From NCBI GenBank assembly GCA_017432485.1, contig JAFRJB010000105.1, forward strand, positions 1 through 64,000: a DNA stretch of 64,000 nucleotides, in the 5' to 3' direction. The translations under genes were made by a program, and so were the position numbers. This document shows positions 1 through 64,000 of this stretch, piece after piece. This DNA comes from Clostridia bacterium (GTDB taxonomy: Bacteria; Bacillota; Clostridia; Oscillospirales; Acutalibacteraceae). Below the pieces are notes generated by a model. The model saw nothing but the letters and a program-made list of their open reading frames with translations, was not told where the DNA came from and searched no databases. How positions within the stretch are numbered: position 1 is the stretch's first letter; each line of letters begins with the position of its first letter.

Positions 1-240
1 CGAGAGGACCTGGATGGACGCACCGCTGGTGCACCGGTTGTTGTGCCAACAGCATAGCCGGGCAGCTAAGTGCGGATCGGATAAACGCTGAAAGCATCTA
101 AGCGTGAAGCCGTTTCCAAGATAAGGTATCCCATAGCATAAGCTAGTAAGACCCCTTGTAGACTACAAGGTTGATAGGTTGCAGGTGTAAGTGCAGTAAT
201 GTATTCAGCTTGGCAATACTAATAGGTCGAGGGCTTGACC
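1..240 (+). rRNA. 23S ribosomal RNA, 3' end (partial)
   Basis: The first 240 bases match the conserved 3' portion of bacterial 23S rRNA. The segment starts in the sarcin-ricin region context (cgagaggacctggatggacg) and ends with the typical aatactaataggtcgagg followed by gcttgacc. The gene enters from outside the window, so only its 3' end is present. No 5S rRNA gene follows before the terminator at 298-333. The exact 3' nucleotide is estimated from the usual end of clostridial 23S genes. Confidence 0.97.
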
Positions 241-297
241 AAATTTGGTTTATGTTAGTTTCCTGCTTTGCTCTTTGTTCAGTTTTGAGGGTACAAT

Positions 298-333
298 AAA
301 AAAGAGCATCGACCATTGTCGATGCTCTTTTTT
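298..333 (+). terminator. Rho-independent terminator of the rRNA operon
   Basis: A 12-13 bp stem (aaagagcatcgac / gtcgatgctcttt) encloses a short loop and is followed by a run of seven T. It lies about 60 bp past the 23S end with no gene in between, so it most likely ends the rRNA transcript. Confidence 0.9.
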
Positions 334-388
334 AGTGAAGAGTGAAGAGTGAAAAGTGACGAGTGGAGGGCGGGGCACCCGCACCCGT
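334..388. repeat. Intergenic repeat: tandem agtgaag units plus GC-rich hairpin
   Basis: Tandem 7-8-mers (agtgaag-agtgaag-agtgaaa-agtgacg) run directly into a GC-rich hairpin block (agggcggggcacccgcaccc). The same GC-rich block, in slightly varied form, recurs at about 12610-12690, 22418-22443 and 51207-51230. This marks it as one copy of a dispersed intergenic repeat type of this genome. Confidence 0.7.
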
Positions 389-526
389 TCCGACATGCTC
401 AATTTTGTTGGAGTAAGAATGCAAATTAGAAAAGCTATAACAGAAGATATTGCAGCGCTCGGGAAGTTTTATGATGATGAAACCCGGTGGATGGATGCGC
501 ACGATTGCAATTACCCGCTGTGGACA

Positions 527-803
527 AGGGTAAAAGAAGTTGAGCTTTAACAGCCTCTCGCTCGCCCTTTTTAGCTAATTTATCCGATTTTTCGTTGATT
601 GGCGTTAGCCAATCTGCCTCAATATCGAAGAAATTATCTCAAAAATTACTTTGCGAGAGGTGCTTCGCAGTTTTGGTTAGCTTATTTTGCTCTAAGATAA
701 GGCAAAACGATGAAGAAATGCTATCGCATTGCGAAGCGTTTTAACGCAATATTAGGGGAAGAGAAGCAACCAAAACCTATTAAAGTCCAGCTCCTTTTAC
801 CCT
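527..803 (-). mobile_element. Inverted-repeat element A (about 277 bp, non-coding)
   Basis: The ends 527-549 and 781-803 are inverted repeats (19 of 23 positions complementary, beginning agggtaaaag). The interior has no convincing ORF. Read on the minus strand, 590-760 resembles the cores of elements B (923-1200) and C (1412-1687): a gttaaaacgc..cgcaatgcga block, then ttttgcctta, then ttttgagata, then a ttggctaacgccaa hairpin. It is inserted in the opposite orientation to B and C. No transposase is nearby, so it looks like a non-autonomous, MITE-like element. Confidence 0.75.
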
Positions 804-922
804 AGGGCTACCCGACCACTTCCACTGTGGAGTGGACAATCGGCGAAGGTACGCAGTTTTTGTGCACCGAAGGGGATGAAATTCTGGGTGCGTTTATGCT
901 CAATACCGACCCGCTCGGTCCA

Positions 923-1200
923 AGGCAGTACAGGCATTATACAAACCCGGTTTCTATTCGCTGCTTTGCCCACAAATTTCGTTAAAAATACTCGCAATAC
1001 ACGAAGTATTGACTGTGTTTTTTGCCTTATTTGTGAACAAATCAGCAGAATATAAACTGCAAGGCACTTAAAATCCTGATAGTTAAGATGAATTTGAGTA
1101 TTTGAGAACGCCGCTTGGCTGACGCCAATCAAGTTTGAAAATACTAAAATTCGCTTAAATAGCGGATTTTAAGCGGGTTTGCTTAGTGCCTGTACTGCCT
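923..1200 (+). mobile_element. Inverted-repeat element B (about 278 bp, non-coding)
   Basis: The ends 923-949 and 1174-1200 form a 27-bp inverted repeat with three mismatches, beginning aggcagtacaggca. Excision of exactly 923-1200 fuses GNAT codons in frame (..GlyPro-ArgLysValPro..), which supports these boundaries. An AG dinucleotide lies at the left end (923-924) and again just outside the right end (1201-1202), so a 2-bp target duplication is possible. The core, about 983-1133, aligns by eye with the cores of elements A and C (gcagaatataaactgca, cgccgcttggctgacgccaa), while the terminal repeats do not. Confidence 0.78.
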
Positions 1201-1411
1201 AGAAAAGTGCCTTGGAGCAAGGAATTGCAGCGAGGGGAATATATGATTCTTCACATGCTTGCCGTGGCGCACCGGCACTATGGCGAGGGCATTGCAAAGG
1301 CAATGACTCATTACTGTTTGGAGTATGCAAAAGCGCAGGGCTACAAGGGAATTCGCTTAGATGTGGTTCCCGGCAATTACCCTGCCAAAAAGCTTTATGA
1401 AGCCTGCGGAT

Positions 1412-1687
1412 TGCCCGACAGGAGCCGACCCCAAACAGGTTTCTATCGCCTGTTATGAGCCAATACTGCGTTAAAACGCCTCGCAATGCGACAGCATTCC
1501 TTCACCGTTTTGCCTTGTCTTAACAAAAAACAGGCAGATATAAACTGCACGCACCTGTCGCTTAAAGATTTTTGAGATAGTTTTTTTGCATTTGATGCCG
1601 CTTGGCTGGCGCCAAGCAAAGAAAAAGCGAGAAAAATAGCCAAAAAGATTAAGCGCCAGGCTGTTTGGGTTCGACTCCCGTCGGGCA
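1412..1687 (+). mobile_element. Inverted-repeat element C (about 276 bp, non-coding)
   Basis: The ends 1412-1438 and 1661-1687 form a 27-bp inverted repeat with three mismatches, beginning tgcccgac and containing cccaaacag. The interior 1468-1621 is the same core as elements A and B (gcgttaaaacgc, ttttgccttg, gatataaactgca, ttttgagatag, cgcttggctggcgccaag). The flanks are the GNAT C-terminal codons. A duplicated GC dinucleotide at both junctions is compatible with a 2-bp target duplication and restores a GlyLeuHisTyr reading. The right end also resembles a tRNA T-arm (gggttcgactccc), but no tRNA is encoded. Confidence 0.77.
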
Positions 1688-1836
1688 CTATGTCGGCGAT
1701 TGCGATTTGGAAAAAGGAGTCGAAAAAATACCCCTGTTTTCTCTGTTTGAACTGAATTTTTGACTTTATTTACTCTCAAAGCATGAGAGTTATTTTCACA
1801 GCCTATCTTATAATTTACTAAAATATGCAAGAAATT

Positions 1837-2055
1837 CTAAATATTTCCTTTGCCAACCTCGCACAATTTTTGGTAAAGTAAGTCCTCGTACACATTCTGC
1901 AAGTGCTCGGGGCGCACATCATTTTCGCGCAGAAACGCCACGATCGCTTCCGGCGTAAAAAGCGATGTGTCGATTTCAACTTGTGAAGTAAAATCACATT
2001 CTTTGGCAAAAATAAAAGTCCTTTCCTCTTTGCGGACTATTTTATACTGTGTCAT
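1837..2055 (-). CDS. Small hypothetical protein (72 aa)
   Basis: I do not recognise this 72-residue protein. It is soluble, acidic and helix-rich in appearance (a TPEAIVAFLRENDVRPEHLQNVYEDLL stretch around residues 34-60, split here as TPEAIVAFLREND and VRPEHLQNVYEDLL), with no signal peptide or membrane segment. Support for it being real is the strong sigma-A promoter at 2145-2173 on the same strand, about 80 nt upstream of the ATG, and the lack of any competing gene. No good ribosome binding site sits directly before the ATG, which lowers confidence. It stands between the broken GNAT gene and the IS30 remnant, so it may be a survivor of a decayed accessory region. Confidence 0.55.
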   Translation of the reverse strand: MTQYKIVRKEERTFIFAKECDFTSQVEIDTSLFTPEAIVAFLRENDVRPEHLQNVYEDLLYQKLCEVGKGNI

Positions 2056-2144
2056 TTTCGTTACCGCGAGCAGCCGACGCCCGCCCTTTCCTTTGGTTTA
2101 GGATATTTGCAAAACGACCATATGTGTTTAATAATCACAAACCA

Positions 2145-2173
2145 TTTATACCACAATTATAAACGTTTGTCAA
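2145..2173 (-). promoter_or_regulatory. Sigma-A type promoter (TTGACA-N17-TATAAA)
   Basis: On the minus strand a perfect -35 TTGACA (2168-2173) is spaced 17 bp from TATAAA (2145-2150). It points at the 72-aa ORF 1837-2055. The predicted transcript start is near 2138. Confidence 0.7.
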
Positions 2174-2253
2174 CAAAAATGTGACTATTTATCTCAAATT
2201 TTCACTATCGTTGAGAGCAAGAAAAAGATAAAACAATATTTTTTAGTGATTTG

Positions 2254-2355
2254 TCAAACTAAGTGTAACTCTGCTATTTTTCGATAACTTAATCCTTCTA
2301 CATAATATTTTCGTCTACAACAGCGCTCTTCTATGGTAAGATGTATATAGCTCAT
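2254..2355 (-). pseudogene. IS30-family transposase, N-terminal remnant
   Basis: Minus-strand reading from ATG 2355 gives a 33-residue peptide beginning MSYIHLTIEERCC and containing YYVEGLSYRKIAEL before a TGA. This is the N-terminal helix-turn-helix of IS30-family transposases (families usually run 300-350 aa). A good AAGGAG ribosome site precedes it (2365-2370). The rest of the transposase, including the DDE catalytic domain, is absent, so this is one truncated end of the insertion sequence. The DNA between 2356 and about 2456 is probably its left end including the inverted repeat. Confidence 0.7.
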
Positions 2356-2456
2356 ACAGTTTTCTCCTTGTTTGATAGTTTGTGTGGTAACTTCTATCCT
2401 ACACGAGAACTGTATGAGTTTCAACTTTTTATGTGTTGCACTTGATAGTATAATTC
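2356..2456 (-). mobile_element. Left end of the truncated IS30-like insertion sequence
   Basis: This non-coding stretch lies directly upstream of the transposase start and carries gtgcaacacataaaaagttg-type sequence on the minus strand, as seen at the termini of clostridial IS30-like elements (recalled similarity, not searched). It ends beside the terminator at 2466-2500. The outer boundary is an estimate. Confidence 0.4.
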
Positions 2457-2465
2457 ACCTTTTTC

Positions 2466-2500
2466 AAAAAAACTCTGCTGTTTTTTAACAGCAGAGTTTT
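2466..2500 (-). terminator. Rho-independent terminator of the 2515-3639 gene
   Basis: The stem aactctgctgtt / aacagcagagtt has a short loop and a U-tract on the minus-strand transcript (A-run at 2466-2472). It begins 15 bp past the stop of the minus-strand ATP-grasp gene. Confidence 0.88.
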
Positions 2501-2514
2501 AATTTTTATGAAAG

Positions 2515-3639
2515 CTATACCCGCCTTGTCAAGCGCTTTATTCTGTTTTTGGTCATTGCTTTTGAAGGTGCGGGATCTTGTTTATTTTTTACAATGAGCA
2601 GTTGACATTGCTTTCTGTTTTTTAAATATTGAAAAAGGGAAATATTTTTATCTAAAATTTGATGAATCTCAACTTGCTCATTCATAAATAAATAAGATTT
2701 TTTAATTTCAGGTGCACACAAAAAACGACCCTCAGAGGCAGAACGGTACCAAAAATATGCCGGATGACTGTCTGCATATGCGTATGAAACAGCTGAATTT
2801 CTAAAGTTAATTTCATTAATAAAAAACGACCCGTTCTTTTCAAAAATTTCAATATCAAAAATACCTTCAAATTGAAGATGAAGGAGAACCGTTTCGATCA
2901 TTTCGGAGATGGTTTTATTTATGGGGCAAACCTCTCCAAAGGTTGTGCTGCCCTTATCTTTAGGCCAGATGCGCATTTTTTTGATCATACCGCTCAGACA
3001 TACCTGATGATCAAAAACAAAACCGGCAACATCATACTCGGTGTCGTATTCCAAGTATTCCTGAAGTAATATTTCAGTATATTTTTTTTTGCTTAAAGAG
3101 CTCAAACAATCGGTTAACTCATCTGTAGTTTTACAAATCTCGATATCCATTTTATCACCCTTGGCACTGATGTGCGGTTTGAGGATGCATGGAACGGGAA
3201 TATCCATATCCGAAACAGCCGCTTGCGGTTGAATCAATTGCGTTTTTAAACACGGAATATTGCATTCGCAAAACAACTGATACTGATGGAATTTATCCAT
3301 ATAGTAATTGATTAGATTGTCTTGATGATTGATGTTGTGAAGAATAAAGAATTGCGATAATTCACGAAATCTGCCGTCTAAGTAGGAAGCTGCTTTGTCG
3401 GAAGTGGGAATAATAATCGGCTTCGCACCCTCTTTTGAAAACAATTCCAAACAAATTGCAACAGCTGATGTTTCATCATCACACAGCCAGTATTGATGAA
3501 TGTATTTGCTGGTTAAAATATAGTCATCGATTTCGCCGATTAAAAACACATATGAAGAAATGTTGTTTTCACCGAATGCTCTGATAACACCTAAGGTGTT
3601 GGCCTGAGAGCCGCCAATAATAATGACTTTATTGTTCAT
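2515..3639 (-). CDS. ATP-grasp domain protein (carboxylate-amine ligase type)
   Basis: The 374-residue protein has the layout of ATP-grasp ligases. An N-terminal dinucleotide-like fold starts with KVIIIGGSQANTLG (residues 4-17). The nucleotide-binding lid contains CILKPHISAKGD (about 150) and ILLQEYLEYDTEYDV (about 195). The metal-binding end has GIFDIEIFEKNG and FFINEINFRNS (about 260-285), where the Glu and Asn ligands are visible. Such enzymes couple ATP hydrolysis to joining a carboxylate to an amine through an acyl phosphate. An in-frame ATG lies five codons further upstream, but AGGAG sits 7 nt before the ATG at 3639, so that start was chosen. The gene runs opposite to the polysaccharide locus and may belong to it functionally; the substrate is unknown. 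Confidence 0.82.
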   Translation of the reverse strand: MNNKVIIIGGSQANTLGVIRAFGENNISSYVFLIGEIDDYILTSKYIHQYWLCDDETSAVAICLELFSKEGAKPIIIPTSDKAASYLDGRFRELSQFFILHNINHQDNLINYYMDKFHQYQLFCECNIPCLKTQLIQPQAAVSDMDIPVPCILKPHISAKGDKMDIEICKTTDELTDCLSSLSKKKYTEILLQEYLEYDTEYDVAGFVFDHQVCLSGMIKKMRIWPKDKGSTTFGEVCPINKTISEMIETVLLHLQFEGIFDIEIFEKNGSFFINEINFRNSAVSYAYADSHPAYFWYRSASEGRFLCAPEIKKSYLFMNEQVEIHQILDKNISLFQYLKNRKQCQLLIVKNKQDPAPSKAMTKNRIKRLTRRV

Positions 3640-3765
3640 AACAAACTCCTGCATTTAAAAGTTGCTTTCATTATAAAACACTTTGGCGCATAATTCAAGA
3701 AAATAAGTGCCGGCACAGTGCATGCAGACAAACCGAATGTGGCAAAACCCGTTATGGAAAGCCTA

Positions 3766-3794
3766 TTGACTTATAATAAATAAAATATTATAAT
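3766..3794 (+). promoter_or_regulatory. Promoter TTGACT-N17-TATAAT of the Dlt-like cassette
   Basis: TTGACT (3766-3771), a 17-bp AT-only spacer and TATAAT (3789-3794). The sequence ctattgacttata and the AT-rich spacer closely resemble the promoter at 9480-9508, suggesting the two transcription units of the locus share one promoter design. Confidence 0.8.
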
Positions 3795-3816
3795 AATAAT
3801 GAAAAGGATTAAGTTT

Positions 3817-4893
3817 ATGCAGAAAGAAAGAAAAACAATTCAATCTTTACAAGGGTGGCGCGCGATTATGATGTTTATTGTAGTCGTTGGTCATTTGTTT
3901 GGCGTTAATTTGGTCTGCGGCGGTGCCGGTGAGGTTATGCCGTTCTTTTTTGTGCTTTCAGGTTTTGTGCTTACGCTCGCATACAATGAAAGAGCAGAAA
4001 AGCTCACTCTTAGAAGTGAAGCTGCTTTTTTGTCAAAAAGAATCAGAAAAATTTATCCGTTGTATTTCCTTGTTTTGCTGGTCTGTTTTGCTTATTATGC
4101 AGCTCTCAGCCTGACCGGAAGGCAGGAGCAAAGCGTTTTTGTTTATTTAAAATATTTTATAATTGACACTGTAATGCTACAATCGTGGATTCCTATAAAA
4201 GACTATTATTTTAGTCTTAATGGAGTTGCATGGTTCTTGTCATCACTGGTGTTTTCATATGCATTATTCTTGCCATTTAAATGTTTAACGCTAAAAATTC
4301 GAAATAAAGCGGGCAAAGCTCCGGCAATTTTGTTATGCGCTGTACTGCTCATAACAGGTGTTTATCTGATTGTTGCAAAGAATGTTCTGCAGCTGGAGCA
4401 GTACTATACCTATGTATTTCCGATTTTTAGAGCATTTGAGTTTTTTGCAGGAATGGTATTGGCAGAGATTTTTTTGGTGCGCCAGCAAATAAAGTGCAGC
4501 AAAAAAACTTCTACAATACTTGAAACACTCATCCTGCTGGCATTCGCAGCGGAATATATCATTATAAAATTTGCATTACCCGCTTTCGGCGATTCCGGCT
4601 ATATAGAAGCAGTGAGGCTGTGCTTAATGTGCCTATTGATATATGTTTTCTCGTTTGAAAACGGATATATTTCCAAGGCGATAAGCAATAAATTCTTTTT
4701 GGGCTTTGCTTCTATATCATTTGAAGTTTATTTAATACATCAGCCATTGCAAAACATTTTAGGAACGGGATTAAATCAACTGGGACTAAAAAACATTGTT
4801 GGAATAGTTACACTTGTATTATCTGTTGTATTTGCCTATTTGTGGAAGAAAGTTTTCTCGATTATACAAACCAGAAAGCAAAAAATAAAGTGA
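3817..4893 (+). CDS. Acyltransferase family 3 membrane protein
   Basis: A 358-residue integral membrane protein of the acyltransferase-3 (OafA/YrhL-like) family, which usually moves acetyl or succinyl groups onto sugars or lipids at the membrane. Visible family features are the N-terminal QSLQGWRAIMMFIVVVGH segment with the catalytic-type His, PFFFVLSGFVL in the second helix, an RIRKIYPLYF motif near residue 75, and about ten hydrophobic helices. The ATG at 3799 would lie before the predicted transcript start (about 3801), whereas the ATG at 3817 has AAGGA 8 nt upstream, so 3817 is preferred. It opens a five-gene cassette with Dlt-like genes, so its acceptor may be the same polymer. Confidence 0.85.
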   Translation: MQKERKTIQSLQGWRAIMMFIVVVGHLFGVNLVCGGAGEVMPFFFVLSGFVLTLAYNERAEKLTLRSEAAFLSKRIRKIYPLYFLVLLVCFAYYAALSLTGRQEQSVFVYLKYFIIDTVMLQSWIPIKDYYFSLNGVAWFLSSLVFSYALFLPFKCLTLKIRNKAGKAPAILLCAVLLITGVYLIVAKNVLQLEQYYTYVFPIFRAFEFFAGMVLAEIFLVRQQIKCSKKTSTILETLILLAFAAEYIIIKFALPAFGDSGYIEAVRLCLMCLLIYVFSFENGYISKAISNKFFLGFASISFEVYLIHQPLQNILGTGLNQLGLKNIVGIVTLVLSVVFAYLWKKVFSIIQTRKQKIK

Positions 4894-4941
4894 AGCTTTT
4901 TTAGAAGTCAACATAGAAATAGTATTTCTTAAGGAACAGCC

Positions 4942-6447
4942 ATGAAAAACATTTTAGAGTATTTTGAAAAAACGGTAAAAGCTTATCCGGATAAAATCGG
5001 GTTTGCAGATGCATCGCGAGAAGTCACTTTTCTCGAAACAGATTTGCACGTGCGTGCCATAGGTAGTGCTTTGTGCGCTTGCGGCGAGAAAAGGGCAGTA
5101 GCTATTTTGATAGATAAGACGGTCAATTGCATAGAGGCCATGTTAGGGGCATTGTATGCCGGAGATTATTATATCGTGATGGATGTACATTCACCGGGTG
5201 AGAGAATCAACGGGATTTTGAATATTCTTGACAATCCGCTTGTTATTACTGACAAGGATAGTGAGTTTGTTGCAACAGATATCGGTAAAGAGTATCTGCT
5301 TTATGAAGAGCTTGTTCAAACAAAAATTGATGATGAGTTGTTGTCGCAAAAGCGCAAAACCATGTGCGATTTGGATACGGCATATATTCTTTTTACCTCC
5401 GGTTCTACCGGCATGCCGAAGGGCACTGTCATCAGCCACCGCGCATTAATCAGTTATATCAATTGGGTAACAGAGGAATTCGGGTTTAATGAAGAAACGG
5501 TTTTCGGGTCTCAAACCCCGTTGTATTTCAGCATGTCTGTTACCGATTTCTACTCCACTATTAAATGCGGATGTACATACCATATTATTCCAAAGCAGCA
5601 TTTTACCTTTCCGTTAAACTTGGTCGAGTATTTAAACGACAACAAAATCAATACCATTTATTGGGTGCCGACAGCCATTTCGATTTTATCGAACTGGAAG
5701 GTGTTTGATGTTATCAAACCGCAGTATTTGAAAACGGTTTTGTTTGCGGGTGAAGTGATGCCTACCAAACAGTTGAACTATTGGATTCATCACTTAAATC
5801 CCGCCATCACATATGCCAACCTATTCGGACCAACCGAGACGACGGATATTTGTGCATTTTATGTTCTTGACAGGGATTTTTCCGACAGCGACACAATTCC
5901 TATCGGCAAGGCGTGCGACAATTGCGACAGCTTTGTGGTTAACAGTGAAGGCAAACTTTCCGCACCGGGAGAAGAAGGCGAATTGTATGTACGCTCAAGT
6001 TTTATGGCAAACGGATATTATAAAAATCCCGAAAAAACTGCAGAAGTTTTTGTGCAAAATCCGCTTCACAACAATTATCCTGAAACCGTTTACAGGACGG
6101 GAGATATTGTCAAACAAAATGAAAGAGGCGAACTTGTTTATATAACACGCAAGGACTTTCAAATTAAGCGTAGCGGCTACCGCATAGAATTGGGTGAAAT
6201 AGAAGCCGGGGCGAACAGCGTTGAAAAAGTCAAGTCTTGTGCCTGTGTCTATGACAAAAAGGCCGATTTGCTCGTACTTATTTACGAAGGCGCCGTGAAA
6301 GATACCGCTGTGGTATTAGAAGCTGTGCGCAACCATGTTCCCGCATATATGGTGCCGGATGAAGTCATAAGAATTAAAGAAATGCCGATTAATGCAAACG
6401 GAAAATTAGATAGAAAAGCATTATTGGCTACTTACAAAACGCTATAA
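4942..6447 (+). CDS. DltA-like amino acid/acyl adenylation enzyme
   Basis: 501 residues, the standard length of D-alanine:carrier-protein ligase (DltA). The ANL-superfamily motifs are present: P-loop TSGSTGMPKG (152-161), GPTETT (about 296), YRTGD (about 384) and the C-terminal catalytic lysine region NGKLDRKAL (about 486-494). The enzyme activates a carboxylic acid as its adenylate and loads it on a carrier protein, here surely the 75-aa protein that follows 13 bp downstream. DltA homologues use D-alanine, but whether this copy uses D-Ala or another amino or acyl acid cannot be read directly. AAGGA precedes the ATG. Confidence 0.85.
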   Translation: MKNILEYFEKTVKAYPDKIGFADASREVTFLETDLHVRAIGSALCACGEKRAVAILIDKTVNCIEAMLGALYAGDYYIVMDVHSPGERINGILNILDNPLVITDKDSEFVATDIGKEYLLYEELVQTKIDDELLSQKRKTMCDLDTAYILFTSGSTGMPKGTVISHRALISYINWVTEEFGFNEETVFGSQTPLYFSMSVTDFYSTIKCGCTYHIIPKQHFTFPLNLVEYLNDNKINTIYWVPTAISILSNWKVFDVIKPQYLKTVLFAGEVMPTKQLNYWIHHLNPAITYANLFGPTETTDICAFYVLDRDFSDSDTIPIGKACDNCDSFVVNSEGKLSAPGEEGELYVRSSFMANGYYKNPEKTAEVFVQNPLHNNYPETVYRTGDIVKQNERGELVYITRKDFQIKRSGYRIELGEIEAGANSVEKVKSCACVYDKKADLLVLIYEGAVKDTAVVLEAVRNHVPAYMVPDEVIRIKEMPINANGKLDRKALLATYKTL

Positions 6448-6460
6448 ACAGGAGGAAAAG

Positions 6461-6688
6461 ATGGACGAATTATTAGAAATCTTAAAAAAAATAAAACCGG
6501 GTGTGGATTTTGAGCACGAAACCGGTTTGGTTGAAAAAAGAATATTGGATTCCATGTCCATTATTCGCCTTGTCAGCGCGCTCAATAATGCTTTTGACAT
6601 TGAGATACAAGTGACGGATTTAGTGCCGGAAAACTTTGAAAGTGCGGCTTCCATCATGGCTCTCGTTGAGAGATTGGAAGATGAATAA
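6461..6688 (+). CDS. Acyl/D-alanyl carrier protein (DltC-like)
   Basis: A 75-residue acidic four-helix protein with the phosphopantetheine attachment motif LDSMS (Ser31), the size and charge of DltC. It sits between the adenylation enzyme (13 bp upstream) and the MBOAT transferase (12 bp downstream) with an AGGAGG site. It should carry the activated group as a thioester from 4942-6447 to the membrane transferase. Confidence 0.9.
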   Translation: MDELLEILKKIKPGVDFEHETGLVEKRILDSMSIIRLVSALNNAFDIEIQVTDLVPENFESAASIMALVERLEDE

Positions 6689-6700
6689 AGGAATTTTCAA

Positions 6701-8308
6701 ATGTCAATTACTGCACTAAGTTTTGTTGTATTTATATTTGCTCTGCTCGCAATTTACTATTTGCTGCCCAAAAAGTTTCAGTGGGTGGTGTTGCTTGTTG
6801 CGAGCATTTGCTTTTATATTTATGGCGGATTTACAACCATCATTTATGTTTTGATTAGTGCCGCCTGCGTATTTGCCGCAACACATTTGCTGCAAAATCA
6901 AGCGAATAAGACCAAAGCATTTATTAAAGAACATAAAGCGGAGCTTACCAGAGAAGAAAAGAAAGCCGTTAAGCAAAAAAGCAAGCAGCGCAGGCGATTA
7001 ATCTTAACGCTTGCCATACTGTTTAATCTTGCTTTTTTGGGTGTTTTTAAGTACAGTCATTTTTTTATTGACCAATTCAATGCCGTTTTAAGCATTTTTC
7101 ACCTTGCACCGGTAGACAATACCTTTTCGTTGATTGTGCCGTTGGGCATTTCATACTATACCCTAATGGCAATCGGGTATATGGCAGATGTCTACTGGGG
7201 AAAAGCGCAGGCGCAAAAGAATTTTTTGAAAGTGCTGTTATTTATCTCTTTCTTTCCGCAGATTACGCAGGGCCCGATTAGTGAGTACAATCAACTTTCG
7301 GGAGAACTGTTTAAAGAACACCAATTTACTTATGATAACTTTTCAAGAGGCTTTCAGCGGATGCTGTGGGGCTTCTTTAAAAAAATGGTCATTGCGGATG
7401 CCTTGGCGCCGTATGTCACATGGATTACCACGTATTATGATAAATTTACCGGTATTACTTGTATTGTCGGGGCATTGTTTTATATGTTTCAGCTCTATGC
7501 TGATTTTTCCGGTTACATGGATATTATGTGCGGGTACTGTGAGATGCTGGATATTCGGCTTGCGGAGAATTTCAACCGGCCGTATTTTTCGAAGTCTCTC
7601 TCCGAGCTTTGGCGCAGGTGGCATATTACGCTGGGGGCGTGGCTGCGCACCTATGTGTATTACCCGATTGCTATGTCAAAATGGAACCAAACGCTGTCTC
7701 AAAAATGCAAAAAACCGCTGGGCGAATATGCTTCCGGCAAAATTGCCGCGACCATACCGCTGTTGTTTGTTTGGTTTGTGATTGGCTTTTGGCATGACGC
7801 CTCGTGGGCGTACATTCTTTGGGGCTTTGGCAATGCGTTTGTAATTATTTTATCCGAGTGGCTGTCGCCCGTTTATGGTCGGATGAAAACTGCCTTGAAA
7901 ATCAGAGAAAACGCCTTACCCTATAGGGCGTTTCAGTGTATCAGAACATTTGGCATATTTACTTTTCTTGAAATTGTTGCTGCTGTGCAGGTCTTGGGTG
8001 GAAACGGGTACCAATATGTTTGGAGAGCGTTTACCAACCATACGCTACCGCGCACTTTAGAGGAATTGTTCCCTTCTGTTGAAGGGCTGGGCGGGCAATT
8101 CCTGTTAATGTTGTTGTTAGCCTTTTTCGGCTTAGGTTTGATGTTTGTTTTTTCATTGGTGCAAAGAAAAAAGCCGGTGAGAGATTATTTTAACAAGATT
8201 CCTCTATTCTTGAGAATTGTGATCATGGTAGTAACCGTGCTCATCATTGTTTCTTCCGGAGTACAGGCGTCATGGGGGGCAGGTGCGTTTATGTATGCAA
8301 ACTTTTAA
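6701..8308 (+). CDS. MBOAT-family membrane O-acyltransferase (DltB/AlgI-like)
   Basis: 535 residues with roughly eleven hydrophobic helices. MBOAT hallmarks are SELWRRWHITLGAWLR (about 300-315) and GFWHDASW with the invariant catalytic His (about residue 365). In Dlt and alginate systems this protein takes a group from the carrier protein or donor and passes it across the membrane for transfer to the polymer, together with an SGNH partner, which here is the overlapping next gene. It is longer than typical DltB (about 400 aa) and closer in size to AlgI, with a charged loop near residues 70-105 (KAELTREEKKAVKQK). A polymer-modification role is inferred from context. Confidence 0.88.
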   Translation: MSITALSFVVFIFALLAIYYLLPKKFQWVVLLVASICFYIYGGFTTIIYVLISAACVFAATHLLQNQANKTKAFIKEHKAELTREEKKAVKQKSKQRRRLILTLAILFNLAFLGVFKYSHFFIDQFNAVLSIFHLAPVDNTFSLIVPLGISYYTLMAIGYMADVYWGKAQAQKNFLKVLLFISFFPQITQGPISEYNQLSGELFKEHQFTYDNFSRGFQRMLWGFFKKMVIADALAPYVTWITTYYDKFTGITCIVGALFYMFQLYADFSGYMDIMCGYCEMLDIRLAENFNRPYFSKSLSELWRRWHITLGAWLRTYVYYPIAMSKWNQTLSQKCKKPLGEYASGKIAATIPLLFVWFVIGFWHDASWAYILWGFGNAFVIILSEWLSPVYGRMKTALKIRENALPYRAFQCIRTFGIFTFLEIVAAVQVLGGNGYQYVWRAFTNHTLPRTLEELFPSVEGLGGQFLLMLLLAFFGLGLMFVFSLVQRKKPVRDYFNKIPLFLRIVIMVVTVLIIVSSGVQASWGAGAFMYANF

Positions 8309-9347
8309 AAAAACGACGATAGCGGTAATAAGTTTTGTGTGTTTATTGGCGCTGCTGTCCGCTGCAATTATTGAGCCGATGATTCAATTCGGTTGGGTGT
8401 ATTATTGTGACGGTGAGTATAGAGAGAAAACTGCCGGGGAATATGAAGTGCTGTTTATGGGCGATTCTGACGGTATGGCAGCATTTAATCCGGCTGTATA
8501 TTATGACTTGACCGGGAAAAAAGCATATAACCTCTCTGTGGAAAAAAACACGGGACAATACGAATACTATATGCTCAAAAAAGAAATTGAACGCAACCCT
8601 GTTAAACAGGTTATTCTCCAAATAGGTGATGAAACATTCACGCGCGATTATGCTGCCGAACATGCGGATGCCGATGCGGTGGCGGTGATGAGAATGAGCA
8701 ATTTTTTTGAACGCTGGAAATACTTGGTTCAAAATGTTTCGTTTGACAAGTGGCTGGATGTCTATTCCCGCTTGTTAATGCGCGGTATTAACACATGGCA
8801 GAGTGTCATAAAAGGAGATAAAAGCGCTTTTTTTGACGCATCGCTTTTAGGGTGGCATCGATTAGAAACCGCCGATTGCTCTATTGCGCAAGAAAGGATC
8901 GTGGGCGACTACAATTCAGTTGAATTGGAAACAGAGCCTCTGCCGGAAAGGGTGCAAGAGTTTGAGAAGGTTATTGACTATTGCAAACAGCAGAATGTGG
9001 CAGTGAGTGTGGTTTTTGTACCGCTATCCGATGCATACTTGTGGAAGAGAAGCAACATGGATGCCGTGATTGATAAAATCAAAGCGGTTTGTGACGACAA
9101 CGGCGTGTCTTTTACAGATTATAACTTATACAAAGACCGATACAAATTGTTTACAGACAAAACCACTTTTAAAGACACGGTGCATATGAGTGAAAACGGG
9201 GCTACCGTTTTTACAAATTTGCTCGTTAAGATTATGCAAAAACAAGAAAAAGGAGAACAAGTAGACAAACTGTTTTATAGCAATTATGAACAGATGAAAA
9301 AAGATTCTCCCTATATGGCATACTCCAATAAGGACAATTTACAATAA
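8295..9347 (+). CDS. DltD/AlgX-like SGNH-type membrane-anchored protein
   Basis: 350 residues: an N-terminal membrane anchor (residues 8-28) followed by an extracytoplasmic SGNH-hydrolase-like domain. The nucleophile motif appears as FMGDSDG (about 54-60) and the catalytic pair as DTVH near residues 294-297. This architecture is that of the MBOAT partner proteins DltD/AlgJ/AlgX that complete acyl or D-alanyl transfer outside the membrane. The start at 8295 overlaps the MBOAT stop by 14 bp, which implies coupled translation. Earlier in-frame codons read through MBOAT sequence. A terminator follows at 9354. Confidence 0.8.
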   Translation: MQTFKKTTIAVISFVCLLALLSAAIIEPMIQFGWVYYCDGEYREKTAGEYEVLFMGDSDGMAAFNPAVYYDLTGKKAYNLSVEKNTGQYEYYMLKKEIERNPVKQVILQIGDETFTRDYAAEHADADAVAVMRMSNFFERWKYLVQNVSFDKWLDVYSRLLMRGINTWQSVIKGDKSAFFDASLLGWHRLETADCSIAQERIVGDYNSVELETEPLPERVQEFEKVIDYCKQQNVAVSVVFVPLSDAYLWKRSNMDAVIDKIKAVCDDNGVSFTDYNLYKDRYKLFTDKTTFKDTVHMSENGATVFTNLLVKIMQKQEKGEQVDKLFYSNYEQMKKDSPYMAYSNKDNLQ

Positions 9348-9353
9348 AAAAAC

Positions 9354-9391
9354 AAAACAGGCAGGTTCGCAGCAGTGAACCTGCCTGTTTT
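9354..9391 (+). terminator. Rho-independent terminator after the Dlt-like cassette
   Basis: The stem aaaacaggcaggttc / gaacctgcctgtttt has an 8-nt loop and 15 base pairs. It closes the 3817-9347 operon before the next promoter at 9480. Confidence 0.92.
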
Positions 9392-9479
9392 ATCAAATTC
9401 AACTGCAGATTTTTTAAGAAAAAATCGTATTTTTGGAAATTTGTAAACAAATTGGCACAATTTGTCGCAATATGCCCTA

Positions 9480-9508
9480 TTGACTTATATATAATAAAAT
9501 TATATAAT
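9480..9508 (+). promoter_or_regulatory. Main promoter of the exopolysaccharide operon
   Basis: TTGACT (9480-9485), 17-bp spacer, TATAAT (9503-9508). The core and AT-rich spacer resemble the promoter at 3766-3794. The leader 9515-9576 holds an imperfect hairpin (gcccttt / aaagggc) before AAGGTGAG, which could affect translation or elongation. Confidence 0.82.
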
Positions 9509-9576
9509 TATATTTACTAATGGGATAACTGCGCCCTTTTGCGGGAAAGCAAGAGGGAAAGGGCTAAGGTGAGAAT

Positions 9577-10278
9577 ATGACAACCGTTGAAGAATTAAAA
9601 GCACTCAAAATTGAATATCCTCCTGAGGAGGCGATTGTCGGTTGTAAGGGGTTTTACAACAGAGTGGTCAAGCGTATCATAGATTTTGTGCTGGCGCTGT
9701 TTGCGACTATTATACTTTCGCCGCTTCTTTTGGTCATTAGCATTTTAATTGTCATAGACGACGGCTTTCCGGTATTCTACAGAGCATACCGGGGCGGCTA
9801 TAAAAATAAAAGTTTTAAAATTTTCAAATTCAGGAGCATGGTCAAGAATGCCGATAAAATCGGCGGCGGCACCACGGCACTCAATGACAACCGCATTACC
9901 AAGGTAGGGCACTTTATTCGCAAAACAAAGTTGGATGAATTTGCCAACCTCTTTAACATCTTGCGCGGTGAAATGAGTTTTATCGGACCGCGCCCCGAGC
10001 TGCTGCGCTACACTGAGCAGTATGAAGGTGTCGAGAGATACATATTTGAAGTGCGACCGGGCATTACGGATTTTAGTTCCGATATCTTCATTAATCTTGA
10101 TGAAATTGTCGGCGACCAAAATGCCGATGAAATGTATGAAACCTATGTGCTCAAAAATAAAAACGCACTGCGTGTCAAGTATGCAGCGGAAGTCTCCTTC
10201 ACCACCGATGTTAAACTTTTCTTTAAAACCGTGTTTGATGTAGTGAAAAAAGCAGTAGGAGTTGTTTTCAAAAAGTAG
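9577..10278 (+). CDS. Undecaprenyl-phosphate sugar-1-phosphate transferase (priming glycosyltransferase)
   Basis: 233 residues of the bacterial sugar transferase family (WcaJ/RfbP C-terminal domain or PglC size class). A membrane re-entrant helix (VKRIIDFVLALFATIILSP, 24-43) is followed by the family motifs FKFRSM (about 82-87), KTKLDEFANLFNILRGEMS (about 115-133) and FIGPRPE (about 134-140). The enzyme moves a sugar-1-phosphate from a UDP-sugar to undecaprenyl phosphate to start each repeat unit on the cytoplasmic face. As first gene behind the strong promoter it defines the start of the main operon. The sugar is unknown; the UDP-HexNAc-type enzymes downstream are candidate sources. Confidence 0.93.
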   Translation: MTTVEELKALKIEYPPEEAIVGCKGFYNRVVKRIIDFVLALFATIILSPLLLVISILIVIDDGFPVFYRAYRGGYKNKSFKIFKFRSMVKNADKIGGGTTALNDNRITKVGHFIRKTKLDEFANLFNILRGEMSFIGPRPELLRYTEQYEGVERYIFEVRPGITDFSSDIFINLDEIVGDQNADEMYETYVLKNKNALRVKYAAEVSFTTDVKLFFKTVFDVVKKAVGVVFKK

Positions 10279-10303
10279 AATGTAGAAAGTAAAAAGTAAA
10301 ATG
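10275..10303. repeat. Left inverted-repeat arm of IVP cassette 1
   Basis: Tandem gtagaa/agtaaa units (gtagaatgtagaaagtaaaa at its start) overlap the last codon of the priming transferase and run up to the ATG of the four-helix-bundle gene. The arm is imperfectly complementary to 10648-10688, and its gene-less relative lies at 37189-37264. Confidence 0.7.
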
Positions 10304-10657
10304 GAACGAGATAATTTAGTATTAGAAAAGAGCAAAAAATTTGCAGTTCGTGTCATTAAGTTTTACAAATACCTTTGTGAAGAAAAGAAAGAATATATTT
10401 TAGCAAAGCAAATTCTCAGGAGCGGGACAAGCATTGGAGCCAACGCGAGAGAGGCCTCAAAAGCGCAAAGTAAAAAAGAGTTTATTGCAAAAATGAATAC
10501 CTCATTAAAAGAATCGGAAGAAACCTGCTATTGGTTAGAGATTCTTGTGGAGGCTGAGATAATTGATACTAAAGAATTTGAAAGTCTATATAGCGATGCA
10601 AACGAGTTGGTAGCCATTTTAACAAGTATTATAAAATCCTCCAATTCAAATCAATAA
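10301..10657 (+). CDS. Four-helix bundle protein, 23S rRNA intervening-sequence (IVP) family
   Basis: 118 residues matching the TIGR02436-type four helix bundle family first seen in intervening sequences of 23S rRNA. The typical core ILRSGTSIGANAREA (about 44-58) and a KESEETCYWLEIL segment (about 73-85) are present. Its molecular role is not established; relatives include Avd-type accessory proteins of retroelements. The gene interrupts the polysaccharide operon and is bracketed by imperfect inverted repeats of tandem short units (10275-10303 and 10648-10688), so it looks like cargo of a small mobile cassette rather than a polysaccharide gene. A second, divergent copy is at 22010-22378. Confidence 0.88.
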   Translation: MERDNLVLEKSKKFAVRVIKFYKYLCEEKKEYILAKQILRSGTSIGANAREASKAQSKKEFIAKMNTSLKESEETCYWLEILVEAEIIDTKEFESLYSDANELVAILTSIIKSSNSNQ

Positions 10658-10688
10658 TTCTACATTCTAATTTCTACATTTTACATTC
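10648..10688. repeat. Right inverted-repeat arm of IVP cassette 1
   Basis: Units of tctacatt/ctaattt are repeated in tandem. The 24 bases 10648-10671 are identical, on the opposite strand, to 37207-37230, which shows that the intergenic element before rmlA derives from the same cassette. Confidence 0.75.
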
Positions 10689-10697
10689 AGGAGGAAC

Positions 10698-11639
10698 ATG
10701 GAAACGATTACACTAAAGAATTCAGATTTGACCGTTTCACGCTTTTGCATGGGCGGTTGCCCGATGGGCGGCTACGGCTGGGGCGATGTGCATGAGCAGG
10801 AGCTCATTGATGCCGTGCACGCGGCGCTCGATAGCGGCGTTACCTTTTTTGACACCGCCGAGACCTACGGGCTCGGGCAGTCGGAGCGTACACTCGGCAA
10901 AGCGCTCGGCGCGAGAAGAAAAGATGTCGTTATTTCCGACAAGTTCGGCGTGCACGCCAAAAAAGGGCAGCCGACTTTTTACGACAACAGCCGAGAATAC
11001 ATCTTTGAAGCCTGCGAAGGCTCTCTGCAGCGGCTCGGCACGGATTATATTGACCTCTACACCGTGCACTACAGAGACGGAAAGACCCCGCTTGCCGATG
11101 TGGCAGAAACTTTAGAGCGGCTTAGAGAACAGGGTAAGATTCGTTACGCTGCGCTGTCAAACATCGGAGAAGCGGATGAAGCGGAGCTAAAAGATTTAAA
11201 AGGCAGGTTTGTTTCGTTTCAAGATGAATACTCCCTCGCTTGCCGCAAAAACGAAGCCGTCATCAAGCGGTTGGCAAAAGAGTACGAGCTGTCCCCTTTA
11301 ACTTGGGGCTCTCTCGGGCAGGGCATCCTGACCGGTAAATATAATTTGGAAAATACCAACTTTGGTGCGGACGACAGGCGCTCGCGCGAGATATATGTTA
11401 ATTTCCACGGCGACAAACTCAAAAAGAATTTAGAAATTGTGGAAGTCATGCGCGGCATTGCCGCAGCACACGGCACCTCGGTAGCCAGTGTGGCAGTCAG
11501 ATTTATTTTAGATAATATTGAAGAGAGCGTGGTGCTGGCAGGCATTAAGCGCCCGGCGCAGTTAAGTTCCAACCTCGAAGCCTTCGGGTGGAACTTAAGC
11601 GCGGAAGAGATAAAGCAATTAGATGAAATTTCCCGATAG
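10698..11639 (+). CDS. Aldo/keto reductase family oxidoreductase
   Basis: 313 residues with the complete aldo/keto reductase tetrad: Asp52 (FFDTAETYG), Tyr57, Lys82 (SDKFG) and His124 (YTVHYRD). The C-terminal NADPH-binding part is also present (SVVLAGIKRPAQL, about 285). It reduces a sugar or other carbonyl compound with NAD(P)H. AGGAGG lies 6 nt before the ATG. Directly downstream are the two transketolase halves, so a shared role in making an unusual sugar precursor is plausible but unproven. Confidence 0.9.
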   Translation: METITLKNSDLTVSRFCMGGCPMGGYGWGDVHEQELIDAVHAALDSGVTFFDTAETYGLGQSERTLGKALGARRKDVVISDKFGVHAKKGQPTFYDNSREYIFEACEGSLQRLGTDYIDLYTVHYRDGKTPLADVAETLERLREQGKIRYAALSNIGEADEAELKDLKGRFVSFQDEYSLACRKNEAVIKRLAKEYELSPLTWGSLGQGILTGKYNLENTNFGADDRRSREIYVNFHGDKLKKNLEIVEVMRGIAAAHGTSVASVAVRFILDNIEESVVLAGIKRPAQLSSNLEAFGWNLSAEEIKQLDEISR

Positions 11640-11658
11640 AAATTTTGGAGGATACCCT

Positions 11659-12588
11659 ATGACCGGTGAACAATTAGCGTGGAAAATCAGAAGACACGGT
11701 GTAGAGATGACACACCTTTCCGGCGGCTCCCATTTGGCATCCATTTTGAGCGTTGCCGATGTAATGGGCAAGCTCTATGCCGAGGTGCTGCGCGTAGACC
11801 CCAAAAATCCGAAAGACGAAAACCGCGACAGGTTTATTCTTTCGAAAGGTCACGCGGGTGCAAGTGTGTATGCGGCGCTTGCCGAAAGCGGTTTTTTTGA
11901 AACAGAGGAATTAAAGACCCATTACCAAAACGGTTCACGCCTTTCCGGGCATGTGAGCCACCATGTGCCGGGTGTCGATTTATCGACCGGTTCACTCGGG
12001 CACGGCTTACCCGTGGCGGCAGGAATGGCATATGCCGGGCTCAAAGACCACAAGGATTATAAAGTTTATGTGGTACTCGGCGACGGCGAGTGCGATGAAG
12101 GCTCGGTATGGGAGGCGGCAATGTTTGCCGCGCACAATGACCTCAAGAACCTCACCGCGATAGTTGACCACAATATGATGCAGAGCATGGACTTCTGCGA
12201 GAAGACGGTGGCGCTCGGTGACTTTGAAGCAAAGTGGGAAGCTTTCGGCTGGAATGTGGTGAGCATCAACGGCAACGACCACAAAGAGTTAGACGAAGCG
12301 TTTAAAAAAGAATTTGATAATGAAAAACCGAAAGTTATTATTGCCAACACTAAAAAAGGCTTTGGCATTCCGTTTATGGAGTTTGATATTTTGTGGCACT
12401 ACCGCTTCCCGCACGATGGGTGGGAATATGACTTGGCGGTCAATGAGCTGCACAAAATCAAACCCGCCGGCGTAGAGGACCCCTACACCCCCAATGGTAT
12501 TGAGAACCCGACACCGGTTCCCGAAGGGGCGGATATTTATAATGACCATACGACGAGTGCGACTTGGCATCCTGATTGGCGCCGATGA
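11659..12588 (+). CDS. Transketolase, N-terminal (TPP-binding) subunit
   Basis: 309 residues corresponding to the pyrophosphate-binding half of transketolase. It has SKGHAGASVYAAL (about 60-72), the TPP/Mg motif GDGECDEGSVWEAA (about 140-153) with a following Asn (DHNMMQS), and AGMAYAGLKDH (about 115). Many Clostridia encode transketolase as two adjacent proteins, and the C-terminal partner is at 13228-14160. GGAGG precedes the ATG at 11659, so the longer ORF start at 11623, which overlaps the reductase gene, is rejected. The pair is separated by an inserted repeat and a DUF559 cassette. Confidence 0.92.
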   Translation: MTGEQLAWKIRRHGVEMTHLSGGSHLASILSVADVMGKLYAEVLRVDPKNPKDENRDRFILSKGHAGASVYAALAESGFFETEELKTHYQNGSRLSGHVSHHVPGVDLSTGSLGHGLPVAAGMAYAGLKDHKDYKVYVVLGDGECDEGSVWEAAMFAAHNDLKNLTAIVDHNMMQSMDFCEKTVALGDFEAKWEAFGWNVVSINGNDHKELDEAFKKEFDNEKPKVIIANTKKGFGIPFMEFDILWHYRFPHDGWEYDLAVNELHKIKPAGVEDPYTPNGIENPTPVPEGADIYNDHTTSATWHPDWRR

Positions 12589-12589
12589 T

Positions 12590-12735
12590 GCGGAATTCGG
12601 AATTCGGAATTAGAGGGCGGGGTCCTTGGAGCGGACGCCAGACCCTTTTGTCGCATCCGCGACATTTCCCCTAACAGGGGAATTTCCCGCACCCGTTTGT
12701 AGAATGAAAAATTAAGAATCAAGAATTAGCCGTTT
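12590..12735. repeat. Intergenic repeat element with tandem ggaattc units and GC hairpins
   Basis: The element starts with ggaattcggaattcggaatt, then an agggcgggg block, a gcgg..ccgc segment, a cccct/aggggaa hairpin and cccgcacccg. It ends in tandem A-rich units (gaatgaaaaattaagaatca). It has the same architecture as the repeats at 334-388, 21858-21955 and 42003-42190. No gene is visible. It lies directly beside the DUF559 cassette, between the two transketolase genes. Confidence 0.65.
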
Positions 12736-12739
12736 TTTG

Positions 12740-12790
12740 CCTCCCTCTGACGAGGGAGGTGGCAAAATCGCAGATTTTGACGGAGGGAGA
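12740..12790. repeat. Left compound inverted repeat of the DUF559 cassette
   Basis: The 51-bp arm consists of an outer palindrome (cctccctctgacgagggagg), a middle hairpin (gcaaaatcgcagattttg) and an inner block (acggagggaga) that also supplies the ribosome site for the DUF559 gene. The outer 22 and inner 11 bases are identical to the reverse complement of 13140-13188. Confidence 0.88.
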
Positions 12791-12793
12791 GAA

Positions 12794-13192
12794 ATGGTAG
12801 AGTATAATAAAAACAATATCTCCCTTGCAAAGAATATGAGAAAGAACCCAACACCTTGGGAACGAAAACTGTGGTATGATTTTTTGAGGGAATATCCCGT
12901 GAGGTTTCAGCGGCAAAAAGCGATTGACGAGTATATTGTAGATTTTTATTGTGCAAAAGCGAGACTGGTAGTTGAACTGGACGGCGGCGGTCATTTCACA
13001 AAGGAACAATTAGAATACGATGCGAAAAGGACAAAGAAACTGAATGAAAAGGGACTAAAAGTTTTACGATTTACGAATTTGGAAGTTGATAAATGTTTTT
13101 TTGAGGTATGTGAAGTAATTGATAGGGAAGTGAGCAATCTCTCCCTCCGTCACACGGGTTGTGTGACACCTCCCTCGTCAGAGGGAGGCTGA
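12794..13192 (+). CDS. DUF559-domain endonuclease-like protein
   Basis: 132 residues of the DUF559 family, a Vsr/restriction-endonuclease-like fold. Recognisable parts are NMRKNPTPWERKLWYDFL (about 15-32), FQRQKAIDEYIVDFYCAKARL (split as FQRQKAIDEYIVDF and YCAKARL, about 39-59) and VVELDGGGHF (about 60-69) with candidate acidic catalytic residues, then KVLRFTN (about 92). Function in cells is unknown. GGAGGG precedes the ATG at 12794. The last residues (SLRHTGCVTPPSSEGG) are encoded by the right inverted repeat. The gene sits between the two transketolase genes within about 50-bp compound inverted repeats and is probably cassette cargo unrelated to transketolase. Confidence 0.88.
   Translation: MVEYNKNNISLAKNMRKNPTPWERKLWYDFLREYPVRFQRQKAIDEYIVDFYCAKARLVVELDGGGHFTKEQLEYDAKRTKKLNEKGLKVLRFTNLEVDKCFFEVCEVIDREVSNLSLRHTGCVTPPSSEGG
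13140..13188. repeat. Right compound inverted repeat of the DUF559 cassette
   Basis: This is the reverse-complement partner of 12740-12790. Outer and inner blocks are identical, while the middle hairpin has a different sequence (cacacgggttgtgtg) that is still self-complementary. Structure is conserved where sequence is not. It overlaps the 3' end of the DUF559 gene. Confidence 0.88.
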
Positions 13193-13227
13193 ATTTCCAC
13201 ACTCCACACTAACAGAGAGGAACAACG

Positions 13228-14160
13228 ATGAGAGATACAGTTATTAGAACACTGATTGAAGAAGCGAAAAAGAATAAAGATATTGAGTTGGTGACCGGCG
13301 ACCTTGGTTTCGGGGTGCTCAAACCATTTTACGAGCAGTTACCCAACCAATTCACAAATGCCGGCATTGCCGAGCAGAGCATGACCGGCATTGCGGCGGG
13401 CATGGCGCTGTGCGGCAAAACGGTGTTTACCTACTCCATCGGCAATTTCCCGACACTCAGGTGCGTGGAGCAAATCCGCAACGACTGCGCTTATATGAAA
13501 GCCAATGTCAAAATCATTTGCGTGGGCGGAGGCTTTGTGTACGGTTCACTCGGTATGAGCCACCAGGCGACGGATGACATTGCGATTATTCGCGCGCTTC
13601 CCGGCGTGACTGTGGTGTGCCCCGGTGACCCGACCGAAGCGGCAGAAGCGGTGAAGGCGATTATTCACACACCCGGTACGGTTTACTTGAGACTAGGCAG
13701 AGGCGGTGAAAAGAAGGTTCACGAGAAAATTGAGAACTTTCAAATCGGCAAAGCCCTGCAAGTCAAAGAGCCGCAAGAAGGCGCACAAAAGAAAATTGCT
13801 GTCTTCTCGACCGGTGCTATTTTGGAAGAAGCCACCGCTGCGGCAGATTTGCTTGAGAAAGCCGGCATCGGTGTGGCACAGTATTCGTTCCATACCGTTA
13901 AGCCTATTGATAGAGAGACCATTGCCAAGTGTGCCGAAGATTACGACACCATTGTCACGGTAGAAGAGCACAATATTCTCGGCGGCTTTGCAAGCGCCGT
14001 TTCGGAAGTGATTACAGACCTCGGCGCGAAAGTGAAGCTCATTAAAATCGGTATTCCCGATGAATACTGCACGGCAGTCGGGAATCAAACTTATCTGCGC
14101 TCACTCTATGGGATGAATGCAGAGCAAATTGTAAAGAGAGTAAAGGAAGAAATTGCTTAA
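13228..14160 (+). CDS. Transketolase, C-terminal subunit
   Basis: 310 residues covering the pyrimidine-binding and C-terminal domains of transketolase. It has NAGIAEQSMTGIAAGMAL (about 45-62) with the catalytic Glu that activates thiamine diphosphate, GGGFVYGSLGMSHQATDD (about 97-114), and the C-terminal EEHNILGGFASAV segment (about 247). With 11659-12588 it forms a full enzyme that transfers two-carbon ketol units between sugars. AGAGAGG lies before the ATG. Because housekeeping transketolase would not need to be in this locus, a sugar-precursor role for the polysaccharide is inferred. Its stop overlaps the next start by one base. Confidence 0.92.
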   Translation: MRDTVIRTLIEEAKKNKDIELVTGDLGFGVLKPFYEQLPNQFTNAGIAEQSMTGIAAGMALCGKTVFTYSIGNFPTLRCVEQIRNDCAYMKANVKIICVGGGFVYGSLGMSHQATDDIAIIRALPGVTVVCPGDPTEAAEAVKAIIHTPGTVYLRLGRGGEKKVHEKIENFQIGKALQVKEPQEGAQKKIAVFSTGAILEEATAAADLLEKAGIGVAQYSFHTVKPIDRETIAKCAEDYDTIVTVEEHNILGGFASAVSEVITDLGAKVKLIKIGIPDEYCTAVGNQTYLRSLYGMNAEQIVKRVKEEIA

Positions 14161-15314
14161 TGTTTAGTGAAGGCAATATTTGGGTATATTATGTATCGCT
14201 CCTCGTTTGCGGTGCAGGCGCATTGATACTCAACGCAAGTGGTACGCAGTATAGCTTGTTGGAAGCTGCAGAAGGTGTCAAGCGCAAAAAAATTGTTTGG
14301 ATTGTCACCTTTTTCATGGTGGGCTACATTGTGTTTTGGGCAGCGATTCGAAATGGTATTGTGGACACAGCGGAGTATATCACCGCCTATGAAATGCGCA
14401 GCACCAATATGACTTTAAAACAAATTTTTTCAAAAAGTGAAGATAGGGATGCGCCTTTATTTATCGCGTATCAGGTGCTTTTGAAAAAACTTGGTTTTAA
14501 CTGGCAGCAGTATTTGGCATCCATTGCCATTATTTCCGGCTTTTTTGTTGCGTATGGCATTAGTAAGTATTCCGATGATGTACCGTTTACTTATTATTTA
14601 TTTATCACCGGCACGCATTATTTTTGGCTATTTAACGGTATCCGTCAATTTGTTGTGGCATCGGTTATTTTTGCTTGTTTAAAGTGGTTTGCCGAAAAGA
14701 AGTGGTGGAAACTGCTGATAGTGGTGAGTATTCTTTACTTTGTGCACACATCGGTAATAATTGTTATTCCCATTTACTTCATTGCCAATATGAAGAATTG
14801 GAGCTATGGCATTTACGCATGTATTTTAGCGACAATTGCGGTGGTGCTTTTGTTCCCGAGTCAATTTGTCTCTTTCTTGGATACCACCTTTACCGACTAC
14901 GATGTTGCCGAAAACTTTGCAAAGGATGACGGTGTAAATATTTTGAGATTTTTGGTTTCTATGGTAACACCGACACTCGCCTTTATCTATAAGAATGAAT
15001 TGGCGCTGGTTGACAATAGGTATATCAAAATTCTGATTAATATGTCACTGATATCTGCTGGTTTATATGCGGTAGGTGTTGTTACCAGCGGTATCTATAT
15101 CGGAAGACTGCCTCTTTATACAGACTTATACGGCATACTGTTCCTTCCGTATTTGATAAAAAACATACTGCCCAAAAATACCAAGGGACCGATTTGGGTG
15201 GCAGCGTTGATGCTGTATTTCCTCTATTTCTATCTGCAAACAAAAATAAGCAACGGTGTGTACTACACCACAAATTTGATAGAAGGATTAAATATGGGCG
15301 GCGCGCAATTATAG
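14160..15314 (+). CDS. EpsG-family polysaccharide polymerase (Wzy-like)
   Basis: 384 residues with ten or more hydrophobic helices and the EpsG-family pattern: an Asp/Glu-rich loop after helix two (RNGIVDTAEYITAYEMR, about 62-78), YYLFITGTHYFWLFNGIRQFVVASVI (split as YYLFITGTHY and FWLFNGIRQFVVASVI, about 142-167) and LYFVHTSVIIVIP (about 193). EpsG proteins are the likely polymerases that join lipid-linked repeat units outside the membrane. The gene overlaps the transketolase C-subunit by one base and is followed by glycosyltransferases. Confidence 0.85.
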   Translation: MFSEGNIWVYYVSLLVCGAGALILNASGTQYSLLEAAEGVKRKKIVWIVTFFMVGYIVFWAAIRNGIVDTAEYITAYEMRSTNMTLKQIFSKSEDRDAPLFIAYQVLLKKLGFNWQQYLASIAIISGFFVAYGISKYSDDVPFTYYLFITGTHYFWLFNGIRQFVVASVIFACLKWFAEKKWWKLLIVVSILYFVHTSVIIVIPIYFIANMKNWSYGIYACILATIAVVLLFPSQFVSFLDTTFTDYDVAENFAKDDGVNILRFLVSMVTPTLAFIYKNELALVDNRYIKILINMSLISAGLYAVGVVTSGIYIGRLPLYTDLYGILFLPYLIKNILPKNTKGPIWVAALMLYFLYFYLQTKISNGVYYTTNLIEGLNMGGAQL

Positions 15315-15321
15315 GAGAGAT

Positions 15322-16446
15322 ATGAAAAAAAGAGTATTAATCACTTCCACGGATTTAATGATGGTGCAGTTTTTGCTGCCGCATCTGCAAAGCCTTGCCG
15401 ATAATGGGTATACAGTGGATATCGCCTGCTCGGATGTGGGCGGTAGAATAGAGGAAATCCGCGAAAAGACAAAAGCATCTGTTCGCAACCTTTTTGTGGT
15501 GGGTTTGCAGAGAAGCCCGCTTTCCCCGCAGAACCTAAAAGGCTACCGGCAATTAAAAGCGGTGCTGGCGCAGCATAACTACGAAATCATTTGGACCAAT
15601 GAACCGGTGATGGGTGTTGCGACACGTATGGCGGCAAAGCCGGCCAGAAAGAACGGCACGAAAGTGCTCTATATGTGCCACGGCTTTCATTTTTTTACCG
15701 GCGCACCGAAGCTCAACTGGTTGATATATTACCCGGTAGAAAAATTGATGGCTTCCAAGGCGGATTGCATATGTACGATTAACACAGAAGATTTTCGCAG
15801 GGCAAAATCGTTTCGCACCGAGCGCGTAGAATATATTCACGGCATCGGCATCAATACCGCGCGGCTGACACCAAGCGAAGACCAAAACGATATTCGCGCA
15901 GAGCTGGGGTTGGACAAAAGCGACTTTATTGTTCTCTCGGTTGGGGAACTGAATGTCAACAAAAACCAAAAGGTAATTCTTCAGGCCTTGGCGCAGCTGC
16001 AGGACAAGCAGATTCATTATGTGCTTTGCGGCAAGGGCGACCAGCTGGAAAATTTGCAAAGCCTTGCAAAAGAGCTGCAAGTGGAAAACCAAGTGCATTT
16101 TTTGGGTTACCGCACGGATGTGGTCGATATTTGTGCTCAGGCAGATGTCTATGTGATGCCCTCCAAGAGAGAGGGGCTGCCGGTCGCTTCACTTGAAGCA
16201 ATGTATTGCGGGTTGCCGCTGGTCACTTCCAATATTCGCGGGTTGTCGGATATTATGGAAGATGGTGTGACCGGGTATTTATGTGACCCGAATGATGTTG
16301 CTGCTTTTGCTGCAGGAATTCGCAAGGTGAAAGAGGATGAAGCGTTTCGTCAGGCGGCGGCAGAGAAAAATCGGCAGGTAGTTGTGCCGTATTGCATTGA
16401 AAACACTAAAAAAGAAGTATTAGCACTTTTAGAGAGCCTGTCATAA
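15322..16446 (+). CDS. Glycosyltransferase family 4 (EpsD-like)
   Basis: 374 residues with the two-domain GT-B layout. The acceptor domain begins KKRVLITSTDLMMVQFLLPHL and the donor domain has SVGELNVNKNQKVIL (about 211), LCGKGDQLENL (about 234) and the EX7E-type motif PSKREGLPVASLEAMYCG (about 281-298). It transfers a sugar from a nucleotide donor to the growing lipid-linked repeat on the cytoplasmic side. It lies 7 bp after the polymerase, with AGGAGA before the ATG. The sugar is not predictable. Confidence 0.9.
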   Translation: MKKRVLITSTDLMMVQFLLPHLQSLADNGYTVDIACSDVGGRIEEIREKTKASVRNLFVVGLQRSPLSPQNLKGYRQLKAVLAQHNYEIIWTNEPVMGVATRMAAKPARKNGTKVLYMCHGFHFFTGAPKLNWLIYYPVEKLMASKADCICTINTEDFRRAKSFRTERVEYIHGIGINTARLTPSEDQNDIRAELGLDKSDFIVLSVGELNVNKNQKVILQALAQLQDKQIHYVLCGKGDQLENLQSLAKELQVENQVHFLGYRTDVVDICAQADVYVMPSKREGLPVASLEAMYCGLPLVTSNIRGLSDIMEDGVTGYLCDPNDVAAFAAGIRKVKEDEAFRQAAAEKNRQVVVPYCIENTKKEVLALLESLS

Positions 16447-16492
16447 GGCAGGTTGAAAGAATAAGCGTAAAACCGAAGTGGGAGGAAAAGGC

Positions 16493-17305
16493 ATGCCGAG
16501 AGTTTCCGTAATTATGGCAACCTATAATTGTGAAAACACCTTGAGAGATAGCATTGATTCTATTGTGGAGCAAAGCTATACCGATTGGGAGTTTGTGATT
16601 TGTGACGATTGCTCGACAGACAGCTCGCTTGCCATTTTAGAGGAGTACAGAGATAAGTACCCCGAAAAATTTGTGATTTTGAAAAACGAGGTCAATTCCA
16701 AGTTGTCTTATTCTCTCAATCACTGCTTGCAATATGCTAAGGGAGAATACATTGCCAGAATGGACGGCGACGACAAGTCTTTACCCACGCGCTTGGAAAA
16801 GCAGGTGGCGTTTTTGGATGAACATCCCGAATATGCCGTAGTGTCTACTGCAATGACACCTTTTGATGAAAACGGACTGCGCCCCTCTCGCTACATGAAA
16901 GCGGAACCGACAAAAGATGATTTGGTCAGCCGCTCCCCTTTTGCGCACGCAACGATTATGATGCGCCGCGAAGCATATGATGCGGTAGGCGGCTACACAG
17001 TGTCCAAGCGCACTACCAGAGGGCAGGATTACGATATGTGGTTTCGCTTCTTTGCATTAGGCTTAAGAGGGTACAATATGCAAGAGCCTCTGTATCTCGT
17101 GCTGGAAGATGATGCTGCCATTAAGCGGCGCACACTGAAAACGCGCTATTATGAAGTGCAGACAAAACTCAAAGGGTATAGATTATTACACTATCCCCCG
17201 CAAAAATATATTCATGCGTTTAAACCGCTTCTTACGGCACTTGTCCCCGTAAAGCTTATGCAGGAATATCATAAAAAGACAGATGCGAAAAGCAAGAAAG
17301 AGTAA
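16493..17305 (+). CDS. Glycosyltransferase family 2
   Basis: 270 residues with a GT-A fold. The N-terminal signature VSVIMATYNCENTL (3-16), CDDCSTDSS (about 37-45) and the metal-binding DXD-type motif ARMDGDD (about 86-92) are present, with FAHATIMMRREAYDAVGGY in the second half (about 149-167). It is an inverting glycosyltransferase for repeat-unit assembly. An upstream in-frame ATG exists at 16478, but GGGAGG stands 7 nt before the ATG at 16493, so the shorter form was chosen. Confidence 0.92.
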   Translation: MPRVSVIMATYNCENTLRDSIDSIVEQSYTDWEFVICDDCSTDSSLAILEEYRDKYPEKFVILKNEVNSKLSYSLNHCLQYAKGEYIARMDGDDKSLPTRLEKQVAFLDEHPEYAVVSTAMTPFDENGLRPSRYMKAEPTKDDLVSRSPFAHATIMMRREAYDAVGGYTVSKRTTRGQDYDMWFRFFALGLRGYNMQEPLYLVLEDDAAIKRRTLKTRYYEVQTKLKGYRLLHYPPQKYIHAFKPLLTALVPVKLMQEYHKKTDAKSKKE

Positions 17306-17309
17306 GCGT

Positions 17310-18464
17310 ATGGAAGAAAAGGTTAAAGTGCTTTTGTGCACGGGTGAAATGAATGCCGGTGGTGCGGAAGCTCTAATCATGGAAATGTTGCGCCAACACT
17401 CCGGTGCAGTAGAGTATACCGTTTTAGTGCACTATGCGGGAGAGAAGAAAAAGGGTGTGTTTGATGATGAAATCGCCGCCTTGGGCGTGCGGATGATTCA
17501 TATCCCCTCTGTAGGGTCTGTCGGGCAAAAGCAGTATACGGCACTACTGAAGGATATTAACGAGCAATACGGTCCGTTTGATGTCATTCATTCTCACTTA
17601 AACGGTATTGGCGGTGCAATTGCCAAAGCGGCAAAAAAAATTTCCATTCCGGCAAGAATCGTACACTGCCATGCGGATATTACTTTTAAGGGAAGTTTCA
17701 TCAGCAGGCTGAAAAATGAAGCGGTTTTGCAATTGATGCGTGCGTATATCGACAAATATGCTACTCATTTTTGGGCATGCTCCGAACCGGCAGCCAAGCG
17801 CCTGTTCTACAAAAAGCGTTTAAAAACAGCGGTAATCATTCCAAATATTATTGACGCCGAAAAATATTTGAAGCAGCCGGGTTATGCAGAAGCAGCTAAA
17901 CAGCGCTTTTCTCTGGAACAGGAGAAGGTGCTCGGTGCAGTTGGCAGAATTGCACCGATTAAAAATTATGAATTTATCATTCGCCTTTTAAAGATTCTCA
18001 AAGACAGAGGAGAAAAATTTACTTTTGTTTGTTTCGGGCGGGTGTTGGAAAAAGAATATTTTGATTCTCTTTTGGCTTTGGCTGAGCAAGAGGGTGTCGA
18101 AAAGCAGGTGCAGTTTTTAGGCAATTCCGAAAATGTTGCCGACGATATCCATTGCTTTGACATCTTTTTAATGCCTTCTCACAGCGAAGGATTTGGCATC
18201 GCTGCGATTGAAGCCCAAGCAGCAGGGATACCGGTGATTGCATCCGAAGGTGTTCCGCGTATCGTTGATGTTGGCGCAGGGTTAATAGATTTTCTCGATA
18301 CGCAAGAGCCCCGGCAGTGGGCAGAGCGTATTGAAGCACTTACCAAACAGCCAAAGCAGGTTGGCAATGAAACGATTATCGCCTGCTTTAATGAAAAGGG
18401 GCTCAATTCCAAAACAGCAATTCAAAAGATTGAACAACAGTATCTTGCAATGAGGGAAAAATAG
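17310..18464 (+). CDS. Glycosyltransferase family 4 (EpsF-like)
   Basis: 384 residues, GT-B fold: N-terminal VLLCTGEMNAGGAEALIMEML (split as VLLCTGEMNAGG and AEALIMEML, 6-26), HSHLNGIGGAIAKA (about 99), AVGRIAPIKNYEFII (about 211-225) and the EX7E-type PSHSEGFGIAAIEAQAAG (about 289-306). The start within the 3' end of the previous gene (ORF start 17283) is passed over because AAAGAG precedes the ATG at 17310. Its resemblance to EpsF-type proteins fits an exopolysaccharide operon. Donor sugar unknown. Confidence 0.9.
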   Translation: MEEKVKVLLCTGEMNAGGAEALIMEMLRQHSGAVEYTVLVHYAGEKKKGVFDDEIAALGVRMIHIPSVGSVGQKQYTALLKDINEQYGPFDVIHSHLNGIGGAIAKAAKKISIPARIVHCHADITFKGSFISRLKNEAVLQLMRAYIDKYATHFWACSEPAAKRLFYKKRLKTAVIIPNIIDAEKYLKQPGYAEAAKQRFSLEQEKVLGAVGRIAPIKNYEFIIRLLKILKDRGEKFTFVCFGRVLEKEYFDSLLALAEQEGVEKQVQFLGNSENVADDIHCFDIFLMPSHSEGFGIAAIEAQAAGIPVIASEGVPRIVDVGAGLIDFLDTQEPRQWAERIEALTKQPKQVGNETIIACFNEKGLNSKTAIQKIEQQYLAMREK

Positions 18465-18467
18465 AAC

Positions 18468-19379
18468 ATGGGATTAAAAAGCAAATTAAAGGAAAATTTT
18501 GCGGGAAAATATTTAATCAGCGAGTATCATGTGTTGTTAAGCCGTGTGATGCCCAAGCTGGTTTCTGACGAAAAAGCGGTCAAAACCTATTACAAAAAGC
18601 GTGCGGGAGAAGAGTTAGATTTAGAACATCCGCAGACTTTTTCTCAAAAACAACAGTGGTATAAGCTACACTCTAAGGACCCGTTGATGCAGATTTGCGC
18701 CGACAAGTGTGCCGTCAGAGATTATATCCGAAAAAAGGGCTATAAAGATTTGCTCAATGAGCAAATCGGGGTTTACTCTGACCCGGATGAAATTGATTTT
18801 GATGCACTTCCCGATCGATTTGCCATCAAAGCGGCACATGGCAGCGGGTTTAACATTATTGTTAAAGATAAGTCGACCTTAAATATCTCCCAAACAAAGA
18901 AATTGCTCAAATCTTGGCTAAAGCAAGATATTTATTGGAGCGGCAGAGAATGGGTGTATCGCGATATGCCGCGCCGAATTGTCATTGATAAGTATTTGGA
19001 AGACGAGAGCGGCGGACTCAAAGATTTCAAGTTCTTTTGCTTCAATGGCGAGCCGCGTATTATGCAACTGGAAGTGGGGCGCTACACCGACCATAACACG
19101 AGAAACTTTTATGATATGGATTGGAATTTAATGCCTTTTGGCAAAGAATTGCCTCACGACCCGAATGTAACGATTGAAAAACCGGAAGCTTTTGAACAAA
19201 TGAAACAAATTGCAAGCGATTTATCACAGCCGTTTCAATTTGTCAGAGTCGATTTATATATAGTAAACGGAAAAATTTATTTTGGCGAACTCACTTTCTT
19301 CCCGGCGGGCGGCGCACCGGACTTTGTGCCGAGCGAGTATGATAAAATCGTGGGAGATATGTGGGAGTTAAAGAAATAA
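18468..19379 (+). CDS. TupA-like ATP-grasp protein
   Basis: 303 residues of the TupA-like ATP-grasp family (teichuronopeptide-type). Visible are FSQKQQWYKLHSKDPLMQICADK (split as FSQKQQWYKLHSKDP and LMQICADK, about 47-69), IKAAHGSGFNIIVKDKS (about 122-138), DKYLEDESGGLKDFKFFCFNGEP (split as DKYLEDESGGLKDF and KFFCFNGEP, about 174-196) and a C-terminal ELTFFPAGG. TupA is linked to linking amino acid polymers with glucuronic acid in the teichuronopeptide of an alkaliphilic Bacillus. Homologues are frequent in capsule loci, where they may attach amino acids to uronic acids. This fits the uronic acid enzymes encoded downstream. It begins 3 bp after the glycosyltransferase stop. Confidence 0.85.
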   Translation: MGLKSKLKENFAGKYLISEYHVLLSRVMPKLVSDEKAVKTYYKKRAGEELDLEHPQTFSQKQQWYKLHSKDPLMQICADKCAVRDYIRKKGYKDLLNEQIGVYSDPDEIDFDALPDRFAIKAAHGSGFNIIVKDKSTLNISQTKKLLKSWLKQDIYWSGREWVYRDMPRRIVIDKYLEDESGGLKDFKFFCFNGEPRIMQLEVGRYTDHNTRNFYDMDWNLMPFGKELPHDPNVTIEKPEAFEQMKQIASDLSQPFQFVRVDLYIVNGKIYFGELTFFPAGGAPDFVPSEYDKIVGDMWELKK

Positions 19380-19387
19380 GGGGAAGT

Positions 19388-20521
19388 ATGAAAAACGATT
19401 TATTAATTTTCGGTGACATCTGTCCCGATAATGATTACAAGCCGCTGTTCTCAACTGCCGGCACCGGTGTGTTTGACAGCGGGGTAAAGGATCTCATCGA
19501 GCAAGCGGCATATGTGGTGGGCAATTTGGAGTGCCCCGCTACAAACGAAGTGAATGCCATCACAAAGTGCGGACCTTCCTTAAAAGCGGAACCGAAAGAT
19601 ATTCAATATCTCAAAGCAGTCGGGTTTGATGCGTTTTCGCTGGCAAACAACCATATTTTGGATTATGGCGCGCAGGCGGTTCGGGAAACCATCGCTTGCT
19701 GCAAGGAATATCAATTGGATTATTTTGGCGCCGGTGAAAATGTCGAACAGGCAAAAAAAGCACTGCGCACCGAGGTGTGCGGTAAGCAAGTGGGCATTAT
19801 CAGCTTTGCGGAAGCCGAGTTTAATTTGGCAGGCGAGGACAAGCCGGGAGCAAACCACTTTGATGTTTATGATTCGTTGGAAGATATTCGCAAACTCAAA
19901 GCCACTTGTGATTATGTTGCAGTTTTGTATCACGGCGGCATCGAGCATTACATTTACCCCTCACCGCTTTTGCAAAAAAAATGCCGCGCAATGGTGCAGG
20001 CAGGTGCGGATTTAGTGCTGTGCCAGCACTCTCATTGTATTGGTACAATGGAAACAGCGGAAGAGGGAACCATTGTGTACGGTCAGGGCAATAGTGCTTT
20101 CGGATATAGAGAGGGCAACAGCGCCTGGAACGAAGGGTTTATCGTTGGTGTAGATTTAGAAACAAAAGCCCTTTCTTTCTATTTAATGAACGCTCAAAAG
20201 CAAGGCATTGTTTTGGCGAAGGAAAATGCACATAAAAAAAGAATAGAACGGTTTGAGGAGGATTCTGCCAATCTTGACAATGCGCAGTTTATTCAAACCG
20301 AGTGGAAAAAATATTGCATGCAGCAGGAAGCGTTGGATTTACCGATGCTTTTCGGAAGGAGCAGAGTTTTTAACAAAGCAAATCGCCTGCTGAATAACGC
20401 ACTGATTAAACTGTTCTATGCAGGAAAAAAACAGATGATTACGATGAATTTAATCCGCTGTGAAGCGCATCATGAAGTAGTCACAACAATCTTGAAAAAC
20501 AATGTATTTGAAAATAAATAG
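19388..20521 (+). CDS. CapA/PgsA-family metallophosphatase-like protein
   Basis: 377 residues of the CapA family, which has a calcineurin-like fold. Features are LLIFGDICPDN (4-14), NLECPAT (about 46), SLANNHILDYGAQAV (about 84-98), LYHGGIEHYIYPSP (about 184-197) and CQHSHCIG (about 217). Poly-gamma-glutamate CapA takes part in capsule export or attachment, but this copy lacks an N-terminal membrane anchor. A processing role in polymer synthesis is inferred. AGGGGA lies before the ATG at 19388; the longer ORF from 19361 overlaps the previous gene. Confidence 0.88.
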   Translation: MKNDLLIFGDICPDNDYKPLFSTAGTGVFDSGVKDLIEQAAYVVGNLECPATNEVNAITKCGPSLKAEPKDIQYLKAVGFDAFSLANNHILDYGAQAVRETIACCKEYQLDYFGAGENVEQAKKALRTEVCGKQVGIISFAEAEFNLAGEDKPGANHFDVYDSLEDIRKLKATCDYVAVLYHGGIEHYIYPSPLLQKKCRAMVQAGADLVLCQHSHCIGTMETAEEGTIVYGQGNSAFGYREGNSAWNEGFIVGVDLETKALSFYLMNAQKQGIVLAKENAHKKRIERFEEDSANLDNAQFIQTEWKKYCMQQEALDLPMLFGRSRVFNKANRLLNNALIKLFYAGKKQMITMNLIRCEAHHEVVTTILKNNVFENK

Positions 20522-20530
20522 AGGTAAATG

Positions 20531-21844
20531 ATGGTAACTTACGAACAAATCAAAGCGAAAGAAGAAAAAATTTCCTTAGTCGGTCTCGGTTATGTCGGCA
20601 TGCCGATTGCAATTGAATTTGCCAAAAGAGGCGTGAATGTCATCGGTTTTGATTTAAACGCCAAAAAGATTGAAACCTACAAAGCCGGTATTGACCCGAC
20701 CAACGAAGTGGGCGATGAAGCAATCAAAACAACTAGAGTGGAATTTACTGCCGATGAAAAGGATTTGCAGCGCGCCAAGTTTCACATTGTCGCGGTGCCG
20801 ACCCCGGTCAATGACGACCATACCCCTGACTTGACACCGGTGGAGGGCGCGAGCACGATTGTGGGCAGAAACCTGACAAAAGGCAGCATTGTCGTATTTG
20901 AATCTACCGTATACCCCGGTGTGACAGAAGACATCTGCGTGCCGATTATGGAAAAAGAATCCGGACTCAAGTGCGGCGTGGATTTCAAGGTCGGTTATTC
21001 CCCCGAGAGAATTAACCCCGGTGACAAGGTGCACCGACTCAACACGATTACTAAGATTGTTTCCGGTATGGATGCCGAGAGCCTGGATGTGATTGCCAAG
21101 GTCTATGAGATTGTGGTGGATGCCGGTGTGCACAGAGCCGAATCTATTAAAGTTGCGGAAGCCGCCAAGGTGATTGAGAACAGCCAGAGAGATATCAATA
21201 TCGCTTTTATGAATGAGCTCTCCATTATTTTTAACAAAATGGGTATTGATACGAAAGCAGTTTTGGAAGCGGCAGGCACAAAGTGGAATTTCTTAAAGTT
21301 CTTCCCCGGCTTGGTCGGCGGGCACTGCATCGGTGTAGACCCCTACTACTTAACCTACAAAGCGGAAATGCTCGGTTACCACAGCCAGATTATTCTTTCC
21401 GGCAGAAGAATTAATGATGATATGGGCAAGTATGTTGCCGAAAACATTGTCAAAAAACTCATTGCCGCCGACAAAGCGGTCAAAGGTGCCAAAGTGGCAA
21501 TTTTGGGCTTTACCTTTAAAGAGGATTGCCCTGACACGAGAAACACAAAAATTATTGATATAGTCAAAGAGCTCAAAGAGTACGGTATCAAGCCAATCAT
21601 TGCCGACCCAATTGCCGACAAGGCAGAGGCAAAGGCACTCTATGGCGTGGAGTTTGCCGATATGAATACGATTGGTGATTTAGATGCACTGGTGCTTGCG
21701 GTGGCGCACGAAGCGTTCAAGAGCCTTACCATGCAGCAAATCGGTGAGCTGTATGCGCCCGGTCAGAAGATACTCATTGATGTGAAGGGTTTGCTCAACA
21801 GAAAAGAGTATGAGGAAGCCGGGTATGAATATTGGAGATTATAA
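20531..21844 (+). CDS. UDP-HexNAc 6-dehydrogenase (TviB/WbpO-type nucleotide sugar dehydrogenase)
   Basis: 437 residues of the UDP-sugar dehydrogenase family in the branch of TviB/WecC. It has the NAD fold GLGYVGMPIAIEFAKRG (about 19-35), AVPTPVNDDHTPDL (about 90), PERINPGDKVH (about 160), and the catalytic cysteine in LVGGHCIGVDPYYL (about Cys265). It oxidises the C6 hydroxyl of UDP-GlcNAc, UDP-GalNAc or UDP-ManNAc to the uronic acid. Because a 4-epimerase of WbpP/TviC type follows at 22492, UDP-GalNAcA is a reasonable product. GAGG precedes both adjacent ATGs; the second has the better spacing. Confidence 0.9.
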   Translation: MVTYEQIKAKEEKISLVGLGYVGMPIAIEFAKRGVNVIGFDLNAKKIETYKAGIDPTNEVGDEAIKTTRVEFTADEKDLQRAKFHIVAVPTPVNDDHTPDLTPVEGASTIVGRNLTKGSIVVFESTVYPGVTEDICVPIMEKESGLKCGVDFKVGYSPERINPGDKVHRLNTITKIVSGMDAESLDVIAKVYEIVVDAGVHRAESIKVAEAAKVIENSQRDINIAFMNELSIIFNKMGIDTKAVLEAAGTKWNFLKFFPGLVGGHCIGVDPYYLTYKAEMLGYHSQIILSGRRINDDMGKYVAENIVKKLIAADKAVKGAKVAILGFTFKEDCPDTRNTKIIDIVKELKEYGIKPIIADPIADKAEAKALYGVEFADMNTIGDLDALVLAVAHEAFKSLTMQQIGELYAPGQKILIDVKGLLNRKEYEEAGYEYWRL

Positions 21845-21857
21845 TCTCCAATAAATG

Positions 21858-21955
21858 ATGAATTATGAATATAGAATTTTGAATTGAGGGAGGGCTCTGC
21901 CCTCACCCGATTTGAATATTTAAGAATTTTGAAAGTTGAATTATGAATTAAGGTG
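21858..21955. repeat. Left arm of IVP cassette 2
   Basis: Tandem AT-rich units (gaattatgaat, gaattttgaattg) flank a hairpin-forming block gggagggctctgccctcacc. Positions 21877-21913 are nearly identical to 42030-42066 (about two differences), linking this cassette to the gene-less element at 42003-42190. The arm is imperfectly complementary to 22418-22485. Confidence 0.75.
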
Positions 21956-22009
21956 GCAAGGCAAAGCTTTGCATTGAATAATTTTAAGATTTGTATTGAT
22001 GTGAAAAGA

Positions 22010-22378
22010 ATGGGAACGTCAGATAATGTTGTACAAATGAAAAGTGAAAACTTTGCGATTGCAGTTGTTAACGCTTACAAGGATTTAACGCTAACAAAAA
22101 ACGAATTCATTTTGTCCAAACAGTTACTAAGGAGTGGCACAAGTATCGGTGCAAACATTGCAGAGAGCGAATGCGCCAGCAGTGAAAATGATTTTGTAAA
22201 TAAGTTTTACATCGCATTAAAAGAGTGTAACGAATCATTGTATTGGTTAAGGCTGCTATACAAAACAGATTACATTAATGAGGAGCGTTATTCTTTGCTG
22301 GCTAATGATTGCTTTGAAATCAAAAGAATTTTAACGTCTTCCATCAAAACAATTCGAGACAGACAAGCAACACAATAA
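22010..22378 (+). CDS. Four-helix bundle protein, 23S rRNA intervening-sequence (IVP) family, copy 2
   Basis: 122 residues of the same family as 10301-10657, with QLLRSGTSIGANIAESECAS (about 43-62) and KECNESLYWLRLLYKTDYI (about 76-94). The two copies share only part of their sequence, so they are separate acquisitions rather than a recent duplication. The start at 22010 aligns with the start of copy 1; an in-frame ATG is also present further upstream at 21953, but the extra residues are not conserved. It is enclosed by repeat arms 21858-21955 and 22418-22485 and splits the dehydrogenase from its epimerase partner. Function unknown. Confidence 0.85.
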   Translation: MGTSDNVVQMKSENFAIAVVNAYKDLTLTKNEFILSKQLLRSGTSIGANIAESECASSENDFVNKFYIALKECNESLYWLRLLYKTDYINEERYSLLANDCFEIKRILTSSIKTIRDRQATQ

Positions 22379-22417
22379 GCAAACCACATACATTAACACT
22401 TAAAACTCAACTTTTTA

Positions 22418-22485
22418 CAAACGGGTGCGGGTGTCCCGCCCGCAATTCAACACTCAACATTCAAAATTCAAAATTATTAAGGAAG
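22418..22485. repeat. Right arm of IVP cassette 2
   Basis: A GC-rich block (acgggtgcgggtgtcccgcc) is followed by tandem 9-mers (attcaacactcaacattcaa and similar). The tract matches 42156-42186, and the whole arm is the imperfect inverted partner of 21858-21955. Confidence 0.72.
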
Positions 22486-22491
22486 TAAATT

Positions 22492-23466
22492 ATGGGTTAC
22501 GAAAATGTAAAATTTGAAAAAGGCAGTTTGTTTTTGGTCACAGGAGCGGCGGGCTTTATCGGCTCGAACCTGTGTGAAGCAATTTTAAACTTAGGCTACA
22601 AGGTGAGGGCGCTCGATGACCTTTCCACCGGCAAGCAGGAAAATGTGGATTTGTTTTTAGACTATCCGAACTATGAATTTATTAAAGGCGATATCAAAGA
22701 ACTTGATACCTGTATGAAAGCCTGCGAAGGCGTAGACTATGTACTCAACCAGGCCGCGTGGGGCAGTGTGCCGCGCAGTTTGGAAATGCCGCTGTTTTAT
22801 TGCTTAAACAATATCCAGGGCACCTTAAATATGATGGAAGCAGCAAGGCAGCAGGGTGTGAAAAAATTTGTGTATGCCTCATCTTCCTCCGTTTACGGCG
22901 ATGAGCCGAAGCTGCCGAAAAAAGAGGGTGTGGAGGGCAACCTGCTTTCCCCCTATGCGCTGACCAAGCGCTGCGATGAAGAGTGGGCAAAGCAGTACAC
23001 CATACACTACGGGTTAGATACTTATGGTCTGCGCTACTTTAATGTATTCGGCAGGCGGCAGGACCCGAACGGTGCGTATGCAGCGGTCATTCCGAAATTT
23101 ATTAAGCAGCTGCTTGACGGTGAAGTCCCGACCATCAATGGTGACGGTAAGCAGAGCCGCGATTTTACTTATATTGAAAATGTGATTGAAGCCAATCTTA
23201 AAGCGTGCCTTGCACCGCATGAAGCGGCAGGACAAGCCTTTAATGTGGCTTACGGCGGCAGAGAATATCTTATTGATATTTACTATGGCTTAACCGAAGC
23301 GCTCGGTGTAGATATCGAGCCTAATTTCGGACCCGACAGAAAAGGCGACATCAAACATTCAAATGCCGATATCAGTAAGGCAAAAGAAATGCTCGGCTAT
23401 GACCCTGACTGGAGCTTTGAGAGAGGTATTAAAGCCGCAATAGAGTGGTATAAAGAGAATTTATAG
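22492..23466 (+). CDS. UDP-N-acetylglucosamine/glucuronate 4-epimerase (WbpP/TviC type)
   Basis: 324 residues of the extended short-chain dehydrogenase family: LVTGAAGFIGSNLCEAIL (14-31), ALDDLSTGKQENV (about 41), QAAWGSVPRSLEMP (about 85-98) with the WGSVPRS segment typical of the WbpP/Tyv-type UDP-GlcNAc 4-epimerases, SSSSVYGDEP (about 126) and the catalytic YALTK (about 148-152). It interconverts gluco and galacto forms of UDP-HexNAc or their uronic acids. AAGGAAG precedes the ATG. With 20531-21844 it would supply UDP-GalNAcA, as in Vi-antigen synthesis. Confidence 0.9.
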   Translation: MGYENVKFEKGSLFLVTGAAGFIGSNLCEAILNLGYKVRALDDLSTGKQENVDLFLDYPNYEFIKGDIKELDTCMKACEGVDYVLNQAAWGSVPRSLEMPLFYCLNNIQGTLNMMEAARQQGVKKFVYASSSSVYGDEPKLPKKEGVEGNLLSPYALTKRCDEEWAKQYTIHYGLDTYGLRYFNVFGRRQDPNGAYAAVIPKFIKQLLDGEVPTINGDGKQSRDFTYIENVIEANLKACLAPHEAAGQAFNVAYGGREYLIDIYYGLTEALGVDIEPNFGPDRKGDIKHSNADISKAKEMLGYDPDWSFERGIKAAIEWYKENL

Positions 23467-23475
23467 GAAGTGTTT

Positions 23476-24387
23476 ATGAGCAATCGCTTTTACAATGTGA
23501 TTTATGCCATTGCGTATAGAGAGCGCAATGAAAACAACTGTTTATATAAAGGGAAAAATCAAAGTGCATTTGAAGTGCTCAAGAGTACATGGCGCTATTG
23601 GTATGCCGACCCGATAGTGTTTTCCTATCAAGGCGAAGAATATCTCTTTGCCGAGCGTATGGACAGGCTGAGAGGAAAAGGCATCTTGGTTGCTGCCAAA
23701 ATAGAACAAAACGGCATTGGCGAGTTTAAACCCGTTTTAGAGGAGCCATATCACCTTTCTTATCCGTTTGTTTTTGAAAAAAGCGGAAAGCTTTATATGA
23801 TACCGGAGTCTACTGCCGATAAAAGTGTAAAACTATATGCGTGCAAGCAATTTCCGTATCAATGGGAATTGGTAAAGGTTTTGTGCCACGATGTGTTGTA
23901 TGCCGATACCAATGTGGTCAGCGCACAATCCCACTTCTACTTGATTACCGGAGAAATGGACCCGCAAATCGGCGCCAAAACAAAAACACTTGTATTTGAA
24001 GCAGACGGTATAGAGCAGGGAGAATTGCATGCTTTTGAGCAAAACAAAAGCGGCGAATTTTCCTTTGAACAAAGAGGTGCCGGCAGATGGATTGAGGAAA
24101 ATGGCGATTTGATTCAGCCCACACAGTGTGGGGATGCGGAGAACTACGGTACCGCATTGAAGTTTTCTGCCGTCTCTTTTGCCGACAGCATGATGCGCGT
24201 GCAGGAATTATGCACGGTGCAAACAGGCGAAGTGACATTCCATTCCAAAAAGAACATAAGCGGTATGCATACCTATGCACAAAGCGAAAAATATGAGATT
24301 GTGGATGTCAAGTACACCCAAAAGACAAACATCGCTGTGTTAAGCGGCAGAGTTTTCAGAAAAATCAGTAGTATTTTTAATCGATAG
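23476..24387 (+). CDS. Glycosidase-like beta-propeller protein (GH43/DUF377-related)
   Basis: 303 residues with repeated short blades typical of five-bladed propellers: YADPIVFSYQGEEYLFAE (about 43-60), YPFVFEKSGKLYMIPES (about 95-111) and DTNVVSAQSHFYLITGE (about 145-161). The DP..F..G..YLF pattern recurs in a family annotated near formyl- and glucosaminyl-transferases in polysaccharide loci. I cannot assign an activity. The ORF could start with GTG at 23470, but AGGAAG and the ATG at 23476 are the better pair. It is translated just after the epimerase stop and probably acts on, or binds, a sugar intermediate. Confidence 0.68.
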   Translation: MSNRFYNVIYAIAYRERNENNCLYKGKNQSAFEVLKSTWRYWYADPIVFSYQGEEYLFAERMDRLRGKGILVAAKIEQNGIGEFKPVLEEPYHLSYPFVFEKSGKLYMIPESTADKSVKLYACKQFPYQWELVKVLCHDVLYADTNVVSAQSHFYLITGEMDPQIGAKTKTLVFEADGIEQGELHAFEQNKSGEFSFEQRGAGRWIEENGDLIQPTQCGDAENYGTALKFSAVSFADSMMRVQELCTVQTGEVTFHSKKNISGMHTYAQSEKYEIVDVKYTQKTNIAVLSGRVFRKISSIFNR

Positions 24388-24400
24388 TGGAGTTTTACTT

Positions 24401-25414
24401 ATGGATAATCCTTTGGTGAGTGTTGTTATCCCCGTATACGGTGTGGAAGCATACTTGGACAGATGTATGGAGAGTGTGACAACTCAAACATATTCAAAAC
24501 TTGAAATCATTTTAGTGGATGACGGCTCACCCGACAATTGCCCTGCCATGTGCGATGCTTGGGCGCAAAAAGACAATAGAATTAAGGTTATTCATAAGCA
24601 AAACGGCGGCTTAACCAGTGCCAGAAAAGCAGGTTTTGAGCAGGCGACAGGGGAATATATCATCTTTTTTGACAGTGATGATTATGTAGAGACCAATATT
24701 ATTGAAAAACTATTGCAGGCTGTTTTGAAAACCGGAAAAGATATGGCGCTATGTTCTGTTTGCAAGCATAACGGGGACAAGGTTTCACCTGTAAAAATGA
24801 ATGTGAAACGAGACATCATCGAGCCTGATGAATTAAGAGATTTGTTCATTTTACCCATTATGTGGCATTTGAAAACAGATTCTGCGATAAATGGCTTTAT
24901 GTGGACAAAATTTTTTAAATACGCAACGATTAAAGAATCCTTTTTTGTTTCCGAAAAAGAGTATTATACGGAGGATGTTCTTTTTAACATTCAACTGGCA
25001 AAGGAGATTAACGGTATTGCCATTGTGGATGAACCGCTGTGCCACTATTGTGTGCATGCACAGTCATTGACCAATCAGTACCGCGCCAATAAGTTTGAAA
25101 TGTGGAATAAGCGGGCGGACTATTTTGAGGAATATCTTCGCGAAAACGGTTGGGAAGCGTATGGCAAAGAGCGAATGATTAATCTGAATGTATCAGCACT
25201 TTTAGTTGGTGCAGATAACGAGGTTATTCTCAATGAAAAAACAGATTTTGTGAAAAAGTGCAAGTGTTTTCGGCAGCACATCAAAGAAAAAGGTTTTTTA
25301 AAGTTAAGCAATCTTCCCTATGTGGGCAATTCGTTAAAAATTGTTTTGCTGATGTTTTATTTCAGGCTGTATCGTGTATTATTCTTCTATCGAAAAAAGA
25401 GAGTTGGTGTTTAA
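24401..25414 (+). CDS. Glycosyltransferase family 2
   Basis: 337 residues, GT-A fold: VSVVIPVYGVEAYLDRCMES (6-25), LVDDGSPDNCPAMCD (about 39-53), HKQNGGLTSARKAG (about 66) and FFDSDDYVE (about 90) with the DXD metal site, ending in a hydrophobic, basic tail. It is closely related to 27763-28713, sharing GSPDNCPAMCDAWA. Role: addition of one sugar to the repeat unit. Its stop abuts the start of the pyruvyltransferase gene. Confidence 0.92.
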   Translation: MDNPLVSVVIPVYGVEAYLDRCMESVTTQTYSKLEIILVDDGSPDNCPAMCDAWAQKDNRIKVIHKQNGGLTSARKAGFEQATGEYIIFFDSDDYVETNIIEKLLQAVLKTGKDMALCSVCKHNGDKVSPVKMNVKRDIIEPDELRDLFILPIMWHLKTDSAINGFMWTKFFKYATIKESFFVSEKEYYTEDVLFNIQLAKEINGIAIVDEPLCHYCVHAQSLTNQYRANKFEMWNKRADYFEEYLRENGWEAYGKERMINLNVSALLVGADNEVILNEKTDFVKKCKCFRQHIKEKGFLKLSNLPYVGNSLKIVLLMFYFRLYRVLFFYRKKRVGV

Positions 25415-26521
25415 TTGAAAATTGCAACCTTAACCTTCCACGCTTCGCACAATTACGGTTCTGTTTTGCAGGCGTATGCGCTTTCAAAACAGTTGCAGTT
25501 AATGGGGAATGAAGTGGAAATAATAAATTTGAGACCGGTTAGTCAAAAAACAGTATTTAAAAGAGTACCGGATTCAAAAACGCTCCTTCATAAAGTTTTT
25601 TATTTACTTAATAAGAAAAAAATCAACCGCCGTTTTGATGAATACGAACGCTTTATTAACCGCGTTCTTCCCATCACAAAAAAGGAATATGAAACAACAC
25701 AACAATTAACAGAAATCAAAGAGGCTTATGATGCATTTATTTGCGGCAGTGATCAAGTATGGAATCCCGTTTGTCTGGATTTTGAGCCGGCATATTATTT
25801 GCAATTTTTAGATAAAGATTGCAAAGCAAAAAAAATCTCTTATGCACCTTCTTTTGGCAAACATGAGTTTGATGAACAAACAACCAAGCAAATTAATGCT
25901 TGGGCAAAGAACTTTGATTCTATTTCCGTTAGAGAATCGCGCGGCAGAAATGTTTTGAACGAAATTGATGAAAACAAAATCAGCGTTGTTTGTGACCCGG
26001 TTGTATTATTAGACAAACAGTATTGGGAAACCATGGCTACAGATCCGCATATCAGGGAACCCTACATGCTTGTGTATTTTCTTGAAAATAATCATGGCAG
26101 AAAAGATTTCGTAGATACACTATCAAAAATGCTGGGTTTAAAAGTAGTTGTGCTTACCGAGTATCTTAGGGATATTACAAAGCCCTACATTAAAAAATAT
26201 GATGCCTCACCGGAAGAGTTTGTCGGGCTTTTTAAAAACGCAAGCTTTGTGTATACGAATTCTTTTCACGGCACAGCCTTTTCCACTATTTTTGAGAAGC
26301 CGTTTATCACAGTCATTGCACCCGACCAGGAAAATGCGCAAAACAACAATGACTCCAGAAAGATTGACTATTTAAGAAAAATAGGGTTGGAAACGCGATT
26401 GGTGCAAAATGAGCTGCCGGACAAGGAAGCGTTAAGTAGCTGTGACTTTGAAACAGCTAATCAAAAAATGAAAGTATTCAGAGAAGAGTCACTAAAGTAT
26501 TTAACAAATGCTTTGGAATAA
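25415..26521 (+). CDS. Polysaccharide pyruvyl transferase family protein
   Basis: 368 residues of the CsaB/WcaK-type pyruvyl transferase family: N-terminal TLTFHASHNYGSVLQAYAL (4-22), AFICGSDQVWNP (about 108-119), SYAPSFGKHEF (about 143), SVRESRGRNVL (about 171) and the GT-B-like end SFVYTNSFHGTAFSTIF (about 277-293). The family transfers pyruvate from phosphoenolpyruvate to form ketals on sugars, which adds a negative charge. The start is a TTG codon immediately after the TAA of the upstream gene, implying translational coupling. Confidence 0.87.
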   Translation: MKIATLTFHASHNYGSVLQAYALSKQLQLMGNEVEIINLRPVSQKTVFKRVPDSKTLLHKVFYLLNKKKINRRFDEYERFINRVLPITKKEYETTQQLTEIKEAYDAFICGSDQVWNPVCLDFEPAYYLQFLDKDCKAKKISYAPSFGKHEFDEQTTKQINAWAKNFDSISVRESRGRNVLNEIDENKISVVCDPVVLLDKQYWETMATDPHIREPYMLVYFLENNHGRKDFVDTLSKMLGLKVVVLTEYLRDITKPYIKKYDASPEEFVGLFKNASFVYTNSFHGTAFSTIFEKPFITVIAPDQENAQNNNDSRKIDYLRKIGLETRLVQNELPDKEALSSCDFETANQKMKVFREESLKYLTNALE

Positions 26522-26650
26522 ACTGCAATTATATTAAGCGAAGAAATTTTTGTGATTTCATTGCAGTCTGCTTGTTGCTTATAGCCCAAAGAATGTAACA
26601 GCAACAGAGAATGGTAGAGAAATATTACAAAACAGAAGGATAAACTGCGC

Positions 26651-27754
26651 ATGGAGAAAAGAATCATATATGCTAAACAAGAAGCGGTTATGACGAGAGG
26701 CCTTGCTATTCTCGCGATGGTGTGCTTGCACCTTTTTTGCAGATTGGCGCCCGGTTTGCCTTACCAACCGGTGATTTGGTTGAGTGAAACGAAACCGCTT
26801 GTCTATTGGCTCGGCTTTTTCGGAGAAATATGTGTGCCGATTTATTCCTTGTGTGCGGGCTATGCGCAGTTTTTGCTGTTGCAAAAAAACAAAACACACT
26901 TTAGGGATAATGGCAGAAGAATCTTGAAGCTGATGAAAAACTATTGGATTATTCTTGCCTTGTTTTGTCTGTTGGGGTTATTCTTTGATAAAAGCGGCTC
27001 GGTGCCCGGCAGTTGGTCGGACTTTATCAAAAGTATTTTCCTGTTACATAGTTATACCAAGACATGGTGGTTTCTGAACACCTACATTATTTTGCTGCTT
27101 ATTCCATCGTTTATTGTGATGTTCCCTGTCAAGAAGATAAATAGTTGGCTGGGGATTATCCTATGCTTCGGGCTATATGCATTTTGGTATGTTTGGGCAC
27201 ATATGTGGGATGAAGGCATATCTTTTAACAACCCTGCTGTGAGTTTTATTTATACTGAGATTAAAAACATTTTTCAAGTGCTTCCGTTTTTCTGGATAGG
27301 GGCGTTTTTGTGTAAAGCAGATATTTTTGAAAAAATCAATACACTGTTTGAAAAAATCGGCAAACCCAAGCTCATTAATCTTGTGCTCATAGCGTTGACA
27401 CTTATCATGTTTGTTTTGGCAAATATCATAGAGAAGGGCATCTTGATGGGACCGGTCGGTGTATTGGCGTTTTTCAGCTTTGTCACGATTAGAAAGCCGA
27501 AATGCGTACAAAAGGCTTTTCTGTTTTTTGGAAAGCACTCTACAAATACATGGTTAGTACATTGGTTCTTCTATGTAGTTGTATTTCAAGGTTTGGTATG
27601 GAAGGCAAAATACCCGTTGCTTTGCTTAGCGTTTATGCTTGTGTTGTGTATTGCCGCTTCTTATTTGGAGATGGCAATTGATAAAGGTCTTTCAAAGTTA
27701 TATGTTATTGTGCGTTCACAGCGCAGGATTTCAAAGAAACAAAAGTCTTCTTGA
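26651..27754 (+). CDS. Acyltransferase family 3 membrane protein
   Basis: 367 residues with about ten hydrophobic helices and acyltransferase-3 features: AVMTRGLAILAMVCLHLF (about 12-29) with the conserved His, IYSLCAGYAQFLL (about 63), TKTWWFLNTYIILL (about 136) and STNTWLVHWFFY (about 298). It probably acetylates or succinylates a sugar. The 129-bp gap upstream (26522-26650) contains an imperfect inverted repeat (actgcaat / attgcagt) but no gene. This is the second family-3 acyltransferase of the locus, after 3817-4893. Confidence 0.82.
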   Translation: MEKRIIYAKQEAVMTRGLAILAMVCLHLFCRLAPGLPYQPVIWLSETKPLVYWLGFFGEICVPIYSLCAGYAQFLLLQKNKTHFRDNGRRILKLMKNYWIILALFCLLGLFFDKSGSVPGSWSDFIKSIFLLHSYTKTWWFLNTYIILLLIPSFIVMFPVKKINSWLGIILCFGLYAFWYVWAHMWDEGISFNNPAVSFIYTEIKNIFQVLPFFWIGAFLCKADIFEKINTLFEKIGKPKLINLVLIALTLIMFVLANIIEKGILMGPVGVLAFFSFVTIRKPKCVQKAFLFFGKHSTNTWLVHWFFYVVVFQGLVWKAKYPLLCLAFMLVLCIAASYLEMAIDKGLSKLYVIVRSQRRISKKQKSS

Positions 27755-27762
27755 GGAGAAAA

Positions 27763-28713
27763 ATGAACGAGTTAGTTTCTGTTATTGTTCCAATTTATAA
27801 GGTGGAAGAATATTTGGACAGATGTATTGAGAGCATAGTAGGGCAAACCTATCAAAACATAGAAATTCTTTTGGTGGATGACGGCTCGCCCGATAACTGC
27901 CCTGCCATGTGTGATGCATGGGCAGAGAGAGATAGCCGCATTACTGTGATTCATAAAGAAAACGGAGGCTTGTCTGATGCCAGAAATGCGGCAATAGATG
28001 TTGCCAAAGGAGACTATATAACCTTTGTTGACAGCGATGATTTGATTACTGTTAATGCAATCGAAGTATTAATGGAACTTGCTAATATTGAAAATAGCGA
28101 TGTTGTGATTTCTACCAAGTTACTCAAGTTTTCCGAAGAAATTAGTGTTGACTGCACTCAGTGTGAATCTTATAAAACAGTTTCGGCACAAACAGCCTTA
28201 GAAAGTATTTTTTGCGAGAATACGCGATGGGAAGCGTGCGGCACAATTTTTTCTCATCATCTTTTTGAAACAACCCGCTTTCCTGTCGGCAAGATATATG
28301 AAGATATTCGCACGATTCCCGGTGTCATTTTCAATGCGAAAACAGTAACATTTGCAGATGTTGTCATATACTACTATTTTGAAAGATTGGACAGCATTAT
28401 GCATCAAAGCGGACACATTGTTAAGATTGATTTATATGAAGCGGTAAAGGAAAATATTGAGTTATTTGAAACAATTGAAGATAAAAAAAGAAGAACGAAT
28501 GTTATTGCCGGTATACTGGAAGAGTTGGTATCCCGAATTCATTTTGCTTATGGCAATGAGGCGCAAAATAAAGAATTCATTGAAAAAAGTAAACACTTAG
28601 TAAGAGCGCGTAAAAAAGACATAGTATCTGCCACAAAAATTCCGTTTAAGAGAAAACTGTTTATGTTTTTGGTGATGTGTGGCATTTCCAAAAAGATTAA
28701 AAAATGGGAATAA
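27763..28713 (+). CDS. Glycosyltransferase family 2
   Basis: 316 residues, GT-A fold with VSVIVPIYKVEEYLDRCIES (5-24), LVDDGSPDNCPAMCDAWAER (about 38-57), NGGLSDARNAAIDVAKGDYI (about 68-87) and TFVDSDDL (about 88). It is paralogous to 24401-25414. GAGGAG stands directly before the ATG at 27763, so the ORF start at 27751, which would overlap the acyltransferase stop, is rejected. Confidence 0.92.
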   Translation: MNELVSVIVPIYKVEEYLDRCIESIVGQTYQNIEILLVDDGSPDNCPAMCDAWAERDSRITVIHKENGGLSDARNAAIDVAKGDYITFVDSDDLITVNAIEVLMELANIENSDVVISTKLLKFSEEISVDCTQCESYKTVSAQTALESIFCENTRWEACGTIFSHHLFETTRFPVGKIYEDIRTIPGVIFNAKTVTFADVVIYYYFERLDSIMHQSGHIVKIDLYEAVKENIELFETIEDKKRRTNVIAGILEELVSRIHFAYGNEAQNKEFIEKSKHLVRARKKDIVSATKIPFKRKLFMFLVMCGISKKIKKWE

Positions 28714-28761
28714 TTATTCTCTAAACAGAGACAAAAGCACCGACAGAGGGAGAAAAGACTC

Positions 28762-29718
28762 ATGCAAGATAAAATTATGGTAAGTGTTTGCTGCTTAGCG
28801 TATAATCATGAACCGTATATTAGAGATTGTTTGGAAGGCTTTGTTAACCAAAAAACAAATTTTAAATTTGAAGTGATTATTCACGATGATGCATCTACCG
28901 ATAAAACAGCAGATATTATCAGAGAATACGAAGCAAAATACCCGGATATTATCAAGCCGATTTATCAAACCGAAAATCAGTATTCTCAAGGCATAAAATT
29001 CGGAAAAAAATATATTTATCCTAAAATGAGGGGCAAATATGTTGCTTTTTGTGAAGGGGATGACTACTGGTGTGATAATAATAAGTTACAAAAGCAGTTC
29101 GATTTTTTAGAGAGTCATCCCGACTATTCTTTCTGTGTTCATAATTCCTATAAGTTAAATTGCACAGATGGCACCAAAACCGAAATATGCAAACTTAAAG
29201 AAGATAACGACATCACCTTGGAAGACATAGTGATGCGTATGGGGGAATTTTTTCAAACATCGTCACATTTTTTAAGGAGAGAGTATTTAGAACAACCGGA
29301 TGCGTTTCCAAATTACAACTTTGGCGACTACCAACGAGCAATCTATTTGGCACTTAATGGTAAGATTCGATATTTAAAAGACATTATGTCGGTTTATCGT
29401 TATTTGTCTGCCGGATCTTGGAGTAGCTCAAAACAAGATTCCGATATGGGAATATTAATTCGTCACAACAATGAGGTGATAGAATTAATACAAAGAATCA
29501 ATGCGTATTCGCAGGGAAAGTATGAAGATATTTTTCAGAAGAAAATCATAGAAAAGCAAGTTCAAACTTTGGTGTATTTAGATAAGTATCGAGAAATCTT
29601 ATTAAATAAACAATATAGAAAAGAGTACACAAAAACAGGATTGAAAGCTTATTTAGCATTGGTTTATAAAGCACTATTTCAAAATGAAAAAAGAAAAAGA
29701 CAGGTAAAAGATGGATAA
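28762..29718 (+). CDS. Glycosyltransferase family 2
   Basis: 318 residues: VSVCCLAYNHEPYIRDCLEG (7-26), IIHDDASTDKTADIIREY (about 39-56) and AFCEGDDYW (about 93-101), where EGDD is the metal site. The insert YSQGIKFGKKYIYPKMRGKY before the metal site is typical of a GT2 subgroup common in capsule loci. It overlaps the flippase gene start by 8 bp. Confidence 0.92.
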   Translation: MQDKIMVSVCCLAYNHEPYIRDCLEGFVNQKTNFKFEVIIHDDASTDKTADIIREYEAKYPDIIKPIYQTENQYSQGIKFGKKYIYPKMRGKYVAFCEGDDYWCDNNKLQKQFDFLESHPDYSFCVHNSYKLNCTDGTKTEICKLKEDNDITLEDIVMRMGEFFQTSSHFLRREYLEQPDAFPNYNFGDYQRAIYLALNGKIRYLKDIMSVYRYLSAGSWSSSKQDSDMGILIRHNNEVIELIQRINAYSQGKYEDIFQKKIIEKQVQTLVYLDKYREILLNKQYRKEYTKTGLKAYLALVYKALFQNEKRKRQVKDG

Positions 29719-31174
29719 TAATTCTTTAAAACAAAAAACTTTAACCGGTTTTATTTGGCGGCTCGCAGAGAGAACCGGTGCACAAGGTGTGCATTTTGTG
29801 GTTTCGATTGTTTTGGCGCGCTTGTTAGCACCGGAAGTGTATGGGTTAGTTGCATTGGTAACCGTATTCACAACCATTCTAAATGTATTTGTTGACAGCG
29901 GCTTGGGGAATGCACTTGTTCAAAAAAAAGATGCGGATGATTTGGATTTTTCTTCGGTATTCTATTTTAATATTTTTATGTGTACAGTGTTATACATAGG
30001 CATGTTTTTTGCCGCACCGCTTATTTCTAAATTCTATGACAAACCGTTGACTGCCTTGGTGCGAGTGATTAGTTTAACACTGATTATTGCCGGCGTTAAA
30101 GGTATTCAGCAGGCATATGTGCAAAGACAAATGCTTTTTAAGCGCTTTTTCTTTGCCACACTCGGTGGCACCATCTTTTCGGCATTTTTAGGTATTTTTC
30201 TCGCTTATAAAGGTGCCGGTGCTTGGGCATTGGTAGCGCAGCAGCTGAGCAATGCAACGATTGATACGTTGATTTTGTGGCTGACTGTTAAGTGGAGACC
30301 CAAATTAATGTTTTCATTTCAAAGATTGAAAGGGCTGTTCTCTTTTGGGTGGAAGCTATTGGCATCCTCTTTGTTGGATACCGGATATAATCAGTTAAGA
30401 AGCCTAATTATTGGCAAGGTGTATTCTTCTGCTGACTTAGCTTATTACAATAAAGCGCGCAATTTCCCGAGTATCATTATAGAAAATGTGAACACCTCCA
30501 TTAACAGTGTGCTACTGCCATCTATGTCAAAGGTGCAGGATTCCAAAGAAGCGGTGAAATCCATGACCCGCCGTGCCATGAAAACGAGCACTTATGTGAT
30601 GGCACCTCTTTTAATCGGGCTTGCCGCTTGTGGCAAGGCACTGATTTCTTTGCTATTGACCAATAAATGGTTACCTTCTTATCCTTTTATGGTGATTTTT
30701 TGCATTACATTCGTGTTTTATCCGGTTCACACGGCAAATCTCAATGCTATTAAAGCCATGGGGCGTTCGGATTTGTTTTTAAAACTTGAAATTATTAAAA
30801 AAGTGGTTGGAATCATCTCGGTACTTATTACATTCAGAATCAGCGTGATGGCTATGGCACTCAGTTTGCTGGTGACCAGCGTACTAAGCCAAATCATCAA
30901 TTCCTGGCCGAATAAAAAGCTGATGAATTACGGTTATTTGGAACAGCTTAAAGACATATTGCCCGGAATTTTATTAGCCGCAACGATGGGGGGCTGTGTA
31001 TACTGTGTCAATTTCTTACATTTGCACAATGTGATTACACTATTGATTCAAGTGCCGCTTGGTGCGGTGATTTATATTGGCTTATCCTATTTGCTCAAAC
31101 TGGAGGCTTTCTCATACTGCTTAAATACCGTGAAACCGGTATTTAATAAGCTCAAGCACAGAAAAGATTCATAA
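29711..31174 (+). CDS. Polysaccharide flippase (Wzx/MATE-type oligosaccharide translocase)
   Basis: 487 residues with about fourteen hydrophobic segments, the usual size for polysaccharide transporters of the MVF/PST superfamily. Family-type segments are FIWRLAERTGAQGVHFVVSI (13-32), VTVFTTILNVFVDSGLGNAL (about 56-75) and FSFGWKLLASSLLDTGYNQL (about 213-232). It would flip lipid-linked repeat units to the outer face, where the EpsG-type polymerase (14160-15314) joins them. Together with the priming transferase this defines a Wzx/Wzy-type pathway; no chain-length regulator gene is seen in the window. Confidence 0.92.
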   Translation: MDNNSLKQKTLTGFIWRLAERTGAQGVHFVVSIVLARLLAPEVYGLVALVTVFTTILNVFVDSGLGNALVQKKDADDLDFSSVFYFNIFMCTVLYIGMFFAAPLISKFYDKPLTALVRVISLTLIIAGVKGIQQAYVQRQMLFKRFFFATLGGTIFSAFLGIFLAYKGAGAWALVAQQLSNATIDTLILWLTVKWRPKLMFSFQRLKGLFSFGWKLLASSLLDTGYNQLRSLIIGKVYSSADLAYYNKARNFPSIIIENVNTSINSVLLPSMSKVQDSKEAVKSMTRRAMKTSTYVMAPLLIGLAACGKALISLLLTNKWLPSYPFMVIFCITFVFYPVHTANLNAIKAMGRSDLFLKLEIIKKVVGIISVLITFRISVMAMALSLLVTSVLSQIINSWPNKKLMNYGYLEQLKDILPGILLAATMGGCVYCVNFLHLHNVITLLIQVPLGAVIYIGLSYLLKLEAFSYCLNTVKPVFNKLKHRKDS

Positions 31175-31189
31175 CGGACGGGAAAAGAA

Positions 31190-32215
31190 ATGACTAATAA
31201 AAAAGAAATGAATATTTTACTGACATCAGTGGGTAGAAGAAGTTATTTGGTTCATTATTTTAAGGAGGAGTTAAAGGGCCGTGGCAGAGTTTTTGTTTCC
31301 AACAGCTCCGAATTAAGCCCGGCTTTTCGGGTGGCAGACGGGCACACGGTTACGCCACTGATTTATGATGAAGACTATATTCCTTATTTAATAGATTATT
31401 GCCAAAACAATTGCATTAACGCAATTATTTCGTTATTTGATATAGACCTTCCGATTTTGGCGATGAACAAACAGCGCTTTAGAGATAACAATATTGAGGT
31501 GATTGTTTCAGATAGCCGGGTTATTGATATTTGTAATGATAAGTGGAAGACATATTTATTCCTAAAAGAAAATGGCTTTTATGTACCCGAGACTTTTCTG
31601 GACATTGATGTTGCACTAAATGAGATTGAGGCGCACAGGCTGAATTTTCCTCTATTTGTAAAACCGCGATGGGGAATGGGATCCATTTCGGTTTTTAAAG
31701 CAGAAAATCAAGAAGAATTAATTGTGTTTTATCACAAGATAAGCAGAGAAGTACATCATTCCTATTTAAAGTATGAATCAGCGATAGATAAAGAACACTG
31801 TGTCTTGATTCAACAAATGTTAACAGGGCAAGAATATGGAATAGATGTAATAAATGATTTGAATGGCACTTATCAAAACACAATCGTTAAACAAAAAATC
31901 GCTATGCGCGCCGGAGAAACAGACTGCGCCAAAACAGTATATAACGAAACAATATCAACGCTTGGAGAATCGATTTCAAAGAAACTGCGACATGTCGGAA
32001 ATTTAGATGCAGATGTATTTTTGGTTGGCAACAAACCATATGTGTTAGAAATGAATGCGAGATTTGGCGGCGGGTATCCGTTTAGTCATATGGCAGGCGT
32101 CAATCTGCCGCAAGCCATTGTGCAATGGCTTGCGAATGAACCTGCAGACAGGTCGTTATTTAACTACCGTGAAAATAAAGTGTTCCAAAAGGACATTCAA
32201 ATTGTGGAGCTTTGA
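31190..32215 (+). CDS. ATP-grasp ligase (carbamoyl-phosphate-synthase-like)
   Basis: 341 residues. The N-terminal domain begins NILLTSVGRRSYLVHYF (8-24). The ATP-grasp core has CNDKWKTYLFLKENGFYVP (about 113-131), FPLFVKPRWGMGSISVFKA (about 152-170), IQQMLTGQEYGIDV (about 206), and the Mg site VLEMNARFGGGYPFSH (about 284-299). The family makes amide or ester bonds through acyl phosphates. It opens a five-gene block with a second ATP-grasp, an opine-type dehydrogenase, an amino acid permease and an aminotransferase. The likely job is coupling an amino-acid-derived compound to another carboxylate or amine. It lies 15 bp after the flippase. Confidence 0.85.
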   Translation: MTNKKEMNILLTSVGRRSYLVHYFKEELKGRGRVFVSNSSELSPAFRVADGHTVTPLIYDEDYIPYLIDYCQNNCINAIISLFDIDLPILAMNKQRFRDNNIEVIVSDSRVIDICNDKWKTYLFLKENGFYVPETFLDIDVALNEIEAHRLNFPLFVKPRWGMGSISVFKAENQEELIVFYHKISREVHHSYLKYESAIDKEHCVLIQQMLTGQEYGIDVINDLNGTYQNTIVKQKIAMRAGETDCAKTVYNETISTLGESISKKLRHVGNLDADVFLVGNKPYVLEMNARFGGGYPFSHMAGVNLPQAIVQWLANEPADRSLFNYRENKVFQKDIQIVEL

Positions 32216-32234
32216 AGCGAAAGGAGGGTTAACC

Positions 32235-33530
32235 ATGAAAAGTAAATTTGCAGAAAAAAAATTATTGGTGTTGGGGGCAACGGATTTGATTATTGATATA
32301 GTCAAACATGCTCAAAAAATGGGAATTTATGTGATAGTGGCAGATTACTATCAAGATTCTCCGGCAAAAAAATATGCAGACGAAGCATTGCTGTTGGATG
32401 CAACGGATGTCGATGCCATTGTTGATTATTGTTTAAATAACAAAATAGATGCAGTAACGACAGGCTTTTTAGATGTGCTTCTCAATCCCTGTTATGAAGT
32501 CTGCCAGCGTTTAGGGCTACCCTTTTTTGCCACAAAAAAAATGATTGAAATGTCAACCAATAAGACAGTTTTTAAGCAGACCTGTGAAAAATATGGCGTT
32601 CCCGTACCTAACACCTACTATGTTGGGCAGAAATGGGAAGAAGGGGAAAAAAGTGTATTGCAATATCCGGTTTTTGTAAAGCCGTTAGACGCGAGTGGTT
32701 CAAGAGGAGCCGGTGTTTGCTATAACAAAACGGAATTGTTCAAACAGTTCGAAACGGCAAAAGAGTTTTCCGATTCTGATACAGTCATTATCGAAGAGTA
32801 TATTACCGGTAGAGAGTTTCTGTTAGATTATATTGCTGTCGATGGCGAATACAGATTATTGGAAAGTTTTGACAGATATGTATGTGATGACAGGGGAAGC
32901 GCTATTAATTATGCAAATTTAAGCATTGCTCCCTCATGTTCTTTGAAAGCTTATTATAACTCGGTCAATGAAAAGGTTATTCATATGTTCAAGTCGGAAG
33001 GCATAATAGATGGTTTGGTGTTTTTGCAAGGGCATTTTGATGGTGAAAAGATTACTTTTTATGAAATGGGCTGCAGGTTGGGAGGTTCTTTTTATAATAT
33101 TGAACAGGCAATACTGGGAACAAACACCATTGATATGATTATTCGCTTAGCATTTACCGGAAAGATGGCAGATTTGAGCAGTATTGACGAAAAAGTAGCT
33201 TGTTTCAACAGATTAGGTGCTTCGTATAATTTTTTGCTAAGTGGTGAGAATAAAACGGTTAGCAGAATTCAAGGAAAAGAAAAGATTGAACAAATCAGTT
33301 CAGTAGTTGAAACGATACAAAGAGTAAAAGAGAATAAAAACTATTATAATGAGCGCATCGTCGACACACCCGCCTTGACAATTCATTTTGTCGAGAACAA
33401 TTTGAGTGAACTGAAAAAAACAGTTAGTTATATGAATGATGTTTTTGATATTGTGGATGGCAATGGCAACACGATGTTATTAAATAAGTTTAACCCGAAT
33501 ACATTAGATGAATTACGAGGGAGGTTTTAA
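32235..33530 (+). CDS. ATP-grasp ligase (second of pair)
   Basis: 431 residues with three-domain ATP-grasp architecture: KLLVLGATDLIIDIVKHAQ (9-27), MSTNKTVFKQTCEKYGVPVP (about 106-125), YPVFVKPLDASGSRGAGVCY (about 144-163) as nucleotide lid, VIIEEYITGREFLLDYI (about 186), and a metal site near YEMGCRLGGSF (about 278). The C-terminal part is of the kind found in biotin-carboxylase-like amino acid ligases. AAGGAGGG precedes the ATG at 32235; the long ORF from 32055 is an overlap shadow. It is unrelated in detail to 31190-32215, so the two probably catalyse successive ligations. Confidence 0.85.
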   Translation: MKSKFAEKKLLVLGATDLIIDIVKHAQKMGIYVIVADYYQDSPAKKYADEALLLDATDVDAIVDYCLNNKIDAVTTGFLDVLLNPCYEVCQRLGLPFFATKKMIEMSTNKTVFKQTCEKYGVPVPNTYYVGQKWEEGEKSVLQYPVFVKPLDASGSRGAGVCYNKTELFKQFETAKEFSDSDTVIIEEYITGREFLLDYIAVDGEYRLLESFDRYVCDDRGSAINYANLSIAPSCSLKAYYNSVNEKVIHMFKSEGIIDGLVFLQGHFDGEKITFYEMGCRLGGSFYNIEQAILGTNTIDMIIRLAFTGKMADLSSIDEKVACFNRLGASYNFLLSGENKTVSRIQGKEKIEQISSVVETIQRVKENKNYYNERIVDTPALTIHFVENNLSELKKTVSYMNDVFDIVDGNGNTMLLNKFNPNTLDELRGRF

Positions 33531-33531
33531 A

Positions 33532-34629
33532 ATGAAAATTACAGTAATCGGTTGTGGAAATGGTGCATTTGCAACAGCTGCAGATTTATCGGCAAGAGGG
33601 CATGAAATTACTTTATTTGTTCAAGAATCACATAAACATAACTTTGATGCCATCCGAGAAAAAAAGACAATTAAGGCAATGGGGGTGGGACCTGTTGGTG
33701 AAATACCCATTCATGAGATTACCAATGATATAGAAGTAGCAATGAAAGAATATGACCTTATCATTCCGGTTTTACCTTCATTTGCCCATGAAGAAATTGC
33801 AAAAATCATTGCGCCATTTATCAAGTCGGGTGATAAAATTTTTCTTTCTCCCGGCAGTACGGGCGGCGCACTTGTGTTTGCAAAGGTTTTTAGAGATCTA
33901 GGCAAACTTGATGGCGTGAAAATTGCAGAAGTTCATACTTTACCGTATACGGCGAGGCGTGTCGGGCAAGACGGTGTCAATATTTCGTTGATTACCGATG
34001 TGATGTATTTTGCTGCATTTCCGGCAAAATACAATCAGGAAATGTACGATTTAATCTATCCGCTTTACCCGAATTTAAAAATGATGACAGATGTGTTGGA
34101 AACAGGTTTAAATAATGGAAACGGCACAACCCATCCGGCGCCTGTTGTCTTAAATGCCGGTAAAATCGAGTATTACAAAAAGCATTATCATTACAAAGAG
34201 GGTATTACACCTTCGGTCGGCAATGTCATACAGCTTATTGATGATGAAAGAAAGAATATTTGTGCAGCCTTCGGTTACGAGCAGATTGACATTAAAGACA
34301 GGCTCTTTAATATGGGGTATTGTCCAAAAAAAGACACTGTTTATGAGTGCATTCAAGGTAGCACGGACATTTTCCTTCCGTTGGAAGGACCCAATGATTT
34401 AAATGGCAGATATTTAGTTGAGGATGCACCGTATACACTGGTTTGTATGTCAAGTGTAGCTTCCGCAGTTGGTGTAAAAACGCCGTTAATGCAGGCAGTT
34501 GTTAATTTGGCAGGTGCATTGAAAAACGAGGATTATTGGCATGTTGGCAGAACCTTGGAAAAAGTCGGGTTAAACAATATGAGCGTGGAACAAATCAAAA
34601 AATATCTTCAAGAAGGGGTTATTGGCTAA
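33532..34629 (+). CDS. NAD(P)-dependent octopine/nopaline (opine) dehydrogenase family protein
   Basis: 365 residues with the N-terminal Rossmann signature ITVIGCGNGAFATAADLSARG (split as ITVIGCGNGAFA and TAADLSARG, 3-23) and the C-terminal octopine dehydrogenase domain. Visible there are the conserved NGNGTTHPAPVVLNAG (about 197-212), with the His that is catalytic in octopine dehydrogenase, and YKEGITPSVGNVIQLIDDER (about 221-240). Family members reductively join an amino acid to a 2-oxo acid to form N-(carboxyalkyl)amino acids. GGGAGG precedes the ATG at 33532. Opine-type residues (alanopine, N-carboxyethyl-lysine) are known substituents of some O-antigens, linked by amide bonds to uronic acids, so a similar decoration is inferred here. 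Confidence 0.87.
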   Translation: MKITVIGCGNGAFATAADLSARGHEITLFVQESHKHNFDAIREKKTIKAMGVGPVGEIPIHEITNDIEVAMKEYDLIIPVLPSFAHEEIAKIIAPFIKSGDKIFLSPGSTGGALVFAKVFRDLGKLDGVKIAEVHTLPYTARRVGQDGVNISLITDVMYFAAFPAKYNQEMYDLIYPLYPNLKMMTDVLETGLNNGNGTTHPAPVVLNAGKIEYYKKHYHYKEGITPSVGNVIQLIDDERKNICAAFGYEQIDIKDRLFNMGYCPKKDTVYECIQGSTDIFLPLEGPNDLNGRYLVEDAPYTLVCMSSVASAVGVKTPLMQAVVNLAGALKNEDYWHVGRTLEKVGLNNMSVEQIKKYLQEGVIG

Positions 34630-34655
34630 GATAACAATCATTATTTGAGGGGTAT

Positions 34656-36074
34656 ATGAATATGAACGAAAAGAACAGTAAATTTAACCCGGTCCTACGC
34701 TCCGGCGACATACTGGTTGTTGCTTTCGGTGCAATGATCGGTTGGGGCTGGGTTGTGTCCTCCGGTCAATGGATTCAAGAAGGCGGTATTATCGGCACCA
34801 TTCTCGGCTTTTTAATCGGCGGCATCATGATTTATTTTGTCGGTCTTTGCTACGCGGAGTTGACTACCGCCATGCCAAAGTGTGGGGGAGAGCATGTATT
34901 CAGCTTTAAAGCCTTTGGTCCAATCGGGTCTTATGTGTGCACATGGGCAATTATTTTGAGCTATATTGGTGTGGTATGCTATGAGGCGGTATCGTTTCCC
35001 ACTATTTTGCAATATATTTTTCCCAATATGCTTAAAGGATATATGTATTCTATCAATGGATTCGATGTATATTTAAGTTGGGTAATCATTTCTATTATAA
35101 TGACTGTAATCGTAGTAACGCTCAATATTATTGGGACAAAAAAAGCGGCGTTGTTACAAAAAGTGCTTACCATTATCATTGCAGTTGTCGGTCTTGTTTT
35201 AGTTGGGGCATCTGCTGTTTCCGGTGATATTGAAAATGTCAAAGGGCAAATGTTTTTGGGCGATAACGGTGGAGACATTTCCATGAATATACTAAAAGTC
35301 GCCATTATGACTCCGTTTTTCTTCTTTGGCTTTGACGTTATTCCGCAAGCAGCCGAAGAAATAAAGGTATCGCTCAAAAAGGTGGGCAAATTGATGCTTT
35401 TATCTATCATTTTAGCCGTTGCCTTTTATGTGTTGGTTGTCTTTGCGGTAGGGTATATTTTAAATGCGGATGATATCGCTAATTCTATGAATACCACAGG
35501 ACTTGTTACCGCCGATGCGATGGCAAAAGCGTTTAATTCCTCCGCGATGGCAAAGGTACTGATTATCGGTGGATTGTGCGGTATTATTACAAGTTGGAAT
35601 TCTTTCTTAATAGGTGGCAGCCGGGCAATTTATTCCATGTCGGAATCTTTAATGATTCCGAAAGTGTTCGGCAAACTGCATGGCAAGTTTAAAACACCGA
35701 TAACCGCATTGTTATTAATTGGAGGATTATCCGTAATTGCACCTTTCTTTGGCAGAACAATGCTTGTTTGGATTGTAGACGCAGGTAACTTTGCCTGTTG
35801 CTTGGCTTACTGTATTGTCTCGTTGTCTTTCTTACGCTTGAGAAAATTGGAACCGACAATGGAAAGACCGTATAAGATACGGCATTACAGAATAGTCGGT
35901 ATTATTGCGGTGATTATGTCCGGCAGCATGGCAGCAATGTATTTAATTCCGGGTACAAATTGTTCATTAGTGTGGCAGGAATGGATTATTGTTGCGGCTT
36001 GGATAGTGTTGGGCATTGTTTTGGCAATTAGAAGTCACAAAAAGTATAAAGGAAAATTCAATATAGATTTTTAA
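34656..36074 (+). CDS. APC-family amino acid permease
   Basis: 472 residues with about twelve hydrophobic helices. The first contains the APC substrate-binding segment FGAMIGWGWVVSSGQW (about 24-39), and later PFFFFGFDVIPQAAEEI (about 219-235) marks helix six of the superfamily. It imports or exchanges an amino acid or a related compound across the cytoplasmic membrane. Its place between the opine dehydrogenase and an aminotransferase suggests that it supplies the amino acid, or moves the product, of this block. Permeases are unusual inside exopolysaccharide operons. Confidence 0.88.
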   Translation: MNMNEKNSKFNPVLRSGDILVVAFGAMIGWGWVVSSGQWIQEGGIIGTILGFLIGGIMIYFVGLCYAELTTAMPKCGGEHVFSFKAFGPIGSYVCTWAIILSYIGVVCYEAVSFPTILQYIFPNMLKGYMYSINGFDVYLSWVIISIIMTVIVVTLNIIGTKKAALLQKVLTIIIAVVGLVLVGASAVSGDIENVKGQMFLGDNGGDISMNILKVAIMTPFFFFGFDVIPQAAEEIKVSLKKVGKLMLLSIILAVAFYVLVVFAVGYILNADDIANSMNTTGLVTADAMAKAFNSSAMAKVLIIGGLCGIITSWNSFLIGGSRAIYSMSESLMIPKVFGKLHGKFKTPITALLLIGGLSVIAPFFGRTMLVWIVDAGNFACCLAYCIVSLSFLRLRKLEPTMERPYKIRHYRIVGIIAVIMSGSMAAMYLIPGTNCSLVWQEWIIVAAWIVLGIVLAIRSHKKYKGKFNIDF

Positions 36075-36086
36075 GGTATTAATAAA

Positions 36087-37181
36087 ATGATTAATGTAAC
36101 GCGTTCATCAATGCCTGCATTTGATGAATATATTGAAGAAATTAAAGAGGTTTGGGATAGTTGCTGGCTGACCAATATGGGTCCCAAACACAAGCAGTTT
36201 CAAGAGCAGTTAAAAGACTACTTGGATGTGGACAATGTTGACCTGTTTTGCAATGGACATATGGCTCTGGAAATGGCGATTCAGGCAATGGGATTGACCG
36301 GTGAAGTGATTACCACACCTTTCACCTTTGCCTCGACCACCCATGCTATTGTGCGGGGTGGTTTAACACCCGTTTTTTGTGACATTGAGCCGGATACATA
36401 TACGATAGATACCACCAAAATAGAAGCGCTGATTACCGATAAAACAAGCGCGATTATTCCCGTGCATGTTTACGGCAATGTTTGCAATATCGAAGAAATT
36501 GAGCGCATTGCAAAAAAGCACGGCTTGAAAGTGATTTATGACGCGGCGCATGCTTTCGGCGAAAAGTACAAGGGCAAGGGTGTCGGCTCTTTCGGCGATG
36601 CTTCGATGTTTTCTTTCCACGCCACCAAGGTGTTCCACACCATTGAGGGTGGTGCGGTTTGTTTTCACGATGAAGATTTCGGCTTGGAGTTGTATCGCCT
36701 GAAAAACTTCGGTATTCGCGGACCTGAAACCGTTGATGCCGTCGGCGCTAACGCGAAGATGAATGAGTTTTCGGCAGCAATGGGAATCTGTAATTTGCGC
36801 CATTTAGAGGGTGAAATTGCCAAGCGCAAAGAAGCCGCTCACCGCTACCGCAAGCACTTGGAAGGTGTGGCAGGGCTCAAACTTCCTTTTAAGCAGGAGA
36901 CAGTCAACTACAACTTCGCTTATTTCCCGGTACTTTTTGACAAAGAAGTGTTTGGAAAATCCAGGGATGAAGTGGCGGACAAGCTCAGAGAAAACGGCAT
37001 TGGCGCCAGAAAATATTTCTATCCGCTGAGCAATGATTTTGACTGTTATAAAGATAAATATGATGTCAACGACACACCGGTTGCGCGCGATATCGCGCTT
37101 AAGGTGCTGACTTTACCGCTTTATGCCGATTTGGCACCGGAAGACATTGATAGGATTTGCCAAATTATTCTGGGGGAATAA
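36087..37181 (+). CDS. DegT/DnrJ/EryC1/StrS-type sugar aminotransferase
   Basis: 364 residues of the PLP-dependent sugar aminotransferase family. It has MGLTGEVITTPFTFASTTHA (about 69-88), FCDIEPDTYTIDTTKIEA (about 98-115), IPVHVYGNVCNIEEI (about 122), DAAHAFGEKYKGKGVGSFGD (about 152-171) and the PLP lysine in FSFHATKVFHTIEGG (about Lys181). Such enzymes convert a keto-sugar nucleotide to an amino sugar with glutamate. The only obvious keto-sugar source in the window is the RmlB product. It ends 8 bp before a repeat derived from the IVP cassette. Confidence 0.9.
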   Translation: MINVTRSSMPAFDEYIEEIKEVWDSCWLTNMGPKHKQFQEQLKDYLDVDNVDLFCNGHMALEMAIQAMGLTGEVITTPFTFASTTHAIVRGGLTPVFCDIEPDTYTIDTTKIEALITDKTSAIIPVHVYGNVCNIEEIERIAKKHGLKVIYDAAHAFGEKYKGKGVGSFGDASMFSFHATKVFHTIEGGAVCFHDEDFGLELYRLKNFGIRGPETVDAVGANAKMNEFSAAMGICNLRHLEGEIAKRKEAAHRYRKHLEGVAGLKLPFKQETVNYNFAYFPVLFDKEVFGKSRDEVADKLRENGIGARKYFYPLSNDFDCYKDKYDVNDTPVARDIALKVLTLPLYADLAPEDIDRICQIILGE

Positions 37182-37188
37182 TTTAGCA

Positions 37189-37264
37189 AAATGTAGAATG
37201 TAGATATTAGAATGTAGAATTATTGATTTCATATTACATTTTACTTTTTAATTTCTACATTAAC
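37189..37264. repeat. Gene-less derivative of IVP cassette 1
   Basis: This element of about 75 bp has tandem aatgtaga units at its left and ttctacatt/ttttactttt units at its right, which are complementary to each other. Positions 37207-37230 are identical to the reverse complement of 10648-10671, and 37235-37262 resemble the reverse complement of 10275-10303. It is therefore the IVP cassette with the gene deleted, in opposite orientation. Confidence 0.78.
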
Positions 37265-37288
37265 AAAATATTCCGAAAGGAACAAAAA

Positions 37289-38194
37289 ATGAAGGGAATT
37301 ATTCTTGCCGGAGGCAGCGGCACGAGGCTTTACCCTATTACAATGGTCACCTCGAAACAGTTGTTGCCAATCTATGACAAACCGATGGTGTATTATCCGC
37401 TGAGCACCTTAATGCTGGCGGGCATTAATGACATTCTGGTCATTTCCACACCGGAGGATTTGCCGCATTTTAAAAAACTGCTCGGAGACGGCAGCAGTTT
37501 CGGCATTAAATTATCCTATAAAGCGCAGCCGTCGCCCGACGGTTTGGCGCAAGCGTTTATTCTCGGTGAAGAGTTTATCGGGGAAGACTGCTGTGCAATG
37601 GTGCTTGGTGACAACATCTTTTACGGTGCGGGCTTTACCGGCATCCTCAAAAGAGCGGTACAAAATGCCGAAATCAATCACAGAGCCACGATATTCGGCT
37701 ACCATGTGGATGACCCGGAGCGCTTCGGTATTGTGGAATTTGATAAAGAGCACAAAGTTATTTCTTTGGAAGAGAAACCTGAAAAACCGAAATCGCACTG
37801 GGCAGTGACAGGTCTTTATTTCTACGACAACCGCTGTGTGGAATTTGCCAAACAGCAAAAGCCTTCCCCGCGCGGCGAGTTGGAAATTACGGATTTGAAT
37901 TTAAAGTACCTGGAGGCGGGGGATTTAGATGTCAGTTTTCTTTCGCGCGGCTTTTCGTGGCTGGATACCGGCACGATGGACAGCCTTATCGAGGCATCCG
38001 ACTTTGTGCGCACCATGCAAAAGCAGCAAGGCATTATTGTTTCCGCGCCGGAAGAAATTGCTTGGCGCAACGGTTGGATTAGCTCCGAGCAGTTGTTAGA
38101 GCAGTCGAAGAGCTTGATTAAAGCCGCCAGAAAATACAATGTTTCTTCTTACGGAAAGTATTTGGGCGATTTAATTGAGGGCGAAGATATTTAA
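37289..38194 (+). CDS. rmlA: Glucose-1-phosphate thymidylyltransferase
   Basis: 301 residues, close to the family's usual 290. The N-terminus has the nucleotidyltransferase signature [16 protein letters not shown] (3-18) and [20 protein letters not shown] (about 23-42), then LVLGDN-type [11 protein letters not shown] (read here as [10 protein letters not shown], about 107) and [10 protein letters not shown] (about 224). It makes dTDP-glucose from dTTP and glucose-1-phosphate. AAAGGA precedes the ATG at 37289. With rmlB (42208-43227) it gives dTDP-4-keto-6-deoxyglucose; rmlC and rmlD are not in the window. Confidence 0.94.
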
Positions 38195-38195
38195 A

Positions 38196-39512
38196 ATGCA
38201 AGCAGTAATTATGGCAGGCGGAAAGGGCACCAGACTTTCCGCTGTGACAGGCGACAAAATACCAAAACCGCTGGTGCCGTTTTGCGGCAGACCGCTCATA
38301 GAATATATTGTTGAAAACCTGGTTGCCGATGGGGTTACGGAAATTGTCGTTTGTGTCGGCTATTTAGGGGAGCAAATCGTTGATTGTTTAGGTGATGGCA
38401 GCCGCTACGGTGCAAAGATTTCCTTTGTGCACGAAGAGGAACCGCTTGGCACGGCGGGGGCGCTCTTTTATGCAAAAGCCTTTCTTGGCGATGATTTCTT
38501 ATTGGTGAATGCCGACCTGGTGGAAGATGTGGATTATCAAAGAATGTATGCCTACCATCGGCAGAAAGGGGCGATTGCCACCCTTTTTGTGCACCCGAAT
38601 TCCCACCCCTATGATTCGGATATCGTGGTCAAAGATGCGACCGGCAAAGTGTTGCAATTTGATTTTAAAGATAACAAGCGCGACTACGATTATGAAAACT
38701 GCATCAATGCCGGCATAGTGATTTTCTCGCCGGAGGTATTAGAAGTATTTACAGCGCCGAAAAAACTGGCACTGGAAAAAGATGTCATCGCTGCCCTTTT
38801 GGCAGAAGGCAAGCCGGTTTATGCATATGCTTCGCCCGAGTATGTCAAAGATGTCGGCACACCGGACAGGCTCGCAGTGGCAAAACAAGAATATGAGAAC
38901 GGTAAGATTGCCGGCAGAAATCTTTCGCGCAAACAAAAGGCAATCTTTTTAGACCGCGACGGCACATTAAATGTCTTTAAAGGGTTAATTACAGAGCCGG
39001 AGCAAATAGAATTAATTGCCGGCGTGCCAAAAGCTTTGTTGGCAATCAATCAGTCCGACTACCTGGCGCTGGTGGTGACCAATCAGCCGGTGATTGCCAG
39101 AGGCGATTGCACGCCGGAGACCCTTGAAAAGATTCACAAGCGGCTGTATACGCTGCTAGGCAATGCGGGTTGTTATGTGGATGATTTAATCTACTGTCCG
39201 CACCACCCCGACAGCGGCTATGAAGGAGAGCGCAAGGAGCTGAAATTTGACTGCGACTGCCGCAAGCCGAAAACCGGAATGATAGATTCGCTGGTAAAAA
39301 AATATCATATTGATTTAGATAAATCTTACTTTATCGGTGACACTTACCGCGATGTGCAGACCGGCTTCAATGCCGGAGTGAAAACCATTCTCATTCCAAG
39401 TGATGCCGATGCGGAAAAATCACGTTTTACCGCCGAGGCGGATTATATTGTAAAGTCATTGTCGGAAGCATTGCAGATAATAGGGATTTGTAATAATAAA
39501 AAGGTTTTTTGA
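38196..39512 (+). CDS. Fused sugar nucleotidyltransferase / HAD phosphatase (HddC-GmhB-like)
   Basis: 438 residues with two enzymes in one chain. Residues 1-235 form a nucleotidyltransferase: VIMAGGKGTRLSAVTGDK (4-21), IPKPLVPFCGRPLIEYI (22-38), LVNADLVEDVD (about 105). Residues 248-438 form a HAD-IIIA phosphatase with the nucleophile motif FLDRDGTLNV (about 250-259), VTNQPVIARG (about 295) and a GmhB-type zinc loop (CPHHPDSG ... CDCRKPKTGM, about 334-363). The closest known logic is D-glycero-manno-heptose-1,7-bisphosphate phosphatase plus heptose-1-phosphate nucleotidyltransferase, activities that are consecutive in NDP-heptose synthesis. Specificity cannot be proven from sequence, and no heptose isomerase or kinase is in the window. 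The ATG sits one base after the rmlA stop. Confidence 0.85.
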   Translation: MQAVIMAGGKGTRLSAVTGDKIPKPLVPFCGRPLIEYIVENLVADGVTEIVVCVGYLGEQIVDCLGDGSRYGAKISFVHEEEPLGTAGALFYAKAFLGDDFLLVNADLVEDVDYQRMYAYHRQKGAIATLFVHPNSHPYDSDIVVKDATGKVLQFDFKDNKRDYDYENCINAGIVIFSPEVLEVFTAPKKLALEKDVIAALLAEGKPVYAYASPEYVKDVGTPDRLAVAKQEYENGKIAGRNLSRKQKAIFLDRDGTLNVFKGLITEPEQIELIAGVPKALLAINQSDYLALVVTNQPVIARGDCTPETLEKIHKRLYTLLGNAGCYVDDLIYCPHHPDSGYEGERKELKFDCDCRKPKTGMIDSLVKKYHIDLDKSYFIGDTYRDVQTGFNAGVKTILIPSDADAEKSRFTAEADYIVKSLSEALQIIGICNNKKVF

Positions 39513-39538
39513 CAGATTACAAACAGAAAAAGTTATAT
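39509..39538 (+). promoter_or_regulatory. Possible internal promoter (TTGACA-N18-TTATAT)
   Basis: TTGACA (39509-39514) overlaps the stop of the fused nucleotidyltransferase gene, and TTATAT (39533-39538) follows after 18 bp, within the 145-bp gap before the next gene. It could drive the nucleotide sugar genes 39658-43227. The -10 match is weak. Confidence 0.4.
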
Positions 39539-39657
39539 CATTCAAAATGTCACATAGGCGGACATGGTGTAATGTTATGCTGCCATGCAGCAATTAAAAA
39601 ATTATCAAACCTTTCTATTTTTATAGAGAAAAAGCAAATACTTAATCAGGTGAGAAC

Positions 39658-40728
39658 ATGAAGCAAAATATCCAATTAGAAGGCAAAACGATTTTTGTTA
39701 CGGGGGCAGCCGGTTTTATCGGCGCGAACCTCGTGATGGAGCTGCTGCGGCAGTATAAAAAGCTTCATATTATCGGCATCGATAATATGAACGATTATTA
39801 TGATGTATCCTTAAAAGAATACCGCTTAGAGCAAATAGAAGCTTTAGCGGCGGATACAGAGCATCGCTTTGAATTTGTCAGAGGCGATATTTGTCAAAAT
39901 GATTTAATAACAGAGCTGTTTGAGGCACATAAACCGGCGGTGGTCGTCAATCTGGCAGCCCAAGCAGGGGTGCGTTACTCGATTACCAACCCCGATGTGT
40001 ATATTCAGTCCAACATTATCGGCTTTTACAATATTTTGGAAGCATGCCGTAATTACCCGGTAGAGCATTTGGTGTATGCCTCGAGTTCCTCCGTTTACGG
40101 CTCCAACAAAAAGGTGCCCTATGCCACCGAAGATAAGGTCGACAACCCGGTGTCGCTCTACGCCGCTACTAAAAAATCGAACGAGCTGTTGGCGCATGCT
40201 TACAGCAAGTTATATAACATTCCGTCTACCGGGCTACGCTTCTTTACCGTTTATGGTCCCGCGGGCAGACCGGATATGGCGTATTTTAGTTTCACGAATA
40301 AACTGATTAAAGGGGAAACCATTCAAATTTTTAATTTCGGTAATTGCAAAAGAGACTTTACTTTTGTAGATGATATTGTTGAGGGCATTCACCGCGTGAT
40401 GCAAAAAGCGCCGGCGAAAGAAACCGGTGACGACGGTTTGCCGCTTCCGCCCTATGCGCTCTACAATATCGGCAATCATTCTCCCGAAAACCTGTTGGAG
40501 TTTGTGGAGATTTTGCAAGAGGAATTAATTCGCGCGGGTGTGTTACCGGAGGATTATGACTTTGAAGCGCACAAAGAATTGGTGCCGATGCAGCCCGGCG
40601 ATGTGCCGATTACTTATGCGGACACCACCGGCTTAGAGCGCGACTTCGGCTTCAAACCGAAAACTTCCCTTCGAGAAGGGTTGCACCGCTTTGCTCAGTG
40701 GTATGCCGATTTTTATCAAACCAAATAA
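39658..40728 (+). CDS. UDP-glucuronate 4-epimerase (CapI/LspL type)
   Basis: 356 residues, extended SDR fold: IFVTGAAGFIGANLVMELL (11-29), IGIDNMNDYYDVSLKEYRLE (about 37-56) with the NDYYD loop typical of UDP-glucuronate epimerases, AAQAGVRYSITNPDVYIQSN (about 100-119), ASSSSVYG (about 141) and catalytic YAATK (about 164-168). It converts UDP-GlcA to UDP-GalA. The UDP-glucose dehydrogenase that provides its substrate is the next gene (40767-41999). Confidence 0.92.
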   Translation: MKQNIQLEGKTIFVTGAAGFIGANLVMELLRQYKKLHIIGIDNMNDYYDVSLKEYRLEQIEALAADTEHRFEFVRGDICQNDLITELFEAHKPAVVVNLAAQAGVRYSITNPDVYIQSNIIGFYNILEACRNYPVEHLVYASSSSVYGSNKKVPYATEDKVDNPVSLYAATKKSNELLAHAYSKLYNIPSTGLRFFTVYGPAGRPDMAYFSFTNKLIKGETIQIFNFGNCKRDFTFVDDIVEGIHRVMQKAPAKETGDDGLPLPPYALYNIGNHSPENLLEFVEILQEELIRAGVLPEDYDFEAHKELVPMQPGDVPITYADTTGLERDFGFKPKTSLREGLHRFAQWYADFYQTK

Positions 40729-40766
40729 AATAGAAAAACTTACACTCTAAGGAGGCGTACATAAAC

Positions 40767-41999
40767 ATGAAAATTGCTGTTGCCGGAACGGGCTATGTCG
40801 GCTTGTCGATAGCTACGTTAATCGCACAAAACCATGAAGTGGTGGCAGTGGATATTATTGAAGAAAAGGTCAATTTCATTAATCAAAGAATTTCACCCAT
40901 TCAGGATGAATACATTGAAAAGTTTTTTGCCGAGAAAGCGCTCAACTTAGTGGCAACTTTAGATGCCGAGACGGCTTATAAAGGTGCAGATTTTGTTGTC
41001 ATTGCGGCGCCGACGAACTATGACAGCCAGAAAAACTTTTTTGATACATCGGCAGTAGAAGCGGTTATTGAAACTGTAATGGAGTATAACCCGGAAGCCT
41101 ATATGGTGATTAAATCCACCATCCCGGTAGGATATACCGCTTCTGTCCGAGAAAAATACGCTACCGATAAAATTCTTTTCAGCCCGGAGTTTTTAAGGGA
41201 AACGAAAGCGTTGTATGACAATTTATACCCCTCCCGCATTATTGTGGGCACCGACACGGCAGATGAAAAGCAGTTACAGGCGGCAAAGGATTTTGCGGCG
41301 CTGCTTGTTGAGGGCGCCGAAAAGAAAGATATCCCTGTTCTGACAATGGGCTTTACCGAGGCGGAGGCAGTCAAACTCTTTGCCAACACCTACTTGGCGT
41401 TGCGCGTGTCTTACTTTAATGAACTCGACACCTATGCGGAAATGCGGGGCATTGATGCCGCCAGCGTGATTCGGGGCATTTGCTTAGACCCGCGTATCGG
41501 CGACCATTACAACAACCCCAGCTTCGGCTACGGCGGCTATTGCCTGCCCAAGGACACCAAGCAGTTGCTCGCCAATTACGACGATGTGCCGCAGAATATG
41601 ATTAGCGCTATTGTGCAAAGCAACAGCACAAGAAAAGACTTTATTGCCCAAAGAGTGCTCGAAAAAGCGGGCGCGTATGGGCAAAGCAGTGAGTATGATG
41701 CGCAAAAGGAAAAGGATATTACGGTCGGTGTCTATCGCCTGACCATGAAATCCAATTCCGACAATTTCCGCCAAAGTTCGATTCAAGGCATTATGAAGCG
41801 CATCAAGGCAAAGGGCGTGAAGGTCATTGTGTATGAACCGACCTTACAAGATGGTACTACGTTTTTCGGCAGCCGCGTTGTCAATGATTTAAAAGCATTT
41901 AAAGAACAGTGCACAGTCATTATCGCCAACCGATATGACAGTTGCCTGGATGATGTCAAAGACAAAGTCTACACAAGAGACTTGTTTTATAGAGACTAA
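40767..41999 (+). CDS. ugd: UDP-glucose 6-dehydrogenase
   Basis: 410 residues, the size of the short bacterial UDP-glucose dehydrogenases. It begins [20 protein letters not shown] with the NAD-binding GxGYVG, and has [20 protein letters not shown] (about 74-93), KSTIPVGYT (about 114), [19 protein letters not shown] (about 134-152) and the catalytic cysteine in [15 protein letters not shown] (about Cys258). It oxidises UDP-glucose to UDP-glucuronate with two NAD+. AAGGAGG stands before the ATG. It feeds the epimerase immediately upstream. Confidence 0.95.
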
Positions 42000-42002
42000 T
42001 TT

Positions 42003-42190
42003 TAAGAATTTTGAATTAGGAATTTTGGATTTTGAATTGAGGAAGGGCTCTGCCCTTACCCGATTTAAAGAGTTTTAAAGCAGGTGTTCAAGGTGGGATG
42101 CTGCACTCGTTCTCATCGTTCTATTAAAATGCGAAACGCAGTTTCGCCACAATCATTCAACATTCAACATTCAAAATTCAACATTTTTTA
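42003..42190. repeat. Gene-less derivative of IVP cassette 2
   Basis: The left end has tandem gaattttg-type units and the block aagggctctgcccttacc; positions 42030-42066 nearly equal 21877-21913. The right end (42156-42186) carries tandem attcaacattcaacattcaa units as at 22443-22480. Between them are about 80 bp with an aacgcagtttcgcc-type stem and no ORF. It lies in the gap between ugd and rmlB. Confidence 0.75.
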
Positions 42191-42207
42191 AAACCGGAGG
42201 TATCATT

Positions 42208-43227
42208 ATGACTATCATCGTAACCGGCGGTGCCGGATTTATCGGTTCCAACTTCATTTTTCACATGTTGAAGACATATCCTGATTATCGGATTATTTGC
42301 TTAGACAAGCTGACTTATGCCGGCAATCTTTCCACGCTGGAATCGGTGATGAACAATCCGAACTTCCGCTTTGTCAAAGCCGATATTTGCGATAAAGAGG
42401 CAGTAGAAACACTCTTTGAAGAAGAAAAGCCGGATATCGTGGTCAATTTTGCGGCAGAATCTCATGTGGACCGCTCGATTGAAGACCCCGGTATTTTCTT
42501 AAAAACCAACATTTTGGGCACGCAAGTGCTTATGGACGCCTGCCGCAAGTATGGCATTACACGCTACCATCAGGTTTCAACCGATGAAGTTTACGGCGAT
42601 TTGCCGCTTGACAGACCGGATTTGCTTTTCACCGAAGAAACGCCGATTCACACCTCTTCTCCCTATTCGTCTTCCAAGGCGGGTGCGGATTTGCTGGTGT
42701 TGGCGTATTACCGCACCTACGGTTTACCGGTGAGTATCAGCCGCTGTTCCAATAACTATGGTCCTTACCATTTTCCGGAGAAACTGATTCCTTTGATGAT
42801 TGCCAATGCGCTGGCGGACAAGCCATTGCCGGTATACGGTGAAGGTTTAAATGTGCGCGACTGGCTCTATGTGGAAGACCACTGCAAGGCGATTGATTTG
42901 ATTATTCACAAGGGCAGAGTCGGTGAGGTCTACAATATCGGCGGGCATAATGAGATGCGCAATATTGATATTGTCAAACTCATCTGTAAAGAGCTTGGTA
43001 AAAGTGAAGATTTAATCACCTATGTCACCGACCGCAAAGGGCACGATATGCGCTATGCGATTGACCCGACCAAGATTCACAACGAGCTCGGTTGGTTGCC
43101 CGAAACAAAATTTGAAGACGGCATTAAAAAGACAATTCAGTGGTATTTAGATAATAAGCCTTGGTGGGAAAATATTATTTCCGGTGAGTACCAAAACTAT
43201 TATGAAAAGATGTACGGTAATCGTTAA
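42208..43227 (+). CDS. rmlB: dTDP-glucose 4,6-dehydratase
   Basis: 339 residues with the full RmlB pattern: IVTGGAGFIGSNFIFHML (3-20), LDKLTYAGNLSTLESV (about 32-47), NFAAESHVDRSIEDPGIFLK (about 80-99), the catalytic STDEVYGDL (about 123-131; Asp-Glu pair), YSSSKAGADLLV (about 152) and RCSNNYGPYHFPEKLIP (about 180). It makes dTDP-4-keto-6-deoxy-glucose, precursor of rhamnose and amino-deoxy sugars. CCGGAGG precedes the ATG. The product may feed the DegT aminotransferase, because no rhamnose-specific epimerase or reductase is nearby. Confidence 0.95.
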   Translation: MTIIVTGGAGFIGSNFIFHMLKTYPDYRIICLDKLTYAGNLSTLESVMNNPNFRFVKADICDKEAVETLFEEEKPDIVVNFAAESHVDRSIEDPGIFLKTNILGTQVLMDACRKYGITRYHQVSTDEVYGDLPLDRPDLLFTEETPIHTSSPYSSSKAGADLLVLAYYRTYGLPVSISRCSNNYGPYHFPEKLIPLMIANALADKPLPVYGEGLNVRDWLYVEDHCKAIDLIIHKGRVGEVYNIGGHNEMRNIDIVKLICKELGKSEDLITYVTDRKGHDMRYAIDPTKIHNELGWLPETKFEDGIKKTIQWYLDNKPWWENIISGEYQNYYEKMYGNR

Positions 43228-43335
43228 GCAACTCAAAAAGCTTGATGGCAATGAACTCGGCTGAGAACGATCTCTTGTTGCTCCATTACAACCTGCCACA
43301 TTTAATTTTTAACAGAACAGAGGAGACCTTCATTA

Positions 43336-43923
43336 ATGGCTTTTTTTCAACATTTAAGACTGTTGGCACATCAACTGTTGAACATTCTTTATAAAGCATT
43401 TTATATGTATTCTTGGGATTACTGGACATTGGCAATTATGATTTTTGTCATTTCACTCGGCTTTGTATTGATGAAACACTATATGAAGCGCAACAAAAAA
43501 GCGTTTCAAATTATTGTCATAACTGCATTTTTTATTTACCTTGCCATGGTAATCTATTCGGCAATACTCAATCGAGATATTGACTCGAATTCTTTTGGGG
43601 TGAGTATCATACCGTTTCGCTCCTACAAAATGATAGCGGATGGCAACAGCGATAAAACTCGCGAAGTGATTATGAATATTGCTTTTTTCTATCCGATAGG
43701 CTTTTTATATTGTTTAATCGACACAAAAAAAATCAATCACAAAAAATGGCCGATTATTCCCATGAGCGCAGCACTGAGTTTGTTAATTGAAATAATTCAG
43801 TTTGTATTTAAACTGGGCTATGTGGAAACGGATGACATTATTCATAATACATTGGGCTGTATATTAGGTATTCTCGGCTACATTCTTTTGGATTATATGA
43901 CATTCAATGAGAGAGATTTTTAG
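43336..43923 (+). CDS. VanZ-family membrane protein
   Basis: 195 residues with about five membrane helices and VanZ-like features: SIIPFRSYKMI (about 91), REVIMNIAFFYPIGFLYCLI (about 109-128), SLLIEIIQFVFKLGYVETDD (about 147-166) and IHNTLGCILGILGYILLDYM (split as IHNTLGCILG and ILGYILLDYM, about 168-187). VanZ proteins modulate resistance to teicoplanin-type antibiotics in some contexts and are common in polysaccharide loci, but their biochemical role is not known. GAGGAG lies about 10 bp upstream of the ATG. Confidence 0.85.
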   Translation: MAFFQHLRLLAHQLLNILYKAFYMYSWDYWTLAIMIFVISLGFVLMKHYMKRNKKAFQIIVITAFFIYLAMVIYSAILNRDIDSNSFGVSIIPFRSYKMIADGNSDKTREVIMNIAFFYPIGFLYCLIDTKKINHKKWPIIPMSAALSLLIEIIQFVFKLGYVETDDIIHNTLGCILGILGYILLDYMTFNERDF

Positions 43924-44044
43924 ATGTGTAGAAATAAAATGCAGAATGAAAAAGTGTATTATAAAAAAACGACAAAAACACTCATTTCTGTTTTATAATT
44001 CCAAATTTGTAATGACAGCAACGTAATATAAAGGCAAATAAGGC

Positions 44045-45175
44045 ATGAAAACTCTTTATAATGATGTGCTGTACCTGCTTGCTTGTGCGGCAAATGGGGA
44101 AAAGGCAGACAAAAACAGAATAGAAGCGATGGATTTGGATGCTCTTTACACCCTTTGTAAAGAGCATAAAATCACTGCGCTCATTTCTTCTGTTTTGGCT
44201 GAGCATATCAAGACAGATCCGGAACAGTATGCCAAGTGGCAGCAGGAACAGATGAAAGCACTGTACCGCGATCTGAACTTTGCCGCCGAAAGAGCGAAAA
44301 TTCTTGCCTATTTGGAAAAAACCGGCATTTGGCACATGCCATTAAAAGGCATTGTATTAAAAGACTATTACCCAAAACCGGAACTGCGCGAGTTTGCCGA
44401 TAATGATATTCTTTTTGATGAAAATTTTGCCGAACAGGTGGAGCAGTATATGCTGGGGGAAGGCTATCAAAGAAAGCAAAGCGACTCGGGGCATGTGATG
44501 GAATATGAGAAAGAACCGTGTTTCAACTTTGAAATGCATCGCTCTCTATACCATAGCAACAACCCGGCATTTTACAACTATTATAAAGACGTCAAAAACA
44601 GACTGCTCAAAGATGATAAAAATCAATACGGCTATCATTTTTCTGATGAGGATTTTTATGTCTTTATGGTATCTCATATTTATCGCCATTACCGTGATAA
44701 CGGAGTAGGTATTCGTAATTTATTGGATATTTATATCTACAACAAGGCCTTGGCAGATGGTTTGAATTATGTATATATAGAAGCCGAACTGGACAAAATG
44801 GAATCTGCCGCATTTGAAAAACAGATGCGACAATTAGCGCAAACAGCGTTCGGCAGTGACATGCCGGCTTTTGATGCGCAACAGGAGCAGGTATTACAGT
44901 ACTATTTTGCTTCGGGCGCTTTCGGTTCGCTCAAAACGATGATGAGTAATAAAATGAAGAAGACAATCGGGCAAACCGATTTTTCAGCCAAAGGCAGAAG
45001 AAAGTATTGGTTTAAACGATTGTTTGATTTAGAAACGTATAAGCACGATTATCCGCGGGCATATAAAACCGGCATTGCTATCCCCTTTCTGATTTTTTAC
45101 AGATGTCTGCGTGGCTTAACAAAAGCCGGTAGGCTCAAAGCCGAAAACGAACGATTAAAACAAATGGAACAATAA
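44045..45175 (+). CDS. Nucleotidyltransferase-fold protein (NTP_transf_5 family)
   Basis: 376 residues of the uncharacterised nucleotidyltransferase family PF14907. The family region is MPLKGIVLKDYYPKPELREFADNDILFDENFAEQVEQYML (seen in pieces: MPLKGIVLKDYYPKPELR, FADNDILFDENFAEQV, about 99-139). The FADNDILF segment is the place of the nucleotidyl-transfer acidic residues. It is followed by EKEPCFNFEMHRSLY and YFYVFMVSHIYRHY-like helices (FYVFMVSHIYRHY, about 205). Function is unknown. A paralogue follows 1 bp downstream. The gap before it (43924-44044) contains a gtagaaataaaatgcagaatg-like remnant of the IVP-type repeat. Confidence 0.8.
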   Translation: MKTLYNDVLYLLACAANGEKADKNRIEAMDLDALYTLCKEHKITALISSVLAEHIKTDPEQYAKWQQEQMKALYRDLNFAAERAKILAYLEKTGIWHMPLKGIVLKDYYPKPELREFADNDILFDENFAEQVEQYMLGEGYQRKQSDSGHVMEYEKEPCFNFEMHRSLYHSNNPAFYNYYKDVKNRLLKDDKNQYGYHFSDEDFYVFMVSHIYRHYRDNGVGIRNLLDIYIYNKALADGLNYVYIEAELDKMESAAFEKQMRQLAQTAFGSDMPAFDAQQEQVLQYYFASGAFGSLKTMMSNKMKKTIGQTDFSAKGRRKYWFKRLFDLETYKHDYPRAYKTGIAIPFLIFYRCLRGLTKAGRLKAENERLKQMEQ

Positions 45176-45176
45176 T

Positions 45177-46352
45177 ATGCAAGAACTAAGTGCAACACAA
45201 ACAGCGCTTTTGAAATTGCTTTCCAAAGCGCTGTTTGAAACAGAAGTGAATATTCTCTGCTCCGACTGGAAGGCGTTGTATCGGGAAGCCAATGTGCATA
45301 AGGTATTCCCTTTGGTTTTTTCTGTTTCCAAAGCCTATGTGGCAGATGAAGTGCTGCTGCAAAAGGCAGAAAAGCTGGCGCGCCACAGTTTGGCAACCAC
45401 AGTCAGCCTTAATTATGCCCATGCCGAGCTGCACCGCCTGATGCAAAAAGAGAACATCCCTTATGTCACTTTTAAAGGATTGGCATCTTCTCTGTATTAC
45501 CCGCAGCCGGAACTGCGCAATGCGGGCGATGTGGATTTTTATGTGCATCCTGCCGATTTTGCGCACTGTGAGGCAGTACTGCAAAGAGAGGGGTTTACTT
45601 GTTCGGAGCATGAGGGAAAACATGCTGCCTATCAAAAAGACGGCATAGTTTTAGAATTGCACCGCAGTCTTAACGGCATTCCCGAAAATGCTTTAGGGGA
45701 ACAAATGAAGCAAGATGTCTTCGGCGATTTGATTGAAAACGCCGAGACAGTGGATATCGGGCAAGGCAAGGTAAACATCCCGGACACTTTTCATCATGGA
45801 ATGATCTTGCTGCTGCATACGCTCTCTCATATGACAACAGAAGGTATCGGTCTGCGGCATTTGTGCGATTGGGCAGTGTTTGAGAGCTCTTTGACAAATG
45901 AAGAGTTTTTAGCTCTGTTTGAAAAACGCTTAAAGGAATATGGTTTGTGGCGGTTTGCGCAGTTACTGAGTCTGTGCGTAAACCGGTATTTGCAGGCACC
46001 CATTAGGGCGTGGCATGGAGAGGTTGATTCGGTATTGCTCGAAAAAATGGTGTGTGATTTGTTTGCGGCGGGCAATTTCGGATTGAAAGATACTTCGCGC
46101 CGTCAACAGATTAAATTTATTGTAGATCGAGGAGACAAAACGGTTAGAAATGTATCAGCATCACAACAAATCAGGCAGGTGTTGAAAAAGAAAGCCGAGA
46201 TCGAGAAAAAATCGAAAACAGCAATCATCATAGAATATATAAACAATGTAATCAAAGGTAAGCGCCGCATAGATACCAGGAAGACTTTGGAAACTGCGGC
46301 GGAGCGCAAAGCGCTTTACAGTGAATTTCATTTGTACGAACCGGAAGAATAA
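45177..46352 (+). CDS. Nucleotidyltransferase-fold protein (NTP_transf_5 family), paralogue
   Basis: 391 residues of the same PF14907 family as 44045-45175. It has YVTFKGLASSLYYPQPELRN (about 95-114) and AGDVDFYVHPADFAHCEAVL (about 115-134), where GDVDFYV carries the canonical two aspartates of nucleotidyltransferases, then VLELHRSLNG (about 158). The C-terminal part is basic and coiled (KKKAEIEKKSKTAIIIEYI, about 337). It is the last gene of the polysaccharide locus, and a terminator follows within 40 bp. A tandem pair with one canonical and one altered acidic motif suggests divided roles. Confidence 0.8.
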   Translation: MQELSATQTALLKLLSKALFETEVNILCSDWKALYREANVHKVFPLVFSVSKAYVADEVLLQKAEKLARHSLATTVSLNYAHAELHRLMQKENIPYVTFKGLASSLYYPQPELRNAGDVDFYVHPADFAHCEAVLQREGFTCSEHEGKHAAYQKDGIVLELHRSLNGIPENALGEQMKQDVFGDLIENAETVDIGQGKVNIPDTFHHGMILLLHTLSHMTTEGIGLRHLCDWAVFESSLTNEEFLALFEKRLKEYGLWRFAQLLSLCVNRYLQAPIRAWHGEVDSVLLEKMVCDLFAAGNFGLKDTSRRQQIKFIVDRGDKTVRNVSASQQIRQVLKKKAEIEKKSKTAIIIEYINNVIKGKRRIDTRKTLETAAERKALYSEFHLYEPEE

Positions 46353-46384
46353 AAAACCGACTTGAAATTTTCAAGTCGGTTTTC
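46353..46384. terminator. Bidirectional terminator between the polysaccharide locus and cobA
   Basis: The stem aaccgacttga / tcaagtcggtt has a 10-bp-plus core with A-run before and T-run after, so it can act on both strands. It lies between convergent genes 45177-46352 (+) and 46386-46898 (-). Confidence 0.9.
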
Positions 46385-46385
46385 A

Positions 46386-46898
46386 TTAAAACTCCACACC
46401 CTCGCGGGCGACGCAGCCCTCATCAAACGGGTGTTTGATACAGCGCATTTCGGTGATATAGTCGGCGCGCTTGCGCAGTTTCAGCGAGGGGTTTCTGCCG
46501 GTGAGCACCACCTCGGTATCCTCGCGGTTGTCGAGGTAGTAGAAAAGCAGTTGTTCATCCAAAATGCCGTAATCAATCAAGTCCAGCACTTCGTCGAGTA
46601 CCAGCAAATCACACTCCGTATCACAGGCTCTGGCAAAGAGCTGTGTTTCGATCATTTTGCAGGTCTTTTTTTCTTTTTCGCTCATGAGCTGAATAAACTT
46701 GAGCGGCTCGGCGTAGTACATCACTTTGCAGTTTTTAAAGCTTTTTAAAGGCTTAATTTCACTGCTGGCGCCATCTTTAAGGAACTGGCAGAAGCACACT
46801 TTTTTGCCGGCGCCGAGCATGCGGATTGCCAAGCCGATGGCGGCAGTGGTTTTGCCCTTGCCGTTGCCGTGGTAAATATGCACTTTTGCATCTTCCAT
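46386..46898 (-). CDS. cobA: Cob(I)yrinic acid a,c-diamide adenosyltransferase
   Basis: 170 residues of the CobA/CobO/BtuR corrinoid adenosyltransferase family: P-loop IYHGNGKGKTTAAIG (8-22), FCQFLKDGASSEIKPL (about 36-51), LLVLDEVLDLIDYGIL (about 98-113) and VLTGRNPSLKLRKRADYITE (about 130-149). It transfers the adenosyl group of ATP to cobalt in corrinoids. A GTG three codons upstream is possible, but AAAGAGG is 8 nt before the ATG at 46898, which was chosen. It stands alone with no neighbouring cobalamin genes. Confidence 0.93.
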   Translation of the reverse strand: MEDAKVHIYHGNGKGKTTAAIGLAIRMLGAGKKVCFCQFLKDGASSEIKPLKSFKNCKVMYYAEPLKFIQLMSEKEKKTCKMIETQLFARACDTECDLLVLDEVLDLIDYGILDEQLLFYYLDNREDTEVVLTGRNPSLKLRKRADYITEMRCIKHPFDEGCVAREGVEF

Positions 46899-46997
46899 AT
46901 GCGTCACCTCTTTAAAGAGAGTGTAGCATATTCGGTGAGAGATTGCAATTCTTTATTCCATATGTAATTAATATAATAAATTGTCACCGCATTTGCA

Positions 46998-47026
46998 TTG
47001 ACTTTTTTTGTATTATTGTATACAAT
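46998..47026 (+). promoter_or_regulatory. Promoter of the citrate-branch operon (TTGACT-N17-TACAAT)
   Basis: TTGACT (46998-47003), 17-bp spacer and TACAAT (47021-47026). The -10 hexamer lies inside the perfect 12-bp palindrome 47015-47026, so a bound regulator would block polymerase. Confidence 0.78.
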
Positions 47027-47033
47027 TATACAA
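47015..47033. promoter_or_regulatory. Putative GntR-family operator (attgtatacaat)
   Basis: A perfect palindrome attgtatacaat is followed by a half-like repeat ttatacaa. The TTGTATACAA core fits the GT-(N)-AC-centred palindromes bound by FCD-type GntR regulators. Such a regulator is encoded in the same operon at 48546-49178, so autoregulation is likely. Confidence 0.6.
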
Positions 47034-47119
47034 TATAAAGAGCCGCAAGGCTGCTTGCGGAGAATTTCCCGAAACCCCGTGCACATTAGGTGCAGTAAAG
47101 AATACTCGGAGGTGAAAAA

Positions 47120-48496
47120 ATGGTTGAATTATCTCCAAAAACGAATTTATTAGAGCAGACATCCAATAAATTTGTGCTCGATGATGTCAAAGAGCCGAAT
47201 TTATACCGCGATGTGTTTAATTATGATGAAGTGCCGAAAATTGCCTTCAACCACCGCCGCGTGCCCTTGAGCATGCCGGAGGAAATCTGGATTACCGACA
47301 CCTCGTTTCGCGACGGGCAGCAGTCGGTCAACCCCTATACCGCCGAGCAGATTGCCGATATGTATGAGCTGATGAGCAAGCTGGGCGGCCCCTACGGCAG
47401 AATTCGGCAGACCGAATTTTTTGTCTATAGCCAAAAAGACCGCAAGGCGATTGAGCTGTGCCGCGAAAAGAACCTGCGCTTCCCGGAGATTACAACCTGG
47501 ATTCGGGCGAGCAAAAAGGATTTTCAGCTGGTTAAGGATTTGGAAATCAAAGAAACCGGTATTTTGGTTTCCTGCTCGGACTACCACATTTTCAAGAAAC
47601 TTGGTAAGACCAGGCGCGAAGCGCTCGATATGTACTTGGGCACTGTTAAAGATGCGTTTGATGCGGGGCTGGTGCCGCGCTGTCACTTGGAAGATATTAC
47701 CAGAGCGGATTTTTACGGCTTTGTGCTTCCCTTTGTGACCGCACTGCAGGAGCTTTCGAATGATGCAGGTATCCCTGTTAAAATTCGCGCGTGCGACACC
47801 ATGGGTTACGGCGTACCGTTTACGGGAACGGCGCTGCCGCGCAGTGTGCCGGGTATTATTTACGGCTTACAGCATTACACCGGTGTGCCGAGCGAAATGC
47901 TCGAGTGGCACGGGCACAACGATTTCTACAAAGCCGTTTCCAACGCTACCGCGGCGTGGCTTTACGGCGCCTGTGCCGTCAATTGCTCGCTGCTGGGTAT
48001 CGGCGAGAGAACCGGCAATGTGCCGCTGGAAGCAATGGTCATTGAGTATGCTTCGTTGCGCGGTTCGTTTGACGGTATGCGCCCCGAAGTGATTACGGAT
48101 ATTGCCGATTACTTCAAGCACGAAATCGGCTATAAAATCCCGACCTCCGCTCCCTTTATCGGCAGAGACTTTAATGTCACGCGCGCCGGTATTCATGCGG
48201 ACGGGCTCCTCAAAGACCAGGAAATTTACAATATATTTAATACCGAAAAAATTCTCGGCAGAGCCGCGAGTGTGCTCATTTCCAAAACCTCCGGCTTGGC
48301 GGGAATTGCGTATTGGATTAACGACCATTATGAGTTAACAGGTGATGCCCGGGTTGCTAAGAATGACGAACTGGTCATTACCCTTAAAGAGTGGGTCGAT
48401 GAAATGTATGAAGGCGGGCGTGTCACCATGCTGGCGGTAAAAGAAATTACCGATAAGATTGACGAGCTCGCGCCCGGAAGATTTCAAGAGCGCTAA
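47120..48496 (+). CDS. Re-citrate synthase-like protein (isopropylmalate/homocitrate synthase family)
   Basis: 458 residues of the HMGL-like/DRE-TIM metallolyase family: WITDTSFRDGQQSVNPYTAE (about 57-76) with the metal- and substrate-binding Arg-Asp, RIRQTEFFVYSQKDR (about 94), RCHLEDITRADFYGFVLPFV (about 192-211) and LEWHGHNDFYKAVSNATAAW (about 257-276), with HxH metal ligands. The family includes 2-isopropylmalate, homocitrate and the anaerobic Re-face citrate synthase. Linkage to aconitase and isocitrate dehydrogenase with no leucine gene points to Re-citrate synthase, giving citrate from oxaloacetate and acetyl-CoA. CGGAGG precedes the ATG. The leader 47041-47119 has two small hairpins of unknown role. 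Confidence 0.85.
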   Translation: MVELSPKTNLLEQTSNKFVLDDVKEPNLYRDVFNYDEVPKIAFNHRRVPLSMPEEIWITDTSFRDGQQSVNPYTAEQIADMYELMSKLGGPYGRIRQTEFFVYSQKDRKAIELCREKNLRFPEITTWIRASKKDFQLVKDLEIKETGILVSCSDYHIFKKLGKTRREALDMYLGTVKDAFDAGLVPRCHLEDITRADFYGFVLPFVTALQELSNDAGIPVKIRACDTMGYGVPFTGTALPRSVPGIIYGLQHYTGVPSEMLEWHGHNDFYKAVSNATAAWLYGACAVNCSLLGIGERTGNVPLEAMVIEYASLRGSFDGMRPEVITDIADYFKHEIGYKIPTSAPFIGRDFNVTRAGIHADGLLKDQEIYNIFNTEKILGRAASVLISKTSGLAGIAYWINDHYELTGDARVAKNDELVITLKEWVDEMYEGGRVTMLAVKEITDKIDELAPGRFQER

Positions 48497-48545
48497 GCAT
48501 TCTTGAAACAGGGTAGAGAAAACAGAGAATGGAGGTGTTGGCACC

Positions 48546-49178
48546 TTGGATAAGAGTTTTTCGCTCGCGCACCAGGTTTTTAAAATTATGGAGCAGGCGA
48601 TTATTACCGAAGAAATCCCGAGCGGTACCGAGTTGACCGAGTTGGGGCTTTCGGCAAAATACGGTGTCAGCCGCACCCCGATCAGGGAAGCGGTTGCGAT
48701 GCTTGAGCAGGAGGATTTGGTCGAAAGCACCGGCAAAAAAATCGTGGTGCTCGGTTTCTCTAAGCAGGATATTATCGATATTGTCAATGTCAGAGTGGCG
48801 ATTGAGGGCAAGGCAATGGCGCTTGCCGCGCGCAATATCGGAGATGACGGCATTAAAGAATTGGAAGACATTATCAAAATGCAGCAGTTCTATATTTCCG
48901 AGAACGACAGTGAAAAAATCAGCCAAATGGACTCCGAATTCCACTACACGATTTATAAGCACTGCGGTTCGAGAATTTACGGAAAAACGCTCACCGAGCT
49001 GCACCGCAAAATGGCGCGCTACCGCGCTCTGTCCGTAGCGAGTAAGCCGCGGGCGGTCAAAAGCGGAGAGGAGCACCAAAAAATCCTTGAAGCGATAAAA
49101 GCACATAATGAAGCACTTGCCGAAACACTCGGCACGGAGCATGCAAATAAAGCAAAACAAAGATTGCTGGAGGACTGA
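48546..49178 (+). CDS. GntR-family (FCD domain) transcriptional regulator
   Basis: 210 residues: a winged helix-turn-helix (residues 5-70, ending YGVSRTPIREAVAMLEQEDLV, seen as YGVSRTPIREAVAML and EQEDLV, about 39-59) and an all-helical FCD ligand domain with the metal-type residues spaced in RVAIEGKAMALA (about 83), DSEFHYTIYKHCG (about 129-141) and HQKILEAIKAHN (about 178). The start codon is TTG at 48546 with GGAGG about 10 nt upstream. It is embedded between the citrate synthase and aconitase genes and probably senses a pathway metabolite, acting at the palindrome 47015-47033. Confidence 0.9.
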   Translation: MDKSFSLAHQVFKIMEQAIITEEIPSGTELTELGLSAKYGVSRTPIREAVAMLEQEDLVESTGKKIVVLGFSKQDIIDIVNVRVAIEGKAMALAARNIGDDGIKELEDIIKMQQFYISENDSEKISQMDSEFHYTIYKHCGSRIYGKTLTELHRKMARYRALSVASKPRAVKSGEEHQKILEAIKAHNEALAETLGTEHANKAKQRLLED

Positions 49179-49181
49179 AAA

Positions 49182-51107
49182 ATGGGATTAACAATTGCAC
49201 AAAAAATCATTCAAGCGCACCTTGTGGAAGGGCAGATGAAGGTCGGCGAAGAAATCGCTTTGAGAATTGACCAAACCCTCACTCAAGATGCGACCGGCAC
49301 GATGGCGTACTTAGAGTTTGAAACCATCGGTATTCCGCGCGTTAAAACCGAGCGCAGTGTGGCGTACATCGACCACAACACGCTGCAGTGCGGGTTTATG
49401 AATGCGGATGACCACCGTTATATCGGTTCGGTTGCCAAGAAACACGGTATTTATTTTTCGCGCCCCGGTAACGGCATTTGTCACCAGGTGCATCTGGAGC
49501 GCTTCGGCATTCCGGGCAAAACCCTGATCGGTTCCGACAGCCATACGCCGACCGGCGGCGGCATCGGTATGCTGGCAATGGGTGCCGGCGGCCTTGATGT
49601 GGCGGTTGCCATGGGCGGCGGCGCTTACTACATTACCATGCCCAAAATGTATAAGGTTAACCTCACCGGCAAGCTGCGCCCATTTGTGACAGCGAAGGAT
49701 GTCAGTTTGGAGATTTTAAGGCAGCTTTCCGTTAAAGGCGGTGTCGGCGCGATTATTGAGTGGGGCGGTGAAGGCATCAAAACCCTTTCCGTGCCCGAGA
49801 GAGCGACCATTACCAATATGGGCACCGAGCTTGGCGCGACCACCTCGATCTTCCCCTCGGATGAAATTACAAAGAAATTCCTCGAAGCCGAAGGCAGAGG
49901 CAGTGATTGGGTAGAGCTTAAGAGCGATGAAGATGCGGTGTATGATAAAGTTATCAACATCAATCTTTCGGAGCTCAAGCCCCTTATCGCTTGCCCGCAC
50001 AGCCCTGACAATGTGGTGACAGTCGAAAGCTTAAGCGATGTGAAGTGTGACCAGGTATGTATCGGTTCGTGCACAAACTCTTCGCTTTTAGATATGCTCA
50101 AAGTGGCGGCAATGCTCAAGGGCAAAACCATTTCGCCCGATGTGAGCCTCTCTATTTCTCCCGGCTCGAAGCAGGTGCTCAGAATGCTCTCCGATTGCGG
50201 TGCGTTGGGTGACATTTTGGCTTCCGGCGCAAGGCTTTTGGAGTGCGCCTGCGGTCCGTGTATCGGTATGGGCTTTAGCCCGAACAGCGCCGGTGTATCG
50301 TTAAGAACCTTCAACCGCAACTTTGAAGGCAGAAGCGGCACGGCAGACGGGCAGGTTTACCTGGTTTCTCCCGAAACCGCAGTGGCTTCGGCATTGACCG
50401 GTTACATTACCGACCCGACAACCTTCGGCAAGAAACTCAGTGTCAGCATGCCGCGCAGGTTCTTTATTGATGATTCGGCAATTGTCGAGCCCGCCGGCAT
50501 GGAAGAAGCCAAAGATTTGGAAGTGCTCAGAGGCCCGAACATCAAGCCTTTCCCGAATGCAAACCCGGTAACGGATACCATTGAAGCGGAATGTGTGCTT
50601 AAGGTGGGTGACAATATCACCACCGACCATATTATGCCGGCAGGCGCCAAGATTTTGCCCTACCGCTCCAACATTCCGTATTTGTCGCAGTTCTGCTTCG
50701 GCGTGTGTGATACCGGCTTCCCCGAAAGAGCGAAAAAAGCGGGGCAGAGCATTATTATCGGCGGCAGCAACTACGGGCAGGGCTCTTCGAGAGAGCACGC
50801 CGCGCTCGTTCCGCTGTATTTGGGCGTGAGAGCGGTCATTGCCAAGAGCTTTGCGAGAATTCACGCCGCCAACCTCATCAATGCGGGCATTATGCCGCTT
50901 GTCTTTGAGAATGAAGAGGATTACAGCTTCATCGGTCAAGGCAGCAAATTGGTGCTCGAAGATGTGTTTGAAGGTATGGATAGCGGCATCATTACATTAA
51001 AAGACAAGAAAACAAGAAAAACCTACAAACTCAAGTGCTTCTATACCGACAGGCAGAAGGCAATTTTGAAGGCAGGCGGACTGCTGCAGTTCACAAAAGG
51101 CAATTAA
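49182..51107 (+). CDS. acn: Aconitate hydratase
   Basis: 641 residues of the monomeric aconitase/IPMI superfamily. The iron-sulfur cysteines are in GSCTNSSLLDM (about 288-298) and CACGPCIGMG (about 353-362). Substrate-binding features include SDSHTPTGGGIGMLAMGAGG (about 107-126) and the C-terminal swivel domain with GSNYGQGSSREHAAL (about 528-542). It isomerises citrate to isocitrate through cis-aconitate. Length is shorter than AcnA (about 890) and matches the compact 640-residue clostridial form. AGGAGG lies in the 3-bp-spaced junction with the GntR gene. The last codons and stop lie inside a perfect palindrome (51090-51121). Confidence 0.95.
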   Translation: MGLTIAQKIIQAHLVEGQMKVGEEIALRIDQTLTQDATGTMAYLEFETIGIPRVKTERSVAYIDHNTLQCGFMNADDHRYIGSVAKKHGIYFSRPGNGICHQVHLERFGIPGKTLIGSDSHTPTGGGIGMLAMGAGGLDVAVAMGGGAYYITMPKMYKVNLTGKLRPFVTAKDVSLEILRQLSVKGGVGAIIEWGGEGIKTLSVPERATITNMGTELGATTSIFPSDEITKKFLEAEGRGSDWVELKSDEDAVYDKVININLSELKPLIACPHSPDNVVTVESLSDVKCDQVCIGSCTNSSLLDMLKVAAMLKGKTISPDVSLSISPGSKQVLRMLSDCGALGDILASGARLLECACGPCIGMGFSPNSAGVSLRTFNRNFEGRSGTADGQVYLVSPETAVASALTGYITDPTTFGKKLSVSMPRRFFIDDSAIVEPAGMEEAKDLEVLRGPNIKPFPNANPVTDTIEAECVLKVGDNITTDHIMPAGAKILPYRSNIPYLSQFCFGVCDTGFPERAKKAGQSIIIGGSNYGQGSSREHAALVPLYLGVRAVIAKSFARIHAANLINAGIMPLVFENEEDYSFIGQGSKLVLEDVFEGMDSGIITLKDKKTRKTYKLKCFYTDRQKAILKAGGLLQFTKGN

Positions 51108-51232
51108 TTGCCTTTTGTGAAGTGATATTTGGCTGCGCCAAGTGATATTGTGCAAGCACAGCGATATTTTTCGCGGTGCGAAAAGTGATATATTTGCTAC
51201 GCAAATGTGAAGGGCGGGACACCCGCACCCGA
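51090..51232. repeat. Array of five short palindromes with gtgatat spacers
   Basis: The first palindrome (51090-51121, perfect 32 bp) contains the acn stop codon. Four further stem-loops follow: ttggc-tgc-gccaa, tgtgc-aa-gcaca, ttttcgc-ggt-gcgaaaa and atttgc-tac-gcaaat. They are separated by gtgatat or gcgatat. A copy of the agggcgggacacccgcaccc block (about 51209-51228) ends the array. It has no coding capacity and separates acn from the isocitrate dehydrogenase gene. Confidence 0.85.
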
Positions 51233-51247
51233 TAAGAAAGGAACGTT

Positions 51248-52399
51248 ATGAATAATCAGTATATTGATAATTGTGTAGAACAATTCAGAACCATTTTAGA
51301 AGAACAAACCGCAAGATGTAAACACATGGCAGAGAACCGCGAAATCACCGATTTTGCAAGCCTCGATAAGATTATTATCGGTGTTGTCGGCGGCGATGGC
51401 ATCGGCCCGATTATTTCCGCCGAAGCGGCAAGAGTGCTCGAATTTCTTTTAAAAGAAGAAGTGGCAGCCGGCAAGGTGGAAATCAGAACCATTGAGGGCT
51501 TGACCATTGAAAACCGTATGGCGCAGCACAAGGCAATTCCCGATGATGTGCTTGCCGAAATCAAAAAATGCCATGTCATTTTGAAGGGCCCGACCACTAC
51601 CCCGCACGGCGGCACGCTTGAAAGCGCCAACGTGGCAATGCGCCGTGAGCTGGATTTATACGCCAATATCCGCCCGGTAAGTGTGCCCGAAGAAAACATC
51701 GACTGGATTTTCTTTAGAGAAAACACCGAGGGCGAATATGTGCTCGGTTCCAGAGGCGTGGAAATTCCCGGCACCTTGGCAGTGGACTTTAAGTGCACAA
51801 CAGATCTTGGCACCGAGAGAATTGCCAGAGCCGCATTTGAGTATGCCAAAAACAACGGCAAAGACTATGTGGCGATTGTCACCAAAGCCAACATTATGAA
51901 GAAGACAGACGGTAAGTTTACCGCCATTTGCCACGAAGTGGCAAAGGATTACCCCGGCATCGAAGCCGAAGACTGGTACATTGATATTATGACCGCAAAA
52001 TTGGTTGACAAGGCTTCCAGGAGCCGCTTCCAGGTCTTTGTACTGCCCAATCTTTACGGCGACATCATCACCGATGAAGCCGCGCAAATTCAAGGCGGTG
52101 TCGGCACGGCGGGCAGCGCCAATGCGGGCGACAAATATGCGATGTTTGAGGCCATCCACGGCTCCGCACCGCGCATGCTGGAAACCGGCAGAGCGCAATA
52201 TGCTAACCCGTCTTCGATGATTAAGGCGAGCGAAATGCTCTTAAGACATATCGGTTATACCGACAAGGCAGACAAGTTAAGCAAAGCGCTTTCGATTTGT
52301 AACGAAACCGAGCGCAAAGTGGTCATTACCGGTAGAGACGGCGGCGCGACCTGTGCCGAGTTTGCCGAGTATATGATGGAAACGCTTGAAAACTTATAA
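51248..52399 (+). CDS. icd: Isocitrate dehydrogenase (isocitrate/isopropylmalate dehydrogenase family)
   Basis: 383 residues of the beta-decarboxylating dehydrogenase family: IIGVVGGDGIGPIISAEA (about 42-59), LKGPTTTPHGGTLESANVAM (about 113-132), FFRENTEGEYVLGSRGVE (about 156-173), IVTKANIMKKTDGKF (about 214), and the metal/substrate site VLPNLYGDIITDEAAQIQGG (about 262-281). The operon context with citrate synthase and aconitase supports isocitrate rather than isopropylmalate as substrate, yielding 2-oxoglutarate for glutamate synthesis. AAAGGAA precedes the ATG. An N-terminal extension of about 40 residues is longer than usual. Confidence 0.88.
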   Translation: MNNQYIDNCVEQFRTILEEQTARCKHMAENREITDFASLDKIIIGVVGGDGIGPIISAEAARVLEFLLKEEVAAGKVEIRTIEGLTIENRMAQHKAIPDDVLAEIKKCHVILKGPTTTPHGGTLESANVAMRRELDLYANIRPVSVPEENIDWIFFRENTEGEYVLGSRGVEIPGTLAVDFKCTTDLGTERIARAAFEYAKNNGKDYVAIVTKANIMKKTDGKFTAICHEVAKDYPGIEAEDWYIDIMTAKLVDKASRSRFQVFVLPNLYGDIITDEAAQIQGGVGTAGSANAGDKYAMFEAIHGSAPRMLETGRAQYANPSSMIKASEMLLRHIGYTDKADKLSKALSICNETERKVVITGRDGGATCAEFAEYMMETLENL

Positions 52400-52440
52400 G
52401 AGGAAAACCTGCACATACCGTGCAGGTTTTTTCTTATAAG
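52393..52440 (+). terminator. Terminator overlapping the icd stop codon
   Basis: The inner stem aaaacctgcac / gtgcaggtttt is followed by a T-run (52427-52432). The stem extends outwards as cttataag / cttataag, so its left arm begins inside the last codons and stop of icd. It is the end of the citrate-branch operon. Confidence 0.9.
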
Positions 52441-52475
52441 CAGGCGACAGGCAACAGGCAACATCTAGATGTTGC
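52441..52475. repeat. Short tandem repeat and palindrome
   Basis: Units aggcgac-aggcaac-aggcaac are followed by the perfect palindrome caacatctagatgttg. It is another example of the tandem-unit-plus-hairpin pattern in intergenic DNA. It abuts the padR promoter. Confidence 0.5.
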
Positions 52476-52478
52476 GGC

Positions 52479-52507
52479 TTGACAAACAAGATGCCTCGTG
52501 GTACGAT
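52479..52507 (+). promoter_or_regulatory. padR promoter (TTGACA-N17-TACGAT)
   Basis: A perfect -35 TTGACA (52479-52484), 17-bp spacer and TACGAT (52502-52507). The spacer and -10 are covered by the left arm of the inverted repeat 52491-52537. Confidence 0.82.
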
Positions 52508-52537
52508 GTAAGAGAAATACATTGTACCACGAGGCAT
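52491..52537. promoter_or_regulatory. Putative PadR operator: 20-bp inverted repeat with 7-bp spacer
   Basis: The arms 52491-52510 and 52518-52537 are complementary in 19 of 20 positions around the spacer agagaaa. The centre reads atgta-N7-tacat, the kind of motif bound by PadR repressors. It overlaps the -10 and transcript start of padR, so PadR autorepression is the simplest reading. On RNA it could also form a strong hairpin. Confidence 0.75.
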
Positions 52538-52555
52538 AAGATTTGAGGTGATAAC

Positions 52556-52882
52556 ATGCGTTACAGCAAAGAATTGGTCAAAGGCAGTACCCATTTATTG
52601 GTACTTGCGGTTTTGGAAACAGAAGATTTATACGGTTATAAAATTTGCCGAGAGATTGAACTGCGCTCACAAAATGAATTATCGATGGGCGAAGGAACAC
52701 TTTACCCTATTTTGCACGCTCTTGAAAAAGAAGATTATGTGGAAAGTTATTGGCGGGAATGTGACGGCAGAAGCCGCAAATATTATCACATCACCCGCAA
52801 AGGCTTGCGGCATTTAAAGTCGCTTAAAGAGGAACGAAACGCCTTTAACAAGAGCATCGATAAAGTGCTCAATTTTGGTTGA
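52556..52882 (+). CDS. PadR-family transcriptional regulator
   Basis: 108 residues of the small PadR subfamily 2: KGSTHLLVLAVLETEDLYGY (about 8-27), MGEGTLYPILHALEKEDYVE (about 42-61) as recognition helix and wing start, and GRSRKYYHITRKGLRHL (about 70-86), then a C-terminal dimerisation helix. These proteins usually repress a linked membrane or transport gene and respond to toxic compounds. GAGGTGA lies before the ATG. The next gene starts 3 bp downstream and is its likely target. Confidence 0.93.
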   Translation: MRYSKELVKGSTHLLVLAVLETEDLYGYKICREIELRSQNELSMGEGTLYPILHALEKEDYVESYWRECDGRSRKYYHITRKGLRHLKSLKEERNAFNKSIDKVLNFG

Positions 52883-52885
52883 GTA

Positions 52886-54112
52886 ATGAATAAACAAGAA
52901 TATATTAAAAATATTATTAAGCATATTCAAAACGACTCCATGCAAAAAGAATCTTTTCGTGAATTGAGCGACCATTTTGAAGACCGAAAGCAGTATTATC
53001 TCGATGCGGGATTTGAGGAAGAAGTCGCCGAAGAAAAGACAGTTGCGCGCATGGGAGATGCGGAATTGATTGGCACCAAAATGGGGAAAGTGCACGGCAG
53101 GCGTTTTTACGTGCCGGTACTTCTCATTGAGCTTGTATTGGGTCTGGTAATGACTCCCGTTGCCTTATTCATGAGTGGCTTTATTGGGGAAGCTGTATTA
53201 TTAGAGATGAAAGTTTTAGCGGAATGCATACTGCTGTTGTTTTTATTTCTATTTTCCTATATCGGTTTACGCTATCGCTATAAAAGTCTTTTGATACTTG
53301 CTTGCATACCGTTTGTATTGTTTCTGACACTCAAAGGGGGTCTATATCTATACACTTCTACTGTGCCCTTTGTCAGCGGCACTGTGTGGGAAACGGTTTA
53401 TTTAGCACTCGGAAAGGTAAAAGCACTTTATGAAGTTGCCGCCCGCTCTTGGGTTGTGGATGTTTCATGGTGGCTACAGGTATTATCTTTATTATTCTAC
53501 GCTTGGATTATTTTTTGCGCCATTGCCGGTATCATGATAATGGTACGGGAAGACCGCGCCAAATGTACTTTAAAGCAAAAGAAGATGCTCAAACTCATAA
53601 AACGGAGTATGTTGGGAATGGGACTTGTGATATTGGTGAGCGCCGGGGCATTTTATGCGGTGTATTACGCCGAAGCAACCGCCGCCCGAGATGCCGGAGT
53701 GGAAGAAAGTTCCGTTTTGGCTGTGTATGCAAAGGGGATTGATGAAAACCAATCGTTGAATGAAATGGAAGGCGCCTATATACAGGATGACACAGATAGT
53801 TTTTACTCATATGTTTCAGACACAAAAATCGAATCCACAGACACTATTCAACTCTACGGAAGCGGAGAGGATGGAGAGCCGATAAGGCGAATAGAAAAAA
53901 AGAGATTTGATAACAACATTGAGTATTACATTGTAATCCATGAAGTGAATGTCAAAACGACAAAAGATTATATGTATTTTTCAAATAAAGGGCTGTGGGA
54001 AAATTTCTCGAAAGACAAGTGGACAAAAGTCAAAAAGGGCGAAAAATACCTGGTTGCCTTTGAAAAAAGAGCAGACTACCCGAAAAATTTTGTAGAATTT
54101 ACGATTCAATAG
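52886..54112 (+). CDS. HAAS/DUF1700-like membrane protein
   Basis: 408 residues. The N-terminal 70 form a helical, charged domain (ESFRELSDHFEDRKQYYLDAG and FEEEVAEEKTVARMGDAELIG, about 22-63), typical of HAAS domains found beside PadR regulators. Then come about six to seven hydrophobic helices (75-255) and an extracytoplasmic C-terminal region from about 270 with no recognised fold. PadR-HAAS pairs often act as a regulator plus a membrane sensor of envelope stress. Here the large outside domain of about 130 residues is unusual. Function is inferred from context only. Confidence 0.75.
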   Translation: MNKQEYIKNIIKHIQNDSMQKESFRELSDHFEDRKQYYLDAGFEEEVAEEKTVARMGDAELIGTKMGKVHGRRFYVPVLLIELVLGLVMTPVALFMSGFIGEAVLLEMKVLAECILLLFLFLFSYIGLRYRYKSLLILACIPFVLFLTLKGGLYLYTSTVPFVSGTVWETVYLALGKVKALYEVAARSWVVDVSWWLQVLSLLFYAWIIFCAIAGIMIMVREDRAKCTLKQKKMLKLIKRSMLGMGLVILVSAGAFYAVYYAEATAARDAGVEESSVLAVYAKGIDENQSLNEMEGAYIQDDTDSFYSYVSDTKIESTDTIQLYGSGEDGEPIRRIEKKRFDNNIEYYIVIHEVNVKTTKDYMYFSNKGLWENFSKDKWTKVKKGEKYLVAFEKRADYPKNFVEFTIQ

Positions 54113-54219
54113 CGCTGCGCGGTGATTGTAAGAAAGTGTATTGAAAACAGAGAGGGAAATATGATATACTAAAACCACCATAAATTCTATTGATGAAGCA
54201 AAAAGGAGATGAAAAATCA

Positions 54220-55161
54220 ATGAAAAGAATTTTGGTATTGTTGCTTGCCGTAATATTGGTGATTTCCTGTACGGCTTGCGGCGGCAAGAAAGAGAGTAAG
54301 CAAGAGCCGGAAAAGCAAACAGTAACCGAAGCGCCCAAGCCCGTAACGGCTGTGGAGGATACGGATGCCATGAACCTGCATTTTACCGCGCCCGAAGGCT
54401 ATGACACGGTAGAGCGCTATATAGGAATAACTTCTGCCGGTAAAGTGACGGAAAAGAGTTTCAACTATAGTTTTGCCGATAATTCCTCGGTCATGATAGG
54501 CTATACTGTCGGTAAAGAACTGACCGATTCTGTTCCGCAGTCGAAATTGGACAAGGCAACAGCCGCCACCTATGCAGGCAAGGCATTTCAAGTTGTTGAA
54601 GAAGGAAAGAACTTTGTTGCGCTTTGTCAGGAAGATGATGTGATTTACGGCATCGGTTATGCTTTCGGGGATAAAGCTGACAAAGCCAAGTTTGAAAGCC
54701 TGATGGCAGGCATCAGTTTTACCGATGCAACCACGACGGCGGAAAATGATGATGACATGTTCGGCATTGAATATGATGCCAAAGGCGCCGGCAATATATG
54801 CAGCACGACCAGCAGTGTGACGCAGAAAGCGGATGGCACAGTGGTTGAAAAAATGGTGGGCTGGCACTACGGTGCGGATGAAAAGAACTTAGATTACCGC
54901 TTCTTAATTCGAGTTTATAAAGACACGACCGTGGAAGAAAAACTTAATAAGTATGCGGAATATGAAGAAAAAGAAGTTGGCGGCATCAAGTACACGGTGA
55001 AAAAAGCGGATGATAATCAAAAGCCGTATGAGTACTACACCCAGCACGGCAGCGATGTGTATAAGATTTATAATAACGGTGTTTCCGAAAACGGAAGTAT
55101 CAAACGCTCCGAACAATGTCAAAGTGCATTTGAAAACTTTGTCAATTCCATTCATTTCTAA
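54220..55161 (+). CDS. Putative lipoprotein of unknown function
   Basis: 313 residues. A signal sequence (KRILVLLLAVILVISCTACGG) ends in a lipobox-like SCTAC at about residues 14-19, with the last Cys as probable lipidation site, followed by a charged KKESKQEPEKQTVTEAPKP linker. The mature part has repeated beta-rich blocks (for instance YSFADNSSVMIGYTVGKEL and YRFLIRVYKDTTVEEKL) and may be a two-domain binding or stress protein. I do not recognise a family. AAGGAG is present but about 12 nt away, so the ATG at 54220 is somewhat uncertain; the extra upstream residues (from 54190) would hide the signal peptide. Confidence 0.7.
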   Translation: MKRILVLLLAVILVISCTACGGKKESKQEPEKQTVTEAPKPVTAVEDTDAMNLHFTAPEGYDTVERYIGITSAGKVTEKSFNYSFADNSSVMIGYTVGKELTDSVPQSKLDKATAATYAGKAFQVVEEGKNFVALCQEDDVIYGIGYAFGDKADKAKFESLMAGISFTDATTTAENDDDMFGIEYDAKGAGNICSTTSSVTQKADGTVVEKMVGWHYGADEKNLDYRFLIRVYKDTTVEEKLNKYAEYEEKEVGGIKYTVKKADDNQKPYEYYTQHGSDVYKIYNNGVSENGSIKRSEQCQSAFENFVNSIHF

Positions 55162-55179
55162 TAACGGCAATATACAATA

Positions 55180-55209
55180 AAAAGCAGTTCCTCGCGGGGA
55201 ACTGCTTTT
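55180..55209 (+). terminator. Rho-independent terminator after the lipoprotein gene
   Basis: The stem aaaagcagttcc / ggaactgctttt has a 6-nt loop and is preceded and followed by A/T runs. It begins 18 bp past the lipoprotein stop. Confidence 0.9.
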
Positions 55210-55340
55210 ATGATAATAAGAGCTAAGCCGTGTTTTATGATAGGAAGCGGGAAGGAATATTGAAAAAGCGGCAAAATCGTAGTATAATACTATCACTGTT
55301 TCATAAAAATAATAGAAGAAAACTTTTCGGTGGAGATATT

Positions 55341-56642
55341 ATGGCACAAAACAATCAAAACCAACCTTATGCGGCGGCTTACGGGCAGATGCCCGCAGGG
55401 CAGCCCTACGCACCGCAACCGCAGCCGGTACAGCAGCCCGCCGCGCCGGTGCAGCCTGTGACACCTGCGCAACCCATGGCGCAGCCTGCGCAGCAGCAGG
55501 CAGCTCCCGCGCAACCGCAGCCGGCACAGCAACCTGTCGCACCCACACAGCCTGCCATGCCTTACACACCCTACCCGCAGGCGGGCAGGTATTATTACCC
55601 GAACGGCTATCCGATTCAGCCTAACAATCCCTATTATTACAACCCCGCCTTGGCGCAGCAGGAATACGAAAAGCGCTTAAAGGTGGAAAAGGCTAAAAAA
55701 TCCCTGCGCTACCTCGGCAATATGTCGGGGCTTTCGGTGATATTGTTTTTGGTCTTTAATACCGTTGCTTCCATGGTGTTGACCATTCCCGGCATTTATG
55801 AGATTTACCGCAAGGATGCGGTGTTCAGCGGCGCTTTTTACATTGTGGCATCCTTCTTTTATATGTTCTTGCCGTTTTTGATTGTGTCGTTTCTCATTCG
55901 CCTCAAAGACAAAGAGGTGCGCTTTTTTCCGTTTAAAAAGATGAAGCCCAAGAGGGCGCTGCTTTGCATCCCTATCGGCTTAACCATTTGCATTGGTGCG
56001 AATATCATTGTCAATTTAATCATAACGCTCTTTGAATCCTTCGGGCTTGAGCTTTCGCAGCAGAGCGATTCGCTCGCAAAGCCGCAAACCGCCTTTGCGC
56101 TGGTCATTTCACTGGTGAGCACGGCTGTGATGCCGGCGCTGTTGGAGGAATTTGCCATTCGCGGTGTAATACTGCAGCCGGCGCGCAAATACGGTATGGC
56201 ATTTGCGATTATTTCTTCGAGTGTTATTTTCGGTGTGATGCACGGTAATTTAATTCAAGCACCGTTTGCATTTATGGTGGGTGTATGTTTTGCGTTTCTT
56301 GCCATTAAGTGCGACAGCTTGTGGATTGGTGTGATTTTGCACTTTCTTAACAACGGCTTTAGTGTCGTGATGAGTTATTTACAAGGCAGCATGAAAGAGG
56401 CACATTTTAATCTGCTGTATTACTGCATTATCGGTGCAGTGGCGCTGGCAGGTATTGTCTGCTTTGTGGTGCTGCTTTTGACAGATAAATCCTTCTTTAA
56501 AAAGAGCGAAGGAAATATCGCAGGGGAAGAGGCGGCCCTCTTAACAAAAGGGCAAAAGTTTGTCGCCTTTTTCATCAATGCACCTACCATTATCAGTTTT
56601 ATCATCATCGGGCTGCTGACATTGCAGTATATCAGTAAATAG
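55341..56642 (+). CDS. CPBP-family intramembrane metalloprotease with Pro/Gln-rich N-terminus
   Basis: 433 residues. The first 105 are a low-complexity Pro/Ala/Gln-rich cytoplasmic tail with tandem QPxxPxQP units (for example PQPQPVQQPAAPVQPVTPAQ). Next are about eight membrane helices carrying the CPBP (Abi, RCE1-like) motifs: LLEEFAIRGVILQP (about 271-284, the EExxxR motif), FGVMHGNLIQAPFAFMVGV (about 297-315) and LHFLNNG (about 334). The proteases act inside the membrane on unknown substrates, often in signalling or bacteriocin immunity. The ATG at 55341 has GGTGGAG in front; the ORF start at 55230 lies before this with no site. It ends 1 bp before tadA. Confidence 0.9.
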   Translation: MAQNNQNQPYAAAYGQMPAGQPYAPQPQPVQQPAAPVQPVTPAQPMAQPAQQQAAPAQPQPAQQPVAPTQPAMPYTPYPQAGRYYYPNGYPIQPNNPYYYNPALAQQEYEKRLKVEKAKKSLRYLGNMSGLSVILFLVFNTVASMVLTIPGIYEIYRKDAVFSGAFYIVASFFYMFLPFLIVSFLIRLKDKEVRFFPFKKMKPKRALLCIPIGLTICIGANIIVNLIITLFESFGLELSQQSDSLAKPQTAFALVISLVSTAVMPALLEEFAIRGVILQPARKYGMAFAIISSSVIFGVMHGNLIQAPFAFMVGVCFAFLAIKCDSLWIGVILHFLNNGFSVVMSYLQGSMKEAHFNLLYYCIIGAVALAGIVCFVVLLLTDKSFFKKSEGNIAGEEAALLTKGQKFVAFFINAPTIISFIIIGLLTLQYISK

Positions 56643-56643
56643 T

Positions 56644-57093
56644 ATGGAAGAAAGATTTATGAAAGCCGCATTGGAATTGGCGGCGCAAGCGGCGGCAGAG
56701 GGCGAAGTGCCGGTCGGCGCGGTGGTGGTGTGTGACGGCGAAATTGTCGGCAGTGGCAGAAACCGCAGAGAGTGCGGCAAAAACGCGCTGTACCACGCGG
56801 AGCTTGAAGCAATTGACAGCGCCTGCAAAGCCTTGGGCGGCTGGCGCCTGCACAAGTGCGATTTATATGTCACGTTAGAGCCCTGCCCGATGTGCACGGG
56901 CGCGATTATCAACGCGCGCATCAAAACACTCATTTACGGCGCAAGTGACCCGAAAGCGGGCAGTACCGGCAGTGTGACAAATCTGTTTGAATTGCCGTAT
57001 AACCACAAACCTGAAGTGATACCGGGCGTGATGGCGGAAGAAAGCCGCGCTTTGCTGCAAGAGTTTTTCAAACAACTAAGAGAAAGTAAATAA
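56644..57093 (+). CDS. tadA: tRNA-specific adenosine deaminase
   Basis: 149 residues of the cytidine deaminase superfamily: VPVGAVVVCDGEIVGSGRN (about 22-40), the catalytic HAELEAID (about 53-60; His and Glu) and the zinc motif PCPMCTGAIINARI (about 83-96). The enzyme deaminates the wobble adenosine of tRNA-Arg(ACG) to inosine. The length is standard, and the gene is transcribed just after the CPBP gene. Confidence 0.95.
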   Translation: MEERFMKAALELAAQAAAEGEVPVGAVVVCDGEIVGSGRNRRECGKNALYHAELEAIDSACKALGGWRLHKCDLYVTLEPCPMCTGAIINARIKTLIYGASDPKAGSTGSVTNLFELPYNHKPEVIPGVMAEESRALLQEFFKQLRESK

Positions 57094-57103
57094 CAGATAA
57101 ATG

Positions 57104-57138
57104 AAACGGGCTATCTCTTTTGAGATAGCCCGTTTTGG
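57104..57138. terminator. Bidirectional terminator between tadA and metA
   Basis: The stem aaacgggctatctc / gagatagcccgttt has a tttt loop and T- or A-runs outside, suiting the two convergent genes. Confidence 0.92.
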
Positions 57139-57140
57139 TT

Positions 57141-58100
57141 TTATTTGATTTTTTTGCTTCTTCTGAATTTGTGGCGCTTTAATTCTTTGATGTCGGACAA
57201 GTCATATGGCGTTGCCTGGTACACAAAGTAGTTAAGCCAATTTGAGTAAAAGAGGTTCGCACACGAGCGCCAGCTGACCACCGGTTTGGCGGAGGGGTTG
57301 TCATCCGGGAAAAAGTTTTTGGGAAGGGCGGTATCCAAGCCCGCTTTTTTGTCGCGCAGGTACTCGTTTTTTAGCGTATCGGCATCGTATTCCGAGTGAC
57401 CGGTCACAAAAATCTGCCTGCCGCGCTTGGTCGAAATGCAAAACACCCCGGCTTCGTCGGAAGAGGCTAAAATCTTTAAGGTGGGGATGTTTTCGACATC
57501 TTCTCTGCGGAAGGTGGTGTAGCGCGAATGCGGCACATCAAACACATCGTCAAACCCGCGGAACAGAATGGAACGCTTATGCTCTACCTTGTGCTTGAAC
57601 ACACCGAAGAGCTTTTGTTCAAACTCCTGCTTTTCAATACCGTAGTGGTAGTAGAGCGCCGCCTGCGCGCCCCAGCAGATGTGCAGGGTGCTCGTAACAT
57701 GGGATTTTGTCCACTCCATAATTTCGCACAGTTCGTTCCAATACTCGACCTCTTCAAATGCCAGGCGCTCCACCGGCGCACCGGTAATTACCATACCGTC
57801 GTAATTATTCTCACGAATTTGGTCAAAGGTTTTGTAAAAAGAAATCATATGCTGCTCGGGCACATGAGAAGCTGTATGCGAAGCGGTTTGGAGCAGTTCC
57901 ATTTCCACCTGCAAGGGGGAGTTTCCCAACAGCCTGACAAGCTGTGTTTCGGTTTCAACCTTGGTCGGCATCAAATTGAGCAGCAGGATTTTCAGCGGGC
58001 GGATTTCCTGTGTAGTCGCTCGCTGTGTGGTCATCACAAATATATTCTCTTTTTCCATCTGCTTAACAGCAGGTAAATTATCGGGAACTTTAATCGGCAT
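57141..58100 (-). CDS. metA: Homoserine O-acyltransferase (acetyl/succinyl), MetA family
   Basis: 319 residues of the MetA family: MPIKVPDNLPA at the start, LLLNLMPTKVETETQLVRLL (about 34-53), DGMVITGAPVERLAFEEVEY (about 97-116), and HICWGAQAALYYHYG (about 139-153) with the catalytic Cys. The C-terminal GHSEYDADTLKNEY (about 234-247) holds the His/Glu pair. The enzyme acylates homoserine for methionine synthesis; in Bacillota this family usually prefers acetyl-CoA, which matches the O-acetylhomoserine sulfhydrylase upstream. GGAG precedes the ATG. Confidence 0.94.
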   Translation of the reverse strand: MPIKVPDNLPAVKQMEKENIFVMTTQRATTQEIRPLKILLLNLMPTKVETETQLVRLLGNSPLQVEMELLQTASHTASHVPEQHMISFYKTFDQIRENNYDGMVITGAPVERLAFEEVEYWNELCEIMEWTKSHVTSTLHICWGAQAALYYHYGIEKQEFEQKLFGVFKHKVEHKRSILFRGFDDVFDVPHSRYTTFRREDVENIPTLKILASSDEAGVFCISTKRGRQIFVTGHSEYDADTLKNEYLRDKKAGLDTALPKNFFPDDNPSAKPVVSWRSCANLFYSNWLNYFVYQATPYDLSDIKELKRHKFRRSKKIK

Positions 58101-58104
58101 AGTA

Positions 58105-58205
58105 TCTCCAATGCGGAATGCGGAGTGCGGAATTCGGAATTATCGGTGGTGCCGCTTTGCAGCACATTTAACGATAGGACTTCGCATTATCGCTCAAAAT
58201 AACAA
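58105..58205. repeat. Intergenic repeat between metY and metA
   Basis: Tandem units atgcggaatgcggagtgcgg and gaattcggaatta stand at one end and aataacaaataacaatta at the other, with a hairpin-prone middle. The pattern is the same as the other tandem-unit intergenic elements. No gene or S-box riboswitch is visible. Confidence 0.6.
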
Positions 58206-58212
58206 ATAACAA

Positions 58213-59490
58213 TTATAATTGCGCACAATCCAGTGCCTGTTCGATATCTGCAATAATATCATCGGCATTTTCAATGCCCACGCTAAAGCGCACCAAATCG
58301 GGGCTGACACCGCATTCTTCCAACTGCTTGTCCGTCAACTGGCGGTGGGTGGTGGAAGCCGGGTGCAGGCAGCAGGTTCTGGCATCTGCCACATGGGTGA
58401 CAATCGCTGCAAGCTGCAGCGAATCCATAAACTTGACGGCTGCTTCTCTGCCGCCCTTCACGCCGAAGGAAACAACACCGCAGGTGCCGTTCGGCAGGTA
58501 CTTTTGGGCGAGCGCATACTGGTCGTCATCTTCCAGCATTGCGCATTTTACCCAAGAGATTTTATCGCTGTTCTTTAAATATTCTGCCACTTTCTTGGCA
58601 TTTTCGCAGTGGCGCGGCATTCTCAGGTGCAGGGTTTCAAGCCCTAAGTTGAGCAGGAATGCATTTTGCGGGGATTGCACCGAACCTAAGTCGCGCTGCA
58701 GTTGCGCCACGAGCTTGAGCAGATAAGCGCCTTTGCCGGTTTCGGAATAGACCACACCGTGGTAGCTTTCATCGGGAGTGACAAGTTCCGGGAATTTGTC
58801 GTTTTGTGTCCAGTCAAAATTGCCGCTGTCAACAATCACGCCGCCGATGGTGCTTGCGTGACCTTCCATGTATTTTGTCGTGGAGTGCACTACAATATCG
58901 GCACCGAATTCAATCGGGCGGCACAATACGGGGGTGGCAAAGGTGTTATCGATAATAAGCGGAATGCCGTTGGCATGCGCCACTTCGGCAAACGCGGAAA
59001 TATCGAGAATATCGAGGCTCGGGTTGGAAACGGTCTCACCGAAAATCGCCTTGGTATTCGGGCGAATAGCCGCCTGCAGCTCTTCTTTGGAAGCGTGCGG
59101 CGAAACGAAGGTAAACTCGAATCCGAGCTTGCGCATGGTCACATTAAACAGGTTGAAGGTGCCGCCGTAAATGGCAGAGGAGCTGACAATGTGGTCACCC
59201 GCTTTCGCAATATTAAACACGGAATAGAAGCTGGCAGCTTGTCCGCTGGAGGTGAGCATCGCGCCCACACCGCCTTCGAGCTTGGCAATTTTTGCCGCTG
59301 CGAGGTCACACGTGGGGTTTTGCAGTCGCGAGTAGAAATAGCCTTCCTTTTTCAAATCGAAAAGCTCGCCCATCTCTTCGCTCGATTCGTATTTAAAAGT
59401 CGTGCTTTGAATAATCGGAATCACGCGCGGTTCACCGTTTTTCGGTTCATATGCGCCCTGTACACAATTGGTTTCGATATGTCTTTTCAT
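58213..59490 (-). CDS. metY: O-acetylhomoserine aminocarboxypropyltransferase (sulfhydrylase)
   Basis: 425 residues of the Cys/Met PLP enzyme family in its long MetY form: IIQSTTFKYESSEEMGELF (about 26-44), YSRLQNPT (about 52), LTSSGQAASFYSVFNIAKAG (about 78-97), IDNTFATP (about 181), and the PLP lysine in DIVVHSTTKYMEGHAST (about Lys206). The residue pattern FVSPHASKEELQAAI is also seen. It combines O-acetylhomoserine with sulfide to homocysteine. It is the first gene of the metY-metA unit, behind its own promoter. Confidence 0.94.
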   Translation of the reverse strand: MKRHIETNCVQGAYEPKNGEPRVIPIIQSTTFKYESSEEMGELFDLKKEGYFYSRLQNPTCDLAAAKIAKLEGGVGAMLTSSGQAASFYSVFNIAKAGDHIVSSSAIYGGTFNLFNVTMRKLGFEFTFVSPHASKEELQAAIRPNTKAIFGETVSNPSLDILDISAFAEVAHANGIPLIIDNTFATPVLCRPIEFGADIVVHSTTKYMEGHASTIGGVIVDSGNFDWTQNDKFPELVTPDESYHGVVYSETGKGAYLLKLVAQLQRDLGSVQSPQNAFLLNLGLETLHLRMPRHCENAKKVAEYLKNSDKISWVKCAMLEDDDQYALAQKYLPNGTCGVVSFGVKGGREAAVKFMDSLQLAAIVTHVADARTCCLHPASTTHRQLTDKQLEECGVSPDLVRFSVGIENADDIIADIEQALDCAQL

Positions 59491-59524
59491 ATTTCTGCCC
59501 CATTTCTCTTTTAATATAGATAAT

Positions 59525-59552
59525 AGTATAACACAAAAAGTCGGAATATCAA
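59525..59552 (-). promoter_or_regulatory. Promoter of metY (TTGATA-N16-TATACT)
   Basis: On the minus strand TTGATA (59547-59552) and TATACT (59525-59530) are separated by 16 bp. The leader is only about 30 nt, too short for a riboswitch. A sulfur- or methionine-responsive protein would have to act here if the operon is regulated. Confidence 0.65.
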
Positions 59553-59583
59553 GTGATTTTTAAAATAGGGCAGGCAGGAAAAA

Positions 59584-60240
59584 TCACAAAAGGGCGGAAA
59601 CGGCAAAGGTTTCTTCCAGCGAGCGGTACGAGCGCTCTAAGGCGGAAGCGGCGCTTTCGCGCGGGGAAATGACAAAAGCGGGCGTTTGCGCGCGTAGGCT
59701 GACCCAGTGGCAGAATTTGGCGGCAATTAAATCGCTCGTTTGCGCGGCAGGCAGTTTGGAGCAGGCGCAGATGATTTTGCCGACTGTTTCGGTGTCGGCA
59801 GGCAGCAGTGCGTTGCTTTGCGGGGCAAAGATGTTCCCTTCACTGCCGCTTACACACAAGAGCATGGAGGCTTGATGAAATGAAAGGTACTTGGCAAAGC
59901 CGGACAAATCACCGATTTGCAGCGGCTCATCCTCGCAGACCATTTTCGGCGGGCACACGCAGGGGACAATGACAACCGAGCGCTTTTTAAACGCCTTGCG
60001 AATGGCAATGCCCGCCATGCTTTTGCCGTATGCCGCATCGTATAAAAGCTGCTCAAAAAACTTTAAAAGCAGCACCGAGCTCTGCCACTCGGCGGCGCCG
60101 AAGCCGGCGGCGAAGACCACGGGCTTGTCCGCATTGCCGAATTGCAGCGCGGGGATATGGTTATCCATCAAAAAAATCCGGGCATTTTCATAGTTGTCAC
60201 TCAGTTCAAAAATGGTGTCCCACAAAGCAGACATAAACAT
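59584..60240 (-). CDS. M14 carboxypeptidase-like protein with altered zinc motif
   Basis: 218 residues. Its start (ARIFLMDNHIPALQFGN, about 20-36; PVVFAAGFGAAEWQSSVLLLKFF, seen as PVVFAAGFGAAEW and QSSVLLLKFF, about 39-61) resembles the zinc carboxypeptidase motif HGxEW, but the zinc His is replaced (FGAAEW instead of HGREW). Glu and Trp remain. A later VPCVCPPKM (about 92) and SGSEGNIF (about 131) recall the substrate-binding part of M14 peptidases. The chain is short for an active M14 domain (usually about 280-300). It may be a degenerate or non-catalytic relative. GGAGG precedes the ATG. Alternative: an unrelated unknown protein. Confidence 0.5.
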   Translation of the reverse strand: MFMSALWDTIFELSDNYENARIFLMDNHIPALQFGNADKPVVFAAGFGAAEWQSSVLLLKFFEQLLYDAAYGKSMAGIAIRKAFKKRSVVIVPCVCPPKMVCEDEPLQIGDLSGFAKYLSFHQASMLLCVSGSEGNIFAPQSNALLPADTETVGKIICACSKLPAAQTSDLIAAKFCHWVSLRAQTPAFVISPRESAASALERSYRSLEETFAVSALL

Positions 60241-60392
60241 GTTTTCTTTCCTCCGTTTCGGGCAAGAGTGCGGCAGCGCTTTGCCGTTTTGCCAAATCTG
60301 TTTAAATTATATGGAAATGCTCTGCAAAGTATGATACAATTAAATGTAACGGCAAAAAACGACATTTTTCACCACGTGTGAAGGGGACAGAT

Positions 60393-60944
60393 ATGGATTT
60401 AAAAGAAACATTTGTCAAGAATTTGGAAACGCACAAGGGCAATATTTTATCCTTTCGCATTGACCAAGTGCGCTGCCCGAACGGAGAGCTTGCAACCAGA
60501 GATATTATTGACCACCACGGCGGGGTTTGTGTGGCGCCGCTGACAGAGGAAGGCGAACTGATTTTTATTCGCCAATTTCGCTACTCCTATGAAGAAGTGA
60601 TTTTAGAGCTGCCGGCAGGCAAGCTGGAAGCCGGTGAAGAAGCCGATATCGAGGCGGCAGGCAGGCGCGAATTGCAGGAAGAAACCGGTGCCACGGCGCG
60701 CGAAATGATAGACCTCGGCGTGTTTTACCCGACCTGCGGCTACTGCAATGAAAAGATTTACCTCTACGCGGCAAAGGGCTTGCAGTTCGGCGAGCAGCAT
60801 TTAGATGCGGATGAATTTATGGAAGTGCTCAAAATCAAACTCGAAGACGCCTTTCGGATGGTCATGGACGGCACGATTAAAGACGGTAAGAGCATTGCGC
60901 TGATTATGAAGATCAATGAACTGAAAAGAGAGAAGAAGATATGA
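60393..60944 (+). CDS. Nudix hydrolase, ADP-ribose pyrophosphatase type
   Basis: 183 residues with an intact Nudix box GKLEAGEEADIEAAG then RRELQEETGA (about 77-101; consensus GX5EX7REUXEEXGU) preceded by VCVAPLTEEGELIFIRQFRY (about 46-65), as in ADP-ribose pyrophosphatases. It hydrolyses ADP-ribose or related nucleoside diphosphate compounds to clear toxic metabolites. AAGGGG sits 6 nt before the ATG at 60393; a GTG-start reading from 60378 includes that site and is less likely. Stop and next start overlap (ATGA). Confidence 0.93.
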   Translation: MDLKETFVKNLETHKGNILSFRIDQVRCPNGELATRDIIDHHGGVCVAPLTEEGELIFIRQFRYSYEEVILELPAGKLEAGEEADIEAAGRRELQEETGATAREMIDLGVFYPTCGYCNEKIYLYAAKGLQFGEQHLDADEFMEVLKIKLEDAFRMVMDGTIKDGKSIALIMKINELKREKKI

Positions 60945-61585
60945 CAAAGAAAGAACGCGCCGCCCTCATTGTGGAAAAAATGAAAGAAATGTACCCGGAT
61001 GCGCTGTGCTCCTTACAGTACAGCGATCCGCTGCAGTTAATTATTGCGGTGGTGCTCTCCGCCCAGTGCACGGATGAGCGGGTCAATAAAGTCACGCCGG
61101 CGCTCTTTGAGCGCTTTCCGGATTTGGATGCCTTCTGTGAAGCCGATGCCGAAGAAATCGGCAAATACATTCACTCCTGCGGCTTCTATAACTCCAAGTC
61201 AAAAAACATTTTGGCGCTGTGCCAAACCGTTAAGAATGAATACGGCGGCGAGCTGCCCGATACGATAGAGGAGCTGGTCAAACTCCCGGGTGTGGGCAGA
61301 AAAACCGCCAATCTTATCTGCGGCGACGTGTATGGGAAAGACGGGTATGTGGTCGACACGCATATGATTCGCATTTCACAGCGCATGGGCTTGTGCTCTG
61401 TCAAAGAAGGCGAGAGCAACCCGGCAGTGAAGATTGAAATGCAGCTGCGCAAATTCATCCCCGAGAGCGAAAGTTCTGACTTTTGCCACCGCATTGTGCT
61501 CCACGGCAGAGCGCTGTGCACCGCCCGCAAAGCTAAGTGCGAGGAGTGCGCGTTGAATGAGGTATGTATGAAGAAAGTCAAATAA
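60941..61585 (+). CDS. nth: Endonuclease III (DNA glycosylase/AP lyase)
   Basis: 214 residues, matching the standard length. It has the helix-hairpin-helix LPGVGRKTANLICGD (about 114-128) with the catalytic Lys, the catalytic Asp in VVDTHMIRISQRMGL (about 136-150), and the C-terminal iron-sulfur loop CTARKAKCEECALNEVC (C-x6-C-x2-C-x5-C, about 193-209). It excises oxidised pyrimidines from DNA. It overlaps the Nudix gene by 4 bp. Its stop codon lies within a perfect 15-bp-arm palindrome (61578-61625). Confidence 0.96.
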   Translation: MTKKERAALIVEKMKEMYPDALCSLQYSDPLQLIIAVVLSAQCTDERVNKVTPALFERFPDLDAFCEADAEEIGKYIHSCGFYNSKSKNILALCQTVKNEYGGELPDTIEELVKLPGVGRKTANLICGDVYGKDGYVVDTHMIRISQRMGLCSVKEGESNPAVKIEMQLRKFIPESESSDFCHRIVLHGRALCTARKAKCEECALNEVCMKKVK

Positions 61586-61829
61586 GGATTTGTAGAGCCC
61601 TTACGGCTCCCAAATCCTTATTTGAGTGTTCAGTGTTCAGTGTTTAGTGTTCAGTCGCAAGGCTACGCCTTGCATTTTTTTGAAACCGCCCTATCAAGGG
61701 CGGTGCGCGCAGAGCGCGCGGTGGGTGAAACTGAAAACTGAACCCTGAAAACTGTAAACTGACAAATAAGTGATTGCGTGCTCGGAGAGCGCGACAAATC
61801 CTTATTTGTCGACTGAAAGGAGATAAACA
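61578..61829. repeat. Composite repeat element between nth and rarA
   Basis: It begins with a palindrome across the nth stop (arms 61578-61592 and 61611-61625, perfect) that encloses a second stem gagcc/ggctc. Tandem agtgttc units follow (61625-61655), then hairpins caaggc..gccttg and accgccct..agggcggt with gcgcgc. Next come the inverse tandem units (gaaaactgaaccctgaaaac), and the element ends in another palindrome of the same caaatccttatttg sequence (about 61767-61812). The nth-end hairpin sequence is thus repeated at the far end, just before the rarA ribosome site. No gene is present. Confidence 0.75.
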
Positions 61830-63089
61830 TTGCGACCATTAGCAGACAGAATACGCCCGACCGAGCTTGCACAGGTGTGCGGGCAGCAGCACATTTTGGG
61901 CGAAAATATGCCCCTGCGCAATATTATTGAAGGCGGCAATATTCCCAATATGATTTTTTACGGACCTTCGGGCATCGGCAAAACCACCGTTGCCGAAATT
62001 ATTGCGGCAAAAACCAATAAGCGCCTGCACAAATTAAACGGCACAATGGCATCGACCAAAGACATTAAAGAAATTGTCGATGAACTCGATACGATGTTGG
62101 CGCCCGACGGAGTACTGCTCTATTTAGATGAGATTCAATACTTTAATAAGCGCCAGCAGCAGTCGCTGCTGCAGTATATGGAAAACGGCACGATTACGCT
62201 CATTGCTTCCACCACTGAAAACCCGTATTTCTATGTGTATTCCGCCATTCTTTCGCGCGCCACGGTCTTTGAATTTAAGCCGCTGAGTGCTGCCGATGTG
62301 GAGCCTGTCATTCGCCGCGGCTTTGCCGTGCTCGGGGAAGAAGGCGCTACAGAGGTGCAGTGTGAAGATGCGGTCATAGAGGCGATTGCCAAGGGCTGCG
62401 GCGGCGATGTGCGCAAAGCACTCAATGCGGCGGAAAACTGTTTTTTGGCAAGCCCGAAAAGCGAGGGTAAATGCGAAATTACGCTTGCAACCGCGCAGGC
62501 GTTAGCCCAAAAATCCGCTATGCGCTATGATAAAGACGGCGACGAGCATTACGACATCGTTTCCGCCTACCAAAAGAGCATGCGCGGCTCCGACCCGCAG
62601 GCGGCGCTCCACTACTTGGCGCGGCTGCTTGAAGCGGGTGATTTGCCCAGCGCCTGCCGCCGCTTGGTGGTGTGCGCGAGTGAAGATGTGGGGCTGGCGT
62701 ACCCGCAGATTATCCCGATTGTTAAAGCCGCAGTCGATATCGCTTTGCAGGTCGGTCTGCCCGAAGCGCGCATCCCGCTGGCAGATGCGGTGATTTTGGT
62801 TGCCACAAGCCCGAAGAGTAATTCCGGCGCTATGGCGATTGATGCGGCGCTTGCCGACATTCGCGCCGGCAAAACCGGGCCCATTCCGCGCCAACTGCAA
62901 AACAAGCATTATGACGGCGAGGGCGATGTGCCGAAAGGGCAGAATTACCTTTACCCCCACGCCTTCCCCAACCACTGGGTGCAGCAGCAGTATTTGCCCG
63001 ATGTGATAAAGGATGCCGCGTATTACCAACCCTGCGAGAATAAAATAGAACAGGCGGCAGTCGAGTATTGGAAGAAAATCAAACACTAA
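61830..63089 (+). CDS. rarA: Replication-associated recombination ATPase RarA (MgsA)
   Basis: 419 residues of the clamp-loader-like AAA+ family: Walker A FYGPSGIGKTTVAEI (about 48-62), Walker B LLYLDEIQYFNKRQQQ (about 94-109), sensor ASTTENPYFYVYSAILSR (about 129-146), and the C-terminal tetramerisation part with MRGSDPQAALHYLARLLEAG (about 251-270). It acts at stalled replication forks. The start codon is TTG at 61830 with AAAGGAG 7 nt upstream. The stop codon lies in a perfect 15-bp palindrome (63078-63112). Confidence 0.95.
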   Translation: MRPLADRIRPTELAQVCGQQHILGENMPLRNIIEGGNIPNMIFYGPSGIGKTTVAEIIAAKTNKRLHKLNGTMASTKDIKEIVDELDTMLAPDGVLLYLDEIQYFNKRQQQSLLQYMENGTITLIASTTENPYFYVYSAILSRATVFEFKPLSAADVEPVIRRGFAVLGEEGATEVQCEDAVIEAIAKGCGGDVRKALNAAENCFLASPKSEGKCEITLATAQALAQKSAMRYDKDGDEHYDIVSAYQKSMRGSDPQAALHYLARLLEAGDLPSACRRLVVCASEDVGLAYPQIIPIVKAAVDIALQVGLPEARIPLADAVILVATSPKSNSGAMAIDAALADIRAGKTGPIPRQLQNKHYDGEGDVPKGQNYLYPHAFPNHWVQQQYLPDVIKDAAYYQPCENKIEQAAVEYWKKIKH

Positions 63090-63112
63090 GGCGCATTGCC
63101 TTAGTGTTTGAT
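63078..63112. repeat. Perfect palindrome spanning the rarA stop codon
   Basis: The arms atcaaacactaaggc (63078-63092) and gccttagtgtttgat (63098-63112) pair perfectly around a gcatt loop. No T-run follows, so it is not a classic terminator. Tandem gacagtcgacagataacag units follow directly. Confidence 0.85.
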
Positions 63113-63191
63113 GTTAGCCGACAGTCGACAGATAACAGCAAACAGAAAGAATCTGAAAGCCGATTTTATTATATATAATAAAAAATAATGC

Positions 63192-63220
63192 TTGACATTA
63201 AAATAGCGCTGTGCTACAAT
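63192..63220 (+). promoter_or_regulatory. Promoter of the rimP-nusA operon (TTGACA-N17-TACAAT)
   Basis: TTGACA (63192-63197), 17-bp spacer and TACAAT (63215-63220) match the consensus at 11 of 12 positions. It starts a leader of about 155 nt in front of rimP. Confidence 0.88.
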
Positions 63221-63227
63221 ACCAATG

Positions 63228-63382
63228 TTCGATAGTAAGTTAAATATGGAGAGTAGGTTACAACCTGCTCTCCACTTTTCAAGCCCGATAGAGAAAACTA
63301 TGAAAGAAAAGGAATGTTCACTCTCTCGGGCTTGTAGAGAAAGAGAACCCGCTTTGCAGTGCATTGCGGAAGGAGACAAACC
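63228..63382 (+). promoter_or_regulatory. Structured leader of the rimP-nusA operon
   Basis: The leader contains a strong hairpin tggagagtaggtt / aacctgctctcca (63248-63275) and a longer pairing aagcccgatagag / ctctctcgggctt (about 63281-63332). Leader hairpins of this kind before rimP-nusA are widespread in Bacillota. NusA-linked attenuation is a reasonable but unproven role. No T-run terminator is visible. Confidence 0.55.
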
Positions 63383-63865
63383 ATGGCAGCAAACAAAAAA
63401 CCGAATACGGTGGAGCGCGTTTGCGAGATTGCCGCACCCTTAGCGCAGGAGCGCGGGTTGCAGATTTGGGACATTCGTTACCAAAAAGAGGGCAGCGACT
63501 GGTACTTGCGAGTCTTTATCGACAAAGAGGGCGGCGTCGGCATCGATGATTGTGTGGAGATGAGCCATGCACTCGACAAACCGCTCGATGAAGGCGACTT
63601 TATCCCGCACGCCTACATCTTGGAAGTCAGTTCCCCCGGTGTGGAGCGGGAGTTGACCAAAGCGCCGCACTTTGAAAAAATGCTGGGGCAACCCGTAAAT
63701 GTAAAAACCATTCGCCCGATAGACGGGCAGCGCGAATTTGCCGGTGTGCTCACCGCGTTTGAAGACGGCGAGATTACCATCACACAGGCAGATGAAAGCA
63801 CTTTAGTTGTGAATAAAAAAGACACCGCCTATGTGCGGCTGGATGATTTTGGAGGAATAGAGTGA
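63383..63865 (+). CDS. rimP: Ribosome maturation factor RimP
   Basis: 160 residues of the RimP family. The N-terminal domain contains VCEIAAPLAQERGLQIWDIR (about 13-32), LRVFIDKEGGVGIDDCVEMS (about 42-61), and LEVSSPGVERELTKAPHFEK (about 82-101) with the family signature SSPGxxRxL. A C-terminal SH3-like domain follows (VKTIRPIDGQREFAGVL, about 109). It helps mature the 30S subunit. AAGGAG is 7 nt before the ATG at 63383; the ORF start at 63359 is upstream of this site. Its TGA overlaps the nusA ATG by one base. Confidence 0.95.
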   Translation: MAANKKPNTVERVCEIAAPLAQERGLQIWDIRYQKEGSDWYLRVFIDKEGGVGIDDCVEMSHALDKPLDEGDFIPHAYILEVSSPGVERELTKAPHFEKMLGQPVNVKTIRPIDGQREFAGVLTAFEDGEITITQADESTLVVNKKDTAYVRLDDFGGIE

Positions 63866-64000
63866 TGAACAGCGAATTTTTTGAAGCAGTCAGTGCACTT
63901 GCGGCAGAAAAGAACATTTCTACAGACTATCTTTTCACAAAGATTGAAGCGGCTTTGGCAGCTGCCATGCGTAAAAACTACGGCGGCAGCAACAAAGAAA
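63865..64000 (+). CDS. nusA: Transcription termination/antitermination factor NusA (partial, 5' end)
   Basis: The first 45 codons read MNSEFFEAVSALAAEKNIST then DYLFTKIEAALAAAMRKNYG, the N-terminal domain of NusA that contacts RNA polymerase. The gene continues beyond the window. It directly follows rimP, in the conserved order. Confidence 0.93.
   Translation, partial: MNSEFFEAVSALAAEKNISTDYLFTKIEAALAAAMRKNYGGSNKE

Follow-up and report, generated by a model that had tools for sequence, protein, structure and literature searches.

A family of ~277-bp MITE-like repeats in Clostridia with ends that pair within each copy yet differ between subfamilies and genera

Transposon ends are normally defined and recognised by a fixed sequence. 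A precedent for recognition by structure is provided by the REP/RAYT and IS200/IS605 systems, whose Y1 transposases recognise single-stranded DNA hairpins by their structure, and which, to our knowledge, make no target duplication and have short hairpins. The nearest known kinds to the repeat family reported here, referred to as E, are the bacterial TA-type MITEs, namely RUP, ERIC and Correia. The ends of Correia are not known to differ across copies, whereas those of E vary between copies. Long terminal repeats, TA termini, a target-site duplication (in E at several sites with an empty allele) and pairing of the two ends are found in both E and the Correia/NEMIS repeats of Neisseria, the latter having terminal inverted repeats of 24 bp (PMC2229807). 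The enterobacterial ERIC/IRU/RU-1 repeat of 127 bp is, like E, an orphan MITE-like repeat with TA termini and pairing between its 5' and 3' ends; however, its terminal repeats are 7 bp long, whereas E has a variable closing helix of 20-30 bp and a branched fold (PMC2229807). Neither ERIC nor Correia has a proven partner (PMC2229807), unlike the 107-bp RUP of pneumococcus, for which IS630-Spn1 has been proposed as the mover (PMC2229807, PMC3049150). E resembles RUP in being a small, non-coding, multicopy repeat with terminal inverted repeats, a stable fold and a TA target, which is located inside genes and other repeats. In contrast to RUP, the ends of which match one IS, the ends of E differ between subfamilies and genera and a partner IS was not found, and E is moreover 2.6 times longer, has two conserved arms and occurs in more than 60 genera. 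CIR of Caulobacter and Brucella is similar to E in its two long hairpin arms, linker and conserved exposed motif, but is without the closing helix of the two ends that E has (PMC2229807). With the TA-type MITEs, E has end pairing, TA and a scattered distribution in common; it departs from them in the branched two-arm fold, in its presence across over 60 genera and most of all in the ends, which are paired but unconserved. As a shared terminal sequence, one of the traits by which a MITE family is usually defined, is missing, E is filed here as a MITE-like variant rather than placed in any named family.

The window is the whole stretch of 64,000 nucleotides that was analysed, from a Clostridia bacterium (contig JAFRJB010000105.1 of assembly GCA_017432485.1). 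An original prediction, made from the letters of the window, had placed in it three related elements with self-complementary ends, all inside one GNAT acetyltransferase gene. Their coordinates and lengths proved right (Table 1), as did the orientation of E1, which is opposite to that of E2 and E3, and the core blocks listed for them are all present. That the three form one repeat family of ~277 bp with paired ends was likewise confirmed, and this family extends far outside the window. E1 and E3 are 78-79% identical over ~200 bp (blastn E 1.6e-30), which is far beyond chance, and E2 is more distant.

Table 1. Features of E1, E2 and E3 and of their host gene in the window; the covariance-model scores (104-121 bits for E1-E3) are from a model trained on copies that include E1-E3 themselves.
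Feature	Position	Strand	Details
GNAT acetyltransferase gene, interrupted (pseudogene here)	419..1763	+	host pieces ~419-526, 804-922, 1201-1411, 1688-1763
E1	527..803	-	277 bp; subfamily with AGGGTAAAAGGAG... ends
E1 closing-helix arm	527..553	.	27 nt, 81% complementary to 777-803
E1 arm B conserved apical hairpin (TTGGCTNNCGCCAA)	595..612	-	alignment of copies
E1 arm A and mini-hairpin, most conserved part	662..777	-	covariance-model match, 120.6 bits
E1 closing-helix arm	777..803	.	partner of 527..553
E2	923..1200	+	278 bp; distant subfamily with AGGCAGTACAGGCA... ends
E2 closing-helix arm	923..962	.	40 nt, 80% complementary to 1161-1200
E2 arm A and mini-hairpin	949..1065	+	covariance-model match, 110.6 bits
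E2 arm B conserved apical hairpin	1110..1132	+	
E2 closing-helix arm	1161..1200	.	partner of 923..962
E3	1412..1687	+	276 bp; subfamily with (T)GCCCGACGGGAGTCGAACCC ends
E3 closing-helix arm	1412..1438	.	27 nt, 89% complementary to 1661-1687
E3 arm A and mini-hairpin	1438..1552	+	covariance-model match, 104.5 bits
E3 arm B conserved apical hairpin	1597..1619	+	
E3 closing-helix arm	1661..1687	.	partner of 1412..1438

With E3 as the query, 55 alignments were obtained across the 2.6-Mb genome, and an E2-type query gave 35 matches, a list that partly overlaps the one obtained with E3. A covariance model of arm A returned 75 matches in 1.14 Mb of the source genome, which were counted as ~50 separate loci because palindromic arms can match on both strands. 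Complete copies are mostly 273-283 bp in length, hence E consists, as is usual for MITEs, of short, non-coding copies that are many, scattered and near-constant in length. Copies were present in all six other same-genus genomes examined. A first blastn survey had suggested confinement to this one genus, which was overturned by the covariance model, as within the bacterial family arm A was detected in 84 of 200 genomes, representing 62 of the 135 genera (with rough E-values and with no more than 18 candidates scored per genome). A third, further diverged group of the family was also found (L338, L350, L335, L360, L341, L337 and L317), whose two arms, A and B, can be recognised as reverse-complement relatives, and this kinship suggests that the element arose as one large palindrome. 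Searches for the element by blastn against plasmids and phages and in Rfam gave no match, and a narrow literature search did not find a description of the family, which looks undescribed. In the IMG/VR viral collection, one contig holds a match to the E model of 65 bits (L399:4886-5001); some copies might sit in prophages or in mis-binned host DNA.

Complete copies fold into a closing helix formed by the paired ends (~20-30 bp in the copies selected as complete), followed by arm A, a mini-hairpin (CTGC...GCA) and arm B, with ~100 nt in each of the two arms. RNAalifold on aligned copies gave 87 pairs, 55 of which have two-sided changes. In the count of pair changes over 22 copies, the covariation score was 0.386, compared with 0.147 (sd 0.007) for shuffles and 0.06-0.10 for slid pairings. 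Invariant positions are mostly those of the arm-A internal loops (GTTAAAA, TTTTGCCTT), the AAACTGC block and the TTGGC...GCCAA hairpin and not those of the ends, and in aligned copies the closing helix varies more than the loops. Among 17 distant loci inspected, 15 were readable as a whole and had the same architecture, and the arm-A internal-loop sequences are kept across genera.

The central proposition of the original prediction, namely that pairing of the ends is kept while their sequence is not, was upheld within the genus, where 21 of the 22 closing-helix pairs were altered on both sides in 22 copies, and far more strongly between genera, as the left and right ends of 15 distant copies agree at 88% within an element, but at 44% between elements and at 37% in random sequence. 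One conserved terminal repeat was not seen among further copies; instead of a single family-wide terminal sequence of the MITE type, a likeness of ends was found at the subfamily level only, within the genus. Examples of these subfamilies are those with GCCCGACGGGAGTCGAACCC (E3), GGGTAAAAGGAGTCGAACC (E1), GGGCAAAAAGGTTTAAA, GGGTAAAAGCTGCCAAGCC, TGGGTTTAAGGATTCGAACC, AGGCARTACARTCA (E2) and GGGCAATAATACTATCGCACG; the subfamilies drift, and full independence of the ends within the genus is not supported. Between E1 and E3, the ends have a common inner consensus, which is GGAGTCGAACC-like and visible in an alignment of ~60 copies, so that the description of the three end pairs as unrelated goes too far for E1 and E3, although it nearly holds between genera, where agreement is close to that of random sequence. 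An inner GAGTCGAACC-like block is common to several subfamilies and recurs in several genera, hence some recognition of sequence is possible. The ends resemble a T-arm (GGTTCGACTCC), but an origin from tRNA was rejected, as the stems, when inspected, misfit tRNA and Rfam returned only a 13-nt tmRNA chance match.

If the pairing served a functional transcript, G-U pairs would be tolerated and A-C pairs would not be expected. For pairs predicted on both strands, which is a symmetric choice, 3534 Watson-Crick, 58 G-U and 53 A-C cells were counted, and a count per subfamily again yielded 58 G-U versus 53 A-C (40 versus 31 in the closing helix, 18 versus 22 in the arms), while the acceptor and T stems of control tRNAs at the same loci gave 22 G-U versus 1 A-C. 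Arm-B pairs selected on the forward strand only (69 G-U versus 14 A-C) and distant copies folded at minimum energy (108 forward versus 84 reverse G-U) lean slightly towards one strand, but the folds behind both counts favour G-U. The pairing constraint looks to act at the level of DNA, as it is strand-symmetric and G-U is tolerated no better than A-C. Among close relatives, changes within pairs comprise 46 double and 90 single ones (single versus double: 49 versus 24 in the closing helix, 41 versus 22 in the arms), a pattern closer to ordinary compensation than to instant templated correction.

Orthologues of the GNAT gene are uninterrupted in three same-genus genomes (G004, G001 and G006), and in comparison with these, 4 host bases are missing at E1, 3 at E2 and 4 at E3; the orthologues have a TAT codon at the sites of E1 and E2, and the site of E3 does not match one. 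Because 3-4 host bases are lost per insertion, clean excision mends the frame only at E2, where the gene would be one codon short of the orthologues, whereas end-to-end removal of E1 or E3 leaves it 4 bases short and the frame is lost. The predicted restoration of the frame by exact excision is therefore correct for E2 and incorrect for E1 and E3, which argues against an intron. A special link between the elements and the GNAT gene is not supported, given the empty orthologues and the scattering of copies across the genome. Positions 1-242 of the window hold the 3'-terminal part of a 23S rRNA gene, with the interrupted GNAT gene directly downstream.

Comparison with empty alleles revealed a TA flanking the element on either side at L019 (ATGTA-TA-GAGG), L011, L042 and L003, and at the empty sites of L023 and L024 the TA is eroded or inferred. 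TA is duplicated at several sites, while at others, the GNAT and nested insertions included, it is eroded or 3-8 host bases are lost. An intact TA flanks both sides at only 10 of 52 distinct sites, against 3.5 expected from shuffling, hence the case for TA targeting is made chiefly by the empty sites. Copies are also nested in one another: in at least four species (G000, G001, G002 and G005), several copies hold an E2-type copy in their arm-B apical loop, with ~8 bases lost, and further nesting was found in repeat X, palindrome W, a tRNA-Ala gene, arm A of other copies and a T-box-like hairpin. The nested copies suggested targeting of hairpin loops, but as a general preference this was rejected, since 51 distinct flanks were no more complementary than permuted ones (mean 3.37 versus 3.20, sd 0.18, 43/300).

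Searches with RVT_1, Y1_Tnp and DDE_3 and with end patterns found no autonomous partner. An IS630-type DDE_3 transposase was found in none of the seven genus genomes (drafts) and a multicopy transposase gene in none of the 1.15 Mb of G000; the end patterns matched copies of E, some of them truncated at contig ends, as well as one deletion derivative and one chance sequence, a search that a partner element with the same ends could escape where contigs break at repeats. The sole Y1 gene (L206) is single-copy and RAYT-like, and its GGGACGGTTC-type flanks are unrelated to the ends of E, hence membership of E in REP/RAYT or IS200/IS605 is not supported. This gene is flanked by GTAGGGTAGGGGACGGTTCTTTGCC and AAAGAACCGTCCCCTACCC, and one such end occurs alone elsewhere in the genome, at L061. 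The sole reverse transcriptase (L205) is located beside phage-like structural genes and near-identical template/variable-like repeats, and is probably that of a diversity-generating retroelement (DGR) in a prophage.

E is a multicopy, scattered element of one architecture, the ends of which are paired within a copy yet differ between subfamilies and genera. We see about an even chance that the three elements represent a MITE-like, non-autonomous DNA element of ~277 bp, widespread in one family of Clostridia and mobilised by a trans-acting enzyme that reads the fold and not the end sequence. Such an element would move as DNA, and an enzyme encoded elsewhere would recognise it in folded single-stranded or cruciform form, presumably by the conserved arm-A loops and the base of the closing helix instead of the sequence of the ends. 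The enzyme would cut at the foot of the helix and insert the element at or near TA, sometimes with the loss of a few target bases, and a mutation in one arm would persist only once the other arm follows, so that the ends would drift in step. We infer structural recognition of the ends, and hairpin-templated repair could also keep the arms matched. The more specific proposal, that the ends are read as the foot of a folded DNA structure, so that any paired end sequence works, and that the arm-A loops dock a candidate enzyme common to the bacterial family, is tentative and in our estimation rather unlikely.

The chief rival, which we hold to be possible without being probable, is that E is a TA-duplicating MITE of the ordinary type, formerly mobilised by an IS630/Tc1-like transposase reading short terminal and inner sequences, outside which the ends drift freely, and that the arms are matched passively, without selection, by quasi-palindrome correction during replication. 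This is consistent with the TA duplications at several empty sites, with the inner motif that is kept in several subfamilies and with a closing helix that is more variable than the loops, and strand-symmetric, Watson-Crick-only pairing is the outcome expected of templated correction. However, DDE_3 was found in none of the seven genus genomes and a multicopy transposase gene nowhere in the 1.15 Mb of G000, the closing-helix arms are ~220 nt apart, and in close relatives one-sided changes exceed double ones, unlike what instant correction would leave. Action as an RNA, whether as a self-removing intron, as the RNA of a retroelement or in the role of a structured regulator, with pairing selected in the transcript, could draw on the extensive covariation, the internal-loop sequences conserved across genera and the slight forward G-U bias in some counts, but is considered highly improbable: G-U equals A-C in both-strand pairs as opposed to the 22:1 of tRNA stems, E1 is antisense to the host gene, the frame is unrestored at E1 and E3, Rfam gave no match, and the sole reverse transcriptase resembles that of a DGR. 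On the orientation of E1, the frame at E1 and E3 and the G-U/A-C comparison, an RNA intron was rejected, and the RNA-level removal that the original prediction had raised is not supported. Group I, group II and other self-splicing introns are disfavoured, as E1 is antisense and no core fold was matched in Rfam, and a structured non-coding RNA is disfavoured by the G-U-tolerant covariation test against tRNA.

Hardly any credence is left for a core that inserts into pre-existing palindromes, with the variable ends being captured arms of host sequence or repeats. Copies do lie within palindrome W, repeat X, arm-B loops and the anticodon stem-loop of tRNA-Ala, but the GNAT site and other empty sites are without a palindrome of the end sequence, flanks are no more complementary than permuted, and the ends of a subfamily recur at unrelated sites.

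An old and large family with freely covarying ends uncouples the pairing of the ends from their recognition. Should structure be the feature recognised, as in the reading that we prefer, E would be one of the few natural examples of structure-directed DNA mobility other than HUH elements and integron cassettes; should passive correction match the arms, hairpin-templated mutation would be cleanly recorded here in nature. The share of this genome taken up by the family is of the order of 1%, and its nesting in tRNA genes and other repeats will confuse the assembly and annotation of gut Clostridia.

Some of the sequences that harbor E are themselves repeats. Repeat X (L175-L204; e.g. L017:1410-1481, 1754-1805) is a second structured repeat of ~120 nt with two hairpins, which has roughly 5-23 matches, mostly empty, in each of the seven genus genomes; in at least nine of its copies E occupies one particular internal-loop position, and its orientation there is always the same. 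Palindrome W (L218, L217, L220, L222, L228 and L018) has arms of ~100 bp, between which E lies exactly in the centre, with ..GCGCCAGCTCCATA on one side and TATGGAGCTGGCGC.. on the other, and is present in at least six near-identical copies in G000. In repeat V (L003/L110/L127; ..GCGAAGAGCGGTGAGGCGGGTACCGAA..), E elements of two subfamilies occupy the same TA or a position near it in three species. On the reverse strand of L008, a tRNA-Ala-like gene is split by E in the anticodon region, where the stem is partly lost, and a neighbouring tRNA-Ala-like gene shows an apparent interruption of its D-loop by a further repeat, Z (GGCGACGCGCTCC..TTGCGACTATGTTT).
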